Assembly: GCA_011525365.1 (NCBI GenBank)
Contig: WTGQ01000003.1
Location: 1 to 64,000 of the forward strand
Origin: Acidobacteriota bacterium
GTDB taxonomy: Bacteria > Acidobacteriota > Thermoanaerobaculia > Multivoradales > Multivoraceae
DNA length: 64,000 bases
Direction of reading: 5' to 3'
Shown: piece by piece, positions 1-64,000 of the stretch
Layout of the letters: each line of letters starts with the position of its first letter
Position numbering within the stretch: the first letter of the stretch is position 1
Made by a program: the position numbers and the translations under genes
The notes under the pieces: generated by a model
Databases searched by the model: none
Told to the model about the DNA's origin: nothing
The model's input: only the letters and a program-made list of their open reading frames with translations

Positions 1-26
1 ACCGACACCACCGGCACCACCGACAA
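1..26. repeat. ACCGACACC-type short repeats at window edge
   Basis: The first bases are imperfect iterations of ACCGACACC/ACCGGCACC. This is the same 3' tail motif that follows the dispersed palindromic repeats elsewhere in the window (for example after 897 and 2066). It probably is the edge of a repeat cluster on the downstream side of the transposase gene, which would make that gene repeat-flanked on both sides. The rest lies outside the window. Confidence 0.45.
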
Positions 27-656
27 CTACCAACACGACCGACACTCTCGGGTACCGCGCAGGTGTGCTGACGACCACCGCCACTCCTCTGCTTCCCGGC
101 AAAGCCCCGCTTGAACAGGGTTCAACCAGATGTAACGGCGCACGGCCTCCAGATGCCGGGAATCTCGAATGAAGCGGTCGTAGTAGTCCCTCATCCAGAA
201 CGCTCCGCTTCGACCAAGGAGCTGATTGGCCTGTCTGGCGGTAGTCGACTTCCACATGCGCACGATGTCCGGGAGAGGGGTCCGAAGCGGTTCCACAAGA
301 ACGTGCACATGGTTCGGCATGACGCACCAATCGATGAGTCGATAGCGGTCACCGTCCGCATGAAGCAGTGATTCCTGCACCAGACGTGCGACTGCCGGGC
401 GCCGCAGATGGCAGGCGCCGTAGCCGGTGTCCTCGAAGCGGCTAACGAGACGCTCCAGGCGGACTGCCCGTGCCTTGTCCAGTTCGAGATCCTCTTCGAC
501 CTCTTGCCGCCATCGCCTCAGCAGTTGCCTGGGAACGCTGTCCGCGAGCCGGAAGCCGACGCTCTGAACGACCATCGGACCGTCGAAGTGCGGGTGATAG
601 CCACGCGAATACCAACCCAGTCGCCGCTTCGGGTCAGGAACGTCATCGCTTGCCAT
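27..656 (-). CDS. REP-associated tyrosine transposase (RAYT, Y1/IS200-like)
   Basis: The 209-residue protein carries the HUH metal-binding motif (H116-V-H118 within MPNHVHVL). Near residues 171-185 it has the RAYT signature, with a Tyr followed by IWLNPVQAGL; Tyr175 is the likely catalytic residue that forms a 5'-phosphotyrosine with single-stranded DNA. Family members bind imperfect REP hairpins and cut next to them, and they are usually single-copy chromosomal genes rather than true insertion sequences. Here both sides carry matching repeats: ACCGACACC units at 1-26 and hairpins at 753-897. I infer that this enzyme mobilises, or once mobilised, the 27-bp palindrome family. ATG start; full length, with no sign of a frameshift. 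Confidence 0.88.
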   Translation of the reverse strand: MASDDVPDPKRRLGWYSRGYHPHFDGPMVVQSVGFRLADSVPRQLLRRWRQEVEEDLELDKARAVRLERLVSRFEDTGYGACHLRRPAVARLVQESLLHADGDRYRLIDWCVMPNHVHVLVEPLRTPLPDIVRMWKSTTARQANQLLGRSGAFWMRDYYDRFIRDSRHLEAVRRYIWLNPVQAGLCREAEEWRWSSAHLRGTRECRSCW

Positions 657-752
657 GCCTGGTGTACGGAGTCGCCTATCGGAACGTCCAACCGAGGCTG
701 TCGATGCCGGTGCGCCACCGTGCCGGTGCAGTGCCGGTGCGCCGGCCTGTTG

Positions 753-774
753 CCGCGGGTCTTCTGACCCGCGG
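753..774 (-). repeat. Palindrome family 2 (GGGTC/GACCC), reverse orientation
   Basis: A 9-bp stem CCGCGGGTC/GACCCGCGG closes a TTCT loop, which reads AGAA on the minus strand. It has the same loop and geometry as the 27-bp family but different arms. It lies between the transposase and the next repeat. Degenerate GTGCCGGTGCGCC units precede it at about 708-745. Confidence 0.6.
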
Positions 775-846
775 AAGACCCGCGCCGCCAGGCGGCCAAG
801 AAAGAACGCGCCGGCCGAAGGCCGGCTCCTCTTCTCACTCGGGCTC

Positions 847-897
847 GCCGCTTCGCGGCATCGCGCTTATGCCGGCCAGAAGGCCGGCGCACCGACA
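847..897 (+). repeat. Bipartite palindrome: GCCGC-TTCG-CGGC hairpin plus 27-bp core (copy 1)
   Basis: A small hairpin, GCCGC TTCG CGGC (847-859), is followed by the full 27-bp core at 871-897: arms GCCGGCC/GGCCGGC, AGAA loop, GCACCGACA tail. Degenerate ACACCGACAC units continue to about 950. The pairing of the two hairpins recurs at 2010-2066, 3810-3869, 28401-28454, 31501-31551 and 61441-61484, so the mobile unit may be bipartite, like a BIME. It is intergenic between the transposase and the 947-3151 gene. Confidence 0.8.
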
Positions 898-946
898 CTT
901 ACACCGACACCCTACTCCTACTCCACACTCACACCGACACTCACAC

Positions 947-3151
947 CTACGCGCGGCCTACCAGGCGTTTCAGGGGGCGCTTGATGGGGCCGGGGAGGCG
1001 GCGGCCGATGCGGACGGCGTGGCGTTCGAGGCGTTTGGCCAGGCTCTCGCGGGCCATCGAGAGGGGACGGCGGCCGCCGTTCCGCAGCCACTTCGCCTCT
1101 TCCTCGGTGATGGTCAGGGCCGCGGCGGCGGCGAGGTCCTCCACTTCCTGCTCGGTGGCGGCGCCGACGATGGCGTGGAGCGGAAGGTCCTGGGCGAGCA
1201 CCCAGGCGAGCGCGATCTGGGGCACCGTCGCGCCGCCGGTCTTCGCGAACTCGGTCACCCGGTCCAGGCGCGCGAGGTTCACGTCGTGGACGTAGGCGGT
1301 GCGGCAGGCCTCGTCGACCAGGCTCGGGTCCGCGGCGAAGGCACGCCGGCTGACGCGGCCGGAGAACAGGCCGCGCGCGAGGGACGACCAGGCGAAGATG
1401 GCCATGCCGGTGCTGCGGTGCCAGTCGCGGTCGTCAGCGGCCGCCTGGCCCGTCAGCGTGACGCAGCCTCCGCCCCACGGGTCCTTGATCTGGTCGGCGA
1501 GCGAGAAGTTGGGGCTCGACGCGGCGGGCGGCGGACGGTCGTTGGCTTCCGCGTAGTCGCAGGCCTCTTCGATCCGCGCGCGCGTCCAGTTCGAGAATCC
1601 GTAGGCGCCTAGCCGGCCGGCCGCGACGTGTTCGGCGAAGGCGTCGACCATCTCGCCCACCGGTACCGCCGGGTCGTCGCGGTGGAGCATGTAGAGGTCG
1701 ACGGCCGGAAGCCGCAGCCGGTCTAGCGACTCAGCGAGGTCCCGGGCCAGGGCCTCCGGGTTGACGCGCGGCCCCGCCGCATCCGGGTGGCAGCCCTTGG
1801 ACAGGATGAAGACGTCGTCCGCGAGACCGCGGCGCTCGAGCCATGAACCGATGGCGCGTTCGGAGGCGCCGTTACCGTAGACGTGGCCAGTGTCGAGGGC
1901 GGAGATGCCGTGCTCGAAGGCGGCGTCGAGGAGGGCGTCGGCTTCGGTTTGGGCGGCGGGTGTGTCGTTGGTGAGGGGCATTGTGCCCAGGACCAGGCGG
2001 GGGAGGAACTCGGGCTCGCCGCCTTGCGGCTCGCCTGATGCCGGCCAGAAGGCCGGCGCACCGACAGGCGCACCGACACCGGCACCGACACCCGCACCCA
2101 GAGGGAGGTAGGTCATTGCTCTGTGGGTTCCGGCGGTGACGCCGATGCTTGGCTCGAAGGGGTACTGGACGCCGATGCGGCGGCGCAGTTCGTCCATCAG
2201 TTCGATCAGGCCGATGGACTCCGCGTGCGGCAGGAGCGGACTCTCGACTTCGCCGTCGCGGAGCATTCGTGCGAGTTCGAGCGCCTGGTACTCGTAGCCG
2301 TTGCAGAGGAACGGGCACTCCAGCGTGGCGACCTCCTGCGCCTCGCACTCCAGCTTGAGTTGCTGGGCGCGCCAGAAGTCCGAAATCACGATCCTGCCGC
2401 GGTCGCCCTGGATGACGCCGGTGGCGGAGAGGGCCTTGCTGATGGAGGATTCGAGGTACGCCTCGGCGCCGTCCCCGAAGCGCAGGACGATCTTGCAGTA
2501 CTCGTCGACCCCGGAGGGCGCGAGGTCGGCACGGACCTCGATCTGCGGGATGTTGCCGCCGGTCACCCGCTCCCCGAAGACCAGCGACGCCAGCGAGAGC
2601 GTGTAGCAGCCGATGTCGAGCAGGCTGCCGCCCCCCAGTTCGGGATTGTAGAGGCGGCTCTCCGGGTCGAACTTCGCCTTGAAGCCGAAGGCACAGACCA
2701 CCCGGCTCGGCTCGCCGATCGTGCCGTTGGCGACCCAGTCCGCGGCCCGCAGGGTCGCCGGCAGGAACCGGGTCCACATCGCCTCGAGCAGCGGCCGTCC
2801 CTGCTCGCGGGCGATGGCGCACAGACGGCGGGCCTCCGAGGCGTTGACGCAGAGCGGCTTCTCGCAAAGCACTGCCTTGCCGTGCCGCAGCGCCAGCGAC
2901 GCGTGCTCCAGGTGACCGGGATGGGGACTGGCGACGTAGACAGCGTCGACCGACTCGCTGCGCACCAGGTCCCGGTAGGTGCCGACCTCGGCGTCCCGAT
3001 AGCCGCGCTCGGCGGTGAAGTTGGCCGCGCGCTGCGGGTCGCGGCTGCCGACGGCCACGATTTCGTGACCGTCCAGTCCATCGATTGCGGTGGCGAAGAC
3101 GCGGGCGATGGCGCCCGGACCGATGATTCCCCAACGAACGGTTGCGACCAT
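947..3151 (-). CDS. Gfo/Idh/MocA oxidoreductase fused to aldo/keto reductase
   Basis: This 734-residue protein has two catalytic modules. Residues 1-345 are a Gfo/Idh/MocA dehydrogenase, with a GPGAIA nucleotide loop at 11-16 and the EKP catalytic-lysine motif at 97-99. Residues from about 380 to 700 are an aldo/keto reductase with the Asp-Tyr-Lys-His set in ALDTGHVYG, LSKG and LYMLHRDD. The last 30 residues are very basic. Both families use NAD(P)H on sugars or polyols. The linker (about residues 350-375) is made largely of a palindromic repeat read as [11 protein letters not shown] plus GAGVGAG units, so the fusion point coincides with a repeat. It starts 3 nt after the radical SAM gene, as last gene of a three-gene operon. 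The substrate is unknown; a role in surface-sugar modification is inferred from neighbours. Confidence 0.85.
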   Translation of the reverse strand: MVATVRWGIIGPGAIARVFATAIDGLDGHEIVAVGSRDPQRAANFTAERGYRDAEVGTYRDLVRSESVDAVYVASPHPGHLEHASLALRHGKAVLCEKPLCVNASEARRLCAIAREQGRPLLEAMWTRFLPATLRAADWVANGTIGEPSRVVCAFGFKAKFDPESRLYNPELGGGSLLDIGCYTLSLASLVFGERVTGGNIPQIEVRADLAPSGVDEYCKIVLRFGDGAEAYLESSISKALSATGVIQGDRGRIVISDFWRAQQLKLECEAQEVATLECPFLCNGYEYQALELARMLRDGEVESPLLPHAESIGLIELMDELRRRIGVQYPFEPSIGVTAGTHRAMTYLPLGAGVGAGVGAPVGAPAFWPASGEPQGGEPEFLPRLVLGTMPLTNDTPAAQTEADALLDAAFEHGISALDTGHVYGNGASERAIGSWLERRGLADDVFILSKGCHPDAAGPRVNPEALARDLAESLDRLRLPAVDLYMLHRDDPAVPVGEMVDAFAEHVAAGRLGAYGFSNWTRARIEEACDYAEANDRPPPAASSPNFSLADQIKDPWGGGCVTLTGQAAADDRDWHRSTGMAIFAWSSLARGLFSGRVSRRAFAADPSLVDEACRTAYVHDVNLARLDRVTEFAKTGGATVPQIALAWVLAQDLPLHAIVGAATEQEVEDLAAAAALTITEEEAKWLRNGGRRPLSMARESLAKRLERHAVRIGRRLPGPIKRPLKRLVGRA
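2012..2066 (+). repeat. 27-bp palindrome copy 2, inside CDS (frame VGAPAFWPA)
   Basis: The core is at 2040-2066, preceded by the GCCGCCTTGCGGC companion hairpin. GCACCGACA-like units extend to about 2098. It lies fully inside the 947-3151 gene and is read in frame on the minus strand as VGAPAFWPA, exactly at the linker between the two enzyme domains. Confidence 0.85.
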
Positions 3152-3154
3152 GAT

Positions 3155-5263
3155 TCAGACCTTTCCGCGCAGCGCCTGGAACGCCAGATCGCGAGCGCGA
3201 CGGGGCTCGTAAATGAAGACACGACGAACTTTGGGGCCTATGCGATAGCGCATCCCGGCCAGCCGCCGCGGCCAGCCGGTGCGGGGACGCGCCACCGTCA
3301 GCGCGTAGTGGCCGTCGCCCGTACCCGAGCCCGCCGCGAGGCGCTGGAGGTCGGCTTCCGGCAGCCCGCTCCAGTCGACGGCGGTGGCGAGCGGCGCGAT
3401 CAGGTCGCCGCCGTAGGGGCGCACGGACTCGACCCGGAAGCCGGTGCGGACCAGGCGGGCGACGTCGCCGGAGCGCGTGGCCCGGGCGCAGTCGCCCTCC
3501 ACCGGGGGCATGGGCAGTCGTTCGAAGCGCCGTGCCGCGGCCGGCAGCCGGCGGTAGGCGGCCGCGGCCGCGGCGCCCGTGCGGCGGTTCCACTGGTGAC
3601 GTGCCGGGCCCACGTAGTCGTCCACGAACAGCCGGCCGCCCGGTTCCAGGGCGTCGAGCACGGCGTCGAGCAGCCGTTCGAGGCGGAGGTGCGAGGAGAG
3701 GCCGCCGATGCAGCAGGCGGCCTGGTAGGCGGCGGCGGGGAGGACGGGGCGGTGGGGGTGGATGGGGAGGTGGTGGATGTGGGGTTCGGGCTCGCCGTTG
3801 GGGGGAGGTACGGGCTCGCCGCTACGCGGCATCGCGCCTGTTGCCGGCCAGAAGGCCGGCGCACCGGCACTCGCACTCGAAGTGACTACGTCGACTTGCT
3901 TTGCGAAGCCGGCGCGGAGCAGTTCGTGGGCCCAGGCTTCGTCGCCGATGAGGAGGACGCGGTCGAAGGGTTCGGCGGGAGTGTGCTCCGCAATCCAGGC
4001 AGCGGGACTGGGAAGCCCTGTCGGTGCGCCGGGTGTCGGTGCGCCGGGTGTCGGTGCTCCGGGTGTCGGTGCGCCGGCCTTCTGGCCGGCCCCCGCCGAA
4101 GGCGGTGACAAATCGCCGGCCGCAGGCCGACCGCTCTCCCCCACCACCTCAGTCACGCCACCACTCCCCGGCCCAGCACCCAACTGCTCCAGCCGCTCGC
4201 CCGCCTGCTGCCGCCACTGCAGCCGGAAGTACAGCGCGTGCTTGCGCTCCGAGCACGTCCGGCACGTACCGCAAGGATTGCCGCTCTTCAGACCGTCGAC
4301 GATCTCCAGAAGAAGCGGCGCCCGCTCGACCTCCCCGAGCGAAGTCTCCGGGTACAAACCGATCGGTTGGTCCTCCCAGAAGATGCACGGCGAGACCGCG
4401 CCGTTGGGGCGGACGACCACCGTGTGACCGGGCCAGGCGCAGCCGGCGACCGCGGTGCGGAAGCGGCCGCGCAGACGCTGCCGGTCGTAGAGGCCCGCCC
4501 GCCAGCGCAGCAGGTGGCCGCGGAGGCCGATGGACCGGCCGTCGTCGAAGTCGGGGTACGACACGAGGCGGAGTCCGCGGGCGGCCGCGTCCTCCGCCGC
4601 GGCGGCGAGCTCGGCGCGCAGAGCGGCCGGATCCTCGTCGTCGAGCAGCTCGTCCTCGGCGGTCACGTGGGCGGTCGGGGTGACGAAGCGGACGTCGAGT
4701 TCACCGGCGCCGACTTCCTCGGCGAAGCGCGGCAGGTCGGCGAGATCGCCGCGGTTCGTCTGCATCCACACGAAGATCAGCCGCAGCCCGGTGGCGGTCC
4801 CCCGCCGGACGTCGTTCAGCAGGTCCAGGCAACGCATCAGGCGGTCGAACTTGCCGCCGGCGCGGATCGCCTCGTAGGTCTCGGCGCTGGTGCCGTCCAT
4901 CGACACGCCGACCGTGTTCACCCCGGCCTCGCAGATCGCCTCGGCCTTGGGCGGCGTCAGCGGCAGCAGGTTGGTGGGGAACCAGAGGTCGGGCACGCCG
5001 TAGCTGCCGGCTTCGCGCACGATGTCGATGAACTTCGGGTGCACGAGCGGCTCCGCCGCACAGCCCAGGGCGACCTTGCGGGCGCGGGGGAAGAGGTCGG
5101 CCGCGACCCGGGAGAAGGTCTCGAGCGGCATCATGCCGTTGCTCGACAACTGGCGGTCGAAGGGCAGGAACTGCAGCCGGTCGACCGCCGAGAAGTAGCA
5201 CATCTTGCACTTCAGGTTGCAGCGCTCGGTGGTGTCGAGGATGACTTCCAGCGGGCGGGTCAT
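3155..5263 (-). CDS. Radical SAM protein fused to methyltransferase-like domain
   Basis: The N-terminal half is a radical SAM enzyme with the 4Fe-4S motif CNLKCKMC (C15, C19, C22) and a SPASM-like auxiliary cysteine cluster ending in CGTCRTC near residue 365. The C-terminal half, after a low-complexity linker, resembles a class I methyltransferase (DVVTSS, ALEPGGRLFVDDYVG). I chose the ATG at 5263 because it overlaps the upstream stop as ATGA and puts the CxxxCxxC at its usual distance; a start 20 codons earlier would overlap the glycosyltransferase. Two palindromic repeats are read in frame: one at about residues 391-400 as AGQKAGAPT, continuing into a GAPTP tandem, and one at 465-473 as [10 protein letters not shown], inside the methyltransferase-like part. 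Length 702 residues. The reaction is unknown. Confidence 0.82.
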   Translation of the reverse strand: MTRPLEVILDTTERCNLKCKMCYFSAVDRLQFLPFDRQLSSNGMMPLETFSRVAADLFPRARKVALGCAAEPLVHPKFIDIVREAGSYGVPDLWFPTNLLPLTPPKAEAICEAGVNTVGVSMDGTSAETYEAIRAGGKFDRLMRCLDLLNDVRRGTATGLRLIFVWMQTNRGDLADLPRFAEEVGAGELDVRFVTPTAHVTAEDELLDDEDPAALRAELAAAAEDAAARGLRLVSYPDFDDGRSIGLRGHLLRWRAGLYDRQRLRGRFRTAVAGCAWPGHTVVVRPNGAVSPCIFWEDQPIGLYPETSLGEVERAPLLLEIVDGLKSGNPCGTCRTCSERKHALYFRLQWRQQAGERLEQLGAGPGSGGVTEVVGESGRPAAGDLSPPSAGAGQKAGAPTPGAPTPGAPTPGAPTGLPSPAAWIAEHTPAEPFDRVLLIGDEAWAHELLRAGFAKQVDVVTSSASAGAPAFWPATGAMPRSGEPVPPPNGEPEPHIHHLPIHPHRPVLPAAAYQAACCIGGLSSHLRLERLLDAVLDALEPGGRLFVDDYVGPARHQWNRRTGAAAAAAYRRLPAAARRFERLPMPPVEGDCARATRSGDVARLVRTGFRVESVRPYGGDLIAPLATAVDWSGLPEADLQRLAAGSGTGDGHYALTVARPRTGWPRRLAGMRYRIGPKVRRVFIYEPRRARDLAFQALRGKV
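3810..3869 (+). repeat. 27-bp palindrome copy 3, inside CDS
   Basis: The core is at 3843-3869, with a one-base tail variant (GCACCGGCA). It is preceded by the companion hairpin GCCGCTACGCGGC. It is read in frame on the minus strand as AGAPAFWPA inside the methyltransferase-like part of the radical SAM fusion protein. Confidence 0.85.
4019..4090 (-). repeat. 27-bp palindrome copy 4 with 15-bp tandem expansion, inside CDS
   Basis: Four 15-bp units beginning TGTCGGTG run from 4019 to 4078; three end in GGG and the last merges into the full core at 4064-4090. On the coding strand this is AGQKAGAPT followed by three more PGAPT repeats. The core lies opposite in orientation to copies 2 and 3. It sits at the junction of the radical SAM and methyltransferase-like domains. 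Confidence 0.85.
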
Positions 5264-6429
5264 GCGGGGAGGGCCTCGAGCATCGTCTGGCAGACGCCGC
5301 GGCCGGAACTCCTCCGGCGCCATACCGCGGCGATGCTAGCCGGGTCGCGTTCGCCGCGCCGCCAGGCTGCCTGCTCCTCCGCGATCGCCGCGGCCAGCGG
5401 CCCGGCGCGGTGCGCGGAGGCGACCCGGCCGTAGGCGCCGCCCTCGGACCAGCTCCGCAGGCTCGGAATCGGCGTCCCCACCACGGTCGCTCCCATCGAC
5501 AGCGCCTCGCAGCCGGCGTGCGGCGCGCCTTCCCAGCGCGACGAAAAGAGGATGAAGCGACTGCCGGCCAATGCGTCAGCCAGCACTTCCGGGTACTGCG
5601 GCCCCTCGTGGACGACGTTCGGAAAGCGCCGGCCGAGCGCGCCGAACCGGTCCTCGCCGCCGGGGCCGAAGATCCGGACCGGATCGCCGGCCTCCTCGCC
5701 GCGAGCCCGACCGAGGTAGCGGGACAGCGCCCGGACCAGCAGCGGAGCGTTCTTCTGGGGATCGTCCCAGCGGCCGATCGCCACGATGCCCCGCCGTTCC
5801 CGCTCGAGGTCCGGCGACTCGCAGTAGACCCGATGGATGGCGAGCGGAGAGACGTGAACGCGGTCCTGGAGGCCGTCCGCGCCCGCGCTGCGCAGGAAGC
5901 GGCGGAAGTGGGTCCTCGCCTCCTCGCAGCCGAGGATGAGCACGTCGGACGAGCCGGCGCTGCGGACGAACTCGGCGTCCTGCGGATCGGTGCGACGGAA
6001 AGAGAGCAGGTAGCGCCGGGCGAGAAAGCGGAGTTGCCGGAACTGGTGGTCGCGGTCGGACGAGCCCGAGAAGACCTTCCGGCGCAGCGTGGCCAGGGGA
6101 AAGGCGCGAAGACCCATCTGGCCGTCCGAGTCGCCCATCGCGATCGTGCGCACACCGGCGCCGCGGATCAGTTCCAGGAGATTCGACATCTGGTGGAAGG
6201 ACGGCACGATCGCCACGTCGGCCTCGAGGCCTCGCCAGAACCCGGCGTCCTCCAGGCCGCCGCCCCCGGGCGGTGAGACGATCGGCACGGGGAAGCCGTC
6301 GTTCGAGGACTCGGGACACGCGACGAACGCCTCGTGGCCGAGCGCCTCGAGGCCCCGAACGTACTCCTCGAACCGGAAGCTGCACTGCCTGAGCGGCGTG
6401 CCGTAGTTCCAGACGACCGCGACGCGCAT
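5260..6429 (-). CDS. Glycosyltransferase family 4-like protein
   Basis: The 389-residue protein has a two-domain GT-B layout. A Rossmann-like N-terminus is followed by a C-terminal donor-binding half with GIVAIGRWDDPQKN, FGPGGE and the typical FSSRWEGAPHAGCEALSMGATVV segment, whose acidic residue usually contacts the nucleotide-sugar ribose. The protein is cytoplasmic and has no membrane segments. It is the first gene of a tight operon: its TGA overlaps the ATG of the radical SAM gene. The set suggests modification of a polysaccharide or LPS glycan. Donor and acceptor cannot be read from sequence. Confidence 0.82.
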   Translation of the reverse strand: MRVAVVWNYGTPLRQCSFRFEEYVRGLEALGHEAFVACPESSNDGFPVPIVSPPGGGGLEDAGFWRGLEADVAIVPSFHQMSNLLELIRGAGVRTIAMGDSDGQMGLRAFPLATLRRKVFSGSSDRDHQFRQLRFLARRYLLSFRRTDPQDAEFVRSAGSSDVLILGCEEARTHFRRFLRSAGADGLQDRVHVSPLAIHRVYCESPDLERERRGIVAIGRWDDPQKNAPLLVRALSRYLGRARGEEAGDPVRIFGPGGEDRFGALGRRFPNVVHEGPQYPEVLADALAGSRFILFSSRWEGAPHAGCEALSMGATVVGTPIPSLRSWSEGGAYGRVASAHRAGPLAAAIAEEQAAWRRGERDPASIAAVWRRRSSGRGVCQTMLEALPA

Positions 6430-6498
6430 GATGCACGACGCTACCGGACGAAGGTGTGACGGTGGGATGCTCGGGAGATGACGGGTTGCGGACCGGAT

Positions 6499-6525
6499 GC
6501 CGGCCAGAAGGCCGGCGCACCGACA
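6499..6525 (+). repeat. 27-bp palindrome copy 5, intergenic
   Basis: Perfect core between the glycosyltransferase start (6429) and the stop of the secreted protein at 6535. It sits only 9 bp beyond that stop codon and could serve as its 3' hairpin. Confidence 0.85.
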
Positions 6526-6534
6526 GGTGGGCGG

Positions 6535-7707
6535 TCAGTTGCAGGAGAAGGCGGCGTTGTCGCTTCTGGTGGACGCGGTGTCTCCCTGCCGGTTGCGGTG
6601 GGTCCAGGTGTCCACGCCGTCGGTGACCTGGAGGTTGAAGGCGAGGTCGGTTACCGGCGCCACGAACACCCAGCGGTGGTTGTTGTGGTCACAGCCGTTC
6701 AACACCTTGATCAGCACCTCCGCGTTGTCGCGGTTGAAGAACCAGAGCAGGCCGGATTCGCCGGAGGCCCAGATGCCGGCCTTGCCCTCGCCGACGGCGC
6801 CCGCGGGCGTCTCGTAGCACATGCTGACGCTGTAGCGGCCGTCGAAGACGAGCGGCGTCGTCTCGGGGACGCAGTCGGTATAGCCCTCCTCGGTCGGCGG
6901 GCCGGGGTCGGGATCGGGATCGGGATCAGGGTCGGGATCGGGATCGGGGTCGGGATGGTTGACCGCCAGGCGAATGCCGTAGGCACCCGGCTCCGTGTCG
7001 ACCTGCCACCGATCCCACTCGTCGTTTTCGTCGTCGCGACCCCGAAACGCCCGCGCTCCGCCCGAGCCGTCCTCGTCCACACCCAGGAGCTTCGTGTTCG
7101 TGGACGGGTCGCCGCGCAGCCAGGAAACGGCGACCCAGACCTCGCCGGCGTTCAGCTCCAGGCCCTCCACGGCGCCGCCGATCTCGAAGCAGGCGTAGGT
7201 CCCGGCCTCCGGCAACTCCGCCGGCACGTCGAACGCGTCGAGAAGAGTCACGGGCTCGTTGCCGGCGCCGGAGTAGAAGCTCAACGAAAAGGCCGCGTCG
7301 CTGCTCGTGTCGTCCCGTGTTCTCGCCATGCACGCCACCGCGTACTCGACGGTCCCCGCTTCCCGCAGCCGGAACCGTTGGGCGAACTCCATCTCGTAGA
7401 GGAAGTCGTCCGTCGTGTCGTCGACGAGGCGATAGAAGCCCTCGAAGACGTTGTCGTCGTACTGGTAGATCTCCGTGGCCGGCTGGCGCACGCCGGTGAT
7501 CGCCTGGTCGACGGACACGGCGCCGCGGCCGCGCGCCTCGACACGGACGGCGTCCACATGCTCGATGAGGCTCAGGCGCTCCGCCCTGATCTCGACCCTC
7601 GACTCGGGCAGCAGCAGATCCCGGCCCTCCTGGGCGGCGGCTGGCGGCGCGAAGGCAAGAAGCGCAGCGAGGACGACAAGGACTGTGGAGAGACTTCTGG
7701 ACGGCAT
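6535..7707 (-). CDS. Secreted protein with Asp-Pro linker and C-terminal WFF/WVF domain
   Basis: The 390-residue exported protein starts at an ATG preceded by GGGAGGA. It has a clear signal peptide (LVVLAALLAFAPPAAAQ). Residues of about 25-255 form a domain shared with the neighbouring protein at 7850-9025 (YQYDD, an AQRF block, then AYGIRLAV). A (DP)n linker follows, encoded by hexanucleotide repeats at about 6898-6957. The C-terminal domain of about 110 residues contains YSVSMCYET, LLWFFNRDNAEVLIKVLNGC and HRWVFVAPVTD, and ends in a lone Cys near the C-terminus. The same domain occurs in four other secreted proteins of this window. I do not recognise a catalytic motif; a surface-adhesive or binding role is only a guess. 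Confidence 0.75.
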   Translation of the reverse strand: MPSRSLSTVLVVLAALLAFAPPAAAQEGRDLLLPESRVEIRAERLSLIEHVDAVRVEARGRGAVSVDQAITGVRQPATEIYQYDDNVFEGFYRLVDDTTDDFLYEMEFAQRFRLREAGTVEYAVACMARTRDDTSSDAAFSLSFYSGAGNEPVTLLDAFDVPAELPEAGTYACFEIGGAVEGLELNAGEVWVAVSWLRGDPSTNTKLLGVDEDGSGGARAFRGRDDENDEWDRWQVDTEPGAYGIRLAVNHPDPDPDPDPDPDPDPDPGPPTEEGYTDCVPETTPLVFDGRYSVSMCYETPAGAVGEGKAGIWASGESGLLWFFNRDNAEVLIKVLNGCDHNNHRWVFVAPVTDLAFNLQVTDGVDTWTHRNRQGDTASTRSDNAAFSCN

Positions 7708-7849
7708 GGCGTTCCTCCCGGGAGTAGTGACGGAGCCTCCGTTCACTTGACGGTAGTTCGCAAACGGCATGCCAACCTTCCCACACCCCGGAAAAAGAAA
7801 CGGGGCGCCGGGTCAGCACCCGACGCCCCGTATCCGCTGGCTGCTTCGC

Positions 7850-9025
7850 CTAGTTGTTACAGGAGAAGGCCATGACGTCCCGGGTCGACGCCCCGCGGCG
7901 TCCACGGAACCACTTGACTTCGTCGGTCATCGTGTCCCGGACGGCGATGCTGTAGTCCGCGTCCGACGCTGCGCCGGCGTACAGCCCGAAGTAGCCGCTG
8001 CCGCTGCAGTCGTCGACCAGCCGCACCAGCAGCGCCGGGTCGTCGTCGCCGAAGGTGAACAGGCCGGCGGCGCCGGCGAGGCCCGCCGCGACCGTTCCGG
8101 CTGCCTCGCCCGGCATGCCGGGCATCGCATAGCGCGCCCTCACGCGGAAGCGACCGTCCTCCAGCAGGCAAAGCCCGTCGCTGCACGCGGAGTCGGCTGG
8201 CGGTCCGGGGTCGGGGCCGGGGCCGGGATCAGGTCCGGGATCGGGCGTGTGCACGGACTGGTCGACGACCAGGCGAATGCCGTACGCCTTGACCCGGGGA
8301 GTGCTTTGCTGTGGATTGTCCCAGTTCGTCCAGGAACCGTCACCGCCATGCGACCGTCTGCGCACGCTCGTCGCGTGCATCTGGTTGCCCGTGGGCGCGG
8401 GATCCATGCTGGTGTAGTGGTCCTCGCCGAGGAGCTTGTTCGTGTTGCCCTGCCACGCGACGCCGACCCATATCGCGCCCCGCGCCATTCCCCTGCCGCT
8501 CAGGGCGCCCGCGAAGGTAAGGCACTCGTCAGTGCCCCGGCGCGCGATCCGCGACCTCACCTCGTATCGAAGGCCACTGACCGTTCCCGGTTGTCCGTTG
8601 TTGTCCCGGTAAAAGGTCAGGTCGAACACCACGTCCCCGGTCCGGTCCGTACGGGGCCGCTCGAAGCAGACCTCGAGGTTCACCAGGCTGCCCGCGCCGC
8701 TCAACTCGAACCGTTGCGCGACCTCCGTCACGAAGGGCCGGAAGGCATCGGGGATAGAGCCGTAGTTCTCGAAGTCCCCGTCGTCGTACTGGTACCTCGT
8801 CGTGTCGTGTACGGCGCTGGTCACGCGTTCGAGATCCGGGCTGGCTGCCAGCCGGACGGTGGTCGTGAGTTCGACCGGCCCGGAAGGCGGCGAGTCCAAT
8901 CGCAGCACGTCTTCCGCGTCGAGCAGGTCGATTCCTCTCTGCGCCGCCAGCGGCGCAGAAGCGCAAACCAGCAGGCTCAGCAGGCAGATCAGGTTCAGAA
9001 CGATGCGGCCGCTGTCCGTTTTCAT
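7850..9025 (-). CDS. Secreted protein, paralogue of the downstream gene
   Basis: The 391-residue protein has a signal peptide (LNLICLLSLLVCASAPLAAQ) and an ATG preceded by GGGAAG. Its domain order is the same as in the 6535-7707 product. The N-terminal module has YQYDDGDFENYG and VTEVAQRFELS, and reaches AYGIRLVVDQ. A DPGPDPG linker and a C-terminal domain (CLLEDGRFRVRARY, GLFTFGDDDPALLVRLVDDC) follow. The C-terminal domain is divergent, lacking the WFF and WVF tryptophans. Tandem duplication is the simplest origin. Only 142 bp separate the two genes, so they may be cotranscribed. Function unknown. Confidence 0.72.
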   Translation of the reverse strand: MKTDSGRIVLNLICLLSLLVCASAPLAAQRGIDLLDAEDVLRLDSPPSGPVELTTTVRLAASPDLERVTSAVHDTTRYQYDDGDFENYGSIPDAFRPFVTEVAQRFELSGAGSLVNLEVCFERPRTDRTGDVVFDLTFYRDNNGQPGTVSGLRYEVRSRIARRGTDECLTFAGALSGRGMARGAIWVGVAWQGNTNKLLGEDHYTSMDPAPTGNQMHATSVRRRSHGGDGSWTNWDNPQQSTPRVKAYGIRLVVDQSVHTPDPGPDPGPGPDPGPPADSACSDGLCLLEDGRFRVRARYAMPGMPGEAAGTVAAGLAGAAGLFTFGDDDPALLVRLVDDCSGSGYFGLYAGAASDADYSIAVRDTMTDEVKWFRGRRGASTRDVMAFSCNN

Positions 9026-9142
9026 GGTCTTCCCTTTCCGGTGAGACACCCCGGTGTTAGGTGGGAAATCTATACGTCCCAGTAGATTACGCCGAAGTTA
9101 TAGAGGAATGCAAATCGATTAGTCGGCGTTGCTGCAGCAGAA

Positions 9143-9197
9143 GCCGGCCAGAAGGCCGGCGCACCGACAGGCCGGCCAGAAGGCCGGCGCACCGACA
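9143..9197 (+). repeat. 27-bp palindrome, direct tandem pair (copies 6 and 7)
   Basis: Two perfect cores, 9143-9169 and 9171-9197, are separated by one base. They lie immediately downstream of the metalloprotease stop (9205) and upstream of the 7850-9025 gene. This is the only head-to-tail full-core pair in the window. It is not CRISPR, since there is no spacer. Confidence 0.9.
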
Positions 9198-9204
9198 GGT
9201 CGGG

Positions 9205-11703
9205 TCACGGCGCCGAGCAGGGGAACGCCTTCAGCTCCTGCACGGGCCGGAACAGCGTGCCCGCGGGATTCTCGAACGTCCGTTCCTCGCCGGTCTCCGT
9301 GTCGGTGACCGTCATCGTGACGCCGAGGTCCGTCAGGCCGCCCGCGAACACCCAGCGGTGACCGTTGAAGTCGCAGCCGTCCAGCACCTTGAGGACCATC
9401 TCGACGTTGCTCGGCTGGAAGAACCAGTAGAGGCCCGTGTCTCCGGTCAACGGCCAGGCGACGGCGTCGCCGGTCTTGCCGTCCGCGCTCTCCCAGGTGG
9501 CCCGGACCGCGAAGCGTCCGTTCTCGAGGCAGAGGGTCTCTTCGTCGGGGATGCAGTTGCCGCCGACGGCCTGCGCGAGCCTGGATGCCGGCCAGAAGGC
9601 CGGCGCACCGACAGTTGGCGCACCGACGTCCGGAGCCGCACCGGCACTGCCGCCGCGTACGGCCTCCATCTCGCCGGCCGAGAGCAGGTAACGGCTCTCG
9701 CCGTAGAGGTTGCCGCCCTGGGAACAGACGGCGAAGGTGTCCTGGTCCTGGACCGGCTCGAAGGCCGCGCCCGGCCGGTTGTAGTAGGTGGCCGCCACGC
9801 CGGTCTCCGAGTCGATCACCTTCATGACGACCTTGACGTCGGTCAGCCCGCCGGCGAACACCCAGTAGCGGTCGTTGAAGCGGCAGCCGTCGAGCACCTT
9901 GACGACGACCTCGACGTTCTCCGCGTTGAAGAACCAGAGATAGCCGGTGTCGTTCGTCAGCGGCTCGGCAGCGCCCGCGCCGGCATCCTGCGCCGACTGC
10001 CACTGGAGCTCGACCCGGAAACGCCCCTGGTTCAGGCACACCGTGTCGCGGTCCTCGACGCACTCCGCGACCTCGGCGAGGGTGGTGGCGCCGACTTCGA
10101 GCGTGGGGCTCGAAACGCCGCGGTTGTTCGTGGCGAAGACCTGGTACGCGCGGAAGGAGGCGGGAGGGATGTCCTCGATGACGACGGACGTCGTGTTCGC
10201 CGGCAGAACGGCGATGCGCATGAACTCGCTGTCGACCATCCGTTCATGGATCTCGAAGCCCGTCTCGTCGCCGGAACGGTCCTGCCAGCGAAGTTCCAGT
10301 TCCGTCTGGCTGATCGCGCTGACGGTCAGGCCGCCGGGGGCCGCCGGTCCCACCGGCCCCACCGGTCCGGTCAGCGGGTAGAGGGTGCGCACTCCGTTTC
10401 GGTCGTCGCGCTTGAGCGCGGCGCCCTCGATCAGGGCGTCGCCGATGTGCGACCGCATGATCGTGCGCTTCTCCTGGTCCGATTCGCAGGGACCGGTCTC
10501 GTCATCGCCGCAACTGTGGCCGAGGCCCAGCGCGTGACCCAACTCATGCGCCATCAACTGCGCGTGGGCCCGGCGCGGATTCTCCGTCGAGGCCACCCAG
10601 CGGTGATAGCCGTCCTGGGTCGTGATGTTGGCTTCCACCAGTTCGTACGCCCGCGCCCGCGGCCGGCCTGGAATGGTGTGCTCGTTGCACCTGTAGTACC
10701 AGTACGCGTAGGCGAGCACGCCACCTGTCGCCGGATCGTAGCTGCCGTCGATCTCGTCGAGAGGATCCTCGAAGGTGATCGAATTCGTGCCGTCGGAGTC
10801 CTGCAGGGAGGGGTGCTCCTTCGCCAGGCCGCCCTGGACCAGATTGACGCGGCTCCTGGGATCCTGGGTCCATGCCCCCATCGCGGCAAGCACCTGTGAC
10901 ATCCCGCCGCCCACGACGCCCCGCTGGCCCTCCGCCTGGACCACCATCTCCACCCTCTCGCCCCGGTCGAAGTTCCGCCAGCGGATGGGCAGTTCCGGCC
11001 GAGCGCAGGCGTCGCCAAGCGACAGGTTGAAGGCGGAGGCGACCGCCACGGGATCATCTCCCGCATTGCTCATGAAGTAGTCGGCCGGACGGTCGGCCCC
11101 GGCCACGTGATCGGCGATCCAGCGGCGAAACCGGACCGCGTCGCGCGGGCGCCACTCATCGACTCTTGCGCCGGCGGTCGAGCCGCCGGCAACGGCCGCG
11201 ACGCGAAGCGCCGGCTCGCGCTGCAGCAGCATGCTGCCGCCCGCCGGCGCCTCGAAGAACATGCCCAGGGCGAGCTCGACCGTGCGGTAGACGCCCTCGA
11301 CCGGATTCAGGAAGAGCAGCACCCGGTCGCCTTCGACCAGAGCCGGCAGGCCGACCACCCGGCCCACCAGGCCGTCCGGGCTGACGCCGCCCGGCTGGCG
11401 GATGACGATGGTGCCACCCGGCACGAAGCCCTTGAGCACCTCCTCGACCTGGAACATGACGTCGGTGGAGAGCGGGCCACCCGCCGGCCCGGGCTCGGTG
11501 GCGACGACCTCGCCGAAGACGATGACGGGCGAACGGTCGACCATCACCTCGTCGGCGGGCATGACGTAGACGAGGGCTTGTGCGGCGGGGGCGAGGAGAA
11601 GTAGGGCGGCGGTCAGAATGCCGGCCAGAAGGCCGGCGCACCGACAGACGCACCGGCACCGGCGCCGGTAGAGAGGAATGTCGATGAGACGATGGGTGGG
11701 CAT
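9205..11703 (-). CDS. Secreted zinc metalloprotease with FN3 and two C-terminal WFF/WVF domains
   Basis: The 832-residue exported protein carries a metzincin zinc site HELGHALGLGH (about residues 386-396) followed by a Met-turn segment (RTIMRSH). An Fn3-like domain with a sequence like LTVSAISQTELELRWQDRSGDETGFEIHE (quoted here only by its LELRWQD core) follows at about 450-535. Two copies of the window's WFF/WVF domain (about 545-655 and 715-832) end the protein. They are separated by a linker containing an in-frame palindromic repeat ([10 protein letters not shown]). The signal peptide is built on another repeat copy: CRCAGLLAG is followed by ILTAALLLLAPAAQA. I chose the ATG at 11703; upstream ATG/TTG codons would add a non-signal extension. 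Confidence 0.82.
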   Translation of the reverse strand: MPTHRLIDIPLYRRRCRCVCRCAGLLAGILTAALLLLAPAAQALVYVMPADEVMVDRSPVIVFGEVVATEPGPAGGPLSTDVMFQVEEVLKGFVPGGTIVIRQPGGVSPDGLVGRVVGLPALVEGDRVLLFLNPVEGVYRTVELALGMFFEAPAGGSMLLQREPALRVAAVAGGSTAGARVDEWRPRDAVRFRRWIADHVAGADRPADYFMSNAGDDPVAVASAFNLSLGDACARPELPIRWRNFDRGERVEMVVQAEGQRGVVGGGMSQVLAAMGAWTQDPRSRVNLVQGGLAKEHPSLQDSDGTNSITFEDPLDEIDGSYDPATGGVLAYAYWYYRCNEHTIPGRPRARAYELVEANITTQDGYHRWVASTENPRRAHAQLMAHELGHALGLGHSCGDDETGPCESDQEKRTIMRSHIGDALIEGAALKRDDRNGVRTLYPLTGPVGPVGPAAPGGLTVSAISQTELELRWQDRSGDETGFEIHERMVDSEFMRIAVLPANTTSVVIEDIPPASFRAYQVFATNNRGVSSPTLEVGATTLAEVAECVEDRDTVCLNQGRFRVELQWQSAQDAGAGAAEPLTNDTGYLWFFNAENVEVVVKVLDGCRFNDRYWVFAGGLTDVKVVMKVIDSETGVAATYYNRPGAAFEPVQDQDTFAVCSQGGNLYGESRYLLSAGEMEAVRGGSAGAAPDVGAPTVGAPAFWPASRLAQAVGGNCIPDEETLCLENGRFAVRATWESADGKTGDAVAWPLTGDTGLYWFFQPSNVEMVLKVLDGCDFNGHRWVFAGGLTDLGVTMTVTDTETGEERTFENPAGTLFRPVQELKAFPCSAP
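9587..9613 (+). repeat. 27-bp palindrome copy 8, inside CDS
   Basis: Perfect core inside the metalloprotease gene, read in frame on the minus strand as VGAPAFWPA between the two C-terminal domains. A second VGAPT-type half unit lies at about 9611-9630. Confidence 0.88.
11620..11646 (+). repeat. 27-bp palindrome copy 9, inside signal-peptide coding region
   Basis: Perfect core read on the minus strand in the third frame as CRCAGLLAG, residues 20-28 of the metalloprotease. It forms the end of the n-region and the beginning of the hydrophobic core of the signal peptide. GCACCGGCACC-type tail units continue to about 11668 and encode the preceding RRRCRCV residues. Confidence 0.85.
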
Positions 11704-11762
11704 GGCAAAGCCCGTCGCCCTGGATGGACGGGCGAGGGAAAAGCGCCCGGATTCTAGCATTC

Positions 11763-12440
11763 TCAAGGCTTTTTCGAGAGCAGTTGGCCGGCCCGCGCCG
11801 TCAACTCGTCGAGTCGGGCGCCGAGTTCGAGCCGGGCCTCCTCGCGCTCCGCGGCCGTCGCCTTGCGCTCGAGCATCATCGGTTCGCCGACCACGACCGC
11901 CACGCGGGTGAACGGAAGGCCGATCGTCATGCGGTCCCAGCTTCGCAATCTGAACGCGCGGGCGGCGGCGATGCCGGCGGGGACGATCGGCGCGCCCGAC
12001 GTAGCCGCCAGCACGATGCCGCCGGGCTTGGCCTCGCGGGCCGGCCCGCGAGGACCGTCGGGCATGAGGAGCAGGGTCGACCGGTGCCTGCGGAGCTCGC
12101 CGTAGAGATGGAGCGCCGCCTCGCGGCCGCCCCGCGAGGTCGAACCGCGGGTGACCCGGATGCCCCAGGCACGGCCGATCCGCGCCGACAGCTCACCGTC
12201 GGCGGAGTGGCTGGCGAGGATGGACACCGGTCCGCCGGCGGGCAGCAGGAAGCGGCGCACCAGCAGCAGGGAGAGCGCCGTCTGCCCGTGCCAGCAGGCG
12301 AGCATGGACGGGGGCTGGAGAGCCCGCTCCAGGTGCTCGCGGCCCTCGAAGTGGCGGAGGCGCCAGGTGGCGCTCACGGCCTGGGAGAGGAAGCGCAATG
12401 CCACGGCGGCGGGCGCCAGGGCGGCGCCGCGAACCTTCAT
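11763..12440 (-). CDS. Lysophospholipid acyltransferase-like protein (DUF374/LPLAT)
   Basis: The 225-residue protein resembles DUF374-type LPLAT proteins. It has a hydrophobic N-terminus, the block LACWHGQTALS in place of the HxxxxD acyltransferase motif, LLLMPDGPRGPAREAKPG, and a conserved APIVPAGIAA segment. Such proteins sit next to lipid A or KDO genes and are thought to acylate a lipid precursor at the inner membrane. I use the ATG at 12440, because the longer reading (from 12488) would run through a palindromic repeat. Downstream of the MsbA-like transporter in the same direction, consistent with a lipid A assembly role. No strong Shine-Dalgarno is visible. Confidence 0.75.
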   Translation of the reverse strand: MKVRGAALAPAAVALRFLSQAVSATWRLRHFEGREHLERALQPPSMLACWHGQTALSLLLVRRFLLPAGGPVSILASHSADGELSARIGRAWGIRVTRGSTSRGGREAALHLYGELRRHRSTLLLMPDGPRGPAREAKPGGIVLAATSGAPIVPAGIAAARAFRLRSWDRMTIGLPFTRVAVVVGEPMMLERKATAAEREEARLELGARLDELTARAGQLLSKKP

Positions 12441-12466
12441 GGGGCGTACCGACAGGCGGACCGGAA

Positions 12467-12493
12467 GCCGGCCAGAAGGCCGGCGCACCGACA
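12467..12493 (+). repeat. 27-bp palindrome copy 10, intergenic
   Basis: Perfect core in the 72-bp gap between the ABC transporter stop (12513) and the acyltransferase start (12440). It would lie in the 5' leader of the acyltransferase mRNA and could occlude or stabilise it. Confidence 0.88.
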
Positions 12494-12512
12494 GCCGCAG
12501 CGGCCGGCACCT

Positions 12513-17020
<4,508 letters not shown>

Positions 17021-17024
<4 letters not shown>

Positions 17025-17641
17025 GTGGCAGGCGACCAGACCAGGGCCCTGGCCAGGTCGCCGACCCGCCGCGGACCCGGATCCTCCGGCTGCCACTCGG
17101 CCTCCAGCAACTCCGCCGGACTCCGGCCGTCCAGCAGCGTGCGCGGTCGATCGAACCAGCGCCGGACGCCAATGTCGTTGTAGGCCCCCGCAAGATCGCC
17201 CGCGACCAATGCCAGAAAGTGTAAACGCGCGGCAACCGCGTCGGGCACCGCCCTTTCGCCGGCCAGGTAGCGTCGCAGGCTCACGGCCGAAACCTGCAGC
17301 AGTCTCGCAAGGAGTTCACGCCCAAGCAGCTTGTCGAGCCGCGGTCCCTCCGCCACCGGAACCGGCGAAGCCTCCAGTGCGTCGCTCAGTTGCTGAAGTT
17401 GACGGACGAATCCCTCACGTTCGCCCTCGCTCTGCGGGACGATTGCCGGTAGATGGCGTCCCACACCGGCACGCCGTAGCCGGGCCAGCACCTCCTCCCA
17501 AACTGACGCGTCCAGCCTGTCGATGGAGCCCTTGCCCAGGATGCCCATCGCTTCTGCCCGGGTCAGCACCTGGATTCCCAGGGGCAAAGACTGACGGTCA
17601 TCGAATGGCTCGCCAACGGATCGGATGCGGATATTACTCAC
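17021..17641 (-). CDS. Xre/MbcA/ParS-type antitoxin
   Basis: The 206-residue protein ends with the antitoxin/toxin-binding module (DIGVRRWFDRPRTLLDGRSPAELLE), the DUF2384-type block characteristic of RES partners. An Xre-like helix-turn-helix is suggested before it by LLQVSAVSLRRYLAG. It should neutralise the RES toxin encoded immediately downstream and repress the operon. The N-terminal 60 residues are longer than the compact family members and look unusual. GTG start. Divergent from the NtrC-type regulator with a 74-bp gap, where the operator probably lies. Confidence 0.78.
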
Positions 17642-17715
17642 TGATCCGAACGGTATCCGAGTCGGCGCCAGGACGTCAACGGCGACTCACGGCGTTGCCC
17701 GGCTAGGATCGCGCC

Positions 17716-19101
17716 ATGGCCGCAGCCCCCTGGGTCATCGTCATCGACGACGAGGCCGGTTCCCGCCAGTCCATGGCGATCGCCCTGGAGCGGGCGGGAC
17801 TCCGTGTGCGGGTGTTCGACGATGCGGAACCGGCGCTCGGCTTCGTCGAACGGGAGCCGAAGGTGCGACTGGCGGTCTGCGATCTGCGCATGCCGGGGAT
17901 GGACGGCCTGGCGTTCCTGAACCGGGTGCGGGCCCAGGAGCTCGACCTAGCGGTGATCCTGGTCACCGGCTTCGGCACGATCGAATCGGCGGTCGAGGCG
18001 ATGCGCGTCGGCGCCGACGACTACCTGACCAAGCCGGTCGACCTCTACGAGTTGCGGAGCCGCGTCCTCAAGCTGATCGAGAACTGGCAGTTGCGGGACG
18101 AGGTCACGAATCTGCGCGAGATGCTCGACGAGCGTTTCGGCTTCGACGCCATCGTCGGCCAGTCGGCGGCGATGGAGCAGTTGTTCCAGCAGATGCGCCA
18201 GGTCGCGCCGAGCCGGGCCTCGGTGCTGATCCTGGGTGAGAGCGGCACCGGCAAGGAACTGGTGGCGAAAGCCCTGCACCAGGCGAGCTCCCGGAGTCAG
18301 GAGCGGTTCCTGGCGCTCAACTGCGGCGCCATCCCGAACGAGATCCTGGAGAGCGAACTGTTCGGCCACGAGAAGGGGTCCTTCACCGGCGCGGTCGGGC
18401 GCAAGATCGGCAAGTTCGAGCTCGCCGCGCGCGGGACGCTGTTCCTGGACGAGATCAGCGAGCTGATCCCGGAGCTCCAGGTCAAGCTGCTGCGGGTGCT
18501 CGAGGAGCGGCAGATCATGCGGGTCGGCGGCAGCAGGATGCTCGACGTCGACTTCCGGTTGCTCGCCGCGACGAACCGCAACCTGGAGGAGGCGGTCGAG
18601 CAGGGCGCCTTCCGGGAGGATCTCTACTACCGGCTCAAGGTCGTGACGCTGCGCATTCCGCCGCTGCGGGACCGCCTCGACGACCTGCCGCTGCTGGCCG
18701 ACCACTTCCTGAGAGAGTTCGCGGCCAGGGAGGGCAAGCCGGAGATGCAGCTCTCGGGCAGAGCCCTCTCCTGCCTCGCCCAGAATCGCTGGCAGGGGAA
18801 TGTGCGGGAGCTGCGCAACGTGCTCGAGACGGTCGCGGTCTTCCACGGCGGCGGCCGGATCGAGGTCGGCGATCTGCCCGAGGAGATCCGCCAGGCAGCC
18901 GAGGCGCCGGCCGAGGCCGCCGTCCAGACCGCCTTCGGCGAACCGCGGACGATGGCCGAGATCGAGCGTCACGCGATCCTGCAGACCCTGGACCGCACCG
19001 GCGGCAAGCGGACGGAGGCGGCGCGGCTGCTGGGGATCGGCGTGCGGACGCTGCAGCGGAAGCTGAAGGACTATCGGGAGCGGGGGTTGGTGGGGGGCTA
19101 A
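17716..19101 (+). CDS. Sigma54-dependent NtrC-type response regulator
   Basis: The 461-residue protein has an N-terminal receiver (DDE at 11-13, phospho-Asp in AVCDLRMPG near residue 57, Lys in LTKPVD). An AAA+ domain follows, with Walker A GESGTGKE, a GSFTGA sigma54-contact loop, Walker B GTLFLDEI and the arginine-finger region. A C-terminal Fis-type helix-turn-helix (KRTEAARLLGIGVRTLQRKLKDY) ends it. It would activate sigma54 promoters after phosphorylation. No histidine kinase is adjacent, so the input is unknown. Overlaps convergent pdxJ by 4 bp. Confidence 0.93.
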   Translation: MAAAPWVIVIDDEAGSRQSMAIALERAGLRVRVFDDAEPALGFVEREPKVRLAVCDLRMPGMDGLAFLNRVRAQELDLAVILVTGFGTIESAVEAMRVGADDYLTKPVDLYELRSRVLKLIENWQLRDEVTNLREMLDERFGFDAIVGQSAAMEQLFQQMRQVAPSRASVLILGESGTGKELVAKALHQASSRSQERFLALNCGAIPNEILESELFGHEKGSFTGAVGRKIGKFELAARGTLFLDEISELIPELQVKLLRVLEERQIMRVGGSRMLDVDFRLLAATNRNLEEAVEQGAFREDLYYRLKVVTLRIPPLRDRLDDLPLLADHFLREFAAREGKPEMQLSGRALSCLAQNRWQGNVRELRNVLETVAVFHGGGRIEVGDLPEEIRQAAEAPAEAAVQTAFGEPRTMAEIERHAILQTLDRTGGKRTEAARLLGIGVRTLQRKLKDYRERGLVGG

Positions 19102-19820
19102 CGCGCACCCAGCATTGCTTCGAGCATCTCGGAGACGGCGGCGGGCATGCCGATCAGGACCGCCCGCGACACGATCGAGTGGCCGATGTTCAGCTCGCTG
19201 ATTCCGGCGAGCGCCGCGACCCGACCGACGTTGGCGACGGTCAGGCCATGTCCGGCGTACGCCTCCCGGCCCGCGGCGAGGCCGCGCTCGGCGGCTGCTT
19301 CGATCTTCGTGAACTCGGCGTCCGCGGCGCTGGCCGAGACGCGCGTGTAGGCGTCGGTGTTCAGCTCGAAGCCGGTGACGTCGTCCTGGTCGTCAAGCGC
19401 CGCGAGCTGTTGCAGGTCGGGATCGACGAAAACGGCGACGCGGATGCCGGCCTCGACCAGACGGCGGGAGGCGCGTCGCACCTGCTCGCCGCGTCCGATC
19501 AGGTCCAGGCCCCCTTCGGTTGTCACCTCGTCGGGGCGCTCGGGAACCAGTGTGACCTGGTCGGGCAGGACCCGCTCCGCGAACTGGAGCATCGGCTCCT
19601 CGGCCGCGATCTCGAGGTTGAGCCGGCCCTTGACCGTCTCGCGGAGGTCGACGACGTCCTGATCCTGAATGTGGCGGCGGTCCTGGCGCAGATGCACGGT
19701 GATGCCGAAGGCGCCGGCTTCCTCGGCGAGCCGGGCGGCTTCCACGGGGCTCGGGTAGCCGGCAAGTCGCGCCTGCCGCAGGGTCGCGACGTGGTCGACG
19801 TTGACGGAGAGATGGGTCAT
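19098..19820 (-). CDS. pdxJ: Pyridoxine 5'-phosphate synthase
   Basis: The 240-residue TIM-barrel enzyme opens with LSVNVDHVATLRQAR and contains ITVHLRQDRRHIQDQD and the phosphate-binding ISELNIGHSIVSRA. It condenses 1-deoxyxylulose 5-phosphate with 3-amino-2-oxopropyl phosphate to make PNP in the DXP-dependent vitamin B6 pathway. It follows glmM by 9 bp in the same direction and ends the ftsH-dacA-ybbR-glmM-pdxJ run. Confidence 0.96.
   Translation of the reverse strand: MTHLSVNVDHVATLRQARLAGYPSPVEAARLAEEAGAFGITVHLRQDRRHIQDQDVVDLRETVKGRLNLEIAAEEPMLQFAERVLPDQVTLVPERPDEVTTEGGLDLIGRGEQVRRASRRLVEAGIRVAVFVDPDLQQLAALDDQDDVTGFELNTDAYTRVSASAADAEFTKIEAAAERGLAAGREAYAGHGLTVANVGRVAALAGISELNIGHSIVSRAVLIGMPAAVSEMLEAMLGAR
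19102..19113 (+). repeat. Palindrome family 2 tail (GCGCACCCAG) only
   Basis: Solitary CGCGCACCCAGC at the overlap of the convergent NtrC-type and pdxJ stops. It matches the conserved 3' tail of the GGGTC/GACCC repeats but has no hairpin. It may be a decayed copy. Confidence 0.35.
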
Positions 19821-19829
19821 CGGTTGATC

Positions 19830-21185
19830 CTAAGCGCCGAGTTCGGCTTCGAGGATGCTGGTGATGCTGCCGCAGAGTTCTTCGATGCGGTTCTGGTCGG
19901 GGCCCTCGATCATCACTCGCGCGAGGGCCTCGGTGCCGCTGTAGCGGAGCAGGACGCGGCCTGAGGTTCCGAGTTCGCGCTCGACCGACGCGACGGCTTC
20001 GCTCAGGCCGGGGACGCTCTCCAGCGGCTGCTTCTCGCGCACCTTGACGTTGCGCAGGGTCTGCGGGAAGCGGTGGAAACCGGCGGCCAGGTCGGCGAGC
20101 GGGCGGCCGGAGGAGGCGACGATTGCCGCGACGGCGGCGGCGGTGAGGAGGCCGTCGCCGGTCGTGCCGAGTTCGAGGTCGACGAGGTGGCCGGACTGTT
20201 CGCCGCCGAGGCGGACGGCTTCGCGCCGCATGACCTCGACCACCTCGCGGTCGCCGACGCCGCAGCGAACGACGTCGACCTTCCCGGCTTCGAGCGCCTT
20301 CTCCAGGCCCATGTTCGACATCGTCGTGGCGACGATGCGGCGGCCGGGGAGTTCGCCGCGGGCCGCGAGGTGCGTGGCCCGGACGTAGAGCAGGACGTCG
20401 CCGTCGCAGATCCGTCCCCGGTGGTCGCAGAGCACGGCGCGGTCGGCATCGCCGTCGAGCGCGACGCCGAGGTCGCTGCCCGTGGCGCGGGTGAATGCCG
20501 CGATGCGCTCGGTGCAGGTCGAGCCGCAGTCGAGGTTGATGTTGCGGCCGTCCGGCCGGTCGCAGGTGACCGCGCAGTCGGCACCCAGGCCGGTGAAGAG
20601 CCGTTCGGCGTACGGAGCGCCGGCGCCGTTCGCGGCGTCGACGGCGATTCGCAGGCCGGCCAGGGGCCGGTCCCCCGGCAGCGAGGCGGCCAGGTGGTCG
20701 AGGTAGCGCTCCGCGAGTTCGGGTTCGTCGTCGAGTCTGTCCGCCGCCTTCGGCGGGAGCGGGTCAGAAGACCCGCGTACCCAGCGCACCCGGTCTTCAA
20801 TCCAGTCCTCGATCGCCCGCTCGACATCGGAATCGACCTTGAAACCGTCCGCTCCGAACAGTTTGACGCCGTTGTCCGTGTACGGGTTGTGGCTGGCGGA
20901 GACGACGATGCCCCCGGCGGCGCCCAGCTCGGTGACGAGCCAGGCCACCGCCGGCGTGGGCACGACGCCGGCCGAGCGCACTTCGCAGCCCGCTGCGCGG
21001 ATGGCCGCGGCGAGCCAGCCGGCGATCTCGGCGCGGCTGGCGCGGGTGTCGCCGCCGAGGATGAGCGCCCCGTCGCCGCAGAGTGTGGCGAACGAGTAGC
21101 CGACGGCCTGGACGGTGCGCCGATCGAGCGGCGGCGTACCGAAGACGGCGCGCATGCCGTCTGTGCCGAACAGTCTTCGCGTCAA
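19830..21185 (-). CDS. glmM: Phosphoglucosamine mutase
   Basis: The 451-residue alpha-D-phosphohexomutase has FGTDGMR at the N-terminus, the phosphoserine loop VSASHNP (about residue 97-103), a metal loop with DGDADR, and the C-terminal phosphate-binding RYSGTE. It converts glucosamine-6-P to glucosamine-1-P for peptidoglycan and LPS. The TTG start overlaps the ybbR TGA as TTGA, implying coupling. An in-frame copy of palindrome family 2 (about residues 134-141, part of VRWVRGSSDPLPPK) forms an apparent insertion just after the VERAIED helix. Confidence 0.95.
   Translation of the reverse strand: MTRRLFGTDGMRAVFGTPPLDRRTVQAVGYSFATLCGDGALILGGDTRASRAEIAGWLAAAIRAAGCEVRSAGVVPTPAVAWLVTELGAAGGIVVSASHNPYTDNGVKLFGADGFKVDSDVERAIEDWIEDRVRWVRGSSDPLPPKAADRLDDEPELAERYLDHLAASLPGDRPLAGLRIAVDAANGAGAPYAERLFTGLGADCAVTCDRPDGRNINLDCGSTCTERIAAFTRATGSDLGVALDGDADRAVLCDHRGRICDGDVLLYVRATHLAARGELPGRRIVATTMSNMGLEKALEAGKVDVVRCGVGDREVVEVMRREAVRLGGEQSGHLVDLELGTTGDGLLTAAAVAAIVASSGRPLADLAAGFHRFPQTLRNVKVREKQPLESVPGLSEAVASVERELGTSGRVLLRYSGTEALARVMIEGPDQNRIEELCGSITSILEAELGA
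20761..20784 (+). repeat. Palindrome family 2 copy inside glmM
   Basis: GGGTC-AGAA-GACCC hairpin followed by GCGTACCCAG, 24 bp or eight codons. It is in frame within glmM on the minus strand (part of WVRGSSDP). The same 24-bp design occurs at 59816-59839. Confidence 0.75.
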
Positions 21186-21907
21186 CTTCCCGCGCCGGAA
21201 GATTGGGGCTGCCTGGAGATCATCGGCACGAACACGTCGACGATGGTCGGGAACTCGATCTGGACGTGTTCGCTGGCGAACCGCACCCGCACCTGCCTGG
21301 CGGTGAAGTCGAGCCCGCGGCCGGTGAGGTCGATGGGCCCGGCCAGCGCGAACTCCAGCTTGTTGATCTCGGAGCGCGCTCCCTGCACGGTGACCGTCTC
21401 CGGCTCGATCCGGACGTTCCCGTCGTCGACGCTGATGCCGCCGATCGGCTCGCCGATCCAGACGACCTGCACCGGAACGGCGACCGAGATCTCCTCGTCG
21501 ACGTTCAGGACGAGGCGATCCGGCGTCACGGCCACGACCTCGATCTGATCGTCGGGCAGCACGACGTCCTCGGCGGCCAGCACGACCTCGACTTCCCGCG
21601 GGCCGCTGTAGGGACCGGCGGCGAACACGTCGTCGGGCAACGGAACCTGGACGCGGACCTGATCGAGTTCGAGGGAGTCGATCAGCTCGTCGTTGCCCCT
21701 GATACGGACCTGAACCCCTTCCGGCTCGAAGGTCAGCACCCTCAGGCGCTCGTGATCGGGGATCGTCAGCCGCCCCGCCACGTTCGCCTCGATCGGCGGC
21801 GTCGTCATCTCGCGCAGGCGCGGACAGAACGACGCGGGCAGCCAGATGCCGATCGCGATCGCCACCGCGAGGACACGGAACGTCCAGCGGTTGCCGTTCT
21901 CGCTCAT
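21182..21907 (-). CDS. ybbR: YbbR-domain protein (CdaR-like)
   Basis: The 241-residue protein has one N-terminal membrane segment (VLAVAIAIGIWLPASF) followed by YbbR-type beta modules in the extracytoplasmic part (PVQVVWIGEP, IEPETVTVQGARSEI). In many bacteria this protein binds and regulates the diadenylate cyclase encoded next to it. Here the ATG overlaps the dacA TGA as ATGA, and its own stop overlaps glmM, so the three are translated as a coupled unit. Confidence 0.88.
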   Translation of the reverse strand: MSENGNRWTFRVLAVAIAIGIWLPASFCPRLREMTTPPIEANVAGRLTIPDHERLRVLTFEPEGVQVRIRGNDELIDSLELDQVRVQVPLPDDVFAAGPYSGPREVEVVLAAEDVVLPDDQIEVVAVTPDRLVLNVDEEISVAVPVQVVWIGEPIGGISVDDGNVRIEPETVTVQGARSEINKLEFALAGPIDLTGRGLDFTARQVRVRFASEHVQIEFPTIVDVFVPMISRQPQSSGAGS

Positions 21908-22691
21908 CCCGAAAACCTTGTCGTGCCGGGCGCCAGCAACAGTTCGAAGAGCTGGTTGCGCAACTCGCGCAGGGTCAGGTCGCCGCTGAGGCGACCCTCG
22001 TGCGCGATCGAGATCTTACCGGTCTCCTCCGAGACGACGACCACCACCGCGTCCGTCTCCTCGGTGATGCCGATCGCGGCGCGGTGCCGGGTACCGTGCT
22101 CGATGGAAACCCCCGCGCTGGTCGTCAGCGGCAGAAAGCAGGCTGCCGCCGCGATGCGGTCCTTCTGGACGATCACGGCTCCGTCGTGGAGCGGCGTGTC
22201 GCGGGAAAAGACCGTCAGCAGCAGGTCGTGGGAAACCGCCGCGTCGAGGACGATGCCGTTCTCGGCGTAGTCCCGCAGACCGTCGATCCGCTCGACCACG
22301 ATCAGCGCGCCCAGCTTCCGGACCGACAGGGCCTGCGCCGCGATCACGATCTCCTCGATCCCGGACTCGTCCGTCTGGTCCGTCGTCAGGCGGAGCAGTG
22401 GATTGCGGCCGACGCGTGCGAGCGCTCTCCGGATCTGGTTCTGGAACAGGACGACGATGACGATCGGCAGCGCCGGCAACAGGTAGTTCAGCGACGCCTG
22501 CAGCGTGTCCAGGCGAAGCAGCGCCGCGATCCACGCCGCCCCGGCCAGCACCAGGATGCCGACCAGGATGCGAACGCCCCCGGTGCCGCGGATCAGAAGC
22601 AGCAGGTTGTAGACGACGAGGCCGACCACCAGGAGGTCGACCAGATCCCTCCAACCGAGAAGTCCGAGCGGTTGCGCCAGGTCCGCCGTCG

Positions 22692-22695
<4 letters not shown>
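21904..22695 (-). CDS. dacA: Diadenylate cyclase CdaA
   Basis: The DAC domain contains DGAVIV and RHRAAIG, the two ATP-binding/catalytic motifs that make c-di-AMP from two ATP. Three membrane helices precede it. The conserved first helix in the family (pattern [10 protein letters not shown] then LLLLIRGT) extends upstream of the first GTG at 22629. The only start-like codon upstream in frame at a plausible place is CTG at 22695, which overlaps the ftsH TGA as CTGA. I therefore extend the gene to 22695; a GTG start at 22629 would delete most of the first helix. Partner of ybbR and glmM. Confidence 0.85.
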
Positions 22696-24695
<2,000 letters not shown>

Positions 24696-24786
24696 TTTTC
24701 TGAGCCGGGCCTCACCCGCGGGGGACAACGGTCCCGAAGCCCGCAGGATTCCGTAACCACTGTACGAGCGGGTGTCCGGAAGGTTG

Positions 24787-25833
24787 TCATTCCAGCCCCC
24801 TGACTTCAAGGGATCCAATCCCTTGATTCTCCCGGGAATGCGGGCGGAGCACCCGGAGCCGGTCGCGGCTCTGCTCCCAGCGCCAGCCGCCGCCGCAGTC
24901 GCAGCCGACGCGCCGTCCGGTCGACCTCCGCCGATCGAGCTGCCGCGCCAGCTCCCGCCGGGCGTTCCGCGTGGGGGGGTAGGCCGCGCCCGCCAGGCGG
25001 TGCAACCGGGCCAGCGCAGCCGGCCACAGCGACGCCGGCAGCCGCACGAGCGATTCGACCTCGACCTCGCAGGACTGCTCACCGGGGCGCGGCTCCAGCG
25101 CCTCGTCCAGCAGCCGGCGCACGGTGGGCTCGGTCCTCCGGGCGGCCCGCGCCAGACGGACGAGACGCTCGCCGAGGTCCGGAGCCTCCGCCGTGAGGAC
25201 CGGCAACAGGCGGCGGCGGACGAAGTTGCGCCGCGGACCGGAGTCGCGGTTGGTCGGATCGTCGACGGGCTCGACGCCGCTCAGGGCGGCGTAGGCGTGC
25301 AGACTTCGGGGTTCCAGGTCCAGCAAGGGCCGGAGCAGCGGCGGTCCGAGCCGCTTCGAGACCGGCCGCATCGCCCCGAGGCCGGCGGTGCCGCTGCCGA
25401 AGAGGATGCGGAGAAGAACGGTCTCGGCCTGGTCGAGCCGGTGATGGGCGGTCACGACCGCCGCCGCCTGAAGCGAGCGGGCGGCGGCCGCGAGCAGTCG
25501 GTAGCGCTCGGCGCGGGCCCATTCCTCCAGGCTCCGGCCCGGCGGCAGGGAGCGCGCGATGTGGACCCGGAAGGGGACCCCGAGGCGCTCGGCGATCCGG
25601 CCGGCCGCCAGGGCCCGCTGGGCCGACCCGTCGTCCAGCCGGTGGTCGACGTGGACCGCCACGGGTTTCCAGCCGAACCGGGGCGCGCCGACCCGCACGG
25701 CGCGCAGCAGCGCCGTCGAGTCGGGACCGCCGGAGAAGGCGACGGCCAGAGGAGCGTCACGGACCGCCTGGGCCAGTTCCGGGCGCCTGGAGAAGAAACC
25801 GGCGACCGCGGCGTCGACCGGTTGAATGGTCAT
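24787..25833 (-). CDS. tilS: tRNA(Ile)-lysidine synthase
   Basis: The 348-residue N-type ATP pyrophosphatase has the PP-loop FSGGPDST (SGGxDS), the [14 protein letters not shown] segment and [11 protein letters not shown]. It converts C34 of tRNA-Ile(CAU) to lysidine. The ATG at 25833 is chosen because a longer reading (to 25899) would enter the tRNA-Met gene. The C-terminal region is shorter than in E. coli. It lies 33 bp downstream of tRNA-Met(CAU) and upstream of ftsH, the common bacterial tilS-ftsH order. Confidence 0.92.
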
Positions 25834-25866
25834 CGTCGCACCTCGGCAGCCAGCGAAAGCGTGAAG

Positions 25867-25943
25867 TGGTGGCGGTGGAGGGACTCGAACCCCCGACACA
25901 GCGGATATGAGCCGCTTGCTCTAACCGGCTGAGCTACACCGCC
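25867..25943 (-). tRNA. tRNA-Met (CAT), elongator
   Basis: 77 nt including encoded CCA. Acceptor GGCGGTG pairs with CACCGCC; the anticodon loop is CTCATAT; the T loop is TTCGAGT. The 1-72 pair is G-C, so it is not an initiator tRNA. The overall sequence resembles Bacillus elongator tRNA-Met more than tRNA-Ile2, but CAU alone cannot exclude an isoleucine (lysidine) tRNA. Confidence 0.92.
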
Positions 25944-25966
25944 GGATCGACGCGGAACCCTACCGC

Positions 25967-26254
25967 TCAGGGGCCGGGCTTGCGCAGCGAATCCTGACAG
26001 CTCCGGAACTGGCCGAAGAAGCTGCGCATCGACTCGGACAGCGCCTCGTCGTTCAACCGGTAGATCACGTTCTGGCCGCGCCTCTGGTCGATCACCAGGT
26101 CGGCTTCCTTGAGCACGGACAGATGGCGCGAGATGGTCGGCTGGGAGAGATCGAACTCGCCGACGATGTCGCCGACGCATCGCTGCTCGTCTTCCAGCAG
26201 CCGGAGTATGTTCTGCCGGGTCGAGTCGGACAGCGCCTTGAAGACCTTCGTCAT
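25967..26254 (-). CDS. ArsR-family HTH regulator
   Basis: A 95-residue winged-helix repressor from MTKVFKALSDSTRQNILRLL through the recognition helix FDLSQPTISRHLSVL and a beta-wing with RRGQNVIYRL. The first helix block is the classical ArsR N-terminus, so I start at 26254 rather than at a non-conserved extension to 26359. No metal-binding cysteine pair (ELCVCDL type) is present: only one Cys (RCVGD) sits in the usual place, so a non-metal inducer is likely. The target is unknown. Confidence 0.85.
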   Translation of the reverse strand: MTKVFKALSDSTRQNILRLLEDEQRCVGDIVGEFDLSQPTISRHLSVLKEADLVIDQRRGQNVIYRLNDEALSESMRSFFGQFRSCQDSLRKPGP

Positions 26255-26405
26255 GTGACGGGAGCGCCGGTCGCGAGGCTCGAGGCCGCTCAGCGAGCCG
26301 CCCAGGCGTACAGGCCGATCGCCCATGCGTACGGGCCGATGTTCTGTCTTCTGGTCCACGATCAGGTATCTCCAGGGAATGAAGAGAGTTAGCCATTATG
26401 GCATA

Positions 26406-26420
26406 ACTTCGGCCCGAAGT
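26406..26420. promoter_or_regulatory. Palindrome between the sigma factor and ArsR genes
   Basis: ACTTCGG-C-CCGAAGT, a 15-bp inverted repeat, with a third half-site CCGAAGT at about 26435-26441. It lies just past the sigma-factor stop and about 150 bp upstream of arsR. It may be an ArsR operator or part of a weak terminator. There is no T-tract on the minus strand after it. Confidence 0.4.
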
Positions 26421-26426
26421 GGGACG

Positions 26427-27116
26427 TCAGGCACCCGAAGTGAGCCGTGCCGGCATGAGAAGGCCCCTGCGACGGAGCTCCCGGCGCATTCGGCTGAGCA
26501 CCGTCGCCACGGTCGCCGGCGCCAGTTGGACCACGTGCGCCGCCTCGCGGGAGTTCCACCCGTCGACCACCATGCGCTCCGTGAGCCAGATGTCGCGCCG
26601 GGCGGTGCCGCCGGGTCTGGCGACGCACCAGCACTCGCGGCGGAACCGGCGGCGGAGCTCCTGCGCGTAGATGAGGTCGAGAGGACTGGAGGCCCGGCTC
26701 GGCACGTCGAAGCCGTCGACGTTCTCGGCGAGCGCCTCCAGGGCATCGATGCTGAGTTCGATTGCCGGACCGCGCTTGAGCGCCCGGCGGGCGCGCAACC
26801 AGTCGATCAGGGTGCTCCGGGCTACCCGGCGCAGGTAGGACCGGATGGTCGTTTCGGATCGCCCGCGGCAGCCGCGCAACACCCGGCGGTCGTTCTGAAG
26901 CAGGCGGACATAGGTCTCCTGGATCACCTCGTCGAGGAGATCCCGGTTCAGGAACACGCCGTAGCTGCGTCCGAGGCCGGCGAGGGTACTCCGCAACATC
27001 GGGTCGACGCGCCGAACCAGGGATGCCCAATCCGCATCCCGGGCGACGCACTGGCGCCAAAGCACGGGGAAGTCGTGCGGCTCCCCGCTCTGCTGGTGGT
27101 AAGTCTGTGGGGTCAT
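26427..27116 (-). CDS. Sigma-70 family RNA polymerase sigma factor (ECF-like)
   Basis: About 229 residues. Region 2 includes RDLLDEVIQETYVRLLQN and RSYLRRVARSTLIDWLR, and region 4 is ERMVVDGWNSREAAHVVQLAPATVATVLSRMRREL with a helix-turn-helix. The spacer between them (about 60 residues) is longer than usual for the ECF group. The start is taken at 27116 because GGAG lies 6 nt before this ATG; an ATG at 27128 is possible. No anti-sigma gene is adjacent, so the control signal is unknown. Confidence 0.8.
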   Translation of the reverse strand: MTPQTYHQQSGEPHDFPVLWRQCVARDADWASLVRRVDPMLRSTLAGLGRSYGVFLNRDLLDEVIQETYVRLLQNDRRVLRGCRGRSETTIRSYLRRVARSTLIDWLRARRALKRGPAIELSIDALEALAENVDGFDVPSRASSPLDLIYAQELRRRFRRECWCVARPGGTARRDIWLTERMVVDGWNSREAAHVVQLAPATVATVLSRMRRELRRRGLLMPARLTSGA

Positions 27117-27215
27117 CTTCCGCTCCATGCAAGTGGAGCGGAGGCGCCCGGGCCGGCCTACTCAGGGTTTGGCGAGGGCGGTGGAGCGTAGCACTCCCCG
27201 CGCACGCTGTGGGGG

Positions 27216-27371
27216 TTACCGCATCTTCTCTTCGACGAACTCGACGTGGCGTCGGATCTTCGGGTCGTACTTCTTCAGCTTCAGCTTCTCCTGGCCGAGC
27301 TTCTTGTTCTTCGTCGTCGTGTAGAAGTACCCGGTACCGGCACTCGATACGAGCTTGATCTTGTCTCTCAC
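27216..27371 (-). CDS. rpmG: 50S ribosomal protein L33
   Basis: A 51-residue basic protein, [14 protein letters not shown] then [10 protein letters not shown] and the terminal [18 protein letters not shown], a clear L33. GTG start at 27369-27371 with GAGGTGA 4 nt upstream. The CxxC zinc knuckles are absent, as in C- (zinc-free) L33 types. It sits between the sigma factor and tRNA-Asp. Confidence 0.93.
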
Positions 27372-27420
27372 GTCGTCACCTCAACATGCGGTCCGGCGGC
27401 TTCGAGGGCTAGGAGCGGAA

Positions 27421-27497
27421 TGGCGGGGCCGACGGGACTCGAACCCGCGACCTCCGGCGTGACAGGCCGGCATTCTAACCAGCTGAACTACGACCCC
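27421..27497 (-). tRNA. tRNA-Asp (GTC)
   Basis: 77 nt with CCA. Acceptor GGGGTCG/CGGCCCC; anticodon loop CTGTCAC; T loop TTCGAGT. Upstream of rpmG in the same direction. Confidence 0.95.
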
Positions 27498-27571
27498 GTG
27501 GGTCCGTCTCCTCGTATTCTCCCTCGCTTGCTTCGTCCTGTTCCCTGGTCGCGCGTACTCCGGAACCTCCG

Positions 27572-27646
27572 TGGTGGGAGGTGGGGGATTCGAACCCGCG
27601 ACCCCCTGCGTGTAAAGCAGGTGCTCTACCCCTGAGCTAACCTCCC
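27572..27646 (-). tRNA. tRNA-Val (TAC)
   Basis: 75 nt with CCA. Acceptor GGGAGGT/ACCTCCC; anticodon loop TTTACAC. The T stem GCGGG/CCCCC has one C50-C64 mismatch, which is unusual but compatible with function. It precedes tRNA-Asp on the same strand by about 75 bp. Confidence 0.93.
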
Positions 27647-27793
27647 CGGCGGCGACCCTTCGGCCGTCCGGCGGACATCGCAGGCCGCGGGATCTTAGGG
27701 CAGGCGGGGGGCGTCGTCAATGAACGCACAGGCAGCCTCACTCCGTGGCACAATCGCGGCGGCAGAACCATCTTCTCTGAGGAGTACTCACTC

Positions 27794-28393
27794 ATGCACG
27801 AAGTTCCCGATCTGGCCTACCCGTTCGACGCTCTCGAGCCTCACATCGACGCGCGGACGATGGAGATACACCACGACAAGCACCACGCGGCCTACGTGGC
27901 CAATCTGAACGGGGCGCTCGAAGGGCGCGACGACCTCGCGGCGAGGAGCGTCGAGAACCTGCTCAGCAACTTCCACGAGGTGCCGGACTCCATCAAGGGC
28001 GCCGTGCGCAACCACGGCGGCGGCCACGCCAACCACTCGCTGTTCTGGTCCGTCATGAGCCCGAACGGCGGCGGCGCGCCGAGCGGCGACCTGGCCACCG
28101 CCATCGACATCCGGTTCGGCAGCTTCGACCAGTTGAAGGAGCGCTTCGTCAGCGCCGCCATGGGCCAGTTCGGCAGCGGCTGGGGCTGGCTGGTGAGCGG
28201 CGACGACGGCCTGGCCGTGATCGCGCGGCCCAACCAGGACTCACCGCTGATGGAGGGTCTGACGCCCCTGCTCGGAGTCGACGTGTGGGAGCACGCCTAC
28301 TACCTGAACTACCAGAACCGGCGGCTGGACTACCTGAACGCGTTCTGGAACGTGGTGGACTGGGAGGCTGTGGCGGCGCGGTTCAGAGGGTAG
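27794..28393 (+). CDS. sodB: Superoxide dismutase (Fe/Mn type)
   Basis: 199 residues with the four metal ligands in place: His26-27 ([11 protein letters not shown]), His near 80 (HANHSLFW), Asp and His in [13 protein letters not shown]. The signature FGSGWGWLV is present. It converts superoxide to oxygen and hydrogen peroxide in the cytoplasm. The GAGGAG about 9 nt before the ATG is a good ribosome binding site. Metal choice (Fe versus Mn) cannot be decided reliably. Followed by a palindromic repeat. Confidence 0.95.
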
Positions 28394-28400
28394 CTACTGG

Positions 28401-28454
28401 CTCGCCGCTTCGCGGCTCGCGCTTGATGCCGGCCGGAAGGCCGGCGCACCGACA
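28401..28454 (+). repeat. 27-bp palindrome copy 11 with companion hairpin
   Basis: Companion GCCGCTTCGCGGC followed by the core at 28428-28454, with a one-base loop variant (CGGAAG for CAGAAG). It lies between the convergent ends of sodB and ctpA, where it could act as a bidirectional mRNA 3' structure. Confidence 0.8.
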
Positions 28455-28486
28455 CCCGCGGCAATGAGGCCGGCGCACCGGCGCCG

Positions 28487-30211
28487 CTACTGGGCTACGA
28501 AACCGGAGCTGCGGTTACGGCCGCGGGTCTTGCGGTCCTGCTGCATGCGGCGCTCCAGCAGCTCTTCCGCTTCGTCGAGCAGTTCGAGCGCCCGTGCGAG
28601 CTGGTTGTCGAGCTGCCGCTCGGCCTTGAAGCCCTCGGTCAGTCCGAACGCGGTGTTGAAGATCTCGTAGCGGAGCCGCACGCGGGCGTGGCGCTCGACG
28701 TCGGGATCCTCGAGCGCCTCTTCGAGTTCCTCGGCGGAGACGAGCTCCTCCTCGACGATCCAGTCCCAGAAGCGCTCCAGGTAGTCCTCGGGCACCCGCC
28801 AGTCGGTGGAGTCGACCCCCTCGGGCACTCCCTGCTCGAAGGGAAAGCGGTGGAAGCCGCTCTGGATCCGCAGGCGCGTGATGACGGCCGGGTCCTCGTC
28901 CAGTTCGACGATGTAGTCGGGGGTCACGCCGCCGCCGCCGTACACCTTTCGGCCGAGGTCGGTGTAGAAGACCGGGCGATCGTCTTTCTCCGGCCCATCG
29001 GTCTCCGGCGACGCCGCGGGGCGCCCGCCGTCTCCCTCAAGGAGGTCCTCTTCGAGCGCGTCGCGAAGGGCTTCCCTGGCGGACTCGTCTTCGTCGCCGT
29101 TGTCGCCGTCCGCGTCGTATCCGGTGTAGTAGTCCCAGTACGAGGAGTAGTCCCGCTGGATCAACCGCCCCGCCGGCGTGTAGTAGCGCGCCGTCGTCAG
29201 GGCGAGACCGGCGCCGTAGGACAGCTCGTAGACCGTCTGCACCAGGCCCTTGCCCCAGGTCGACTCCCCGACGACCAGGCCCACGTCGTGATCCTGGATG
29301 GCGCCCGAGACGATCTCCGAGGCGGAAGCGGAGCCACCGTTCACCAGCACGACGATCGGCAAGCCGAGCGGTTCGTGACGACCCGAGGAACGGTACGACT
29401 GGTGGGAACTGTCGATCCGGCCCCGGGTCTGGACGATCGTCGTACCGGGAGGCACGAACTGGTCGGAGACGGCGATCGCCTGGTCGAGCAGGCCGCCGCC
29501 GTTGCCCCGGAGGTCGAGGATCAAGCGCCGCATGCCCTGTTCCCTGAGATCGGCCAGGGCCCGCGCGACCTCTCCGCCGGTCGAACGGGAGAAGTCGGTG
29601 ATCCAGAGGAAGCCGGTTTCCGGCGTCAGCATGTGGGCGTGGCGCACGGTCTCCTGCGGGATCTCGGCCCGCGTCACCGTGACCTCCAGCGGTTCGTCCA
29701 GGCCGGGGCGAAGCAGCGTGACCGTGACGTCCGTTCCCTTCGGCCCCTTGAGCTTCCGGATCGCCTCGTTGGGGTTCATCTCCTCGGTCGGCTCACCGTT
29801 GATCAGGTGGATGATGTCGCCGGCCCGGATGCCCTTCTCGTAGCCGGGCGTACCCTCGATCGGCGAGATCACGGTCAGGCGGCCGTTGCGCGTTCCGACG
29901 TAGATGCCCAGGCCGTAGAAGGAACTCTGCTGGCGTTCGCGCATCGTGTCGTAGGCCACGGGCGGCAGGAAGCTCGTGTGCGGATCGAGGTTGCGCAGCA
30001 TGCCCCCGATCGAGGCGTAGACGAGATCCCGGTAGGTGACGTCGTCGACCGCGTAGTTCGCGTGGGCCGTCTCGACCAACTCCGTGTAGAGGCGGACCTG
30101 GGCCACCTGCTCCGCGTCGAGGAAGGCCAGCAGGTTGCCGCCCGCGAGCCCGCCGACCACCAGGGCCGCGGCAAAGAGAAGAAGTGCCAGATTGCGCCAG
30201 GGTTTCTTCAC
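28487..30211 (-). CDS. ctpA: S41 C-terminal processing peptidase (CtpA/Prc family)
   Basis: 574 residues. An N-terminal membrane anchor/signal (LALLLFAAALVVGGLAGG), a PDZ domain (SSFYGLGIYVG, GYEKGIRAGDIIHLING), then the S41 catalytic core with Ser in NGGSASASEI (about 295) and Lys in STWGKGLVQ (about 321). It cleaves C-terminal tails of envelope proteins. A charged coiled-coil-like extension of about 130 residues ends the protein, richer in Glu/Arg than in typical CtpA. Upstream of it lie tatC and tatA. Confidence 0.9.
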   Translation of the reverse strand: MKKPWRNLALLLFAAALVVGGLAGGNLLAFLDAEQVAQVRLYTELVETAHANYAVDDVTYRDLVYASIGGMLRNLDPHTSFLPPVAYDTMRERQQSSFYGLGIYVGTRNGRLTVISPIEGTPGYEKGIRAGDIIHLINGEPTEEMNPNEAIRKLKGPKGTDVTVTLLRPGLDEPLEVTVTRAEIPQETVRHAHMLTPETGFLWITDFSRSTGGEVARALADLREQGMRRLILDLRGNGGGLLDQAIAVSDQFVPPGTTIVQTRGRIDSSHQSYRSSGRHEPLGLPIVVLVNGGSASASEIVSGAIQDHDVGLVVGESTWGKGLVQTVYELSYGAGLALTTARYYTPAGRLIQRDYSSYWDYYTGYDADGDNGDEDESAREALRDALEEDLLEGDGGRPAASPETDGPEKDDRPVFYTDLGRKVYGGGGVTPDYIVELDEDPAVITRLRIQSGFHRFPFEQGVPEGVDSTDWRVPEDYLERFWDWIVEEELVSAEELEEALEDPDVERHARVRLRYEIFNTAFGLTEGFKAERQLDNQLARALELLDEAEELLERRMQQDRKTRGRNRSSGFVAQ

Positions 30212-30248
30212 GGGAAGCCGGGAGTGTACCAGCGAGCGGGCAGGGCGT

Positions 30249-30277
30249 CGCTGGGTGCGCGGTGTCGGTGCGCCGGC
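30249..30277 (-). repeat. Composite 29-bp repeat (family 1 half + family 2 tail), reverse orientation
   Basis: An exact reverse complement of 31537-31565. It combines the GCCGGCGCACCGACA half of family 1 with the CGCGCACCCAGCG tail of family 2. It lacks the first hairpin arm. It sits between ctpA and tatC. Confidence 0.65.
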
Positions 30278-30286
30278 ATGCGCGAG

Positions 30287-31135
30287 TCAATCCCCCTCGT
30301 CCTCGATCCGCTTCCTCCGCCGCTGCACCAGCGCCGAGGCGCCGACGCCGACCAGGTAGAGAAGCACAGTGGGCCCCGCCACGATCGTCATGTTTATCGC
30401 GTCCGGCGTCGGCGTGATCACCGCGGAGACCACGATGATGATGAGCACCGCCCAGCGGAAGTGTCGCATCAGGAACCGCGGCGTCACCACCCCGAGCTGC
30501 GACAACATGAAGATGACGATGGGAAGCTGGAACATGACCGCCAGACCGAGCAGCACGTTGACCGCGAAGCTGAAGTAGCGCTCGATCCGGATGTCGGCGT
30601 CCCAGTTGGCGTTGAGGCCCATGTTGACCAGGAACTCGGTCGCAAAGGGGAGGGCGACAAAGTAGCCAAAGGCGCCGCCGCCGATGAAGAAGAGGGAACC
30701 GAAGAAGATGAAGGGAATCGCGTAGCGCTTCTCGCGCCGGTAGAGCCCGGGCGCGACAAAACCCCAGAGCTGGGCGACGAGATAGGGCGAGGTGACGAAG
30801 ACGGCGGCCAGCAGCGCCACCTTCACCTGCACGATGAAGGGATCCGCGACGCCGTCGAAGACGAGCTGATCGACGTGGGGCTCGATCGGTTTCGCCAGCA
30901 GGTTGTAGATCTGCTCGGCGAACGCGAAGCAGCCGAAGAACGCGACCACGACGACGATCAGCGTACGCAGGATGCGGCGGCGCAACTCGTCGAGGTGCTC
31001 GAGCAGCGTCATCCGCGGAAGTTCTTCTTCCTCCTCCTCGGCCCTCCGCTTGCCCAGCCTCGTCTCGGGCAACCGCTCCGGTTCCGGCGCTTCGGGCGTC
31101 TGTCCCTGTTCGGGCTCTTCAGGCGGCGGGGTCAC
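30287..31135 (-). CDS. tatC: Sec-independent protein translocase TatC
   Basis: The six-helix Tat core starts at [13 protein letters not shown] and contains the conserved [18 protein letters not shown] region and SPYLVAQ. With TatA it exports folded twin-arginine proteins. I start at the GTG (31135), 17 bp inside the tatA 3' end, which adds a Pro/Glu-rich cytoplasmic segment of 41 residues; the ATG at 31012 would give the minimal protein. Its immediate TatA neighbour supports the function. Confidence 0.9.
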
Positions 31136-31433
31136 TGGGCGTCCGGGCGCCCGATTCGCCCGCTTTCTTCGAGTCGTCCACGCCCGCAGGCTTCCTGGCA
31201 TCGTCCGACGCGGCGGCCTTCCTGCTCTTGTCGATTCGGCGCGGCGGCGGCGGTCGCTTCTCCTCGTCGAGTTCGACGTCGATCGACCGCTTCAGGTCGC
31301 TGGTGGCGCGCCGGAACTCCGCCATGCCGCGGCCGAGCGTGCGGCCGAGCTCGGGCAGCTTCCTGGGACCGAAGATGAGGAGGGCCGCCGCCATGATCAA
31401 CAACATCTCCTGCATGCCGATCGGGCCGAACAT
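31119..31433 (-). CDS. tatA: Sec-independent translocase TatA/TatB-like protein
   Basis: 104 residues: an N-terminal membrane helix ([20 protein letters not shown]), the [13 protein letters not shown] hinge, an amphipathic helix, and a polar tail rich in Lys and Asp. Only one such protein is seen in this window, so it may serve both TatA and TatB roles. The ATG at 31433 is the only start placing the helix at the N-terminus. The gene starts about 90 bp from a palindromic repeat, and overlaps tatC by 17 bp. Confidence 0.92.
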
Positions 31434-31500
31434 GGCCCGGCATGATACGCCAACGCCAGCCACTGGCGGATCGAGGAGGAGCAAGAGACCGACTCGCGCA

Positions 31501-31565
31501 TGCCGCTTCGCGGCTGCGCCTGATGCCGGCCAGAAGGCCGGCGCACCGACACCGCGCACCCAGCG
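31501..31565 (+). repeat. 27-bp palindrome copy 12 with family 2 tail
   Basis: Companion hairpin GCCGCTTCGCGGC at 31502-31514, core at 31525-31551, directly followed by CGCGCACCCAGCG (to 31565), the tail of family 2. The 31537-31565 part is an exact inverted copy of 30249-30277. It separates kdsC from tatA. Confidence 0.85.
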
Positions 31566-31566
31566 T

Positions 31567-32070
31567 TTACGAGACGGGGCCGAGGGCTTCGATGATGCGG
31601 TCGACGAGTTCGCGGGCGGCGCCGCGGCCGCCGCGGGCATCGAGCACGAGGTCGACGTTGTCGCGGACTTCCTGCACCGCGTCGGCCGGAGCCGCGGACA
31701 GGCCGGCGGCGCGCAGCACCGGCAGATCGACCAGGTCGTCGCCGACGTAGGCGACCTCGGACGCTTCGAGCCCGCGGCGCTCCAGGAGGTCGGCGAAGGC
31801 CGCGGCCTTGTCGCGGCAGCCCAGGAGGACCTCGTCGAAGCCGAGGTGGGCGGCGCGCCGCTCGACGGCGGGAGAGTCTCTTCTGGCGCTCAGAAGACCG
31901 ATTCCGAGGCCGGCCTCGCGGGCGCGCCGCACGGCCAGGCCGTCCCGGGTGTCGAACGCCACCGCCACCTCGTCGCCGACGTAGTAGAGCCGGCCGTCGG
32001 TAAGCACGCCGTCGACGTCGAAGAGCAAAAACCGCAACCGCAGGACGACAGAGGAGAGCATGGACGACAT
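31567..32070 (-). CDS. kdsC: 3-deoxy-D-manno-octulosonate 8-phosphate phosphatase
   Basis: 167-residue HAD phosphatase with [12 protein letters not shown] (catalytic Asp pair), a Ser/Thr-loop [11 protein letters not shown], and [14 protein letters not shown]. It hydrolyses KDO-8-P to KDO in LPS core synthesis. Its start [14 protein letters not shown] is nearly duplicated just upstream (32086-32127). It is part of the kdsB-pyrG-kdsA-kdsD-kdsC cluster. Confidence 0.92.
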
Positions 32071-32085
32071 GGGCGCCTCGAGCAG

Positions 32086-32127
32086 TTAGCGGAGCCGCAG
32101 GACTACGGAGGAGAGCATGGAAGACAT
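32086..32127 (-). other. Short ORF from duplicated kdsC start region
   Basis: A 13-codon reading frame ([13 protein letters not shown]) ending in TAA. Its sequence nearly repeats the first 13 codons of kdsC (32032-32070), with silent or near-silent changes. It lies 9 nt after the kdsD stop and 16 nt before the kdsC ATG. It could be a leader peptide, or simply a tandem duplication that a stop codon has isolated. Confidence 0.6.
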
Positions 32128-32136
32128 CCGCGGGAG

Positions 32137-33165
32137 CTACTTCCGGCGCAGGCCCCAGAGGTCGTGAATGTGCACCAGGCCCCGGAGACGGCCGGCGTCG
32201 CCCGTGATGAAGAGGGAGGTGATGCGGTGCCGCTCCATCGCCTCCAGAGCGACGGTGACCAGGGCCTCCGCGGGAATCGTCTTGGGATCGGGCGTCATGT
32301 AGTGCCGGACCGAGCGGTCGAGGAACGCGCCGCCGCCCGCGTCCACCGCGGGCTCCGTGTTGAGCAGCCGCCGCAGATCGCCGTCCGAGATCACGCCGCA
32401 GAGGCCGCCGTCGTCGTCCAGGACCGCCGTGATGCCGAACGACTTCTCGGTCATCTCGAACAGCGCTTCGCGCAGGGACGCTTCGAGTGCCACCCGCGGC
32501 AGGGCGTCGCCCCGGTGCATGACCTGCTCCACCGTCATCAGACGGCGGCCGAGCTCGCCGCCGGGATGAAGCGTCGCGAAGTCCTCCAGCGTGAAGCCGC
32601 GGGCCTCGAGCAGCGCCATCGCGAGCGCGTCGCCCAGAGCCAGGGTGGCGGTGGTCGAGGCCGTGGGCGCCATGTTCAGGGGGCAGGCCTCCTGGTCGAT
32701 CGCGGCCGAGAGGTGCAGGTCGGCTCGCTCGGCGATCGTGCTCCGGAGGGCGCCGGTGATCGCGATCAGGGGAACGCCGCGGCGATGCAGCACGTCGATC
32801 ATCTTGAGCAGCTCTTCCGTGCCGCCGGACGACGACGCGGCCAGGACGACGTCGCCCGGCACGATCATGCCGAGATCGCCATGGATCGCCTCGGCCGGGT
32901 GGATGAAGAGGGCCGGGGTTCCGGTGGAGGACAGGGTCGCCGCCACCTTCTTCATCACGTGGCCGCTCTTGCCCATGCCGGTGCAGACCACGCGCCCCCG
33001 GCAGTCGCGCATCCGCCGCACCGCCTCCGCGAACTCTTCGCCGAGCTGGCCGATGAGACCCTGAATGGCCGCCGCCTCGATCTCCAGCACCTTGCGGGCG
33101 ATCTCCAGGCTGCGGTCGCCGTCGACTGCCGGCGCCACGGGTTCGGCCACCTTCGACCCGGTCAC
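32137..33165 (-). CDS. kdsD: D-arabinose 5-phosphate isomerase (KdsD/KpsF)
   Basis: 342 residues: a SIS domain with CTGMGKSGHVMKKVAATLSSTG and ASSSGGTEELL, then two CBS domains. It isomerises ribulose 5-phosphate to arabinose 5-phosphate, first step of KDO synthesis. Its ATG overlaps the kdsA stop as ATGA. The CBS pair would sense a nucleotide, but the ligand is not evident. Confidence 0.94.
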   Translation of the reverse strand: MTGSKVAEPVAPAVDGDRSLEIARKVLEIEAAAIQGLIGQLGEEFAEAVRRMRDCRGRVVCTGMGKSGHVMKKVAATLSSTGTPALFIHPAEAIHGDLGMIVPGDVVLAASSSGGTEELLKMIDVLHRRGVPLIAITGALRSTIAERADLHLSAAIDQEACPLNMAPTASTTATLALGDALAMALLEARGFTLEDFATLHPGGELGRRLMTVEQVMHRGDALPRVALEASLREALFEMTEKSFGITAVLDDDGGLCGVISDGDLRRLLNTEPAVDAGGGAFLDRSVRHYMTPDPKTIPAEALVTVALEAMERHRITSLFITGDAGRLRGLVHIHDLWGLRRK

Positions 33166-33998
33166 ACCCAGGGTCCCTCCGCGGCCCGCGAACGGTGGAT
33201 CTCGAGCGCGGACAGGAGCAGGTTCTCGGCCCGCTGGAGCGGCAACTGCGTCTCCCGATCGCAGCGCGCGCTGTCCGGGTCGGGGTGCACTTCCAGGTAG
33301 AGACCCGCCGCGCCGGCTGCGATGGCGGCCCGGGTCAGGGGCTCGGCGAATCGGCGGTCGCCGCCGCTCTCCTTCTCTCGCGCCCCGGGGAGCTGCAGCG
33401 AGTGGGTCACGTCATAGAGGACGGCGATCCCGTGCTCGGCCAGGAGCCGGAAGCTCCGCATGTCGACGACCAGGTTGTGGTAGCCGAAGGAGCTGCCGCG
33501 CTCGGTGACGGCGACCCGCGCGTTGCCGGTCGCCCGGGCCTTGTCGACCGTCCTCGCCATGTCGGCGGGCGCCATGAACTGCCCTTTCTTGATCAGGAGG
33601 GCTCGGCCGGTCGCCGCGGCCTCGACCACGAGGTCGGTCTGCCGGCAGAGGAAGGCCGGGATCTGGAGCACGTCGCACACCTGGGCGGCCGCGCCGCACT
33701 GGTTCGGCTCGTGGACGTCGGTCAGGACCGGGAGGCCGGTGACCGCCTTGACCTCCGCGAGCGCCTCGAGGCCCTCGCCGAGGCCGGGACCGCGGAAGCT
33801 GTCGCCCGAGCTGCGGTTCGCCTTGTCGAAGGAGGACTTGAAGATCAGCGGCAGACCCAGACGGTGGCTCATCGCCTGGAGTTCCTGGCCGAAGCCGACC
33901 AGCCAGTCGCGGCCCTCGATCACGCAGGGACCGGCGATCACCGGCAGCGCGCCGCCGCCGAGAGCTACCCCCGGCGCGAGCTCGAAGCCGTCTGCCAA
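33162..33998 (-). CDS. kdsA: KDO-8-phosphate synthase
   Basis: 278-residue TIM barrel with IAGPCVIEG, SSFDKANRSS and LTDVHEPNQC. It condenses phosphoenolpyruvate with arabinose 5-phosphate. TTG start with TGAGGACG just upstream, 7 bp after the pyrG stop. The key Asn (KANRSS) and Cys-type metal residue (GPCVIE) are present, suggesting the metal-dependent class; I cannot determine this with certainty. Confidence 0.95.
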   Translation of the reverse strand: MADGFELAPGVALGGGALPVIAGPCVIEGRDWLVGFGQELQAMSHRLGLPLIFKSSFDKANRSSGDSFRGPGLGEGLEALAEVKAVTGLPVLTDVHEPNQCGAAAQVCDVLQIPAFLCRQTDLVVEAAATGRALLIKKGQFMAPADMARTVDKARATGNARVAVTERGSSFGYHNLVVDMRSFRLLAEHGIAVLYDVTHSLQLPGAREKESGGDRRFAEPLTRAAIAAGAAGLYLEVHPDPDSARCDRETQLPLQRAENLLLSALEIHRSRAAEGPWV

Positions 33999-34005
33999 GA
34001 CGTCC

Positions 34006-36497
<2,492 letters not shown>

Positions 36498-36559
36498 TAC
36501 CCGCGCGCCGCGCCGGGGGTCAAACCAGCCGGCTGTAGGCAGCCTGTAGCCTAGAGTTC

Positions 36560-37453
36560 TTGAACGAGCGTGGCTTTCTACACGTCGCGGCGCTGGCGGT
36601 CGGGCTCGCTCTGCCGGGCTGCGTCAACGCGCCGCCGACCGGCGCGGCGGAGTGGATCTGGGCCGATGGCGTCGGCGCGGAGCCGGGCCGGCCGGCCTCC
36701 TACCTGTTGCTGCGCGACTTCGAGCTGCCGGCGACGCCGGAGGCGGCGGCGCGCCTGTTCGTCGCCGCCGACCGCGAGTACGCGGTGCACCTGAACGGAC
36801 ACCAGATCGCCCGGGGCGCGTACCGGCGGGGTGAACCGATCGACGAGTTCCAGGTCGCCCACCTGCTGCGAGAGGGCTCGAACCGTCTGACGATCGAAGC
36901 ACGGACGCCTCACGGCGACGGCGGCGTACTCGCCGGCATCGAACTCGACGACGGCTCGATGCCGGTGGTGACGGACGGCGAGTGGCGGTTCACCGAAGCC
37001 TGGGATCCCCGCCTGGTCAAGGGAGAGATCCCGCTCGCGGACGCCGGTCCGGCGCTCCGACCGGTCCGGGTCTGGGGACGGCCGCCGGTCGGCCGCTGGG
37101 GCAGGGTTAGCCGCGGTGATTTGCAGAAACCCGATCAGATCTGGCGCTCCGCCGTAGCCTGGCGCATCGTTCGCGTGACCGCGTCGCCGGGCCTCGAGAT
37201 CGAGCCCGGGACGCGGTCCTCGCACCGGGTCGACTTCGGCCGGGAGGTCGCCGGCGTGCTCGAACTCGACTTTCGACCGGCGGCGGCCGAGGGCCACCGG
37301 GAACTGCGCATCTGCCTGGCCGGCGACTGCGAGCGGCGGCCGCTGGTGCTGACTTCCGGCAGGCCCGCGTGGCGCGATTCGGGCCGGCGCAGTTTCGACA
37401 CGGTGATCGTCACCGGCGTGCCCGGGCTGCGGGCGGTCCGGGCACGGAGATAG
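36560..37453 (+). CDS. Lipoprotein with alpha-L-rhamnosidase N-terminal-like domain
   Basis: 297 residues. A signal peptide ends in LALPGC, a lipobox, so the mature protein should be lipid-anchored. The first half (WIWADG, RDFELP, ARLFVAADREYAVHLNGHQIARG) resembles the carbohydrate-binding N-domain of rhamnosidases and related jelly-roll modules. No catalytic glycosidase domain follows, so it would bind rather than cleave sugar. TTG start at 36560. It is convergent with the LRR gene, whose end it nearly touches. Confidence 0.7.
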   Translation: MNERGFLHVAALAVGLALPGCVNAPPTGAAEWIWADGVGAEPGRPASYLLLRDFELPATPEAAARLFVAADREYAVHLNGHQIARGAYRRGEPIDEFQVAHLLREGSNRLTIEARTPHGDGGVLAGIELDDGSMPVVTDGEWRFTEAWDPRLVKGEIPLADAGPALRPVRVWGRPPVGRWGRVSRGDLQKPDQIWRSAVAWRIVRVTASPGLEIEPGTRSSHRVDFGREVAGVLELDFRPAAAEGHRELRICLAGDCERRPLVLTSGRPAWRDSGRRSFDTVIVTGVPGLRAVRARR

Positions 37454-37467
37454 ACCCGCGCACCCAG
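37453..37467 (+). repeat. Palindrome family 2 tail (GACCC GCGCACCCAG)
   Basis: The 3' arm and tail of family 2 lie exactly in the gap between the convergent lipoprotein and LRR stops. The 5' arm is missing. Confidence 0.45.
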
Positions 37468-40140
37468 CTACGGCGGGCAGGCGAAAGCGCGATTGTCACG
37501 AACAGCCACGAAGGCGCCTCGAGTGGTCTCGTAGTCCCTTGCGCGGACCTCGCCTTCGGCTTCCGGCTGGTGTTCGATCTTCACCCGGACGGCCAGATCC
37601 GTCGCGCCGCCCATGTACACCCAGTAGCGCCCATTCGTTGCACATGCGTCGAGCACCTTCAGGAAGATCTCGACGTTGCCCGGCTGGAGGAACGTGTAGT
37701 AACCCGCGTCACGAGTCAGTGAGTTGGCGGCCGCGGGTTTCCATTCCGCTGTCTTGGGATCCTGATACTCGGCTGTGGCGCTGAACCTGCCGTCGTGCAG
37801 ACACAGCTTCGAAGAGTCCGGGAAGCGGCAGGCGCCGGCGTCGGGGTGCCCCACCGGGATCACTTCGACACCGGACCGGACCCGCACGGGCGGGCCCAGA
37901 TACCTCCCGTCGCCATCGGCGGCCGCCACGTCGACCTGCACGTCCACCGCGCCTGGCTCGCGGAACGTCCAGTGCAGCACGGGCGCGTTCGTCCTGCTCG
38001 GCGCGCCATTGACCACCCACGTGTACCGGTTCGGACGGCCGTCGGACTCGACCCGGAAGGTGACCTGCTGGCCGGCGAGGACCACGCTCGGCAACACCTC
38101 GAGGCGAGCCGTGGTCGGCGCCGCCGGCGGCGGCAGGCTCGTCCCGACCGTTCTCGCGCGGCTCCGCCCGGTTCCCTCCGAGCAGGGGAAGGCTCTCAGG
38201 TCCGTGATCGCCCTGAACGGACGACCGCCGACCGTCTCGTACCCGGCGCTCCGCTCCGTCGCGCTGTCCAGCACCGTCAGCCGGATGCCGACGTCCGTGG
38301 CGCCGCCGGCGAACACCCAGTAGCGCCCATTGAACCCGCAGGCGTCGAGCACCTTCACCATGACCTCGACGTTGGTCTCGTCGAAGAAGGTAAAGAACCC
38401 GGTGTCGCGGCTGAAGACCTTCGTGCGTGCCGCGGTCCATTCCCGACCCTTCGGATCGAAGAAGTCGACGGTCACGACGAACCGGTCCTCGCCCAGGCAA
38501 AGCTCGAACGGGTCTTCGGACGCGCAGACGTTGGCGCGAGAGTCATCCTCAGAGAGCACTTCAACTCCCAGACTCGCCGTGACCGCCTCGGTGACCGGTA
38601 CTCCCTGGTCGTCGACGAAGGCGGCAGTCGCCGTGATCGTGCTCCAGCCCGCGTGCTGGAAGGACCATGGCAACGTCGCCGAATCGTTGTCGACCACCTC
38701 TCCCGCAACGGTCCAGGTGTAGCGATTCGCGTCGGCATCCGTCCGTGCGCGGAAGGTCACCGTCCGACCCCTGACGACGATGTCCGGCTCAACCGTCAAC
38801 GTCAGGCGGGTCAGCACCGCCCCGCAGGCAGGGATCGCGTCGGTTTCACCGGTCAGGGCCGCATACCACTCCAGCAGGGAAGCCGGCAGGCACACACGGT
38901 TCGTCCCCCGCGCTCTGAAGTCGGTCAGGCTGCCAAGCTGGCTGAAGGCAGCCGGCACTTCGCCGGAGAGATCGTTGTCCTCGAGGTACAGCCGCGTCAG
39001 ATTGCCGAGAGATCCGAGTTCCGCGGGAATGCTCCCCGTGAGGCGGTTGGACTGCAGCGCGAGGATGGAGAGGTCGCCGAGTTCACCCAGCTCCGGAGGG
39101 ATGCGCCCGGTCAGGCGGTTCGCATTCAGGGCAAGAATGAGGAGCTCGGACAGATCCCCGAGTTCCGCAGGGATGTTCCCGGTCAGGCGGTTCGAATCCA
39201 GGGCAAGGAGTGTGAGGCTGGACAGCTCTCCTAGCTCCGAGGGAATCGTCCCATCAAGATCGTTGGACGACAAGTCGAGGAGCTGGAGATCGGAGAGCCT
39301 TCCCAACTCGACCGGAACACTCCCCGTCAACTCGTTGGACGACAGATCGAGGAACCGGAGACTGGAGAGCGCTCCCAGTTCCTGAGGAATCCTCCCGACA
39401 AGACGGTTGGACTCCAGGGAAAGGCCCACCAGGTCGGTAAGATCCCCCAGTTCCGCGGGAACACCCCCGGTCAGGTCGTTGGACGACAGATCGAGAGAAA
39501 CGAGATTCGACAGGGATCCCAGGTCAGCCGGAATGCTCCCCGTCAGATCGTTGTCCCCCAGGAGCAGCCCCACGAGGTTGGAGAGCTCTCCCAGAGACCG
39601 AGGAATGGTCCCCGTCAGATCGTTGGACGACAGATCCAGGCTCAGGAGCCCATCCAGGCCTCCGAGCTCCGGAGGGATACTCCCGGTCAGACTGTTCGAC
39701 GACAGAAAGAGCTGAAAGAGGTTGGAGAGCCCTCCCAGGGAGTCGGGAATGCTCCCCGCCAGGCTGTTGAAGGACAGGGCCAGCGACTCGAGCCGGGCGA
39801 GATCGCCAAGCTGACTCGGGATGCTCCCGGTCAGGCTGTTGAACCCCAGGTGGAGCAGCCGGAGATCGGCGAGCCGTCCCAACTCGGGGGGAATGCTCCC
39901 CGTGAGGCCGTTGGACGACAGCTCGAGCGAAATCACGCGACCACTTCGGTCGACGCCGACGCCGAACCACTCGCCGATATCCGTGGAGTCGTCCTTCCAG
40001 TTCGTGTTGTTCGTCCAGTTGTCGCCGCCGGTGGCGTCATAGAACGCCTCCAGGACGGCTCTCTCGTCGACCTGCGCCGTCGCCGGCGCGGAGAGGCCCG
40101 CCAGAGCCAACGTGGCCAACGCGGTTACGGTTCTTCCCAT
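37468..40140 (-). CDS. Secreted leucine-rich-repeat protein with two WFF/WVF domains
   Basis: 890 residues. After a signal peptide (ATLALAGLSAPATAQ) and an N-cap (LEAFYDATGGDNWTNNTNW) come about 14 plant-type 24-residue LRRs of the pattern LxLSSNxLTGxIPxELG. Two PKD-like beta domains (LTVEPDIVVRGRTVTF; LEVLPSVVLAGQQVTF) alternate with two copies of the window's C-terminal domain (FFTFFDETNVEVMVKVLDACG; YYTFLQPGNVEIFLKVLDACA). The DNA of the LRR array, about 38930-39920, is a 72-bp near-repeat. It is probably a surface protein for binding ligands or other cells. The ATG lies 16 bp inside lolA. Confidence 0.85.
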   Translation of the reverse strand: MGRTVTALATLALAGLSAPATAQVDERAVLEAFYDATGGDNWTNNTNWKDDSTDIGEWFGVGVDRSGRVISLELSSNGLTGSIPPELGRLADLRLLHLGFNSLTGSIPSQLGDLARLESLALSFNSLAGSIPDSLGGLSNLFQLFLSSNSLTGSIPPELGGLDGLLSLDLSSNDLTGTIPRSLGELSNLVGLLLGDNDLTGSIPADLGSLSNLVSLDLSSNDLTGGVPAELGDLTDLVGLSLESNRLVGRIPQELGALSSLRFLDLSSNELTGSVPVELGRLSDLQLLDLSSNDLDGTIPSELGELSSLTLLALDSNRLTGNIPAELGDLSELLILALNANRLTGRIPPELGELGDLSILALQSNRLTGSIPAELGSLGNLTRLYLEDNDLSGEVPAAFSQLGSLTDFRARGTNRVCLPASLLEWYAALTGETDAIPACGAVLTRLTLTVEPDIVVRGRTVTFRARTDADANRYTWTVAGEVVDNDSATLPWSFQHAGWSTITATAAFVDDQGVPVTEAVTASLGVEVLSEDDSRANVCASEDPFELCLGEDRFVVTVDFFDPKGREWTAARTKVFSRDTGFFTFFDETNVEVMVKVLDACGFNGRYWVFAGGATDVGIRLTVLDSATERSAGYETVGGRPFRAITDLRAFPCSEGTGRSRARTVGTSLPPPAAPTTARLEVLPSVVLAGQQVTFRVESDGRPNRYTWVVNGAPSRTNAPVLHWTFREPGAVDVQVDVAAADGDGRYLGPPVRVRSGVEVIPVGHPDAGACRFPDSSKLCLHDGRFSATAEYQDPKTAEWKPAAANSLTRDAGYYTFLQPGNVEIFLKVLDACATNGRYWVYMGGATDLAVRVKIEHQPEAEGEVRARDYETTRGAFVAVRDNRAFACPP

Positions 40141-40772
40141 TGGATGCCCGCGGGGGGTTCGAAGCGGCCGGACGGCGCGCCGGACCGGTAGTCGCCGACC
40201 AGGAACCGGTTCTCGTTGCGCTGGGCGTCGTAGTAGGTCAGTTCGCGCAGCCGCTGGTCCCCGGCGTCGATCACGACCTGTACCTCGACCACGTCTTCGC
40301 TCGGTTCGAGCGGGCGCAGGACCAGACGCAGCCGGTTCCCTTCCGCCGCGTCCAGCGCCGCCTCGTAACGCTCGCGGAGGTCGCCGGTCGTCAGCAGGAA
40401 GAAGTCGAGTCCGGGCGCGGGCTGTTCCGAGAGGTCGTAGCGCTGGCCGACCGGCTCGCCCGGATTCCAGTGGTGGACCGTGCGTCCGCAGAGCAGGAAC
40501 GCCTTCTCGAAGGGCGGGGAGTAGTCCCAGCGCAGGCAGCCCGGGAGGTCGATGGCGAGGCTGCCGCGCTCGGTCTCGCCGTCCTCGGGCGCGAAGCCGA
40601 AGGGGACGAAGGTCTGCACGAAGCCAGCCGACAGCGGCCCCGAACTCTCGAGCTCTCGCCGGAAGTTGTCGAGGACCTGCCATGGGTCGTCGGCCGCCGG
40701 CGCCGGCGCCGCGGCGAAGCCGAACGCGGAGGCGATCGCGGTCGCCAGTGCCGCCACCCGGACGGGTGACAT
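40125..40772 (-). CDS. lolA: Outer-membrane lipoprotein carrier LolA
   Basis: 215 residues: signal peptide (VAALATAIASAFGFAAAPAPA), then LolA fold with WDYSPPFEKAFLLCGRTVHHWNP and LTYYDAQRNENRFLV. It ferries lipoproteins across the periplasm to the outer membrane, consistent with a diderm. Its ATG overlaps the purH TGA as ATGA and its end overlaps the LRR gene. LolB or LolCDE are not in the window. Confidence 0.88.
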   Translation of the reverse strand: MSPVRVAALATAIASAFGFAAAPAPAADDPWQVLDNFRRELESSGPLSAGFVQTFVPFGFAPEDGETERGSLAIDLPGCLRWDYSPPFEKAFLLCGRTVHHWNPGEPVGQRYDLSEQPAPGLDFFLLTTGDLRERYEAALDAAEGNRLRLVLRPLEPSEDVVEVQVVIDAGDQRLRELTYYDAQRNENRFLVGDYRSGAPSGRFEPPAGIQWEEP

Positions 40773-42343
40773 CAGTGCTTGAAGTGACGCCGGCCGGTGA
40801 GCACCATCGCGATGCCGTGCTCGTCGGCGGCGGCCACGATCTCGTCGTCGCGCACCGAGCCGCCCGGCTGGGCGATCGCGGTGACGCCGGCGGCAGCCAG
40901 AGTGTCGACGCCGTCGCGGAAGGGGAAGAAGGCGTCGGAGGCCGCCACCGTCCCGGCGACCTCCAGTTGCGCCTTGTCCAGGGCGATCCGGCAGGAATCG
41001 ACGCGGCTCATCTGGCCGGCGCCGATGCCCACCGTCTGGTGCTCGTTGGTGACGACGATCGCGTTCGACTTCGTCGCCCGGCAGACTTTCCAGGCGAAGT
41101 CGAGGGCGCGAAGCTGGGCCGCGTCGGGCCGAGCCCGGGTCGGACAGGACCAGCCCGCCGGATCCTCCGGCGCGGTGTCGATCTGCTGGCCGAGGAAGCC
41201 GCCCTCGATCGCCCGCAGCTCCCACTCGCCGCCAACGGGCGAAAAGACCGGACATTCGAGCAGACGCAGGTTCTTCTTCCGGCCCAGCCGCTCGAGCGCG
41301 GCGGGCTCGTAGGCCGGCGCCGTCACCACCTCGACGAAGAGCTTCGCCATCGCTTCCGCGAGGGCGCCGTCGAACGGCCGGTTGACGGCGATGATCGAAC
41401 CGAACGCGGAAACCGGATCGCAGGCCAGCGCACGTTCGTAGGCCTCGACCAGCGTGCCGCCGCGACCGACGCCGCAGGGGTTGTTGTGCTTGACGATGAC
41501 CACGACGGGGTCTTTCTCCGGACCGTCGAACAGCGCCGACAGCTTGCGCGCCGCGTCGGCGTCCAGGAGGTTGTTCCACGAGAGTTCCTTGCCCTGGAGC
41601 TGCCGGAAGCCGCCGAACACCCCGCCGCCGCCCACCTGCCGGTAGACCGCGGCCGCCTGGTGCGGGTTTTCGCCATAGCGCGGCTGGAGCACACGCTCGA
41701 GTTCGAGGTGTACCGTGCCGGGGAGCGCGTGGGGTTCGTCGACGGGCACCCAGCCGGCGCCGTTGGCCAGCCAGTCGGCGATCGCGGCGTCGTAGCTCCG
41801 CGTGTGCCGGAAGGCCTTCAACGCCAGTCGGCGGCGGACCTCGTCGGACAGGCCGCCCTCGCTCTCGAGCGCCGCGAGGACGACCGGATAGTCGGACGGG
41901 TCGACCACGACGGCGACGTTGGCGAAGTTCTTGGCCGCCGCCCGGACCATGCTGGGCCCGCCGATGTCGATCATCTCGACCGTGCCGTCCACCGACGCGT
42001 CCGGCGCAGCGGCGGCATCCTCGAACGGGTAGAGGTTGACCGCCACGAGGTCGATCGGTGGAATCTCGTGCTCGTCGAGCTCCTCGCGGTGTTCCGCGCG
42101 CCGCCGGTCCGCGAGGATCCCGCCGAAGATCCGTGGATGCAGGCTCTTGACGCGGCCGTGGAGAATCTCCGGATGGCCGGTGATCTCGGACACCGCGGTC
42201 ACCGGCACTCCGCGTTCCGAGAGCTGCCGCGCCGTGCCGCCGGTCGAGACGATCTCGACCCCCAGCTTCGCCAGCCCCGACCCGAGATCCTCCAGCCCCG
42301 TCTTGTCGAAAACCGAAACCAGTGCGCGGCGAACGGGGAGCAT
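40772..42343 (-). CDS. purH: Bifunctional AICAR transformylase / IMP cyclohydrolase
   Basis: 523 residues with the MGS-type IMPCH domain (ALVSVFDKTG, HPEILHGRVKSLHPRIFGG) and the AICARFT domain (RYGENPHQAA, IVKHNNPCGV). It performs the last two steps of purine synthesis. The usual folate-binding and Lys-His catalytic pair (KHNNPCG) are intact. Starts ATG; divergent from tRNA-Phe with about 100 bp between. Confidence 0.96.
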   Translation of the reverse strand: MLPVRRALVSVFDKTGLEDLGSGLAKLGVEIVSTGGTARQLSERGVPVTAVSEITGHPEILHGRVKSLHPRIFGGILADRRRAEHREELDEHEIPPIDLVAVNLYPFEDAAAAPDASVDGTVEMIDIGGPSMVRAAAKNFANVAVVVDPSDYPVVLAALESEGGLSDEVRRRLALKAFRHTRSYDAAIADWLANGAGWVPVDEPHALPGTVHLELERVLQPRYGENPHQAAAVYRQVGGGGVFGGFRQLQGKELSWNNLLDADAARKLSALFDGPEKDPVVVIVKHNNPCGVGRGGTLVEAYERALACDPVSAFGSIIAVNRPFDGALAEAMAKLFVEVVTAPAYEPAALERLGRKKNLRLLECPVFSPVGGEWELRAIEGGFLGQQIDTAPEDPAGWSCPTRARPDAAQLRALDFAWKVCRATKSNAIVVTNEHQTVGIGAGQMSRVDSCRIALDKAQLEVAGTVAASDAFFPFRDGVDTLAAAGVTAIAQPGGSVRDDEIVAAADEHGIAMVLTGRRHFKH

Positions 42344-42383
42344 CGGCGTCGGCGCAGCGTAGCACGCAGGAGGACCTCACCCG

Positions 42384-42413
42384 TTGCGTTTCTACGGCGC
42401 AAGCTGCTAGAAA
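42384..42413 (+). promoter_or_regulatory. Possible promoter for tRNA-Phe
   Basis: TTGCGT, an 18-bp spacer, then TAGAAA, about 35 bp before the tRNA. Similar to a sigma70 promoter. Not tested. Confidence 0.4.
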
Positions 42414-42448
42414 CCTGCTCTGCCGTGCGACGCCTCACGCGCGACTCT

Positions 42449-42524
42449 GCCCAGGTAGCTCAGTTGGTAGAGCACCTGACTGAAAATCAGGGTGTCGGTG
42501 GTTCGAATCCGCCCCTGGGCACCA
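42449..42524 (+). tRNA. tRNA-Phe (GAA)
   Basis: 76 nt including CCA. Acceptor GCCCAGG/CCTGGGC; anticodon loop CTGAAAA; T loop TTCGAAT. It directly precedes the candidate long RNA. Confidence 0.96.
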
Positions 42525-42709
42525 TGTACGCGAGCCCGGCCACCGCCTCCCTTACGGACCGCCGCCGCGGAGAACCCGGAGAATCCGCAGCAATTCCGCA
42601 GTGCCTTCCAGAGCTTCCCAACCGGAGACCGAAACCCGTAACCGACAGCAACGAGGACAGTTACGGCCGGCCCGGAAGCGCTGTCCCGCTACCTGCGAGA
42701 AACGCCGGC
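42525..42709. other. Intergenic, nothing recognised
   Basis: Between tRNA-Phe and the next promoter. I see no coding frame with family resemblance and no hairpin of note apart from short CCGG-rich stems. Confidence 0.5.
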
Positions 42710-42739
42710 TTGACACGCCCTTCACACGGCCTGTACGTT
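42710..42739 (+). promoter_or_regulatory. Sigma70-like promoter of the long RNA
   Basis: TTGACA at 42710-42715, an 18-bp spacer, then TACGTT at 42734-42739, preceded by TG. The expected start is 6-8 nt later, at 42745-42747. That is where the closing helix of the RNA begins (GGATAGGGAC at 42747-42756). Confidence 0.65.
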
Positions 42740-42746
42740 GTTTCGC

Positions 42747-43441
42747 GGATAGGGACTGTGACCAAGAATCGCATTCCTGATCCACCGGTCCTGAGACGCG
42801 ACCTTCGGATCGGAGCCTGAGAAGGGCGAAAGTCACGTTCGCGTGGTGGGCGCCCCTTGAAGGCGAAGGTTGGAGGGTCACGACTCGGAAGCCGGGCTCG
42901 GCGGCAGGAGCCGCTCGGAGTTCGGGGACCCGGAGGTGCAAGCCGAAGGGAAGCCAGGTTCCGCAAAGCTCCAGTCATCGAGTGGCTCCCGTGGCCGACA
43001 GTCTTCCCGGGAGCGGCACCGAAGGGCGAAAGCCGGACGGAGGCGCAACTGGGGAGGCGGCTTCAGGGAAGCGGACGGCTGGAAGTTGCCCGGCAGCAAC
43101 GGAAAGGCCGACCGGCAACTGAAGTGCTTCCGTCGGCAGGCCCTACGGGGGCTTCGTCGTGAGACCCGACCAGTCGAGCGACGGAGTGCCCCGCAGGCGT
43201 CAGGTCGGCAGAGGCCAGGCTTCGGCGAGCCCCCGCGGTGGAGAGCCGCAGGGCGGCAGGCTCGGAGGCGCAAGCCAAGGAGTCGGTTGCCTGAGGCGAG
43301 ACGCTGCGGACCGGCCGGTGGCGCGCTCGCGCTCCAAGACCCATGCCCGCCAAGCTGTAGAGGTCCAGGGGATGCGAACGGTGGAATGAGAGGCTCAGGT
43401 CGATTCGGGTGAGAATCCTGAAGCGGTCCCTATCCTCTTTT
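42747..43441 (+). ncRNA. Candidate ~690-nt structured RNA (GOLLD/ROOL-like scale, family unidentified)
   Basis: The first ten bases GGATAGGGAC pair perfectly with GTCCCTATCC at 43426-43435 (up to 13 bp with two G-U pairs), closing a 690-nt segment. Nested inside is TCCACCG (42781-42787) with CGGTGGA (43379-43385). Local stems include CACG-TTCG-CGTG (42834-42845), GCGGC-AGGA-GCCGC (42901-42914), GCTCCCG/CGGGAGC (42985-43014), GGC-GAAA-GCC (43025-43034), AGTTGCC/GGCAACT (43084-43120), CCGACC/GGTCGG (43166-43208), CGAGCC/GGCTCG (43226-43264), GGC-GCAA-GCC (43267-43276) and GATTC/GAATC (43402-43417). A TCTTTT tract follows. No frame here looks like a protein. Size, GNRA loops and tRNA proximity recall GOLLD and ROOL, but I cannot assign it. 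RNase P and tmRNA motifs are absent. Confidence 0.7.
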
Positions 43442-43764
43442 CCGGCCCGGCGGAAACCTAGCACGGAACGCGTGTAAGTGCAACTCCGCCAGTAACTTAC
43501 GGCCGCTCCCGGACCTGCCGAGGCCGGCGGTAGACACGAAACTGCCGCCGGTCGGAACTCCGGCCGTCCGAGAGCCGGCCGTCGCGCCAGCCCGCACCTC
43601 GGCGGTCAGAAACTGGTCAGCCAAGCGTCACGCATCGTCCGGAATGCTCCGAACGTAGTGTCCTTTAGAGTTATCGAAAACTCGGGGTCCGGTCCCGCGT
43701 TCGCGGAGACCGGGCGCCCGGCGCAGGGAACCTCCGCCCCACGTAGCAGTCGAGAAGCCAGCCC
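43442..43764 (+). other. Hairpin-rich intergenic upstream of ToxR-like regulator
   Basis: No gene seen. It holds GTAAGT/ACTTAC (43474-43500), a strong stem CCGGCGG/CCGCCGG with loop (about 43523-43552) and CCGGC/GCCGG near 43560-43578. These could be a terminator of the upstream RNA or the regulator's leader. The segment before the ATG at 43765 has no clear Shine-Dalgarno. Confidence 0.45.
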
Positions 43765-44757
43765 ATGCAGCGCGGTAACGGCACGTCGCAAGAGGCAGCG
43801 CCCAGGCGCGGCAGGGGCCGGGGCACCGCCAGCGGCCACTCACGCCGCCTGCGTTTCGGCAACTTCGAGTTCGACCCCGCGACGCTTGAACTGCACAGCG
43901 ACAAGGAGACGATTCGGCTCCAGCCCCAGCCGGCCAGGCTGCTTCACCTGCTGATCGCCAGCCGCGGCGCCGTCGTATCGCGCGAAGCCGTTCGGCGTCA
44001 CCTCTGGCCCGACGAGATCCACGTCGAGTTCGACCAGAGCATGAACTCCTGCGTCAAGCGCATTCGAGTAGCGCTCGGGGACAGCGCGGAGGCTCCTCGC
44101 TACATCGAGACGCTTCCGCGAATCGGCTATCGATTCCTGCAGCCCGTGATGGAAGTCCGCGACGGTGATCCGCCGCTCCCGACCGTGCGGGCCGCGCCGA
44201 CCGCCCCGGACCCCCGCCCACGGTCGCACCGGGTAGCGGCCGCGGCGCTCGCAGCGGTGGGCGCGGCCGCCGGCATCGTCCTCACGGTCCTGGCCTGGCA
44301 TGCCCTGAACTCGCGGCCCGGCACCGCCAACGAGCCGCCGCGCCACGTACTGGCGGTCCTGCCCTTCGCCGCCCTCGAGAACTCGACCGGGGCCGAGCCT
44401 TTCCGCCAGGCCCTGGCCCAGGAGCTCATCACGTCACTCGCGCGCCAGGGCTCGCAGAACCTGGCGGTCGTGGCCCAGGACGCCGGCCCCGACGTGGAGA
44501 CCGGCGTGGCGGTGCCCGTCGTCAACGCCGACTTCGTGCTCGACGGCCGCGTCCAGCGCGAACAGGGCCGGCTCCGGGTGTGGGCGCGCCTCCTGCTCGC
44601 GAAGGACGGCACGGTGCTGTGGACCGAGGCCTACGACGGCCCGGAGGACGAGATCCTCGTGTTCCAGGCCGAGGTGAGTGCGCAGATCGGCGACGCCGTC
44701 CTGGGCCGGTTGGCGCAACTCGTCGAGGAATCGACGGCCCGGCAACGCCGAAGCTAG
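43765..44757 (+). CDS. ToxR/CadC-like transmembrane regulator with OmpR-type DNA-binding domain
   Basis: 330 residues. The N-terminal winged helix (LRFGNFEFDPATLEL, ELLHLLIASRGAVVSREAVRRHLW-type, RIGYRF) binds DNA. A single membrane segment (AAALAAVGAAAGIVLTVLAW) follows, then a C-terminal TolB-like/adenylate cyclase-associated domain (LAVLPFAAL, LAQELITSLARQ, ADFVLDGRVQREQGRLRVWARLL). Such proteins sense envelope conditions and act from the inner membrane. No target is evident. It ends inside a CTAG shared with the convergent aat gene. Confidence 0.85.
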   Translation: MQRGNGTSQEAAPRRGRGRGTASGHSRRLRFGNFEFDPATLELHSDKETIRLQPQPARLLHLLIASRGAVVSREAVRRHLWPDEIHVEFDQSMNSCVKRIRVALGDSAEAPRYIETLPRIGYRFLQPVMEVRDGDPPLPTVRAAPTAPDPRPRSHRVAAAALAAVGAAAGIVLTVLAWHALNSRPGTANEPPRHVLAVLPFAALENSTGAEPFRQALAQELITSLARQGSQNLAVVAQDAGPDVETGVAVPVVNADFVLDGRVQREQGRLRVWARLLLAKDGTVLWTEAYDGPEDEILVFQAEVSAQIGDAVLGRLAQLVEESTARQRRS

Positions 44758-45452
44758 GAATCCCGCCAGGAACCGGGGCGGCCGGGCAATCTGACGGCCG
44801 CGGTCAGTTCGCTCAGGAAACGCGTCCGCGGGACCTCCTCGGCGCCGAAGCGCAGCAGATGCTCGGTGACCTGCTGGCAATCGACAAACGCGAAACCCCA
44901 GCTCCGCAGACGGTCGACGAGGTGAACCAGGGCGACCTTGGAGGCGTTCGAACGCCGCGCAAACATCGACTCACCGAAGAACGCGCCGCCGACGGCGATC
45001 CCGTAGAGACCACCGGCCAACTCGCCATCCGCGAGACACTCGACCGAGTGAGCGAAGCCCCGGCGGTGCAGGCGATCGAACGCATCGATCAGAGGCCGGG
45101 TGATCCAGGTGCCCGGCCTGCCCGGACGATCCTCGGCGCAGGCGGTCATGACTTCCCGGAAACGCCCGTCGACCGTGACCTCGAAGCGGTCGTGCCGCAG
45201 CTCCTTGCGGAGGCTCCGCGAGACCCGGAACCGCCCCGGATAGAGCACGAGCCGCGGGTCGGGCGAGAACCAGAGCATGGGTCCGTCGACGCCCAGGAGC
45301 GGCCAGGGGAAGATGCCCGCCCGGTACGCGGCCAGCACGCGCTCCGGTTCGAGGTCGCCGCCCACGGCCAGCAGGCCGCTCGGATCCGCCAGCTCCGGAG
45401 GCGGAAAACCCAGGCTCCGCTCGTCGAGCAGGAAGGGGCCACGCCGGTTCAT
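44754..45452 (-). CDS. aat: Leucyl/phenylalanyl-tRNA-protein transferase
   Basis: 232 residues with FPPPELADPSGLLAVGGDLEPERVLAAYRAGIFPW, MLWFSPDPR and GESMFARRSNASKVALVHL, the usual Aat blocks. It adds Leu or Phe to N-termini with basic residues to mark N-end-rule substrates. I start at the ATG at 45452, as the longer reading would overlap ychF. Confidence 0.94.
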   Translation of the reverse strand: MNRRGPFLLDERSLGFPPPELADPSGLLAVGGDLEPERVLAAYRAGIFPWPLLGVDGPMLWFSPDPRLVLYPGRFRVSRSLRKELRHDRFEVTVDGRFREVMTACAEDRPGRPGTWITRPLIDAFDRLHRRGFAHSVECLADGELAGGLYGIAVGGAFFGESMFARRSNASKVALVHLVDRLRSWGFAFVDCQQVTEHLLRFGAEEVPRTRFLSELTAAVRLPGRPGSWRDS

Positions 45453-45462
45453 CGCCGGCAGC

Positions 45463-46527
<1,065 letters not shown>

Positions 46528-46539
46528 CCGCGGCGCCCT

Positions 46540-47718
46540 TCAGACGCCGGCGCCGAAGTTGGCGGCGAGAATGGCCAGGTCCTCGCCATCCACCTCACCG
46601 CTGCCGTCGACATCGGCGTCGGCGTCGTAGCGCCGTGACGTCACGCCGGCGCCGAACGCCAGGCCGAGACGGACCAGATCCGAGCCGGTGACCCGTCCGT
46701 CCCGGTTCACGTCGCCCCGCGGAATGACCGCGCCGACGACCTGGAAGCGCCCGAGCAGCCGGTCATAGACGTTGCCGCCAAGGTCGCTGGCTCGCACGGT
46801 CATCGTCACCACGCCGCTCAAGGGCACGGGCGGCTCGTAAGACCACCGCAGGCGACGGCCCTCGTCGTCCGGAACAGGCGCCGGCGCCGGTGATCCGTCC
46901 ACCATGAGGATGGCCGACTCCGCCGCGATGGCGTCTCCGAAGTCCCTCATCTCCACTTCCACCGTGGCTTCGGCCGGGACCTGACTCGCGCCGTGCGCCG
47001 GCGAGAGTCGGGTCGGCACGGGGGGCACGGTATCCGTCCCGAGGAGCGCGTCGGCGAAGACCGTCGCCAGCAGGTCGTAGCCCGGTCCGTTCGGGTGACC
47101 CACAAGGTCCTCCTCCCCCGCGTAGTAGTACTCATGGAAGAGCCGCGCCCGGGTGCTGAACACCTCGAACGGATCGATCAGGCCGCGACCCTCCTGCGCG
47201 GCCAGCCGACGGATCGCCTGCGCGAGGTCCTGGTTCTCCACGTTGTTCGGATCGAAACGGGCATTCGGCAGGCGTGGAATCAACGTCGCGTGGTAGGGGG
47301 TTCGGCCGGCCTCCGCCGCCCGCGAGGCCATCCGGTCCAGGTTGAACAGGGTCGTCTCCGGCGAGATGCCCCGGCTGATGTCGTTCGTGCCTTCCATCAG
47401 CAGCAGGCAGTCGCCGGGCTCCGAGAGCACCTCGTCGATGCGCGCCAGCCCTTCCGGCGTCCGCTCGCCGCCCACGCCGCGGTTGTCGACGACAAGCCCG
47501 GGAACCCGTTCCTCCAGACGCGGCGGGTAGCCGGGTGTTTCCCGCTCAGGATCGTCGCCCACGCCGGCCGTGATGCTGTCGCCGAATGCCTTGCAGTGAC
47601 CGGGCGTCTGGGCCGTGCCGGCGGCGCAGAACACGGTGGCGCCGGCGAGAGTCGCGACGGCGAGCCGGAGTGCCCGAGGGTGGATTCCACAGATCCCGAG
47701 GAAGGTGTTACCGGCCAA
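46540..47718 (-). CDS. Secreted SGNH/GDSL hydrolase with dockerin-like repeats
   Basis: 392 residues. A signal peptide is followed by an SGNH domain with FGDSIT (Ser nucleophile), GTND, and catalytic Asp-His in LVGHPNGPGYD. Then comes a bacterial Ig-like stretch (SPAHGASQVPAEATVEVEM) and two dockerin type I EF-hand-like repeats (GDVNRDGRVTGSDLVRLGLAFG, ADVDGSGEVDGEDLAILAANFG). Dockerins bind cohesins; no cohesin is in the window. TTG start, since no ATG or GTG precedes the signal peptide. Confidence 0.8.
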   Translation of the reverse strand: MAGNTFLGICGIHPRALRLAVATLAGATVFCAAGTAQTPGHCKAFGDSITAGVGDDPERETPGYPPRLEERVPGLVVDNRGVGGERTPEGLARIDEVLSEPGDCLLLMEGTNDISRGISPETTLFNLDRMASRAAEAGRTPYHATLIPRLPNARFDPNNVENQDLAQAIRRLAAQEGRGLIDPFEVFSTRARLFHEYYYAGEEDLVGHPNGPGYDLLATVFADALLGTDTVPPVPTRLSPAHGASQVPAEATVEVEMRDFGDAIAAESAILMVDGSPAPAPVPDDEGRRLRWSYEPPVPLSGVVTMTVRASDLGGNVYDRLLGRFQVVGAVIPRGDVNRDGRVTGSDLVRLGLAFGAGVTSRRYDADADVDGSGEVDGEDLAILAANFGAGV

Positions 47719-47860
47719 TGGGCCGCCATCCTACAAGCGCCGACTTCGGATCGCCCGCTGGGCTTCTTCCCTCAGCTTATGTGCTATTCTGCATGTTTGC
47801 ACATCCTGTGAGTCTCTCTTGTACTCGGGCCCATAGCGCCCCTTTGAGGAGAAGAACGGA

Positions 47861-49234
47861 ATGATGAGGCAAACCTGTGGCCTGATGCTGGCAGCGGCAC
47901 TCGGGATTCCCGCGGCCCTTTCGGCACAAGGCACGTCGTACGTTCTGATCGGCGACACCGACGAGTCCAGAGAGGTTCTGCTCAGCGTTCACAACCCGAC
48001 CGATCAGAGTCAGAGCTTCGAGATTCTCCCGATCGCGGCGGGAACCAACGGCGTCAACCGCTCGACCGCTTCGACCCGGGTCGACGTTCCGGCCGGACGC
48101 ACGATGGTCTATTCCGATCTCGCCGACGGCGGCCCCGCGATGATCGAGCTGACGGCTCACGGCGCGCTCACGTTCCAGGCCTACACGATGCCAAGGGACT
48201 CGAGCGGCAAGCGGATCGGCCTGCGGGAGCAGGTTCCGATCGTCGACTCGAAGAACCTGGTCGCCGGCGGAACCTGGGGCTTCGTCAGCGGGATACGGAG
48301 AGACAGCCGCGACCGCTCCGACTACGCGATCCTCAACCTGTCGCACACCAGCAGCACCTGCGAGCACCGGGTGCGCGGCCACGACGGCAACTGGGCCGAG
48401 GAGTCCCGGGTTCTCAATCACTTGCCGCTGTCGCTGACCTACGTCACCGACGTACTCAAGGTGGTCGGCGTCGAGATTGGCGATCAGTACACGATCTCCA
48501 CGAACTGCGCCGGCAACTTCTACGTCGCCGGGCTGGTCGCCGATGACGACGCGGACCGGCTCACCATCCTGCAACCCTCACAGAGCGGCGTCTCGACGCT
48601 GCGGCGGCCCGGAGAAGATCCGCCGGGACCCGACCCCACGGAGAATCCTCCGCCAGACGGCTCCTGTCTCTCGAACTGGAGGTGCATCGACCTGGAAGGC
48701 ACCTTTCACCGGGCCACGACGGCTCGGCCGAGCTTCGAAACCAGGCTGGACACGCCCGTGGGCGTCTACCGCCGGGCCGTCTTCCACTTCAAGGTCCACC
48801 ACGGCGGCTGGAACCGTGTGTCTTCCCGCAACCAGAACCTGTTCTGGCTGGCTCGCGAGAAACACGTCGACCTGTTCGGTTTCGGAGTCGCCAGGGGCCC
48901 CGGCGGACCCGCCCAGGTCTTTTACCGCACGGACTGGGGCATCAATCACGTAAACAAGCAGCGGGTGGTGAAGCACTACCTGATGCAGGCCGGGCAGACG
49001 TACGACGTCATGTACGACTTCGACGCCGCCGGCGGTCGCATAACCCTGACCCTGACCGACTCGAACGGCAACGAAGTCATGAGGTCCGAAGGCCGGCCGA
49101 ACATCTCCTGGATCCCCTTCGCGGAGGGACAGCGGATCGCGGTCGGCTTCGGCTTCCGCGGCGAGTACCCGAACGAGCCGGCCCAGCCCGGCTGGCGCTG
49201 GTCCGACCTCCATATCGCACTGCTGCCCAGGTAG
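47861..49234 (+). CDS. Secreted protein of unknown function
   Basis: 457 residues with signal peptide (GLMLAAALGIPAALSAQ) and AGGAGAAG Shine-Dalgarno. An N-terminal beta-rich module (VLLSVHNPTDQSQSFEILPI, AILNLSHTSSTCEHRVRG) is separated by a Pro-rich linker (PPGPDPTENPPP) from a C-terminal jelly-roll-like module (FHFKVHHGGWNRV, HIALLPR). I do not recognise either. No catalytic motif. Divergent from the GDSL gene. Confidence 0.65.
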   Translation: MMRQTCGLMLAAALGIPAALSAQGTSYVLIGDTDESREVLLSVHNPTDQSQSFEILPIAAGTNGVNRSTASTRVDVPAGRTMVYSDLADGGPAMIELTAHGALTFQAYTMPRDSSGKRIGLREQVPIVDSKNLVAGGTWGFVSGIRRDSRDRSDYAILNLSHTSSTCEHRVRGHDGNWAEESRVLNHLPLSLTYVTDVLKVVGVEIGDQYTISTNCAGNFYVAGLVADDDADRLTILQPSQSGVSTLRRPGEDPPGPDPTENPPPDGSCLSNWRCIDLEGTFHRATTARPSFETRLDTPVGVYRRAVFHFKVHHGGWNRVSSRNQNLFWLAREKHVDLFGFGVARGPGGPAQVFYRTDWGINHVNKQRVVKHYLMQAGQTYDVMYDFDAAGGRITLTLTDSNGNEVMRSEGRPNISWIPFAEGQRIAVGFGFRGEYPNEPAQPGWRWSDLHIALLPR

Positions 49235-49266
49235 CCGCGCCGCGCGGCCGCCATAAGGTTGCCGGC

Positions 49267-50739
49267 ATGAGGCGACGTCCGGCGGCCGGCGACCGACTGG
49301 CGGCGGCGATCCTCGCGGCGACCCTGTGGACGAGCTGCGCCGGGGCGCCGCCGGTTCACCGCGGACCCATCGTCCTGATCACGATCGACGCGCTGCGCGC
49401 CGACCTGGTCGGCGCCGGCCTGATGCCGAATCTGGATGCTCTCGCGGCCGAAGCGGACTGGGCCGGTGCGGCGATCACGACATCGAGCTGGACGGTGCCG
49501 TCGATGGCGTCCCTGTTCACGGGCCAGCAGCCCTGGCGTCACGGCAGTTGGCACAGCGCCCGCGCCCACCTGCGCGACGACGTGCCGACCCTGCCCGAGA
49601 TCCTCCGTGAACTCGGCTACGAGAACGCGGCCTTCCGCTCGAACAGTTGGCTCACCCAGACCTTCGGCTACGTCCGCGGCTTCGACCGCTTCGGCCCGGT
49701 GAGCCGGATGGAACGGGTCACGGAGGTCCTGGCGGCGCTCGACGGCGGACCGCAATTCGTGTGGATGCACCTGCTGCCGCCGCACGCGCCGTACCGCCGC
49801 CACGGCCGCTATCTCGATCGCCTGGACGCCCCGCGCGACGACCTGCCGGAGCGCATCACTCCGCTCGAGATGCGGCCGTTCGCGGACCCGGAGAGGCCCC
49901 TCGATCCGGATCACCGGGAACGGGCCTGGCAGCTCTACCAGCTCACCGCCGCCCACGCCGACAGCCAGGTCGGCGAAATGCTGGACGCGCTGCGAGACAG
50001 CGGGCACTTCGACGAAGCCCTGATCGCGGTGACCTCCGACCACGGCGAGGAGTTCGGCGAGAACGACCAGGTTCTGCACGGCAACAGCCTGCACCGCGTG
50101 CTGATCGAGGTGCCGCTGATCGTCAAGCTGCCGGCGGACTGGTCCCGCCCGATCGACCCCGGCGCGACGGTCGCCAACCATCGCCTGTTCTCCACGCTGA
50201 TCGAGGCCGCCGGCGGAACGCCGCCGCCCGGCAGCCCGCCCAGCCTGTTCGAACCCAGCGCGGACGGCGCCCTCTCCGAGCTCTACCTGGGCAACGGCGT
50301 GAACCGGGTGTCCCTGGTCGAGGGCGACCGGCAGCTCATCTGGACCAGCCGCTTCGCGCCCGCGGAGGAGCGCTACCACGACGCGATGCTGTCGCTCGCG
50401 GGCGGCGAGCCTCCGTCGCCGCTGCCGGAGGCGCCGGAGGAGCTGACAGCCCGCCTCGAACGACAGTTCGAGAACGCGCCGCCGCTGATGGGGGCGCCTG
50501 GCACCCGCCCGGGGCTCCAGGCCTACGAGTGGGGAGCCGACGGCACGGTCGAGCCGCGCGCCGGGGCAGACGACTTCGCGCGCCGGTTGCAGGACCGCTG
50601 GCAGGCGGAGAACGGTGCCGATCTGGCCGCGAGGCTCGCCGAGCGCGGCGAGCCCGAGATCAATCCGGAAGAGATGGAACGGCTCCGCGCCCTGGGCTAC
50701 GTCGTGACATCACGCAAGCCGGCGCCGGACGGAGAGTAG
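49267..50739 (+). CDS. Sulfatase-family (alkaline phosphatase superfamily) protein
   Basis: 490 residues. N-terminal signal with possible lipobox (LWTSC). The sulfatase fold shows VLITIDALRADLV, TSSWTVPSMASLFTGQ, and TSDHGEEFGE. In the usual C/S-x-P-x-R formylglycine site the residues are T-V-P-S-M, so there is no Cys/Ser-Arg and formylglycine cannot form. Thr is then the likely nucleophile, as in phosphoglycerol transferases and phosphodiesterases. Substrate unknown. Confidence 0.8.
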   Translation: MRRRPAAGDRLAAAILAATLWTSCAGAPPVHRGPIVLITIDALRADLVGAGLMPNLDALAAEADWAGAAITTSSWTVPSMASLFTGQQPWRHGSWHSARAHLRDDVPTLPEILRELGYENAAFRSNSWLTQTFGYVRGFDRFGPVSRMERVTEVLAALDGGPQFVWMHLLPPHAPYRRHGRYLDRLDAPRDDLPERITPLEMRPFADPERPLDPDHRERAWQLYQLTAAHADSQVGEMLDALRDSGHFDEALIAVTSDHGEEFGENDQVLHGNSLHRVLIEVPLIVKLPADWSRPIDPGATVANHRLFSTLIEAAGGTPPPGSPPSLFEPSADGALSELYLGNGVNRVSLVEGDRQLIWTSRFAPAEERYHDAMLSLAGGEPPSPLPEAPEELTARLERQFENAPPLMGAPGTRPGLQAYEWGADGTVEPRAGADDFARRLQDRWQAENGADLAARLAERGEPEINPEEMERLRALGYVVTSRKPAPDGE

Positions 50740-50743
50740 TGCG

Positions 50744-51475
50744 CTACAGCCGCGGCTTGCTGGCCGGCCGGAGCCGCAGGTCGTAGACCTCGGCCGACGG
50801 CGGCAGCGCAGCGGCGTCGACGATCGCGGTCGCCACGTCCGCGGGGTCGAGGAAGCGCTCGGCGTCGTAGTGCTGGCCGAGACTCCGGCAGACCTCCCGC
50901 TGCATCCGGCCGCGGGTCCTTCCGGGGTAGACGCTCAGCACCCGGACGCCGTCGGCGTTCACTTCGGCGCGCAGGCCGTCGGCGACCGCCCGCAGCGCGT
51001 GCTTGCTCGCGGCGTAGGCGGCACCGCCGGGGGCCGCCCCAAGGCCGGCGGTCGAGTTCACGAACACGACCAGGCCACGGCGGGCGCGGAGCGCCGGCAA
51101 CAGTCGCCGGGTCAGCAGGTACGGGGCGCGCACGTTGACGGCGAACTGGAGATCGAGGTCCCCGGTCGGCGCCGATTCGACCGGTCCCGCGCGGAAGGCG
51201 CCGGCGGCGTGGACGAGCAGGTCCACGCCGTCGCCCAGCGACTCCGCGGCCGCGCCGGCCTCCCCGACCGCCGCCTGCCCGGTGAGGTCGCCGGCGACGG
51301 TCCGAACGGCGCCGTCGCCTGCTTCGAGTTCCGCGCCGATCTCCAGCAGCCGCGCCTCGTCCCGGCCCAGCAGCAGCAGGGACGCCCCTTCCCCGGCGAG
51401 CGCCCGGGCGGTCGCCCCGCCGATCGCGCCGGTAGCCCCGGCCACGACCGCAACCCGATCGGCAAACCTCGACAC
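50744..51475 (-). CDS. Short-chain dehydrogenase/reductase
   Basis: 243 residues with the Rossmann GATGAIGG, NNAG-like HAAGAF, catalytic Ser (FVNSTAG) and YAASK. NAD(P)H-dependent. The GTG start is 33 bp from the divergent secreted protein gene, with a 20-bp palindrome between. The substrate is unknown. Confidence 0.9.
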   Translation of the reverse strand: MSRFADRVAVVAGATGAIGGATARALAGEGASLLLLGRDEARLLEIGAELEAGDGAVRTVAGDLTGQAAVGEAGAAAESLGDGVDLLVHAAGAFRAGPVESAPTGDLDLQFAVNVRAPYLLTRRLLPALRARRGLVVFVNSTAGLGAAPGGAAYAASKHALRAVADGLRAEVNADGVRVLSVYPGRTRGRMQREVCRSLGQHYDAERFLDPADVATAIVDAAALPPSAEVYDLRLRPASKPRL

Positions 51476-51481
51476 GCGCGG

Positions 51482-51501
51482 AGCTTACCGGCCGGTAAGC
51501 T
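51482..51501. promoter_or_regulatory. 20-bp perfect palindrome between divergent genes
   Basis: Each half is AGCTTACCGG. It fills the gap between the SDR (51475) and the secreted protein (51509) starts. It could be an operator for a dimeric regulator that controls both genes. Confidence 0.5.
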
Positions 51502-51508
51502 GCGGTCG

Positions 51509-52573
51509 ATGCCGAGGTCGCTTCGCCTGACGCTGACGATCCTCGCCTTGGCCGGCGCGTCTCCTGGGGGAATCGCGGCCGACGGGCTGACCGCCTACCG
51601 GGGATCGGACTGGGCGCACCTGCAGGCGACCTCCGACCCGCCCGTCCTGTGGCTGGGAACCGAACGCTCCGTGGAGTTGCCCCCCGCGGCTGGAGCGGCG
51701 GGCTCTGCCCGTTACGACGACCTGGTTCTGATCGAGCCGCAAGCCGGCGGCCCACAACCTGACGGAAGGGCGGAGTGGGCGGTCGCCGGCGTCGCCCGGG
51801 CAGTAGACGGGCAGCGGTTCCTCCTCTACGCCGGTCGCGGCGGGGAAGTGACCGCTCTGCCGGCGCCGGAACGCGCGCGGCCGGGAAACCTGCTCGACTC
51901 GGCCCGGTGGCTGGCGTCGGACAGCCCTGAGCCCCTGCACGGCCTGGCCTGGCTCGAAGCGAACCGGCCTCGCGGCCAGGAAGTATGGCTGGCGCCCTGG
52001 CGGGACGGCGCCTTCGAGCCTGCCGTCCGGCTGGTCGCGGACGGCCCCGGTTCCCAGACCGCTCTGGATGCGGCGGTGCTCGGCGACGGCTCCTGGCTGC
52101 TCGTCTGGTGCGCCTTCGACGGCGAGGACGACGAGCTCGTCTGGCGGCGGCGGCAAGCGGACGGAAGCTGGGTCGGCGGCCGCGTCTCGGCCGACAACGG
52201 CGTGCCCGACATCACGCCGCGGCTCCGGGTCACCCGGGACGGGGCCGCGGTCGCCTGGAGCCGCTACGACGGTCGTGTCTACCGGGTGCGAACGGCGCGC
52301 TTCGAAGACGGAAGCTGGAGCAACGAAGTCTGGGCAGGGCCGCCCGATTCGCTCTACCCGGAATGGGCCGGCGACGACACGCTGCTCTACCTCGAAGGCG
52401 CGACGCGGACCTGGACCGCGGCCGGGCCGGCGTCGACGCTGCGCTTCGAGGCGGCGACGTCGGCGGCGCCCGTCCTCGACCGCGATTCGGCGTCGGGTCT
52501 CCGGCGCGCGCTCTGGCCCGGGACCTCCGGCTGGCGCGCCGAACCCGGACGGTCCGCCGGGGTGCGACCGTGA
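51509..52573 (+). CDS. Secreted protein, unknown function
   Basis: 354 residues: signal peptide (TLTILALAGASPGGIAADG), then WLVWCAF-type beta-propeller-like repeats (DGSWLLVWCAFDGEDDELVWRRRQADGSWVGG, LRVTRDGAAVAWSRYDG). These resemble sialidase/BNR-like blades but have no Asp box signature. Its TGA overlaps the next gene's GTG, so the two are coupled. Confidence 0.7.
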   Translation: MPRSLRLTLTILALAGASPGGIAADGLTAYRGSDWAHLQATSDPPVLWLGTERSVELPPAAGAAGSARYDDLVLIEPQAGGPQPDGRAEWAVAGVARAVDGQRFLLYAGRGGEVTALPAPERARPGNLLDSARWLASDSPEPLHGLAWLEANRPRGQEVWLAPWRDGAFEPAVRLVADGPGSQTALDAAVLGDGSWLLVWCAFDGEDDELVWRRRQADGSWVGGRVSADNGVPDITPRLRVTRDGAAVAWSRYDGRVYRVRTARFEDGSWSNEVWAGPPDSLYPEWAGDDTLLYLEGATRTWTAAGPASTLRFEAATSAAPVLDRDSASGLRRALWPGTSGWRAEPGRSAGVRP

Positions 52574-54906
52574 GGAGCGCCGTCCGGGCACTGGCCGCGC
52601 GTTTCCAGGCCCAGCTCGGGAACCGCGAAGGGCTGTTCGCGAGCCGCCCGGCAGTCGTGACCCTGGCGGCCCTGAGCCTGTTCCTCCTCGCGGTGCCGCT
52701 GACGATCGGTAAACCCGGCCAGCCGGCGACGCTCAAGGCGGACGAATCCGCGTACTACCTGATGGCGCTCAGCCTGGCGCGCGACTTCGACCTCAGCTAC
52801 GAGCCGGCCGACGGCGACCGGCTGCTCGAGGAGTTCCCGTTCAGTTCGACCGGCAACCTGATCCTGATGACCTCGGACGGCTGGCAGACCGTCCACTACG
52901 GCAAGCCGCTGGCCTACCCGCTGTTCGGAGCGCCCTTCGCCGCCCTGTGGGGCGCGAACGGGCTCCTGTTCCTCAACATGGCGCTGTTCGTCGCCATGCT
53001 GTGGCTGGCCGCTATGTTCCTGGCGCGCCGCGCCTCGCCCGCCATCGCCGCTACCTTCGCCTGCGGCCTGCTGCTGCTCTCGGCCTGCTCGCGCTACGTG
53101 TTCTGGCTCCAGCCGGAGGTGTTCAACATGTTCGGCGTCTTCGGCGCCCTCTACTGGGGCTTCGAGAACCGCCGGCGCGCCTGGTGGCTGACGGTCCTCT
53201 CCGGCGTGCTGCTGGCGCTGCCGGCGTACAACAAGCCGATGTTCGCCGCGATCGCGCTGCCGCTGGCCGGCGCGTTCCTGCTCCGCCGGCAGTGGCGGAC
53301 GGCCGCCCTCTGGATCGCCGGTTTCGCGGCCGCGCTGGTGCTGCTCTCGGCGATGTCGCTCGGGTGGACGGGTCAGCTCCTGCCCTACCTGGGCTCCGAC
53401 GTGCGGGCGGCGGTCCGCGTGTGCGAGCCGGGCGGCTGGCCGCCGGAGATCGTCGAGGCACGCCGGGTCGCGGCCGGAGCGGCGCCCGTGACCGGCGAAG
53501 CTGCCGCCGCGGTGACCATCCCGGAATCGCCGACCGGCAACACGTTCTCCTGGCTCTTCCGCATTCCCCGTCAGTCGGTCGGTGAAGTGGTCGAGAACGT
53601 CGGCTACTTCCTGGTCGGCCGCCATGCCGGCCTGGTGCCCTACCACCCGTTCGCCGTCATCGCCTTCGGCCTGTTCCTGTTCAGCGGCCGCCGCGACCGG
53701 GACCGCTGGCTGCTGGTCCTGGCTCTGGCCGTGATCGCCGGCTACTTCCTGCTCTTCATCGGCTGGAACTGGCAGGGCGGCGGCGGCTTCATCGGCAACC
53801 GCTACTTCGTCAGCGTGATGCCGGCGTTTCTCTTCCTCGTACCGGGCCGGATCCCGCCGTGGACGCTGCCGGCCGGTTTCCTGGCCGCCGGCCTGTTCGT
53901 CGGCGCGATGGTGCTCGCGCCCTTCGGCGTCACCGTGCCCGCGCCGACGCTGCAGGCGCACACCCGCAACGCGCCGCTCCGCTACCTGCCGTTCGAGTTC
54001 TCGCTGCGCAACGTGCCCGGCTACGAGCGGAGAAGCATCGCCGGCATGACGATCCTGGGCCGGGCCGACCGGGTGCTGGAACGCGGCGGCTCCTGGTGGG
54101 TCGCCGCCCGCGGTCCGAGCGAGCTGTTCATCGAGTCCCGGCACCGCTTCGACAGCCTGACGCTCTTCGTCACTTCGCCCGTGGCGCCGAATCACGTGCG
54201 TCTGCGGCTCGACGGCGGCCCGCCAGTAGACGTGGAGTTCGCCGAGGCCGGCCGGCGCCAGCGGGTGACCCTCGCTTCGTCCAGGCCGCACAAGACGCGA
54301 AGACGCGACGGCCACCGGAGCTACGTCCACCGCCTGCGCGTCGAGACGGACCGCGGCGCCCCGACCATCTGGACCAGGGTGCGGCCGCCGGCCCCGTGCG
54401 CCGTCTACGCCTGGAACCGCGAGACGGACGAAACCTTCTACCTCGGCGCCGAACTGCGCTTCCTCGGCAGCGAGGAGCACATGAGCGCGGAGGTCTTCGC
54501 GGCCCGGATCGGCACCGTCGGGCTGATGCCGGCCACGCTTCCGGCCGGAGCGGAGGTCGAACTCCCGGTCGGCGTGACGAACGAGTCCCAGGTCACCTGG
54601 CGCCGCCAGGGCTACGTCGGCGTGAACCTCGCCTCCCGCTGGCGACAGGGCACCGCCGGGGCCGAAGACGACGGCTCGGAACGAGGGCCCCAGGTCGGCC
54701 CGGAAGGCCGCCGCAGCCTGCTGCCGGACCTGGCTCCGGGCGGCTTCGAGACGGTGATGCTGCCGGTCCGTGCACCGGACGAACCGGGCGCCTACACGCT
54801 GGAGATCGACCTCGTCTACGAGCACGTCGCCTGGTTCGAGCAGCGCGGCGGCGTGCCGCTGCGGCTGCCGATCCGGGTGGAGGACGCCGCAACCCGGGCC
54901 CGATGA
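52570..54906 (+). CDS. Multi-pass membrane glycosyltransferase-like protein
   Basis: 778 residues. The N-terminal half has about 11 membrane helices of the GT-C type and the DESAYYLMALSLA and NGLLFLNMALFVA-like segments typical of dolichyl/undecaprenyl-phosphate mannosyl or arabinosyl transferases (GT39/ArnT-like). The C-terminal 300 residues are soluble beta-rich (SLTLFVTSP, EVELPVGVTNESQVTW). Such proteins attach sugars at the outer face of the inner membrane. Starts by GTG overlapping the previous TGA. The specific substrate is not known. Confidence 0.72.
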   Translation: MRSAVRALAARFQAQLGNREGLFASRPAVVTLAALSLFLLAVPLTIGKPGQPATLKADESAYYLMALSLARDFDLSYEPADGDRLLEEFPFSSTGNLILMTSDGWQTVHYGKPLAYPLFGAPFAALWGANGLLFLNMALFVAMLWLAAMFLARRASPAIAATFACGLLLLSACSRYVFWLQPEVFNMFGVFGALYWGFENRRRAWWLTVLSGVLLALPAYNKPMFAAIALPLAGAFLLRRQWRTAALWIAGFAAALVLLSAMSLGWTGQLLPYLGSDVRAAVRVCEPGGWPPEIVEARRVAAGAAPVTGEAAAAVTIPESPTGNTFSWLFRIPRQSVGEVVENVGYFLVGRHAGLVPYHPFAVIAFGLFLFSGRRDRDRWLLVLALAVIAGYFLLFIGWNWQGGGGFIGNRYFVSVMPAFLFLVPGRIPPWTLPAGFLAAGLFVGAMVLAPFGVTVPAPTLQAHTRNAPLRYLPFEFSLRNVPGYERRSIAGMTILGRADRVLERGGSWWVAARGPSELFIESRHRFDSLTLFVTSPVAPNHVRLRLDGGPPVDVEFAEAGRRQRVTLASSRPHKTRRRDGHRSYVHRLRVETDRGAPTIWTRVRPPAPCAVYAWNRETDETFYLGAELRFLGSEEHMSAEVFAARIGTVGLMPATLPAGAEVELPVGVTNESQVTWRRQGYVGVNLASRWRQGTAGAEDDGSERGPQVGPEGRRSLLPDLAPGGFETVMLPVRAPDEPGAYTLEIDLVYEHVAWFEQRGGVPLRLPIRVEDAATRAR

Positions 54907-54915
54907 GTCATCGGC

Positions 54916-56499
54916 TCATCTGCAACGAATCGCGGATGCATCGGCAATCAGGGGGTTGGTGGCACCCCGACGATACTCGACACTCTCGCCTTCTCTGGGA
55001 GTAACCCTAACGAAGTAGGTCAGATCCGTGGCGGCCGAACCGAACACCCACCAATGCCCGCTGATGCGACAAGCGTCGATCACTTTGATGAGCAGTTCAG
55101 GGTTGTCCTCGCCGAAGAAGTAGAACACAGCGCCGTACTCGCCCAAGTCCGCCGTCGTGAGCCGCTCGGCCCTGTTCCACTGACTTTCGTTCCAGAACCA
55201 AACACGCACTTCGAACTCGCCCCCAGCGATACACGCCCTGTCGGCCGGACAGCCAGCGGCTGAACTTGGCAGGGTCACGGTCACCGTATTGCTGTTCGCG
55301 CCGCCGGCCTCGTTGACTGCCCTTACCCGGAAGTGCCAGCGCTTGACTGACGGAGGAGTCTCCCAAACAAGCAGCGTCGAAGTCGTGTTTGCCGGCTTGT
55401 TCTTGGCTAGCTGGCCCCATTCTCCGTTTTCGTGCCGGAAGTGAACTTCGAACCCGCTCTCATTGTCGGAGTTGTCAAACCAGTCCAAACGGACACTCGT
55501 CGGCCCAAGAACGGTCGCGACCAGATTGCTCGGCGCCGCGGGCTCCTTTTCTTCCGGCTCCGGCTCGGGATCCGGATCTCCTTCCGCATCCTCGTAGGCC
55601 GCCACCCACGAAGCCGTAGCCGCGGCCGCCTCAGCGGCGCGGTGACGCTGGTCGCCTATGCGCAGGTTGTGGCCTCTCCAGACATAGAACCCATTCCGGG
55701 AGAACCGGTCAACGGAGTAACGCGGTTCGTCCGCTCCTGCGGACGTAGCCATAATCGTCATGTACGGATACTCAAGGGACGCGTTTGTCGCAAGGTACCC
55801 TTGCCCATACGCAAGGTACGGAGATCTCGCGTCCGCCGTCGTTCTGTCCGGCGCCTCAGGATGATGGTGTAAGCCGAGATTGTGCCCCACCTCATGCGCG
55901 AACGTCTCCTCCGGCCGCTCCTCTTCCGATCCGTTGGAGTGGATCACAGCAAAGCCGCGTTCTCGAACGAAGCGATCACGAGTTGTTGGCAGGTACGCCC
56001 TTCCCGCACTCGTCAACTCAACGAAATGTGCCGTCCATGCGACGACGAGATCGGCTCCAACATCCTGACGAACACGATCAACACCACGATCGTCCCGAAC
56101 CTCCCGCAGAAGCTCGCTCGAGAGCTCGGACCATGTCTCAAGAGTGCTTGCTTCGACCCGTCGAGCTGCTTCGGCGGCCTCGCTATCCTCATTCATCACA
56201 TAGGTCCCTACATGTCGTAGTGTGATTCCTGTTCCCGAACCCTGAAAGATCTCGTTCGTATCGTCGATGACACGCTTCAGCAGACCATGCGTGCCGTTCT
56301 CTATGGCCTTCGGGCTGTACAGCAGCATGACATCTATGGTCACTGATCCGGTCGATGCCCCCTCGTCCACTTGGTAGTCCCGCACACCAAGGGAACCTCC
56401 GGGTCCCACGACGACAGGCTCACACAGGAATCTCTGGCCCCAGACCGTCCCCGTGCCCATCGCCATAGTCAGTGCTACGGACAGTGTCATCCGCCACAT
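54916..56499 (-). CDS. Secreted zinc metalloprotease with FN3 and WFF/WVF-type domain
   Basis: 527 residues: signal peptide (MTLSVALTMAMGTGTVWGQ), zinc site HEVGHNLGLHH near 200, Met-turn candidate TIMA, an Fn3-like domain (PSNLVATVLGPTSVRLDW), and one C-terminal copy of the WFF/WVF domain (VFYFFGEDNPELLIKVIDACRISGHWWVFG). Its GC is lower than its neighbours (57% in the 56041-56100 line versus 73% in 57061-57120), which hints at recent transfer. AGGAGA lies 9 nt before the ATG. Confidence 0.82.
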   Translation of the reverse strand: MWRMTLSVALTMAMGTGTVWGQRFLCEPVVVGPGGSLGVRDYQVDEGASTGSVTIDVMLLYSPKAIENGTHGLLKRVIDDTNEIFQGSGTGITLRHVGTYVMNEDSEAAEAARRVEASTLETWSELSSELLREVRDDRGVDRVRQDVGADLVVAWTAHFVELTSAGRAYLPTTRDRFVRERGFAVIHSNGSEEERPEETFAHEVGHNLGLHHHPEAPDRTTADARSPYLAYGQGYLATNASLEYPYMTIMATSAGADEPRYSVDRFSRNGFYVWRGHNLRIGDQRHRAAEAAAATASWVAAYEDAEGDPDPEPEPEEKEPAAPSNLVATVLGPTSVRLDWFDNSDNESGFEVHFRHENGEWGQLAKNKPANTTSTLLVWETPPSVKRWHFRVRAVNEAGGANSNTVTVTLPSSAAGCPADRACIAGGEFEVRVWFWNESQWNRAERLTTADLGEYGAVFYFFGEDNPELLIKVIDACRISGHWWVFGSAATDLTYFVRVTPREGESVEYRRGATNPLIADASAIRCR

Positions 56500-56558
56500 A
56501 CATCGGTCTCCTTTTCGGTGTGAATTGCGTCATTTCGGAGCATAGACGAGACACCGGG

Positions 56559-57944
56559 TCACTCTGGCTCTCCCTTCCGGCCCAGCAGCCCGGCCTCGCG
56601 CAACGCCTCAGCCGCTTCACTGATCCTCTCGAACGGCAATCCGGAGCGCTCCGCGATGTCGTCCAGGGAATGCTCGCCGTCGCTCTGGTTGAGCACCCAC
56701 AGCATCGCGATCTCGAACTCCTTGCGGCCGGCGCCGCCGAGGCCGCCGTACAGGCCGCGGCGGCCGAGCTGGGGTTCGCCGAAGGGTTCGAGGTTGCGGT
56801 ACCGGCGGCCGCCGGCGCTCTTCCGGCCGCCTTCGGCGACGGCCGGCGGGGACTCCGACGCACCCGGTCCTTCCTCCAGCGCGGCGGCGGTCGCCAGGTA
56901 CGCCGCGAGCGAGCCGGCGAGGGCTTCCGCGCCGATGAACGAGAGATCGTCGGCGGAGGTGTGGTACTCGGGGTAGCGGCCCCAGGGAGTACGGGTCAGG
57001 ACTCCGACGGGCAGGTCGAAGCCGGGGGAGCAGTACTGGCGCTCGTCGTAGCCGAAGGGGAAGAAGTCCTCCGTGACGAGGTCCTCACCGAGTCCGGCCA
57101 GGGCCGCCGCGACGGCGCGGTCGATCTCGTGGTCGCCGCGGCGGCTCCTCTTGTAGTGGAAGGCTCCCCCGTCGCCCAGGTTGGCTGCGATCAGGCCGTG
57201 GCGGAAGCTGTCGAGGCGGTCGCGGTTCCGGGCCAGCCAGGCGATCGCGCCGATGCCGCCAGGCGCGAACAGGAAGCGGTAGCTGTAGCGGCGGTCGGGT
57301 ACGGCGGCCAGCGCTTCGGCCAGGTGGACCGCGACGGCGATCCCGGACAGGTTGTCATTCGCGAGTTGCGGGTGGCAGACGTGAGCGGAGACGAGGACCT
57401 CTTCGGCGCTCGACCCGGGCAGCAGGCACTCGCCCCAGGTCATCGAGCCGTCCTCGAGCGAGGCGTCGATGAACACCTCGTACTCGCCGTCCGGCAACGA
57501 CTCGAGGAGCCGGTGGGGCAGGCAGAAGCCCCAGGTTTCCTCGTAGTAGGAGGTGCGGTAGGGGATCAGGCCCGGCTGCTCCGGCAGGCTGTGCAGGTGC
57601 GGCCGGAGTTCGTTCAGGGGAAGCCGCCGATGGACCGGGGCGCTGTAGCCGACGAGGTGGAGGTTGTGGTCGGCAAAGTCGACGACGCGGCGGCCCGAGG
57701 GATCGCGGATCCACGCTTCGCGCGGGTTCCACTCCCGCGGCACGGTCCAGTCCAGGACCGGCGTGCCGGTCGGGAGTTCGTGGACCTGCAACGGGATGCG
57801 GCGGGCGATCCGATCGAGGGTCTCACGCACGCCGTCGCCGGTGAGGCTGCGGGGGATCGGGTAGAGCTCGGCGGCAAGGTCCATCATCGAGCGGCCGGCC
57901 GTCTCGCGGCCGAGGGCGGTGAGGGCCTGCCGGACGGTGGACAT
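56559..57944 (-). CDS. DUF4910-type aminopeptidase-like protein
   Basis: 461 residues. An M28-like zinc aminopeptidase fold: SAHVCHPQLANDNLSG, LFAPGGIGAIAW and PEYHTSADDLSF provide the metal ligands. A C-terminal winged-helix tail (LDDIAERSGLPFERISEAAEAL) is typical of the DUF4910 group that sits in polysaccharide clusters. The substrate is unknown. The ATG at 57944 is chosen; longer readings do not fit. Confidence 0.82.
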   Translation of the reverse strand: MSTVRQALTALGRETAGRSMMDLAAELYPIPRSLTGDGVRETLDRIARRIPLQVHELPTGTPVLDWTVPREWNPREAWIRDPSGRRVVDFADHNLHLVGYSAPVHRRLPLNELRPHLHSLPEQPGLIPYRTSYYEETWGFCLPHRLLESLPDGEYEVFIDASLEDGSMTWGECLLPGSSAEEVLVSAHVCHPQLANDNLSGIAVAVHLAEALAAVPDRRYSYRFLFAPGGIGAIAWLARNRDRLDSFRHGLIAANLGDGGAFHYKRSRRGDHEIDRAVAAALAGLGEDLVTEDFFPFGYDERQYCSPGFDLPVGVLTRTPWGRYPEYHTSADDLSFIGAEALAGSLAAYLATAAALEEGPGASESPPAVAEGGRKSAGGRRYRNLEPFGEPQLGRRGLYGGLGGAGRKEFEIAMLWVLNQSDGEHSLDDIAERSGLPFERISEAAEALREAGLLGRKGEPE

Positions 57945-57985
57945 GGGCCTATTCTGCGCGACACGCCGCCGCGAAGCGGCGACCG

Positions 57986-59794
57986 CTACAGGTACCCCAT
58001 CGCCTTCAGCCGCTCGATCTCCACCCGCGTCCGCTCGACATCCGTGCCGCCCACCGTGTCGACGGGCTGCCACGCGTCGCGATACGTCGCAACGCGGCGC
58101 GACGAACCCGGATCCGGCGGCGACTCGAACGCACCCTCCAGCACCCTCCCCTCGGCATCCTCCGGCACCGGCAGACCCAGCAACGCCAGCACGGTCGGAA
58201 AGACATCGAGCACGTGGCTGCTCTCCAGCCGCTGGCCGCCGCGGATGCCGGGGCCGTAAAGCAGCAGGACCCCGTCCGGGCCGTGCCGGTGCTGGGTGTA
58301 CAGCCGGTGAACGAAGGTCGGCGACTGACCGTGGTCCGAAGCGACAACGAAGACCGTCTCCGGACTCAGGAGCCCGCGCAGCTCGCCGACCAGGCCGTCG
58401 ATCCGCCGGTAGACGTGGGCCACCGCCTCCCCGTGCTCCTCGATGCCGGCCCGGGAGACGAACGGGAACAGCGCCGGCTCGGCCCAGCGCCAGCGCTGGT
58501 GCGAGACGGTGTCCGGTTCATGGGTGTACAGGTTGAGGAAGCGCGGCGGCGGCTCGCCCTGCCGGGAGCGGTGCTCCAGCAGGGCGATGACGGCCCGGTG
58601 CTGCCAGTCGAGGTCCGGCCGGCCGGCGGCGGCGTCAAGGACCTCCTGGGGCACATCCGGCGGCTGCGCGAACCACTCGAGCGTCGTGTCCGCGGCGCCG
58701 GCAGTCGCCAGCGTGTCGTTCAGGCCGTAACCGAGGAGCCGGCTCGACGGCTCGAGCATCCGCTGGGCCGGGAACGAGTAGAAGTAGCCGTCGACAACGA
58801 CCGTCGGCAGTCCCGCCCGATCCGTGATCTCCCAGATCGGCGGCGACGCCAGGTCGAGCCGGTTGACGAAGCGCCGGGAGATCCCGGGTGCCCATGCCAC
58901 GCGCTCGATCAGCTCCTTGAAGCTCGTGCGGTGAACCGGAAACAGGCCGGCTCCCGCGCCGGGGAAGCGAATCCGGTAGAAGTCGTGGACGCGGTGCCGC
59001 CGGGGCGTCTCGCCGGTGTAGATCGACGCCCAGATCACCGCGGAGTTGGCGTCGCTGATCGTCTCGAGCCGGCTCGACGTGCCCTCGCGGACGAACTCGG
59101 CCAAGTTCGGCAGGTCGCCGGCGTCGATCAGTTCCTGGAGCATGTCGGGGTCCACGCCGTCGAAGCCCAGCAGGGCGACCGGCGGCCCGGCGCCGGCGAC
59201 CAGCGCCGTCGGGTCGAAGGATGCCGCCCTTTCCTCCGGAGCGAGCCGGAAGGCGATCGGCAGCACCACGTGGGCCGCGACCAGGGCGATTGCGAGCGCG
59301 CCCGTGAGCCGCGGCAGTCGACCGGCGTCGAGACGCGCGAGCCGAGCCGCCAGCACCCAGGTGACGAGCCAGATCGCGGCGCCCGCCAGAACGCCGGCCA
59401 CGGCCAGAAACAGCGCCATGCTCCAGAAGCCGGCGGGCGTGAACCAGGGGACCTGCCCGTAGGTCAGGCCGTAGAACAGGACGAGCTCGAGGAAGACGAG
59501 GTTGAACAGGCACGCGGCGAGGACGACCGGATCGCCCGCGGACCTGCGGCGCAGTCGCGCGACGGTCCGCCACAGCAGCCCCAGACCGCCGAAGGCGGCG
59601 CCCGCCCAGACTCCGTAGAGCAGCGCGAAAAGCAGGAGGGCGGCGATTCCCGCGACGGCGCTGTCCGTCCGGTTGTGCACCAGGTGGGCAAGCGAGATCG
59701 GCCCGCCGAACAGCAGCGCGCCGAACAGAAGACCTGCCCTCAGGTCGCGGCCGCAGACAACCAGGAACGACGCCGCGTCCGCACGTTCGTGCAC
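57986..59794 (-). CDS. Membrane type I phosphodiesterase/nucleotide pyrophosphatase-like protein
   Basis: 602 residues. The first 190 are four to six membrane helices, then an alkaline-phosphatase-superfamily domain with LLGFDGVDPDM, TISDANSAVIWASIYTG, NLYTHEPDTVSH and VASDHGQSPT, which supply the metal ligands. Probably a membrane-tethered hydrolase or transferase facing the periplasm. GTG start. It precedes purA divergently. Confidence 0.82.
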   Translation of the reverse strand: MHERADAASFLVVCGRDLRAGLLFGALLFGGPISLAHLVHNRTDSAVAGIAALLLFALLYGVWAGAAFGGLGLLWRTVARLRRRSAGDPVVLAACLFNLVFLELVLFYGLTYGQVPWFTPAGFWSMALFLAVAGVLAGAAIWLVTWVLAARLARLDAGRLPRLTGALAIALVAAHVVLPIAFRLAPEERAASFDPTALVAGAGPPVALLGFDGVDPDMLQELIDAGDLPNLAEFVREGTSSRLETISDANSAVIWASIYTGETPRRHRVHDFYRIRFPGAGAGLFPVHRTSFKELIERVAWAPGISRRFVNRLDLASPPIWEITDRAGLPTVVVDGYFYSFPAQRMLEPSSRLLGYGLNDTLATAGAADTTLEWFAQPPDVPQEVLDAAAGRPDLDWQHRAVIALLEHRSRQGEPPPRFLNLYTHEPDTVSHQRWRWAEPALFPFVSRAGIEEHGEAVAHVYRRIDGLVGELRGLLSPETVFVVASDHGQSPTFVHRLYTQHRHGPDGVLLLYGPGIRGGQRLESSHVLDVFPTVLALLGLPVPEDAEGRVLEGAFESPPDPGSSRRVATYRDAWQPVDTVGGTDVERTRVEIERLKAMGYL

Positions 59795-59815
59795 GGCTCC
59801 GGATGATACGGCAGC

Positions 59816-59839
59816 GGGTCAGAAGACCCGCGCACCCAG
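59816..59839 (+). repeat. Palindrome family 2 copy, intergenic
   Basis: GGGTC-AGAA-GACCC followed by GCGCACCCAG, 24 bp. Lies between the phosphodiesterase and purA starts. Differs by one tail base from the copy in glmM. Confidence 0.75.
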
Positions 59840-59927
59840 TCGCGGTCAGCTTCACCCACTGCTAGGGTCACGCTCCCCGCGTCGCCGCGATGCGGGTCGA
59901 ACCGCGAGTTGCCTGAAGGAACCGGAC

Positions 59928-61274
59928 ATGGCGAACGTAGCCGTCGTCGGCATGCAGTGGGGCGACGAGGGCAAGGGGAAGATCATCGATCTCCTGTGCC
60001 CCGCCTTCGATGCCGTGGTCCGCTTCCAGGGCGGCAACAACGCCGGCCATACGGTGAAGTTCGGCAGCGGCGAGGGCGATGAGCACTTCGCCCTGCACCT
60101 GATCCCCTCCGGCATCCTGCACGAGGGAGTGGCCTGCTATCTCGGCAACGGCATGGTGATCAACCCGGACGCCTTTCTCGCCGAGGTCGCCCAACTGGAG
60201 CAACGCGGCATCGAAACGGCCGGCCGGCTGCGGCTTTCCGACCGGGCGCATGCCCTGACGCCGGTCCATGTGGCTCTCGACATCGTCCGCGAGGAGGCGC
60301 GGGGAGCGGACCGCATCGGCACCACCGCCAAGGGCATCGGCCCGGCCTACGAGAGCAAGATCGGCCGCACCGGCATCCGCCTGGCCGAACTCGTCGCCGG
60401 CGGCGAGGCGATGATGAACCGGCAAATCGTGAGGGTCGCGGACTTCGAGCGCCCGGCCGCCGAGGGCGCCGAACTGAACCCCGAGGCCGCCGCGGCCGAC
60501 TTCACCCGCTGGGCCGAACGCCTGTCTCCCTACCTGTGCGACCTGTCGGTCGAGCTGGACGGCCTGATGCGGAGCGGGGGCACCGTGCTCTTCGAGGGCG
60601 CGCAGGGCGCGCTGCTCGACGTCGACCACGGGACCTATCCCTACGTGACGAGCTCGAACTCGACGACCGGCGGCGCCGCGACCGGGAGCGGCGTGCCGCC
60701 GACGGCGATCGACGGCGCGATCGGCGTGGTCAAGGCCTACACGACCCGGGTCGGCGAAGGACCAATGCCGACCGAGCTGGCCGACGGCGTCGGTCTGCAC
60801 CTGCGGGACCGCGGACACGAGTTCGGCACGACGACCGGCCGGCCCAGGCGCTGCGGCTGGCTCGACCTGGTCGTCCTGCGCCACGCGAGCCGCGTCAACG
60901 GCGCGCGCAGTCTGGCGCTGACCAAGATCGACGTGCTCGACGAACTGGACGAACTCAAGGTCTGCGTCGCCTACCGCATCGGCGGCGAGGTGGTGCGCAA
61001 CCTGCCGGCGGTGACCGACCGGCTGGAAGCCGCCGAGCCGATCTACCGCAGCTTCCCCGGCTGGAAGCAGGACACGCGCGGCGTGCTCGACCGGAGCGAC
61101 CTGCCGCGGGCCGCGCTCGACTACATCGACTTCCTGGAGCAGGAACTCGAGGCCAGCGCGGACCTGATCTCGTCGGGCCCGAGGCGGGAGGAAACCGTCG
61201 TCAGCGGCGGCGGAACGCTCGAGGGGTGGCTGGGGAAGCGGTTCGGGACCGTGCGGGCGGCGGTCGGCGAGTAG
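59928..61274 (+). CDS. purA: Adenylosuccinate synthetase
   Basis: 448 residues starting VAVVGMQWGDEGKGKI, with GNNAGHTV, TTAKGIGPAY, and TTTGRPRRCGW. It makes adenylosuccinate from IMP, Asp and GTP. AAGGA 7 nt before the ATG. Followed by a palindromic repeat and tRNA-Lys. Confidence 0.97.
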   Translation: MANVAVVGMQWGDEGKGKIIDLLCPAFDAVVRFQGGNNAGHTVKFGSGEGDEHFALHLIPSGILHEGVACYLGNGMVINPDAFLAEVAQLEQRGIETAGRLRLSDRAHALTPVHVALDIVREEARGADRIGTTAKGIGPAYESKIGRTGIRLAELVAGGEAMMNRQIVRVADFERPAAEGAELNPEAAAADFTRWAERLSPYLCDLSVELDGLMRSGGTVLFEGAQGALLDVDHGTYPYVTSSNSTTGGAATGSGVPPTAIDGAIGVVKAYTTRVGEGPMPTELADGVGLHLRDRGHEFGTTTGRPRRCGWLDLVVLRHASRVNGARSLALTKIDVLDELDELKVCVAYRIGGEVVRNLPAVTDRLEAAEPIYRSFPGWKQDTRGVLDRSDLPRAALDYIDFLEQELEASADLISSGPRREETVVSGGGTLEGWLGKRFGTVRAAVGE

Positions 61275-61281
61275 ACCGGAT

Positions 61282-61308
61282 GCCGGCCAGAGGGCCGGCG
61301 CACCGACA
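61282..61308 (+). repeat. 27-bp palindrome copy 13 (loop variant)
   Basis: Loop AGAG instead of AGAA. Between purA (stop 61274) and tRNA-Lys, about 20 bp before the tRNA. A TATACT at 61318-61323 follows it. Confidence 0.8.
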
Positions 61309-61328
61309 CCGCGGTCGTATACTGCGCC

Positions 61329-61404
61329 GGGCCGTTAGCTCAGTTGGTAGAGCAGTGGACTTTTAATCCAAGGGTCGGGGGTTCGATCCCCTCACGGCCC
61401 ACCA
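61329..61404 (+). tRNA. tRNA-Lys (TTT)
   Basis: 76 nt with CCA. Acceptor GGGCCGT/ACGGCCC; anticodon loop CTTTTAA; T loop TTCGATC. The TATACT box ends 6 nt before it, so transcription could begin exactly at its first base. Alternatively it is read through from purA. Confidence 0.96.
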
Positions 61405-61406
61405 GG

Positions 61407-61506
61407 GCGCCCCGCTAGCGCGGCAGACAGTCCAGAGTCCGCCGCTTCGCGGCGGCTGCCGGCCAGAAGGCCGGCGCACCCAGTTTCTGCCGCGCTAGCG
61501 GGGCGC
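61407..61506. repeat. 100-bp element with 21-bp perfect terminal inverted repeats enclosing a family 1 palindrome
   Basis: The arms (61407-61427 and 61486-61506) are perfect inverted copies containing CGCTAGCG. Between them are the companion hairpin (GCCGCTTCGCGGC, 61441-61453) and a core at 61458-61484 with tail GCACCCAGT. The right arm overlaps the last codons of the DUF3604 gene. It starts 3 bp after the tRNA. This is MITE-like or a bidirectional terminator. Confidence 0.7.
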
Positions 61507-63540
61507 GTAGTACCAGATCGGCGACGACCAGGCCCGCTCCTGGATCGTCAACGCGACGCCGCCCCGCGGCTCGACGCCCGCCCGCAGCGCGTCCCAGGTT
61601 GTCCAGCGGCAGGTCGGGTTCTCGAGCACGCGCACGTAGTAGACGGCGTCGGTGCCCGGGTCGAAGTCCGGGTCCTCCCAGACGACGGCGAGCTCGCCGG
61701 CGCCCAGGTCCTCGCTGAACGAGCAGTCGGACAGATCGACGGTCGCGCCGTTGTCGGCACAGCGGTGGGTCTCCGGATCGACCGTTGCGCCGTCCGAACA
61801 GGCCACGTCGTAGACCTGCTCGCGGGTTTCCTTGCGGTAGCCGCCGTCGTACCAGCCCTTGACGACCTGGAGCCGCTGCAGCGGGGCGCTGTGCCTGTCC
61901 TGCTGGGCCCAGACCAGGAAGCGGGGCGCCGCGTCGCTGTCGGCGACCAGGTCGCCGCCCATCGGTACGCCGCCGACGTAGGCCTGTTCGATCAGGTCCG
62001 GTCTCGCCGGATCGAGGCCGTCGTAGTCGAAGCCGCCGAAGAAGCGGAGCCGGATGCGGGTGCCGGAGGTCGCGTAGGTCTCCTTGCGGCGCATCCCCTG
62101 GAAGATGGCGTCCCGGGTGTTCTCCTCGGCCCACACCGCGGCGAGGCCGGAGGCCGAGAACTGCGCGCTCCGCATGCCGAAGTAGGGGCCGAGCTCGTCG
62201 TCGACGACGGCGCCGCGCGCCCGCGCGGCGGGCGGCAGGCCGGCGATGTAGTCCAGCCGCTCCTCCGAGACCGGCACCGCGCCCCGGTTCTCGGGACTCA
62301 CCGAGGTCGGCGCGGAGCCGAAGTAGTTCGACTCGTCGAAGGAGGGCGCGCCGTTGTGGGTGTCGCTGGAGCCGACGAAACCGATCTTGAACGGGTTGCC
62401 GCGTCCCTCCTGCTCGAGCGCCAGACCGTTGACCAGAGCCTCCCGCGCGTAGCTGCCGCCCGGATCGCTGTGGGAGGTGATCCTGCCCTTGCGGGTGTTC
62501 AGGATCTCGAAGTCGGCCCACTCGTCGTCCGGCGAGAGCCGGGGGTGGGTCTCCGAGGTGCCCTTGACCTGGGTCAGTTCGACCAGCGGCTCGTTGCGCA
62601 TGCGCTGTTCGGCGAAGGCCCGGTCGACCGCCCGGCCGTCGGAGTACTTGAGCCGAAACACCTGGCCGTGCGACTGGTTCGAGTTGTGCGGGATCGCCAG
62701 GCTGTCGACGCCCTGCTCCCGCAGCCGGTCCATCCAGCTCCAGAGCTGCTCCGGCTCGTGCGAATCGAGGCGCGTGAACGGCCGGGCCGGCGCCTCCGGC
62801 CCGGCAAAGATGACGTTCCGGTGGTACGCCGCCGATTCCGGCGCCGGCGTCGACGACGTCCACTCGTAGGCGATGAAGGTGGTGAAGTTACCGGGGTCGT
62901 TGTGGCGCTCCGCGGCGAGGATCGAGTCCTCCCAGGCCGAGCGGTGGGCGTCGTCGTCGAAGGACGCGAACTGCATCTGCGGATGGTTCGTCATCCTTGC
63001 CCGCTGCCGCCGCAGGAAGCCGCCGTCGGTGCGCATCTGGCGGCCGAAGCGCTCGCGGAACAGGACGGACCGCATCTGCAACGAGTACGGGTTCAGGTTG
63101 TCGCCTTCGTTGACGCCGTGGAACGCCTCCGCGCCGGGAAGCTGGCCAACCCTGGTCGAAGGGTCGGCCCACTGCGGCACCATGCCGAGAAAGAACCCGT
63201 GGTCCGAGACGGCGAAGAAATCGAGCGGCTCCCGGAGCTTCATCTCGTTGCCGAAGGAGCTTTCGATCGCTTCGCCCCTGGCGAAGCGGTAGCTCTCGTC
63301 GGGCGTCACCTCGGTACCGAGGAGGTAGGCGTCGAAGGAGTAGCGGGTGTGGACGTGGACGTCGCCGAAGTAGACGTTGCGCTGCTCGTTGTAACCCTCG
63401 GTCGGCGACGCCGGGTGAGGCGCCTCGGCGTAGTCGTTGACGGATAGCGACGTGTCGGAGCAGCCGAAGGCGGTGAGACTCAGGATCACGGGCGCGGCGG
63501 AGAGCTTCGGCATGGGCATGTCCACAGGGTAGCGCGCCAT
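61495..63540 (-). CDS. DUF3604 secreted protein
   Basis: 681 residues. The DUF3604 family signature (YFGDVHVHTRYSFDAY, AVSDHGFFLGM, SDTHNGAPSFDE, ATSGTRIRLRFF) is a PHP-like metal site. The family function is unsettled. A signal with possible lipobox (SLTAFGC) suggests surface anchoring. ATG 63540 has GGAGG 7 nt upstream; an in-frame ATG at 63519 is an alternative. It lies back to back with the serine hydrolase at 63553. Confidence 0.85.
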   Translation of the reverse strand: MARYPVDMPMPKLSAAPVILSLTAFGCSDTSLSVNDYAEAPHPASPTEGYNEQRNVYFGDVHVHTRYSFDAYLLGTEVTPDESYRFARGEAIESSFGNEMKLREPLDFFAVSDHGFFLGMVPQWADPSTRVGQLPGAEAFHGVNEGDNLNPYSLQMRSVLFRERFGRQMRTDGGFLRRQRARMTNHPQMQFASFDDDAHRSAWEDSILAAERHNDPGNFTTFIAYEWTSSTPAPESAAYHRNVIFAGPEAPARPFTRLDSHEPEQLWSWMDRLREQGVDSLAIPHNSNQSHGQVFRLKYSDGRAVDRAFAEQRMRNEPLVELTQVKGTSETHPRLSPDDEWADFEILNTRKGRITSHSDPGGSYAREALVNGLALEQEGRGNPFKIGFVGSSDTHNGAPSFDESNYFGSAPTSVSPENRGAVPVSEERLDYIAGLPPAARARGAVVDDELGPYFGMRSAQFSASGLAAVWAEENTRDAIFQGMRRKETYATSGTRIRLRFFGGFDYDGLDPARPDLIEQAYVGGVPMGGDLVADSDAAPRFLVWAQQDRHSAPLQRLQVVKGWYDGGYRKETREQVYDVACSDGATVDPETHRCADNGATVDLSDCSFSEDLGAGELAVVWEDPDFDPGTDAVYYVRVLENPTCRWTTWDALRAGVEPRGGVALTIQERAWSSPIWYYAPR

Positions 63541-63552
63541 AGGATCGCCTCC

Positions 63553-64000
63553 ATGCAGATCAGAACCACGCCCGCCCTGGCCTTCCTGACCACGGTCGCA
63601 TCCATACTCGCGCCGGCGGCAGCCGGCGCCGACGACCGTGGCGCTCTGCTCGAACGAATCGACGGACTCGTTTCCGAGTCGATGGAGGCCACGCAGACGC
63701 CCGGCATCTCGGTCGCCGTGCAGCATCGCGGCGAACTGGTCCTGGCCCGCGGCTACGGCCTCGCCGACGTCGAGAACCGGGTGCCCGCGACCGAGCACAC
63801 GGTCTACCGCATCGGTTCCGTCACCAAGCAGTTCACCGCGGCGGCGGTCATGAAGCTGGTCGAGGACGGGAAGGTCGCCCTCGACGACCCGATGACGAAG
63901 TACTTCCCCGACTACCCGGTCGGCCCGTTCCACATCACGGTAGGCCAGTTGCTCGATCACACGAGCGGCATCAAGGGCTACACCGAGATGCCGGGGTTCT
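63553..64000 (+). CDS. Serine hydrolase (class C beta-lactamase/DD-peptidase family), partial
   Basis: The first 149 residues run off the window end. A signal peptide (FLTTVASILAPAAAGADD) precedes a domain with RIGSVTKQFTAAAV, where SVTK is the SxxK nucleophile motif. Also TPGISVAV and LLDHTSGI, common to the family. Starts ATG 12 bp from the divergent DUF3604 start. Confidence 0.85.
   Translation, partial: MQIRTTPALAFLTTVASILAPAAAGADDRGALLERIDGLVSESMEATQTPGISVAVQHRGELVLARGYGLADVENRVPATEHTVYRIGSVTKQFTAAAVMKLVEDGKVALDDPMTKYFPDYPVGPFHITVGQLLDHTSGIKGYTEMPGF

Follow-up and report, generated by a model that had tools for sequence, protein, structure and literature searches.

In the REP/REPIN-RAYT systems of Pseudomonas, Stenotrophomonas and E. 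coli (PMC2817692, PMC3116915, PMC8266576), a short hairpin whose tag stands on one side only, immediately 5', is present in high copy number and mostly outside genes, inverted doublets have a conserved spacing, cognate REPINs (paired inverted REPs, in the sense of PMC3116915) flank the RAYT gene, and copies are denser near it. Pseudomonas REPs carry TGTAGGAGC or TGTGGGAGC followed by the stem (PMC2817692), degenerate forms of the GTAG tag (GYAG, GTRG and GTMG) have been reported (PMC3733652), and crowding of REPs near tnpA-REP was noted in Marinomonas (PMC8266576). REPs that lie in frame inside genes of RAYT-bearing genomes, for example in O. terrae, were described in 2013 (Di Nocera et al., PMC3733652), and the Rickettsia elements RPE-4 and RPE-6 were classed as CGTC REPs (PMC3733652).

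The 64,000-nucleotide stretch of DNA analysed here (the window) carries a repeat that shares all these traits of the Pseudomonas, Stenotrophomonas and E. coli systems. It differs from Pseudomonas REPs in its tag, since the family 1 tag has GTCG where Pseudomonas has TGTAGGAGC or TGTGGGAGC, and family 2 has CTGGGTGC. Neither family has the canonical GTAG of the GTAG superfamily: the degenerate form GTMG would cover the GTCG of family 1, and family 2 has CTGG. Unlike the REPs of those three groups, it is hosted by an uncultured Acidobacteriota genus and the REPIN spacer contains three extra hairpins. Like the intragenic GTAG/CGTC REPs (PMC3733652), copies sit in frame in many unrelated proteins, as single or dimeric elements and in RAYT-bearing genomes; unlike them, a single genus shows REP-1, REP-2 and empty alleles of one and the same linker, and several of the host genes are neighbours of the RAYT. 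RPE-4 and RPE-6 are also palindromic repeats in frame in functional proteins, from which the present elements are set apart, as described, by tag (family 1 does not have the CGTC tag of the CGTC REPs), by RAYT linkage and by phylum. This is a new REP family pair; the phenomenon itself is already known, and the new element is that different REP families recurrently occupy the same protein linkers in sister species. Because the same linkers form a natural series (empty, family 1, family 2) beside a type-matched RAYT, the genus is a good study system: before-and-after comparisons between related species are unusually clear, and it lends itself to questions about the frequency of REPIN jumps, their distance from the RAYT and the tolerance of a protein linker.

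REP families and the RAYT gene

The repeat is one REP arm: its perfect stem of 7 bp encloses an AGAA loop, and its tag, TGTCGGTGC, is strictly confined to one side. The opposite strand shows the REP layout of tag, stem, loop and stem (TGTCGGTGC-GCCGGCC-TTCT-GGCCGGC). A stem-loop search that made no use of the tag, over 582 kb of the genome around the copies, returned 103 hairpins. Their 3' flank, CGCACCGACA, is 84-100% conserved per position and their 5' side has no comparable tag, which is the short palindrome with a one-sided conserved tag known from REP/REPIN-RAYT systems. The family 2 REP is CTGGGTGC-GCGGGTC-TTCT-GACCCGC, with CTGGGTGC as its tag. Many copies form inverted pairs ~140 bp long with the tags outward; as in the described systems these doublets have a conserved spacing, which is 116-119 bp start-to-start at several loci; a few further loci have spacings of 70, 96 or 122. 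One REPIN folds as a single long hairpin of single-stranded DNA (z = -10), and tandem REP copies 27-39 bp apart also exist. The tag TGTCGGTGC also occurs in tandem stacks on the outer side of REPs, in the window (4019-4077 and 2066-2095) and in sister species, and the stack in gene B has a period of 15 bp. Solitary tags far from hairpins were considered as excision footprints, an idea that found no support (14 such tags; shuffled 9-mers averaged 7.4, with a spread that includes 14, and enrichment is not clear).

The candidate transposase that the sequence-only reading had seen near the repeat was identified as a RAYT (Table 1). It is a Y1_Tnp gene that scores 83.5 bits with NCBIfam NF047646, above the cut-off of 80, and its best solved relative is E. 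coli TnpA-REP (PDB 4er8, 2.8e-5); its named relatives are from Acidobacteriota MAGs (Thermoanaerobaculia, Holophagales). It has the HuH motif (PNHVH), the catalytic Tyr and the NP(L/V)xxG motif of RAYTs (YIWLNPVQAG here, NPVKAG in G013), and no other Y1_Tnp gene is present in the 4.22-Mb genome. RAYTs of sister species are bracketed on both sides by REPINs of inverted cognate REPs, as in the described systems; the window shows one flank only because the contig begins there. These flanks are family 1 REPINs in G013 and G007, and family 2 REPINs in the clade G001b/G002/G003/G008/G017 (2+1 arms in G008). Two RAYT lineages are found at one locus, each with the matching REP type: REP type follows RAYT type.

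Table 1. Positions of the RAYT gene, REP copies and host genes in the window
Feature	Position	Strand	Method
RAYT, REP-associated tyrosine transposase; HuH motif PNHVH, catalytic-Tyr region RYIWLNPVQAG	27-656	-	Pfam PF01797, 6e-9
REPIN beside RAYT; decayed left arm (732-778), intact right arm (871-897)	732-897	.	
REP copy, intergenic; right arm of the RAYT-side REPIN	871-897	+	27-mer search
Gene A, GFO/IDH/MocA oxidoreductase fused to aldo/keto reductase	947-3151	-	orthologues aligned, 13 genus genomes
Gene A linker with insert, residues 349-382, ~26 aa longer than in empty-site orthologues	2006-2107	-	
REP copy in frame in gene A, VGAPAFWPA	2040-2066	+	27-mer search and alignment
Gene B, radical SAM/SPASM enzyme with C-terminal extension	3155-5323	-	
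REP copy (1 mismatch) in frame, gene B second linker, AGAPAFWPA	3843-3869	+	
REP copy in frame, gene B first linker, AGQKAGAPT, then stacked tag copies (PGAPTPGAPTPGAPT)	4064-4090	-	
REP copy, intergenic	6499-6525	+	27-mer search
REP copy, intergenic, in tandem with the 9171 copy (28-bp period)	9143-9169	+	27-mer search
REP copy, intergenic, just downstream of gene C stop	9171-9197	+	27-mer search
Gene C, protease-like secreted protein hosting two REP inserts; matches to matrixin and fn3	9205-11703	-	
REP copy in frame near gene C C terminus, VGAPAFWPA	9587-9613	+	
REP copy in frame, gene C signal-peptide region, CRCAGLLAG	11620-11646	+	
REP copy, just upstream of called start of gene 11763-12440 (-)	12467-12493	+	27-mer search
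REP copy (1 mismatch), intergenic	28428-28454	+	27-mer search
REP copy, intergenic	31525-31551	+	27-mer search
REP copy (1 mismatch), upstream of tRNA-Lys 61329-61404	61282-61308	+	27-mer search
REP stem with variant tag GCACCCAGT, downstream of tRNA-Lys 61329-61404	61458-61484	+	27-mer search

Distribution in the genome and the genus

When up to 3 mismatches are allowed, the 27-mer GCCGGCCAGAAGGCCGGCGCACCGACA occurs 14 times in the window; 100 shuffles gave none. Genome-wide, REP family 1 has 101 copies (at most 2 mismatches), and a reversed-pattern control has 0. Every one of the 21 genus genomes has family 1 (1-104 copies each), and 20 genomes from the rest of the family and order have none; family 2 was found in 19 of the 21, with up to 172 copies. 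Plasmid records searched with the REP dimer gave one 25-nt match, which is chance level.

Genes were called with a home-made codon-usage caller (coding fraction 0.916). Only 24 of the 101 copies lie inside called genes, against ~92 expected, and about three quarters are outside; high copy number and a chiefly extragenic location are again as in REP/REPIN-RAYT systems. The genic copies were found deep inside the gene (13), near the start (8) or near the stop (3), and a Pfam match contains one of the 13 deep copies (in ComEC) vs 5.2 expected. Linkers and protein ends thus hold the majority of the genic copies. Genome-wide, genic copies use five of the six frames; the VGAPAFWPA type is the commonest host-frame peptide, and PARRPAHR is among the others.

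Copies were clustered near the RAYT, 23 of 101 being within 20 kb on either side of it (40 kb), where ~1 was expected. Synteny with G013 places the contig C1 end next to the C2 start at the RAYT, so the cluster in the window and that at the C1 end form one zone. A like crowding of both families is seen on the RAYT contig of G008. The G000 contig ends (C1 1 and 3875896, C2 1 and 272947) fall within or close to REPINs, and the assemblies of several sister species are broken at a REP in gene B: REPINs are assembly breakpoints.

The tRNA-Lys gene at 61329-61404 is bracketed by two REP copies (61282-61484). At 6535-9049 stand two neighbouring paralogous proteins of secreted type with no Pfam match, each with an Asp/Pro-repeat linker (6890-6984 and 8193-8287).

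Empty and filled sites in host genes

At least five copies had been proposed to lie inside three coding genes, in two orientations and three reading frames. Five were located, all in frame, and read VGAPAFWPA, (S)AGAPAFWPA, AGQKAGAPT, VGAPAFWPA and CRCAGLLAG; the copies at 6499 and 9143/9171, within the same range (2040-11646), are intergenic. Comparison with orthologues lacking the insertion had been suggested as a check, and such orthologues exist. In gene A, the insert falls exactly between the two domains, as ~26 aa of extra interdomain linker. This site is empty (short joint only) in G006, G016 and G017, filled by family 1 in G000, G008 and G013, by family 2 in G001, G003, G004 and G011, and by decayed REPs in G005 and G018; a gene tree that excludes the linker requires 6 or more changes to account for these states. 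The gene A junctions have TGTCG in common with some of the empty sites and revealed no clear target-site rule or duplication. An AlphaFold model of gene A, made from 11 orthologues, had a mean pLDDT of 41.6 and was unusable for placing the insert. In the G001 orthologue (L114, contig C25), the linker has a family 2 REP and a flanking coding duplication (YPFEPSIGVTAGTHRAMTYRPV twice).

Similar patterns were observed in the other host genes. Both gene B linkers are REP-filled in many sister species (one to several REPs) and empty in some, the second being empty in G001, G002, G010 and G018. In the signal-peptide region of gene C, G000 and G008 carry family 1, at least five species carry family 2, and G004, G006 and G018 have no insert; six species have family 1 in a C-terminal linker of this gene. 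A like pattern of empty and filled sites recurs in two proteins encoded beyond the window, a two-domain CoA-transferase and one that is DsbA-like (empty in G017). Fourfold sites within the REP are identical in all pairs except those with G013 in gene A (6/7), and the fourfold sites flanking the inserts are 53-87% identical. REP DNA has thus stayed intact while the synonymous sites beside it diverged, which identifies it as inserted DNA rather than a conserved peptide.

We consider it very likely that REPs and REPINs were mobilised in a RAYT-linked manner, with a bias to sites near the RAYT, and then survived selectively outside genes, in linkers, at gene ends and in signal regions. The 27-bp core is a REP, that is a hairpin with a one-sided recognition tag, and half of a REPIN, in which two such units are inverted with their tags outward. 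The RAYT, or its ancestors at that locus, most likely recognises tag and hairpin on single-stranded DNA; we infer that it catalyses their movement to new sites, many of them near its own gene. The reading frame probably plays no part in insertion, and selection would remove most genic insertions. Survivors would then be found between genes, at gene ends, between protein domains in linkers and in signal-peptide regions, places that would tolerate stop-free inserts of 3n bases. Selection rather than targeting would explain the in-frame linker positions. What the data show directly is the anatomy of the repeat, its pairing into REPINs, the identity of the RAYT and its cognate REP flanks, the crowding near it, the scarcity in genes and the empty and filled sites of sister species. 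The comparisons revealed neither a transposition event nor a target-site duplication or precise junction rule, and both common descent with homogenisation and new insertion could account for inserts shared between species.

A rather unlikely alternative is that copies spread by recombination or gene conversion between them and by slippage of tag arrays, with the RAYT now inactive or otherwise used. The near-identity of REP DNA across diverged orthologues, the stacked tags and the tandem REP copies all speak for this, as does the RAYT not being found in 9 of the 21 genus genomes, including G004 with its 84 copies; these absences may be due to assembly gaps, loss or another route of spread. Against it, RAYT flanks match the REP type, and copies occur at unrelated loci with unrelated flanks, so that insertion was required at some time.

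In another reading, which we hold to be unlikely, the REP pool is a standing supply of linker and signal-peptide sequence, the RAYT keeps seeding nearby genes with hairpins free of stops, species fill the same linkers with different families, and the retained frame is selected for its peptide (hydrophobic at N termini, Ala/Pro/Gly-rich in linkers). Exaptation as such, with REPs as a source of linkers and signal sequences whose frame is selected to suit the place, seems distinctly unlikely. The hydrophobic frame CRCAGLLAG is found in three copies, all at most ~33 residues from the called start (3/8 N-terminal vs 0/16 other copies, nominal p ~0.03 by hand), VGAPAFWPA and AGQKAGAPT are mostly in linkers, and the same linkers were filled repeatedly by different REP families. 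However, these numbers are small and start codons uncertain, tolerance alone predicts identical places, and the persistence of empty-site orthologues indicates that the insert is dispensable.

A conserved peptide motif under protein-level selection, with DNA similarity as a by-product, is extremely improbable, and the occurrence of intact REP DNA in several frames, together with orthologues whose site is empty, already refutes it: GAPAFWPA and AGQKAGAPT do recur among orthologues of several species, but the same DNA yields unrelated peptides in the five frames used, most copies are outside genes, some orthologues have no insert, fourfold sites are kept inside the REP and not outside, and orthologues with the same peptide but no DNA repeat, which the sequence-only reading had named as the sign of such a motif, were sought and not found.

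Open frames of the repeat core

The 27-bp core is open in all six frames, as had been reported from the sequence, and hand recomputation confirmed all six translations. T is absent from the core and A hence from its bottom strand, so that a stop codon is impossible on both strands. Shuffling the core always leaves six open frames, and 48.8% of 27-mers drawn at random from the genome (69% GC) and 71.5% of GC-matched ones likewise have no stop in any frame. The property is correct but uninformative: base composition suffices to account for it, and its reading as a special, designed or unusual trait was rejected. The proposed likeness to Rickettsia palindromic elements stands for the mobile palindromic repeat in frame, the transposase nearby and the insert-free orthologues, and falls for the six-frame openness as a designed trait. 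Whole REPINs of the G000 genome have 1-6 open frames each. A 94-bp REPIN with all six frames open lies in frame within an 885-aa VWA-domain protein (G000:C1:3844790-3847447).
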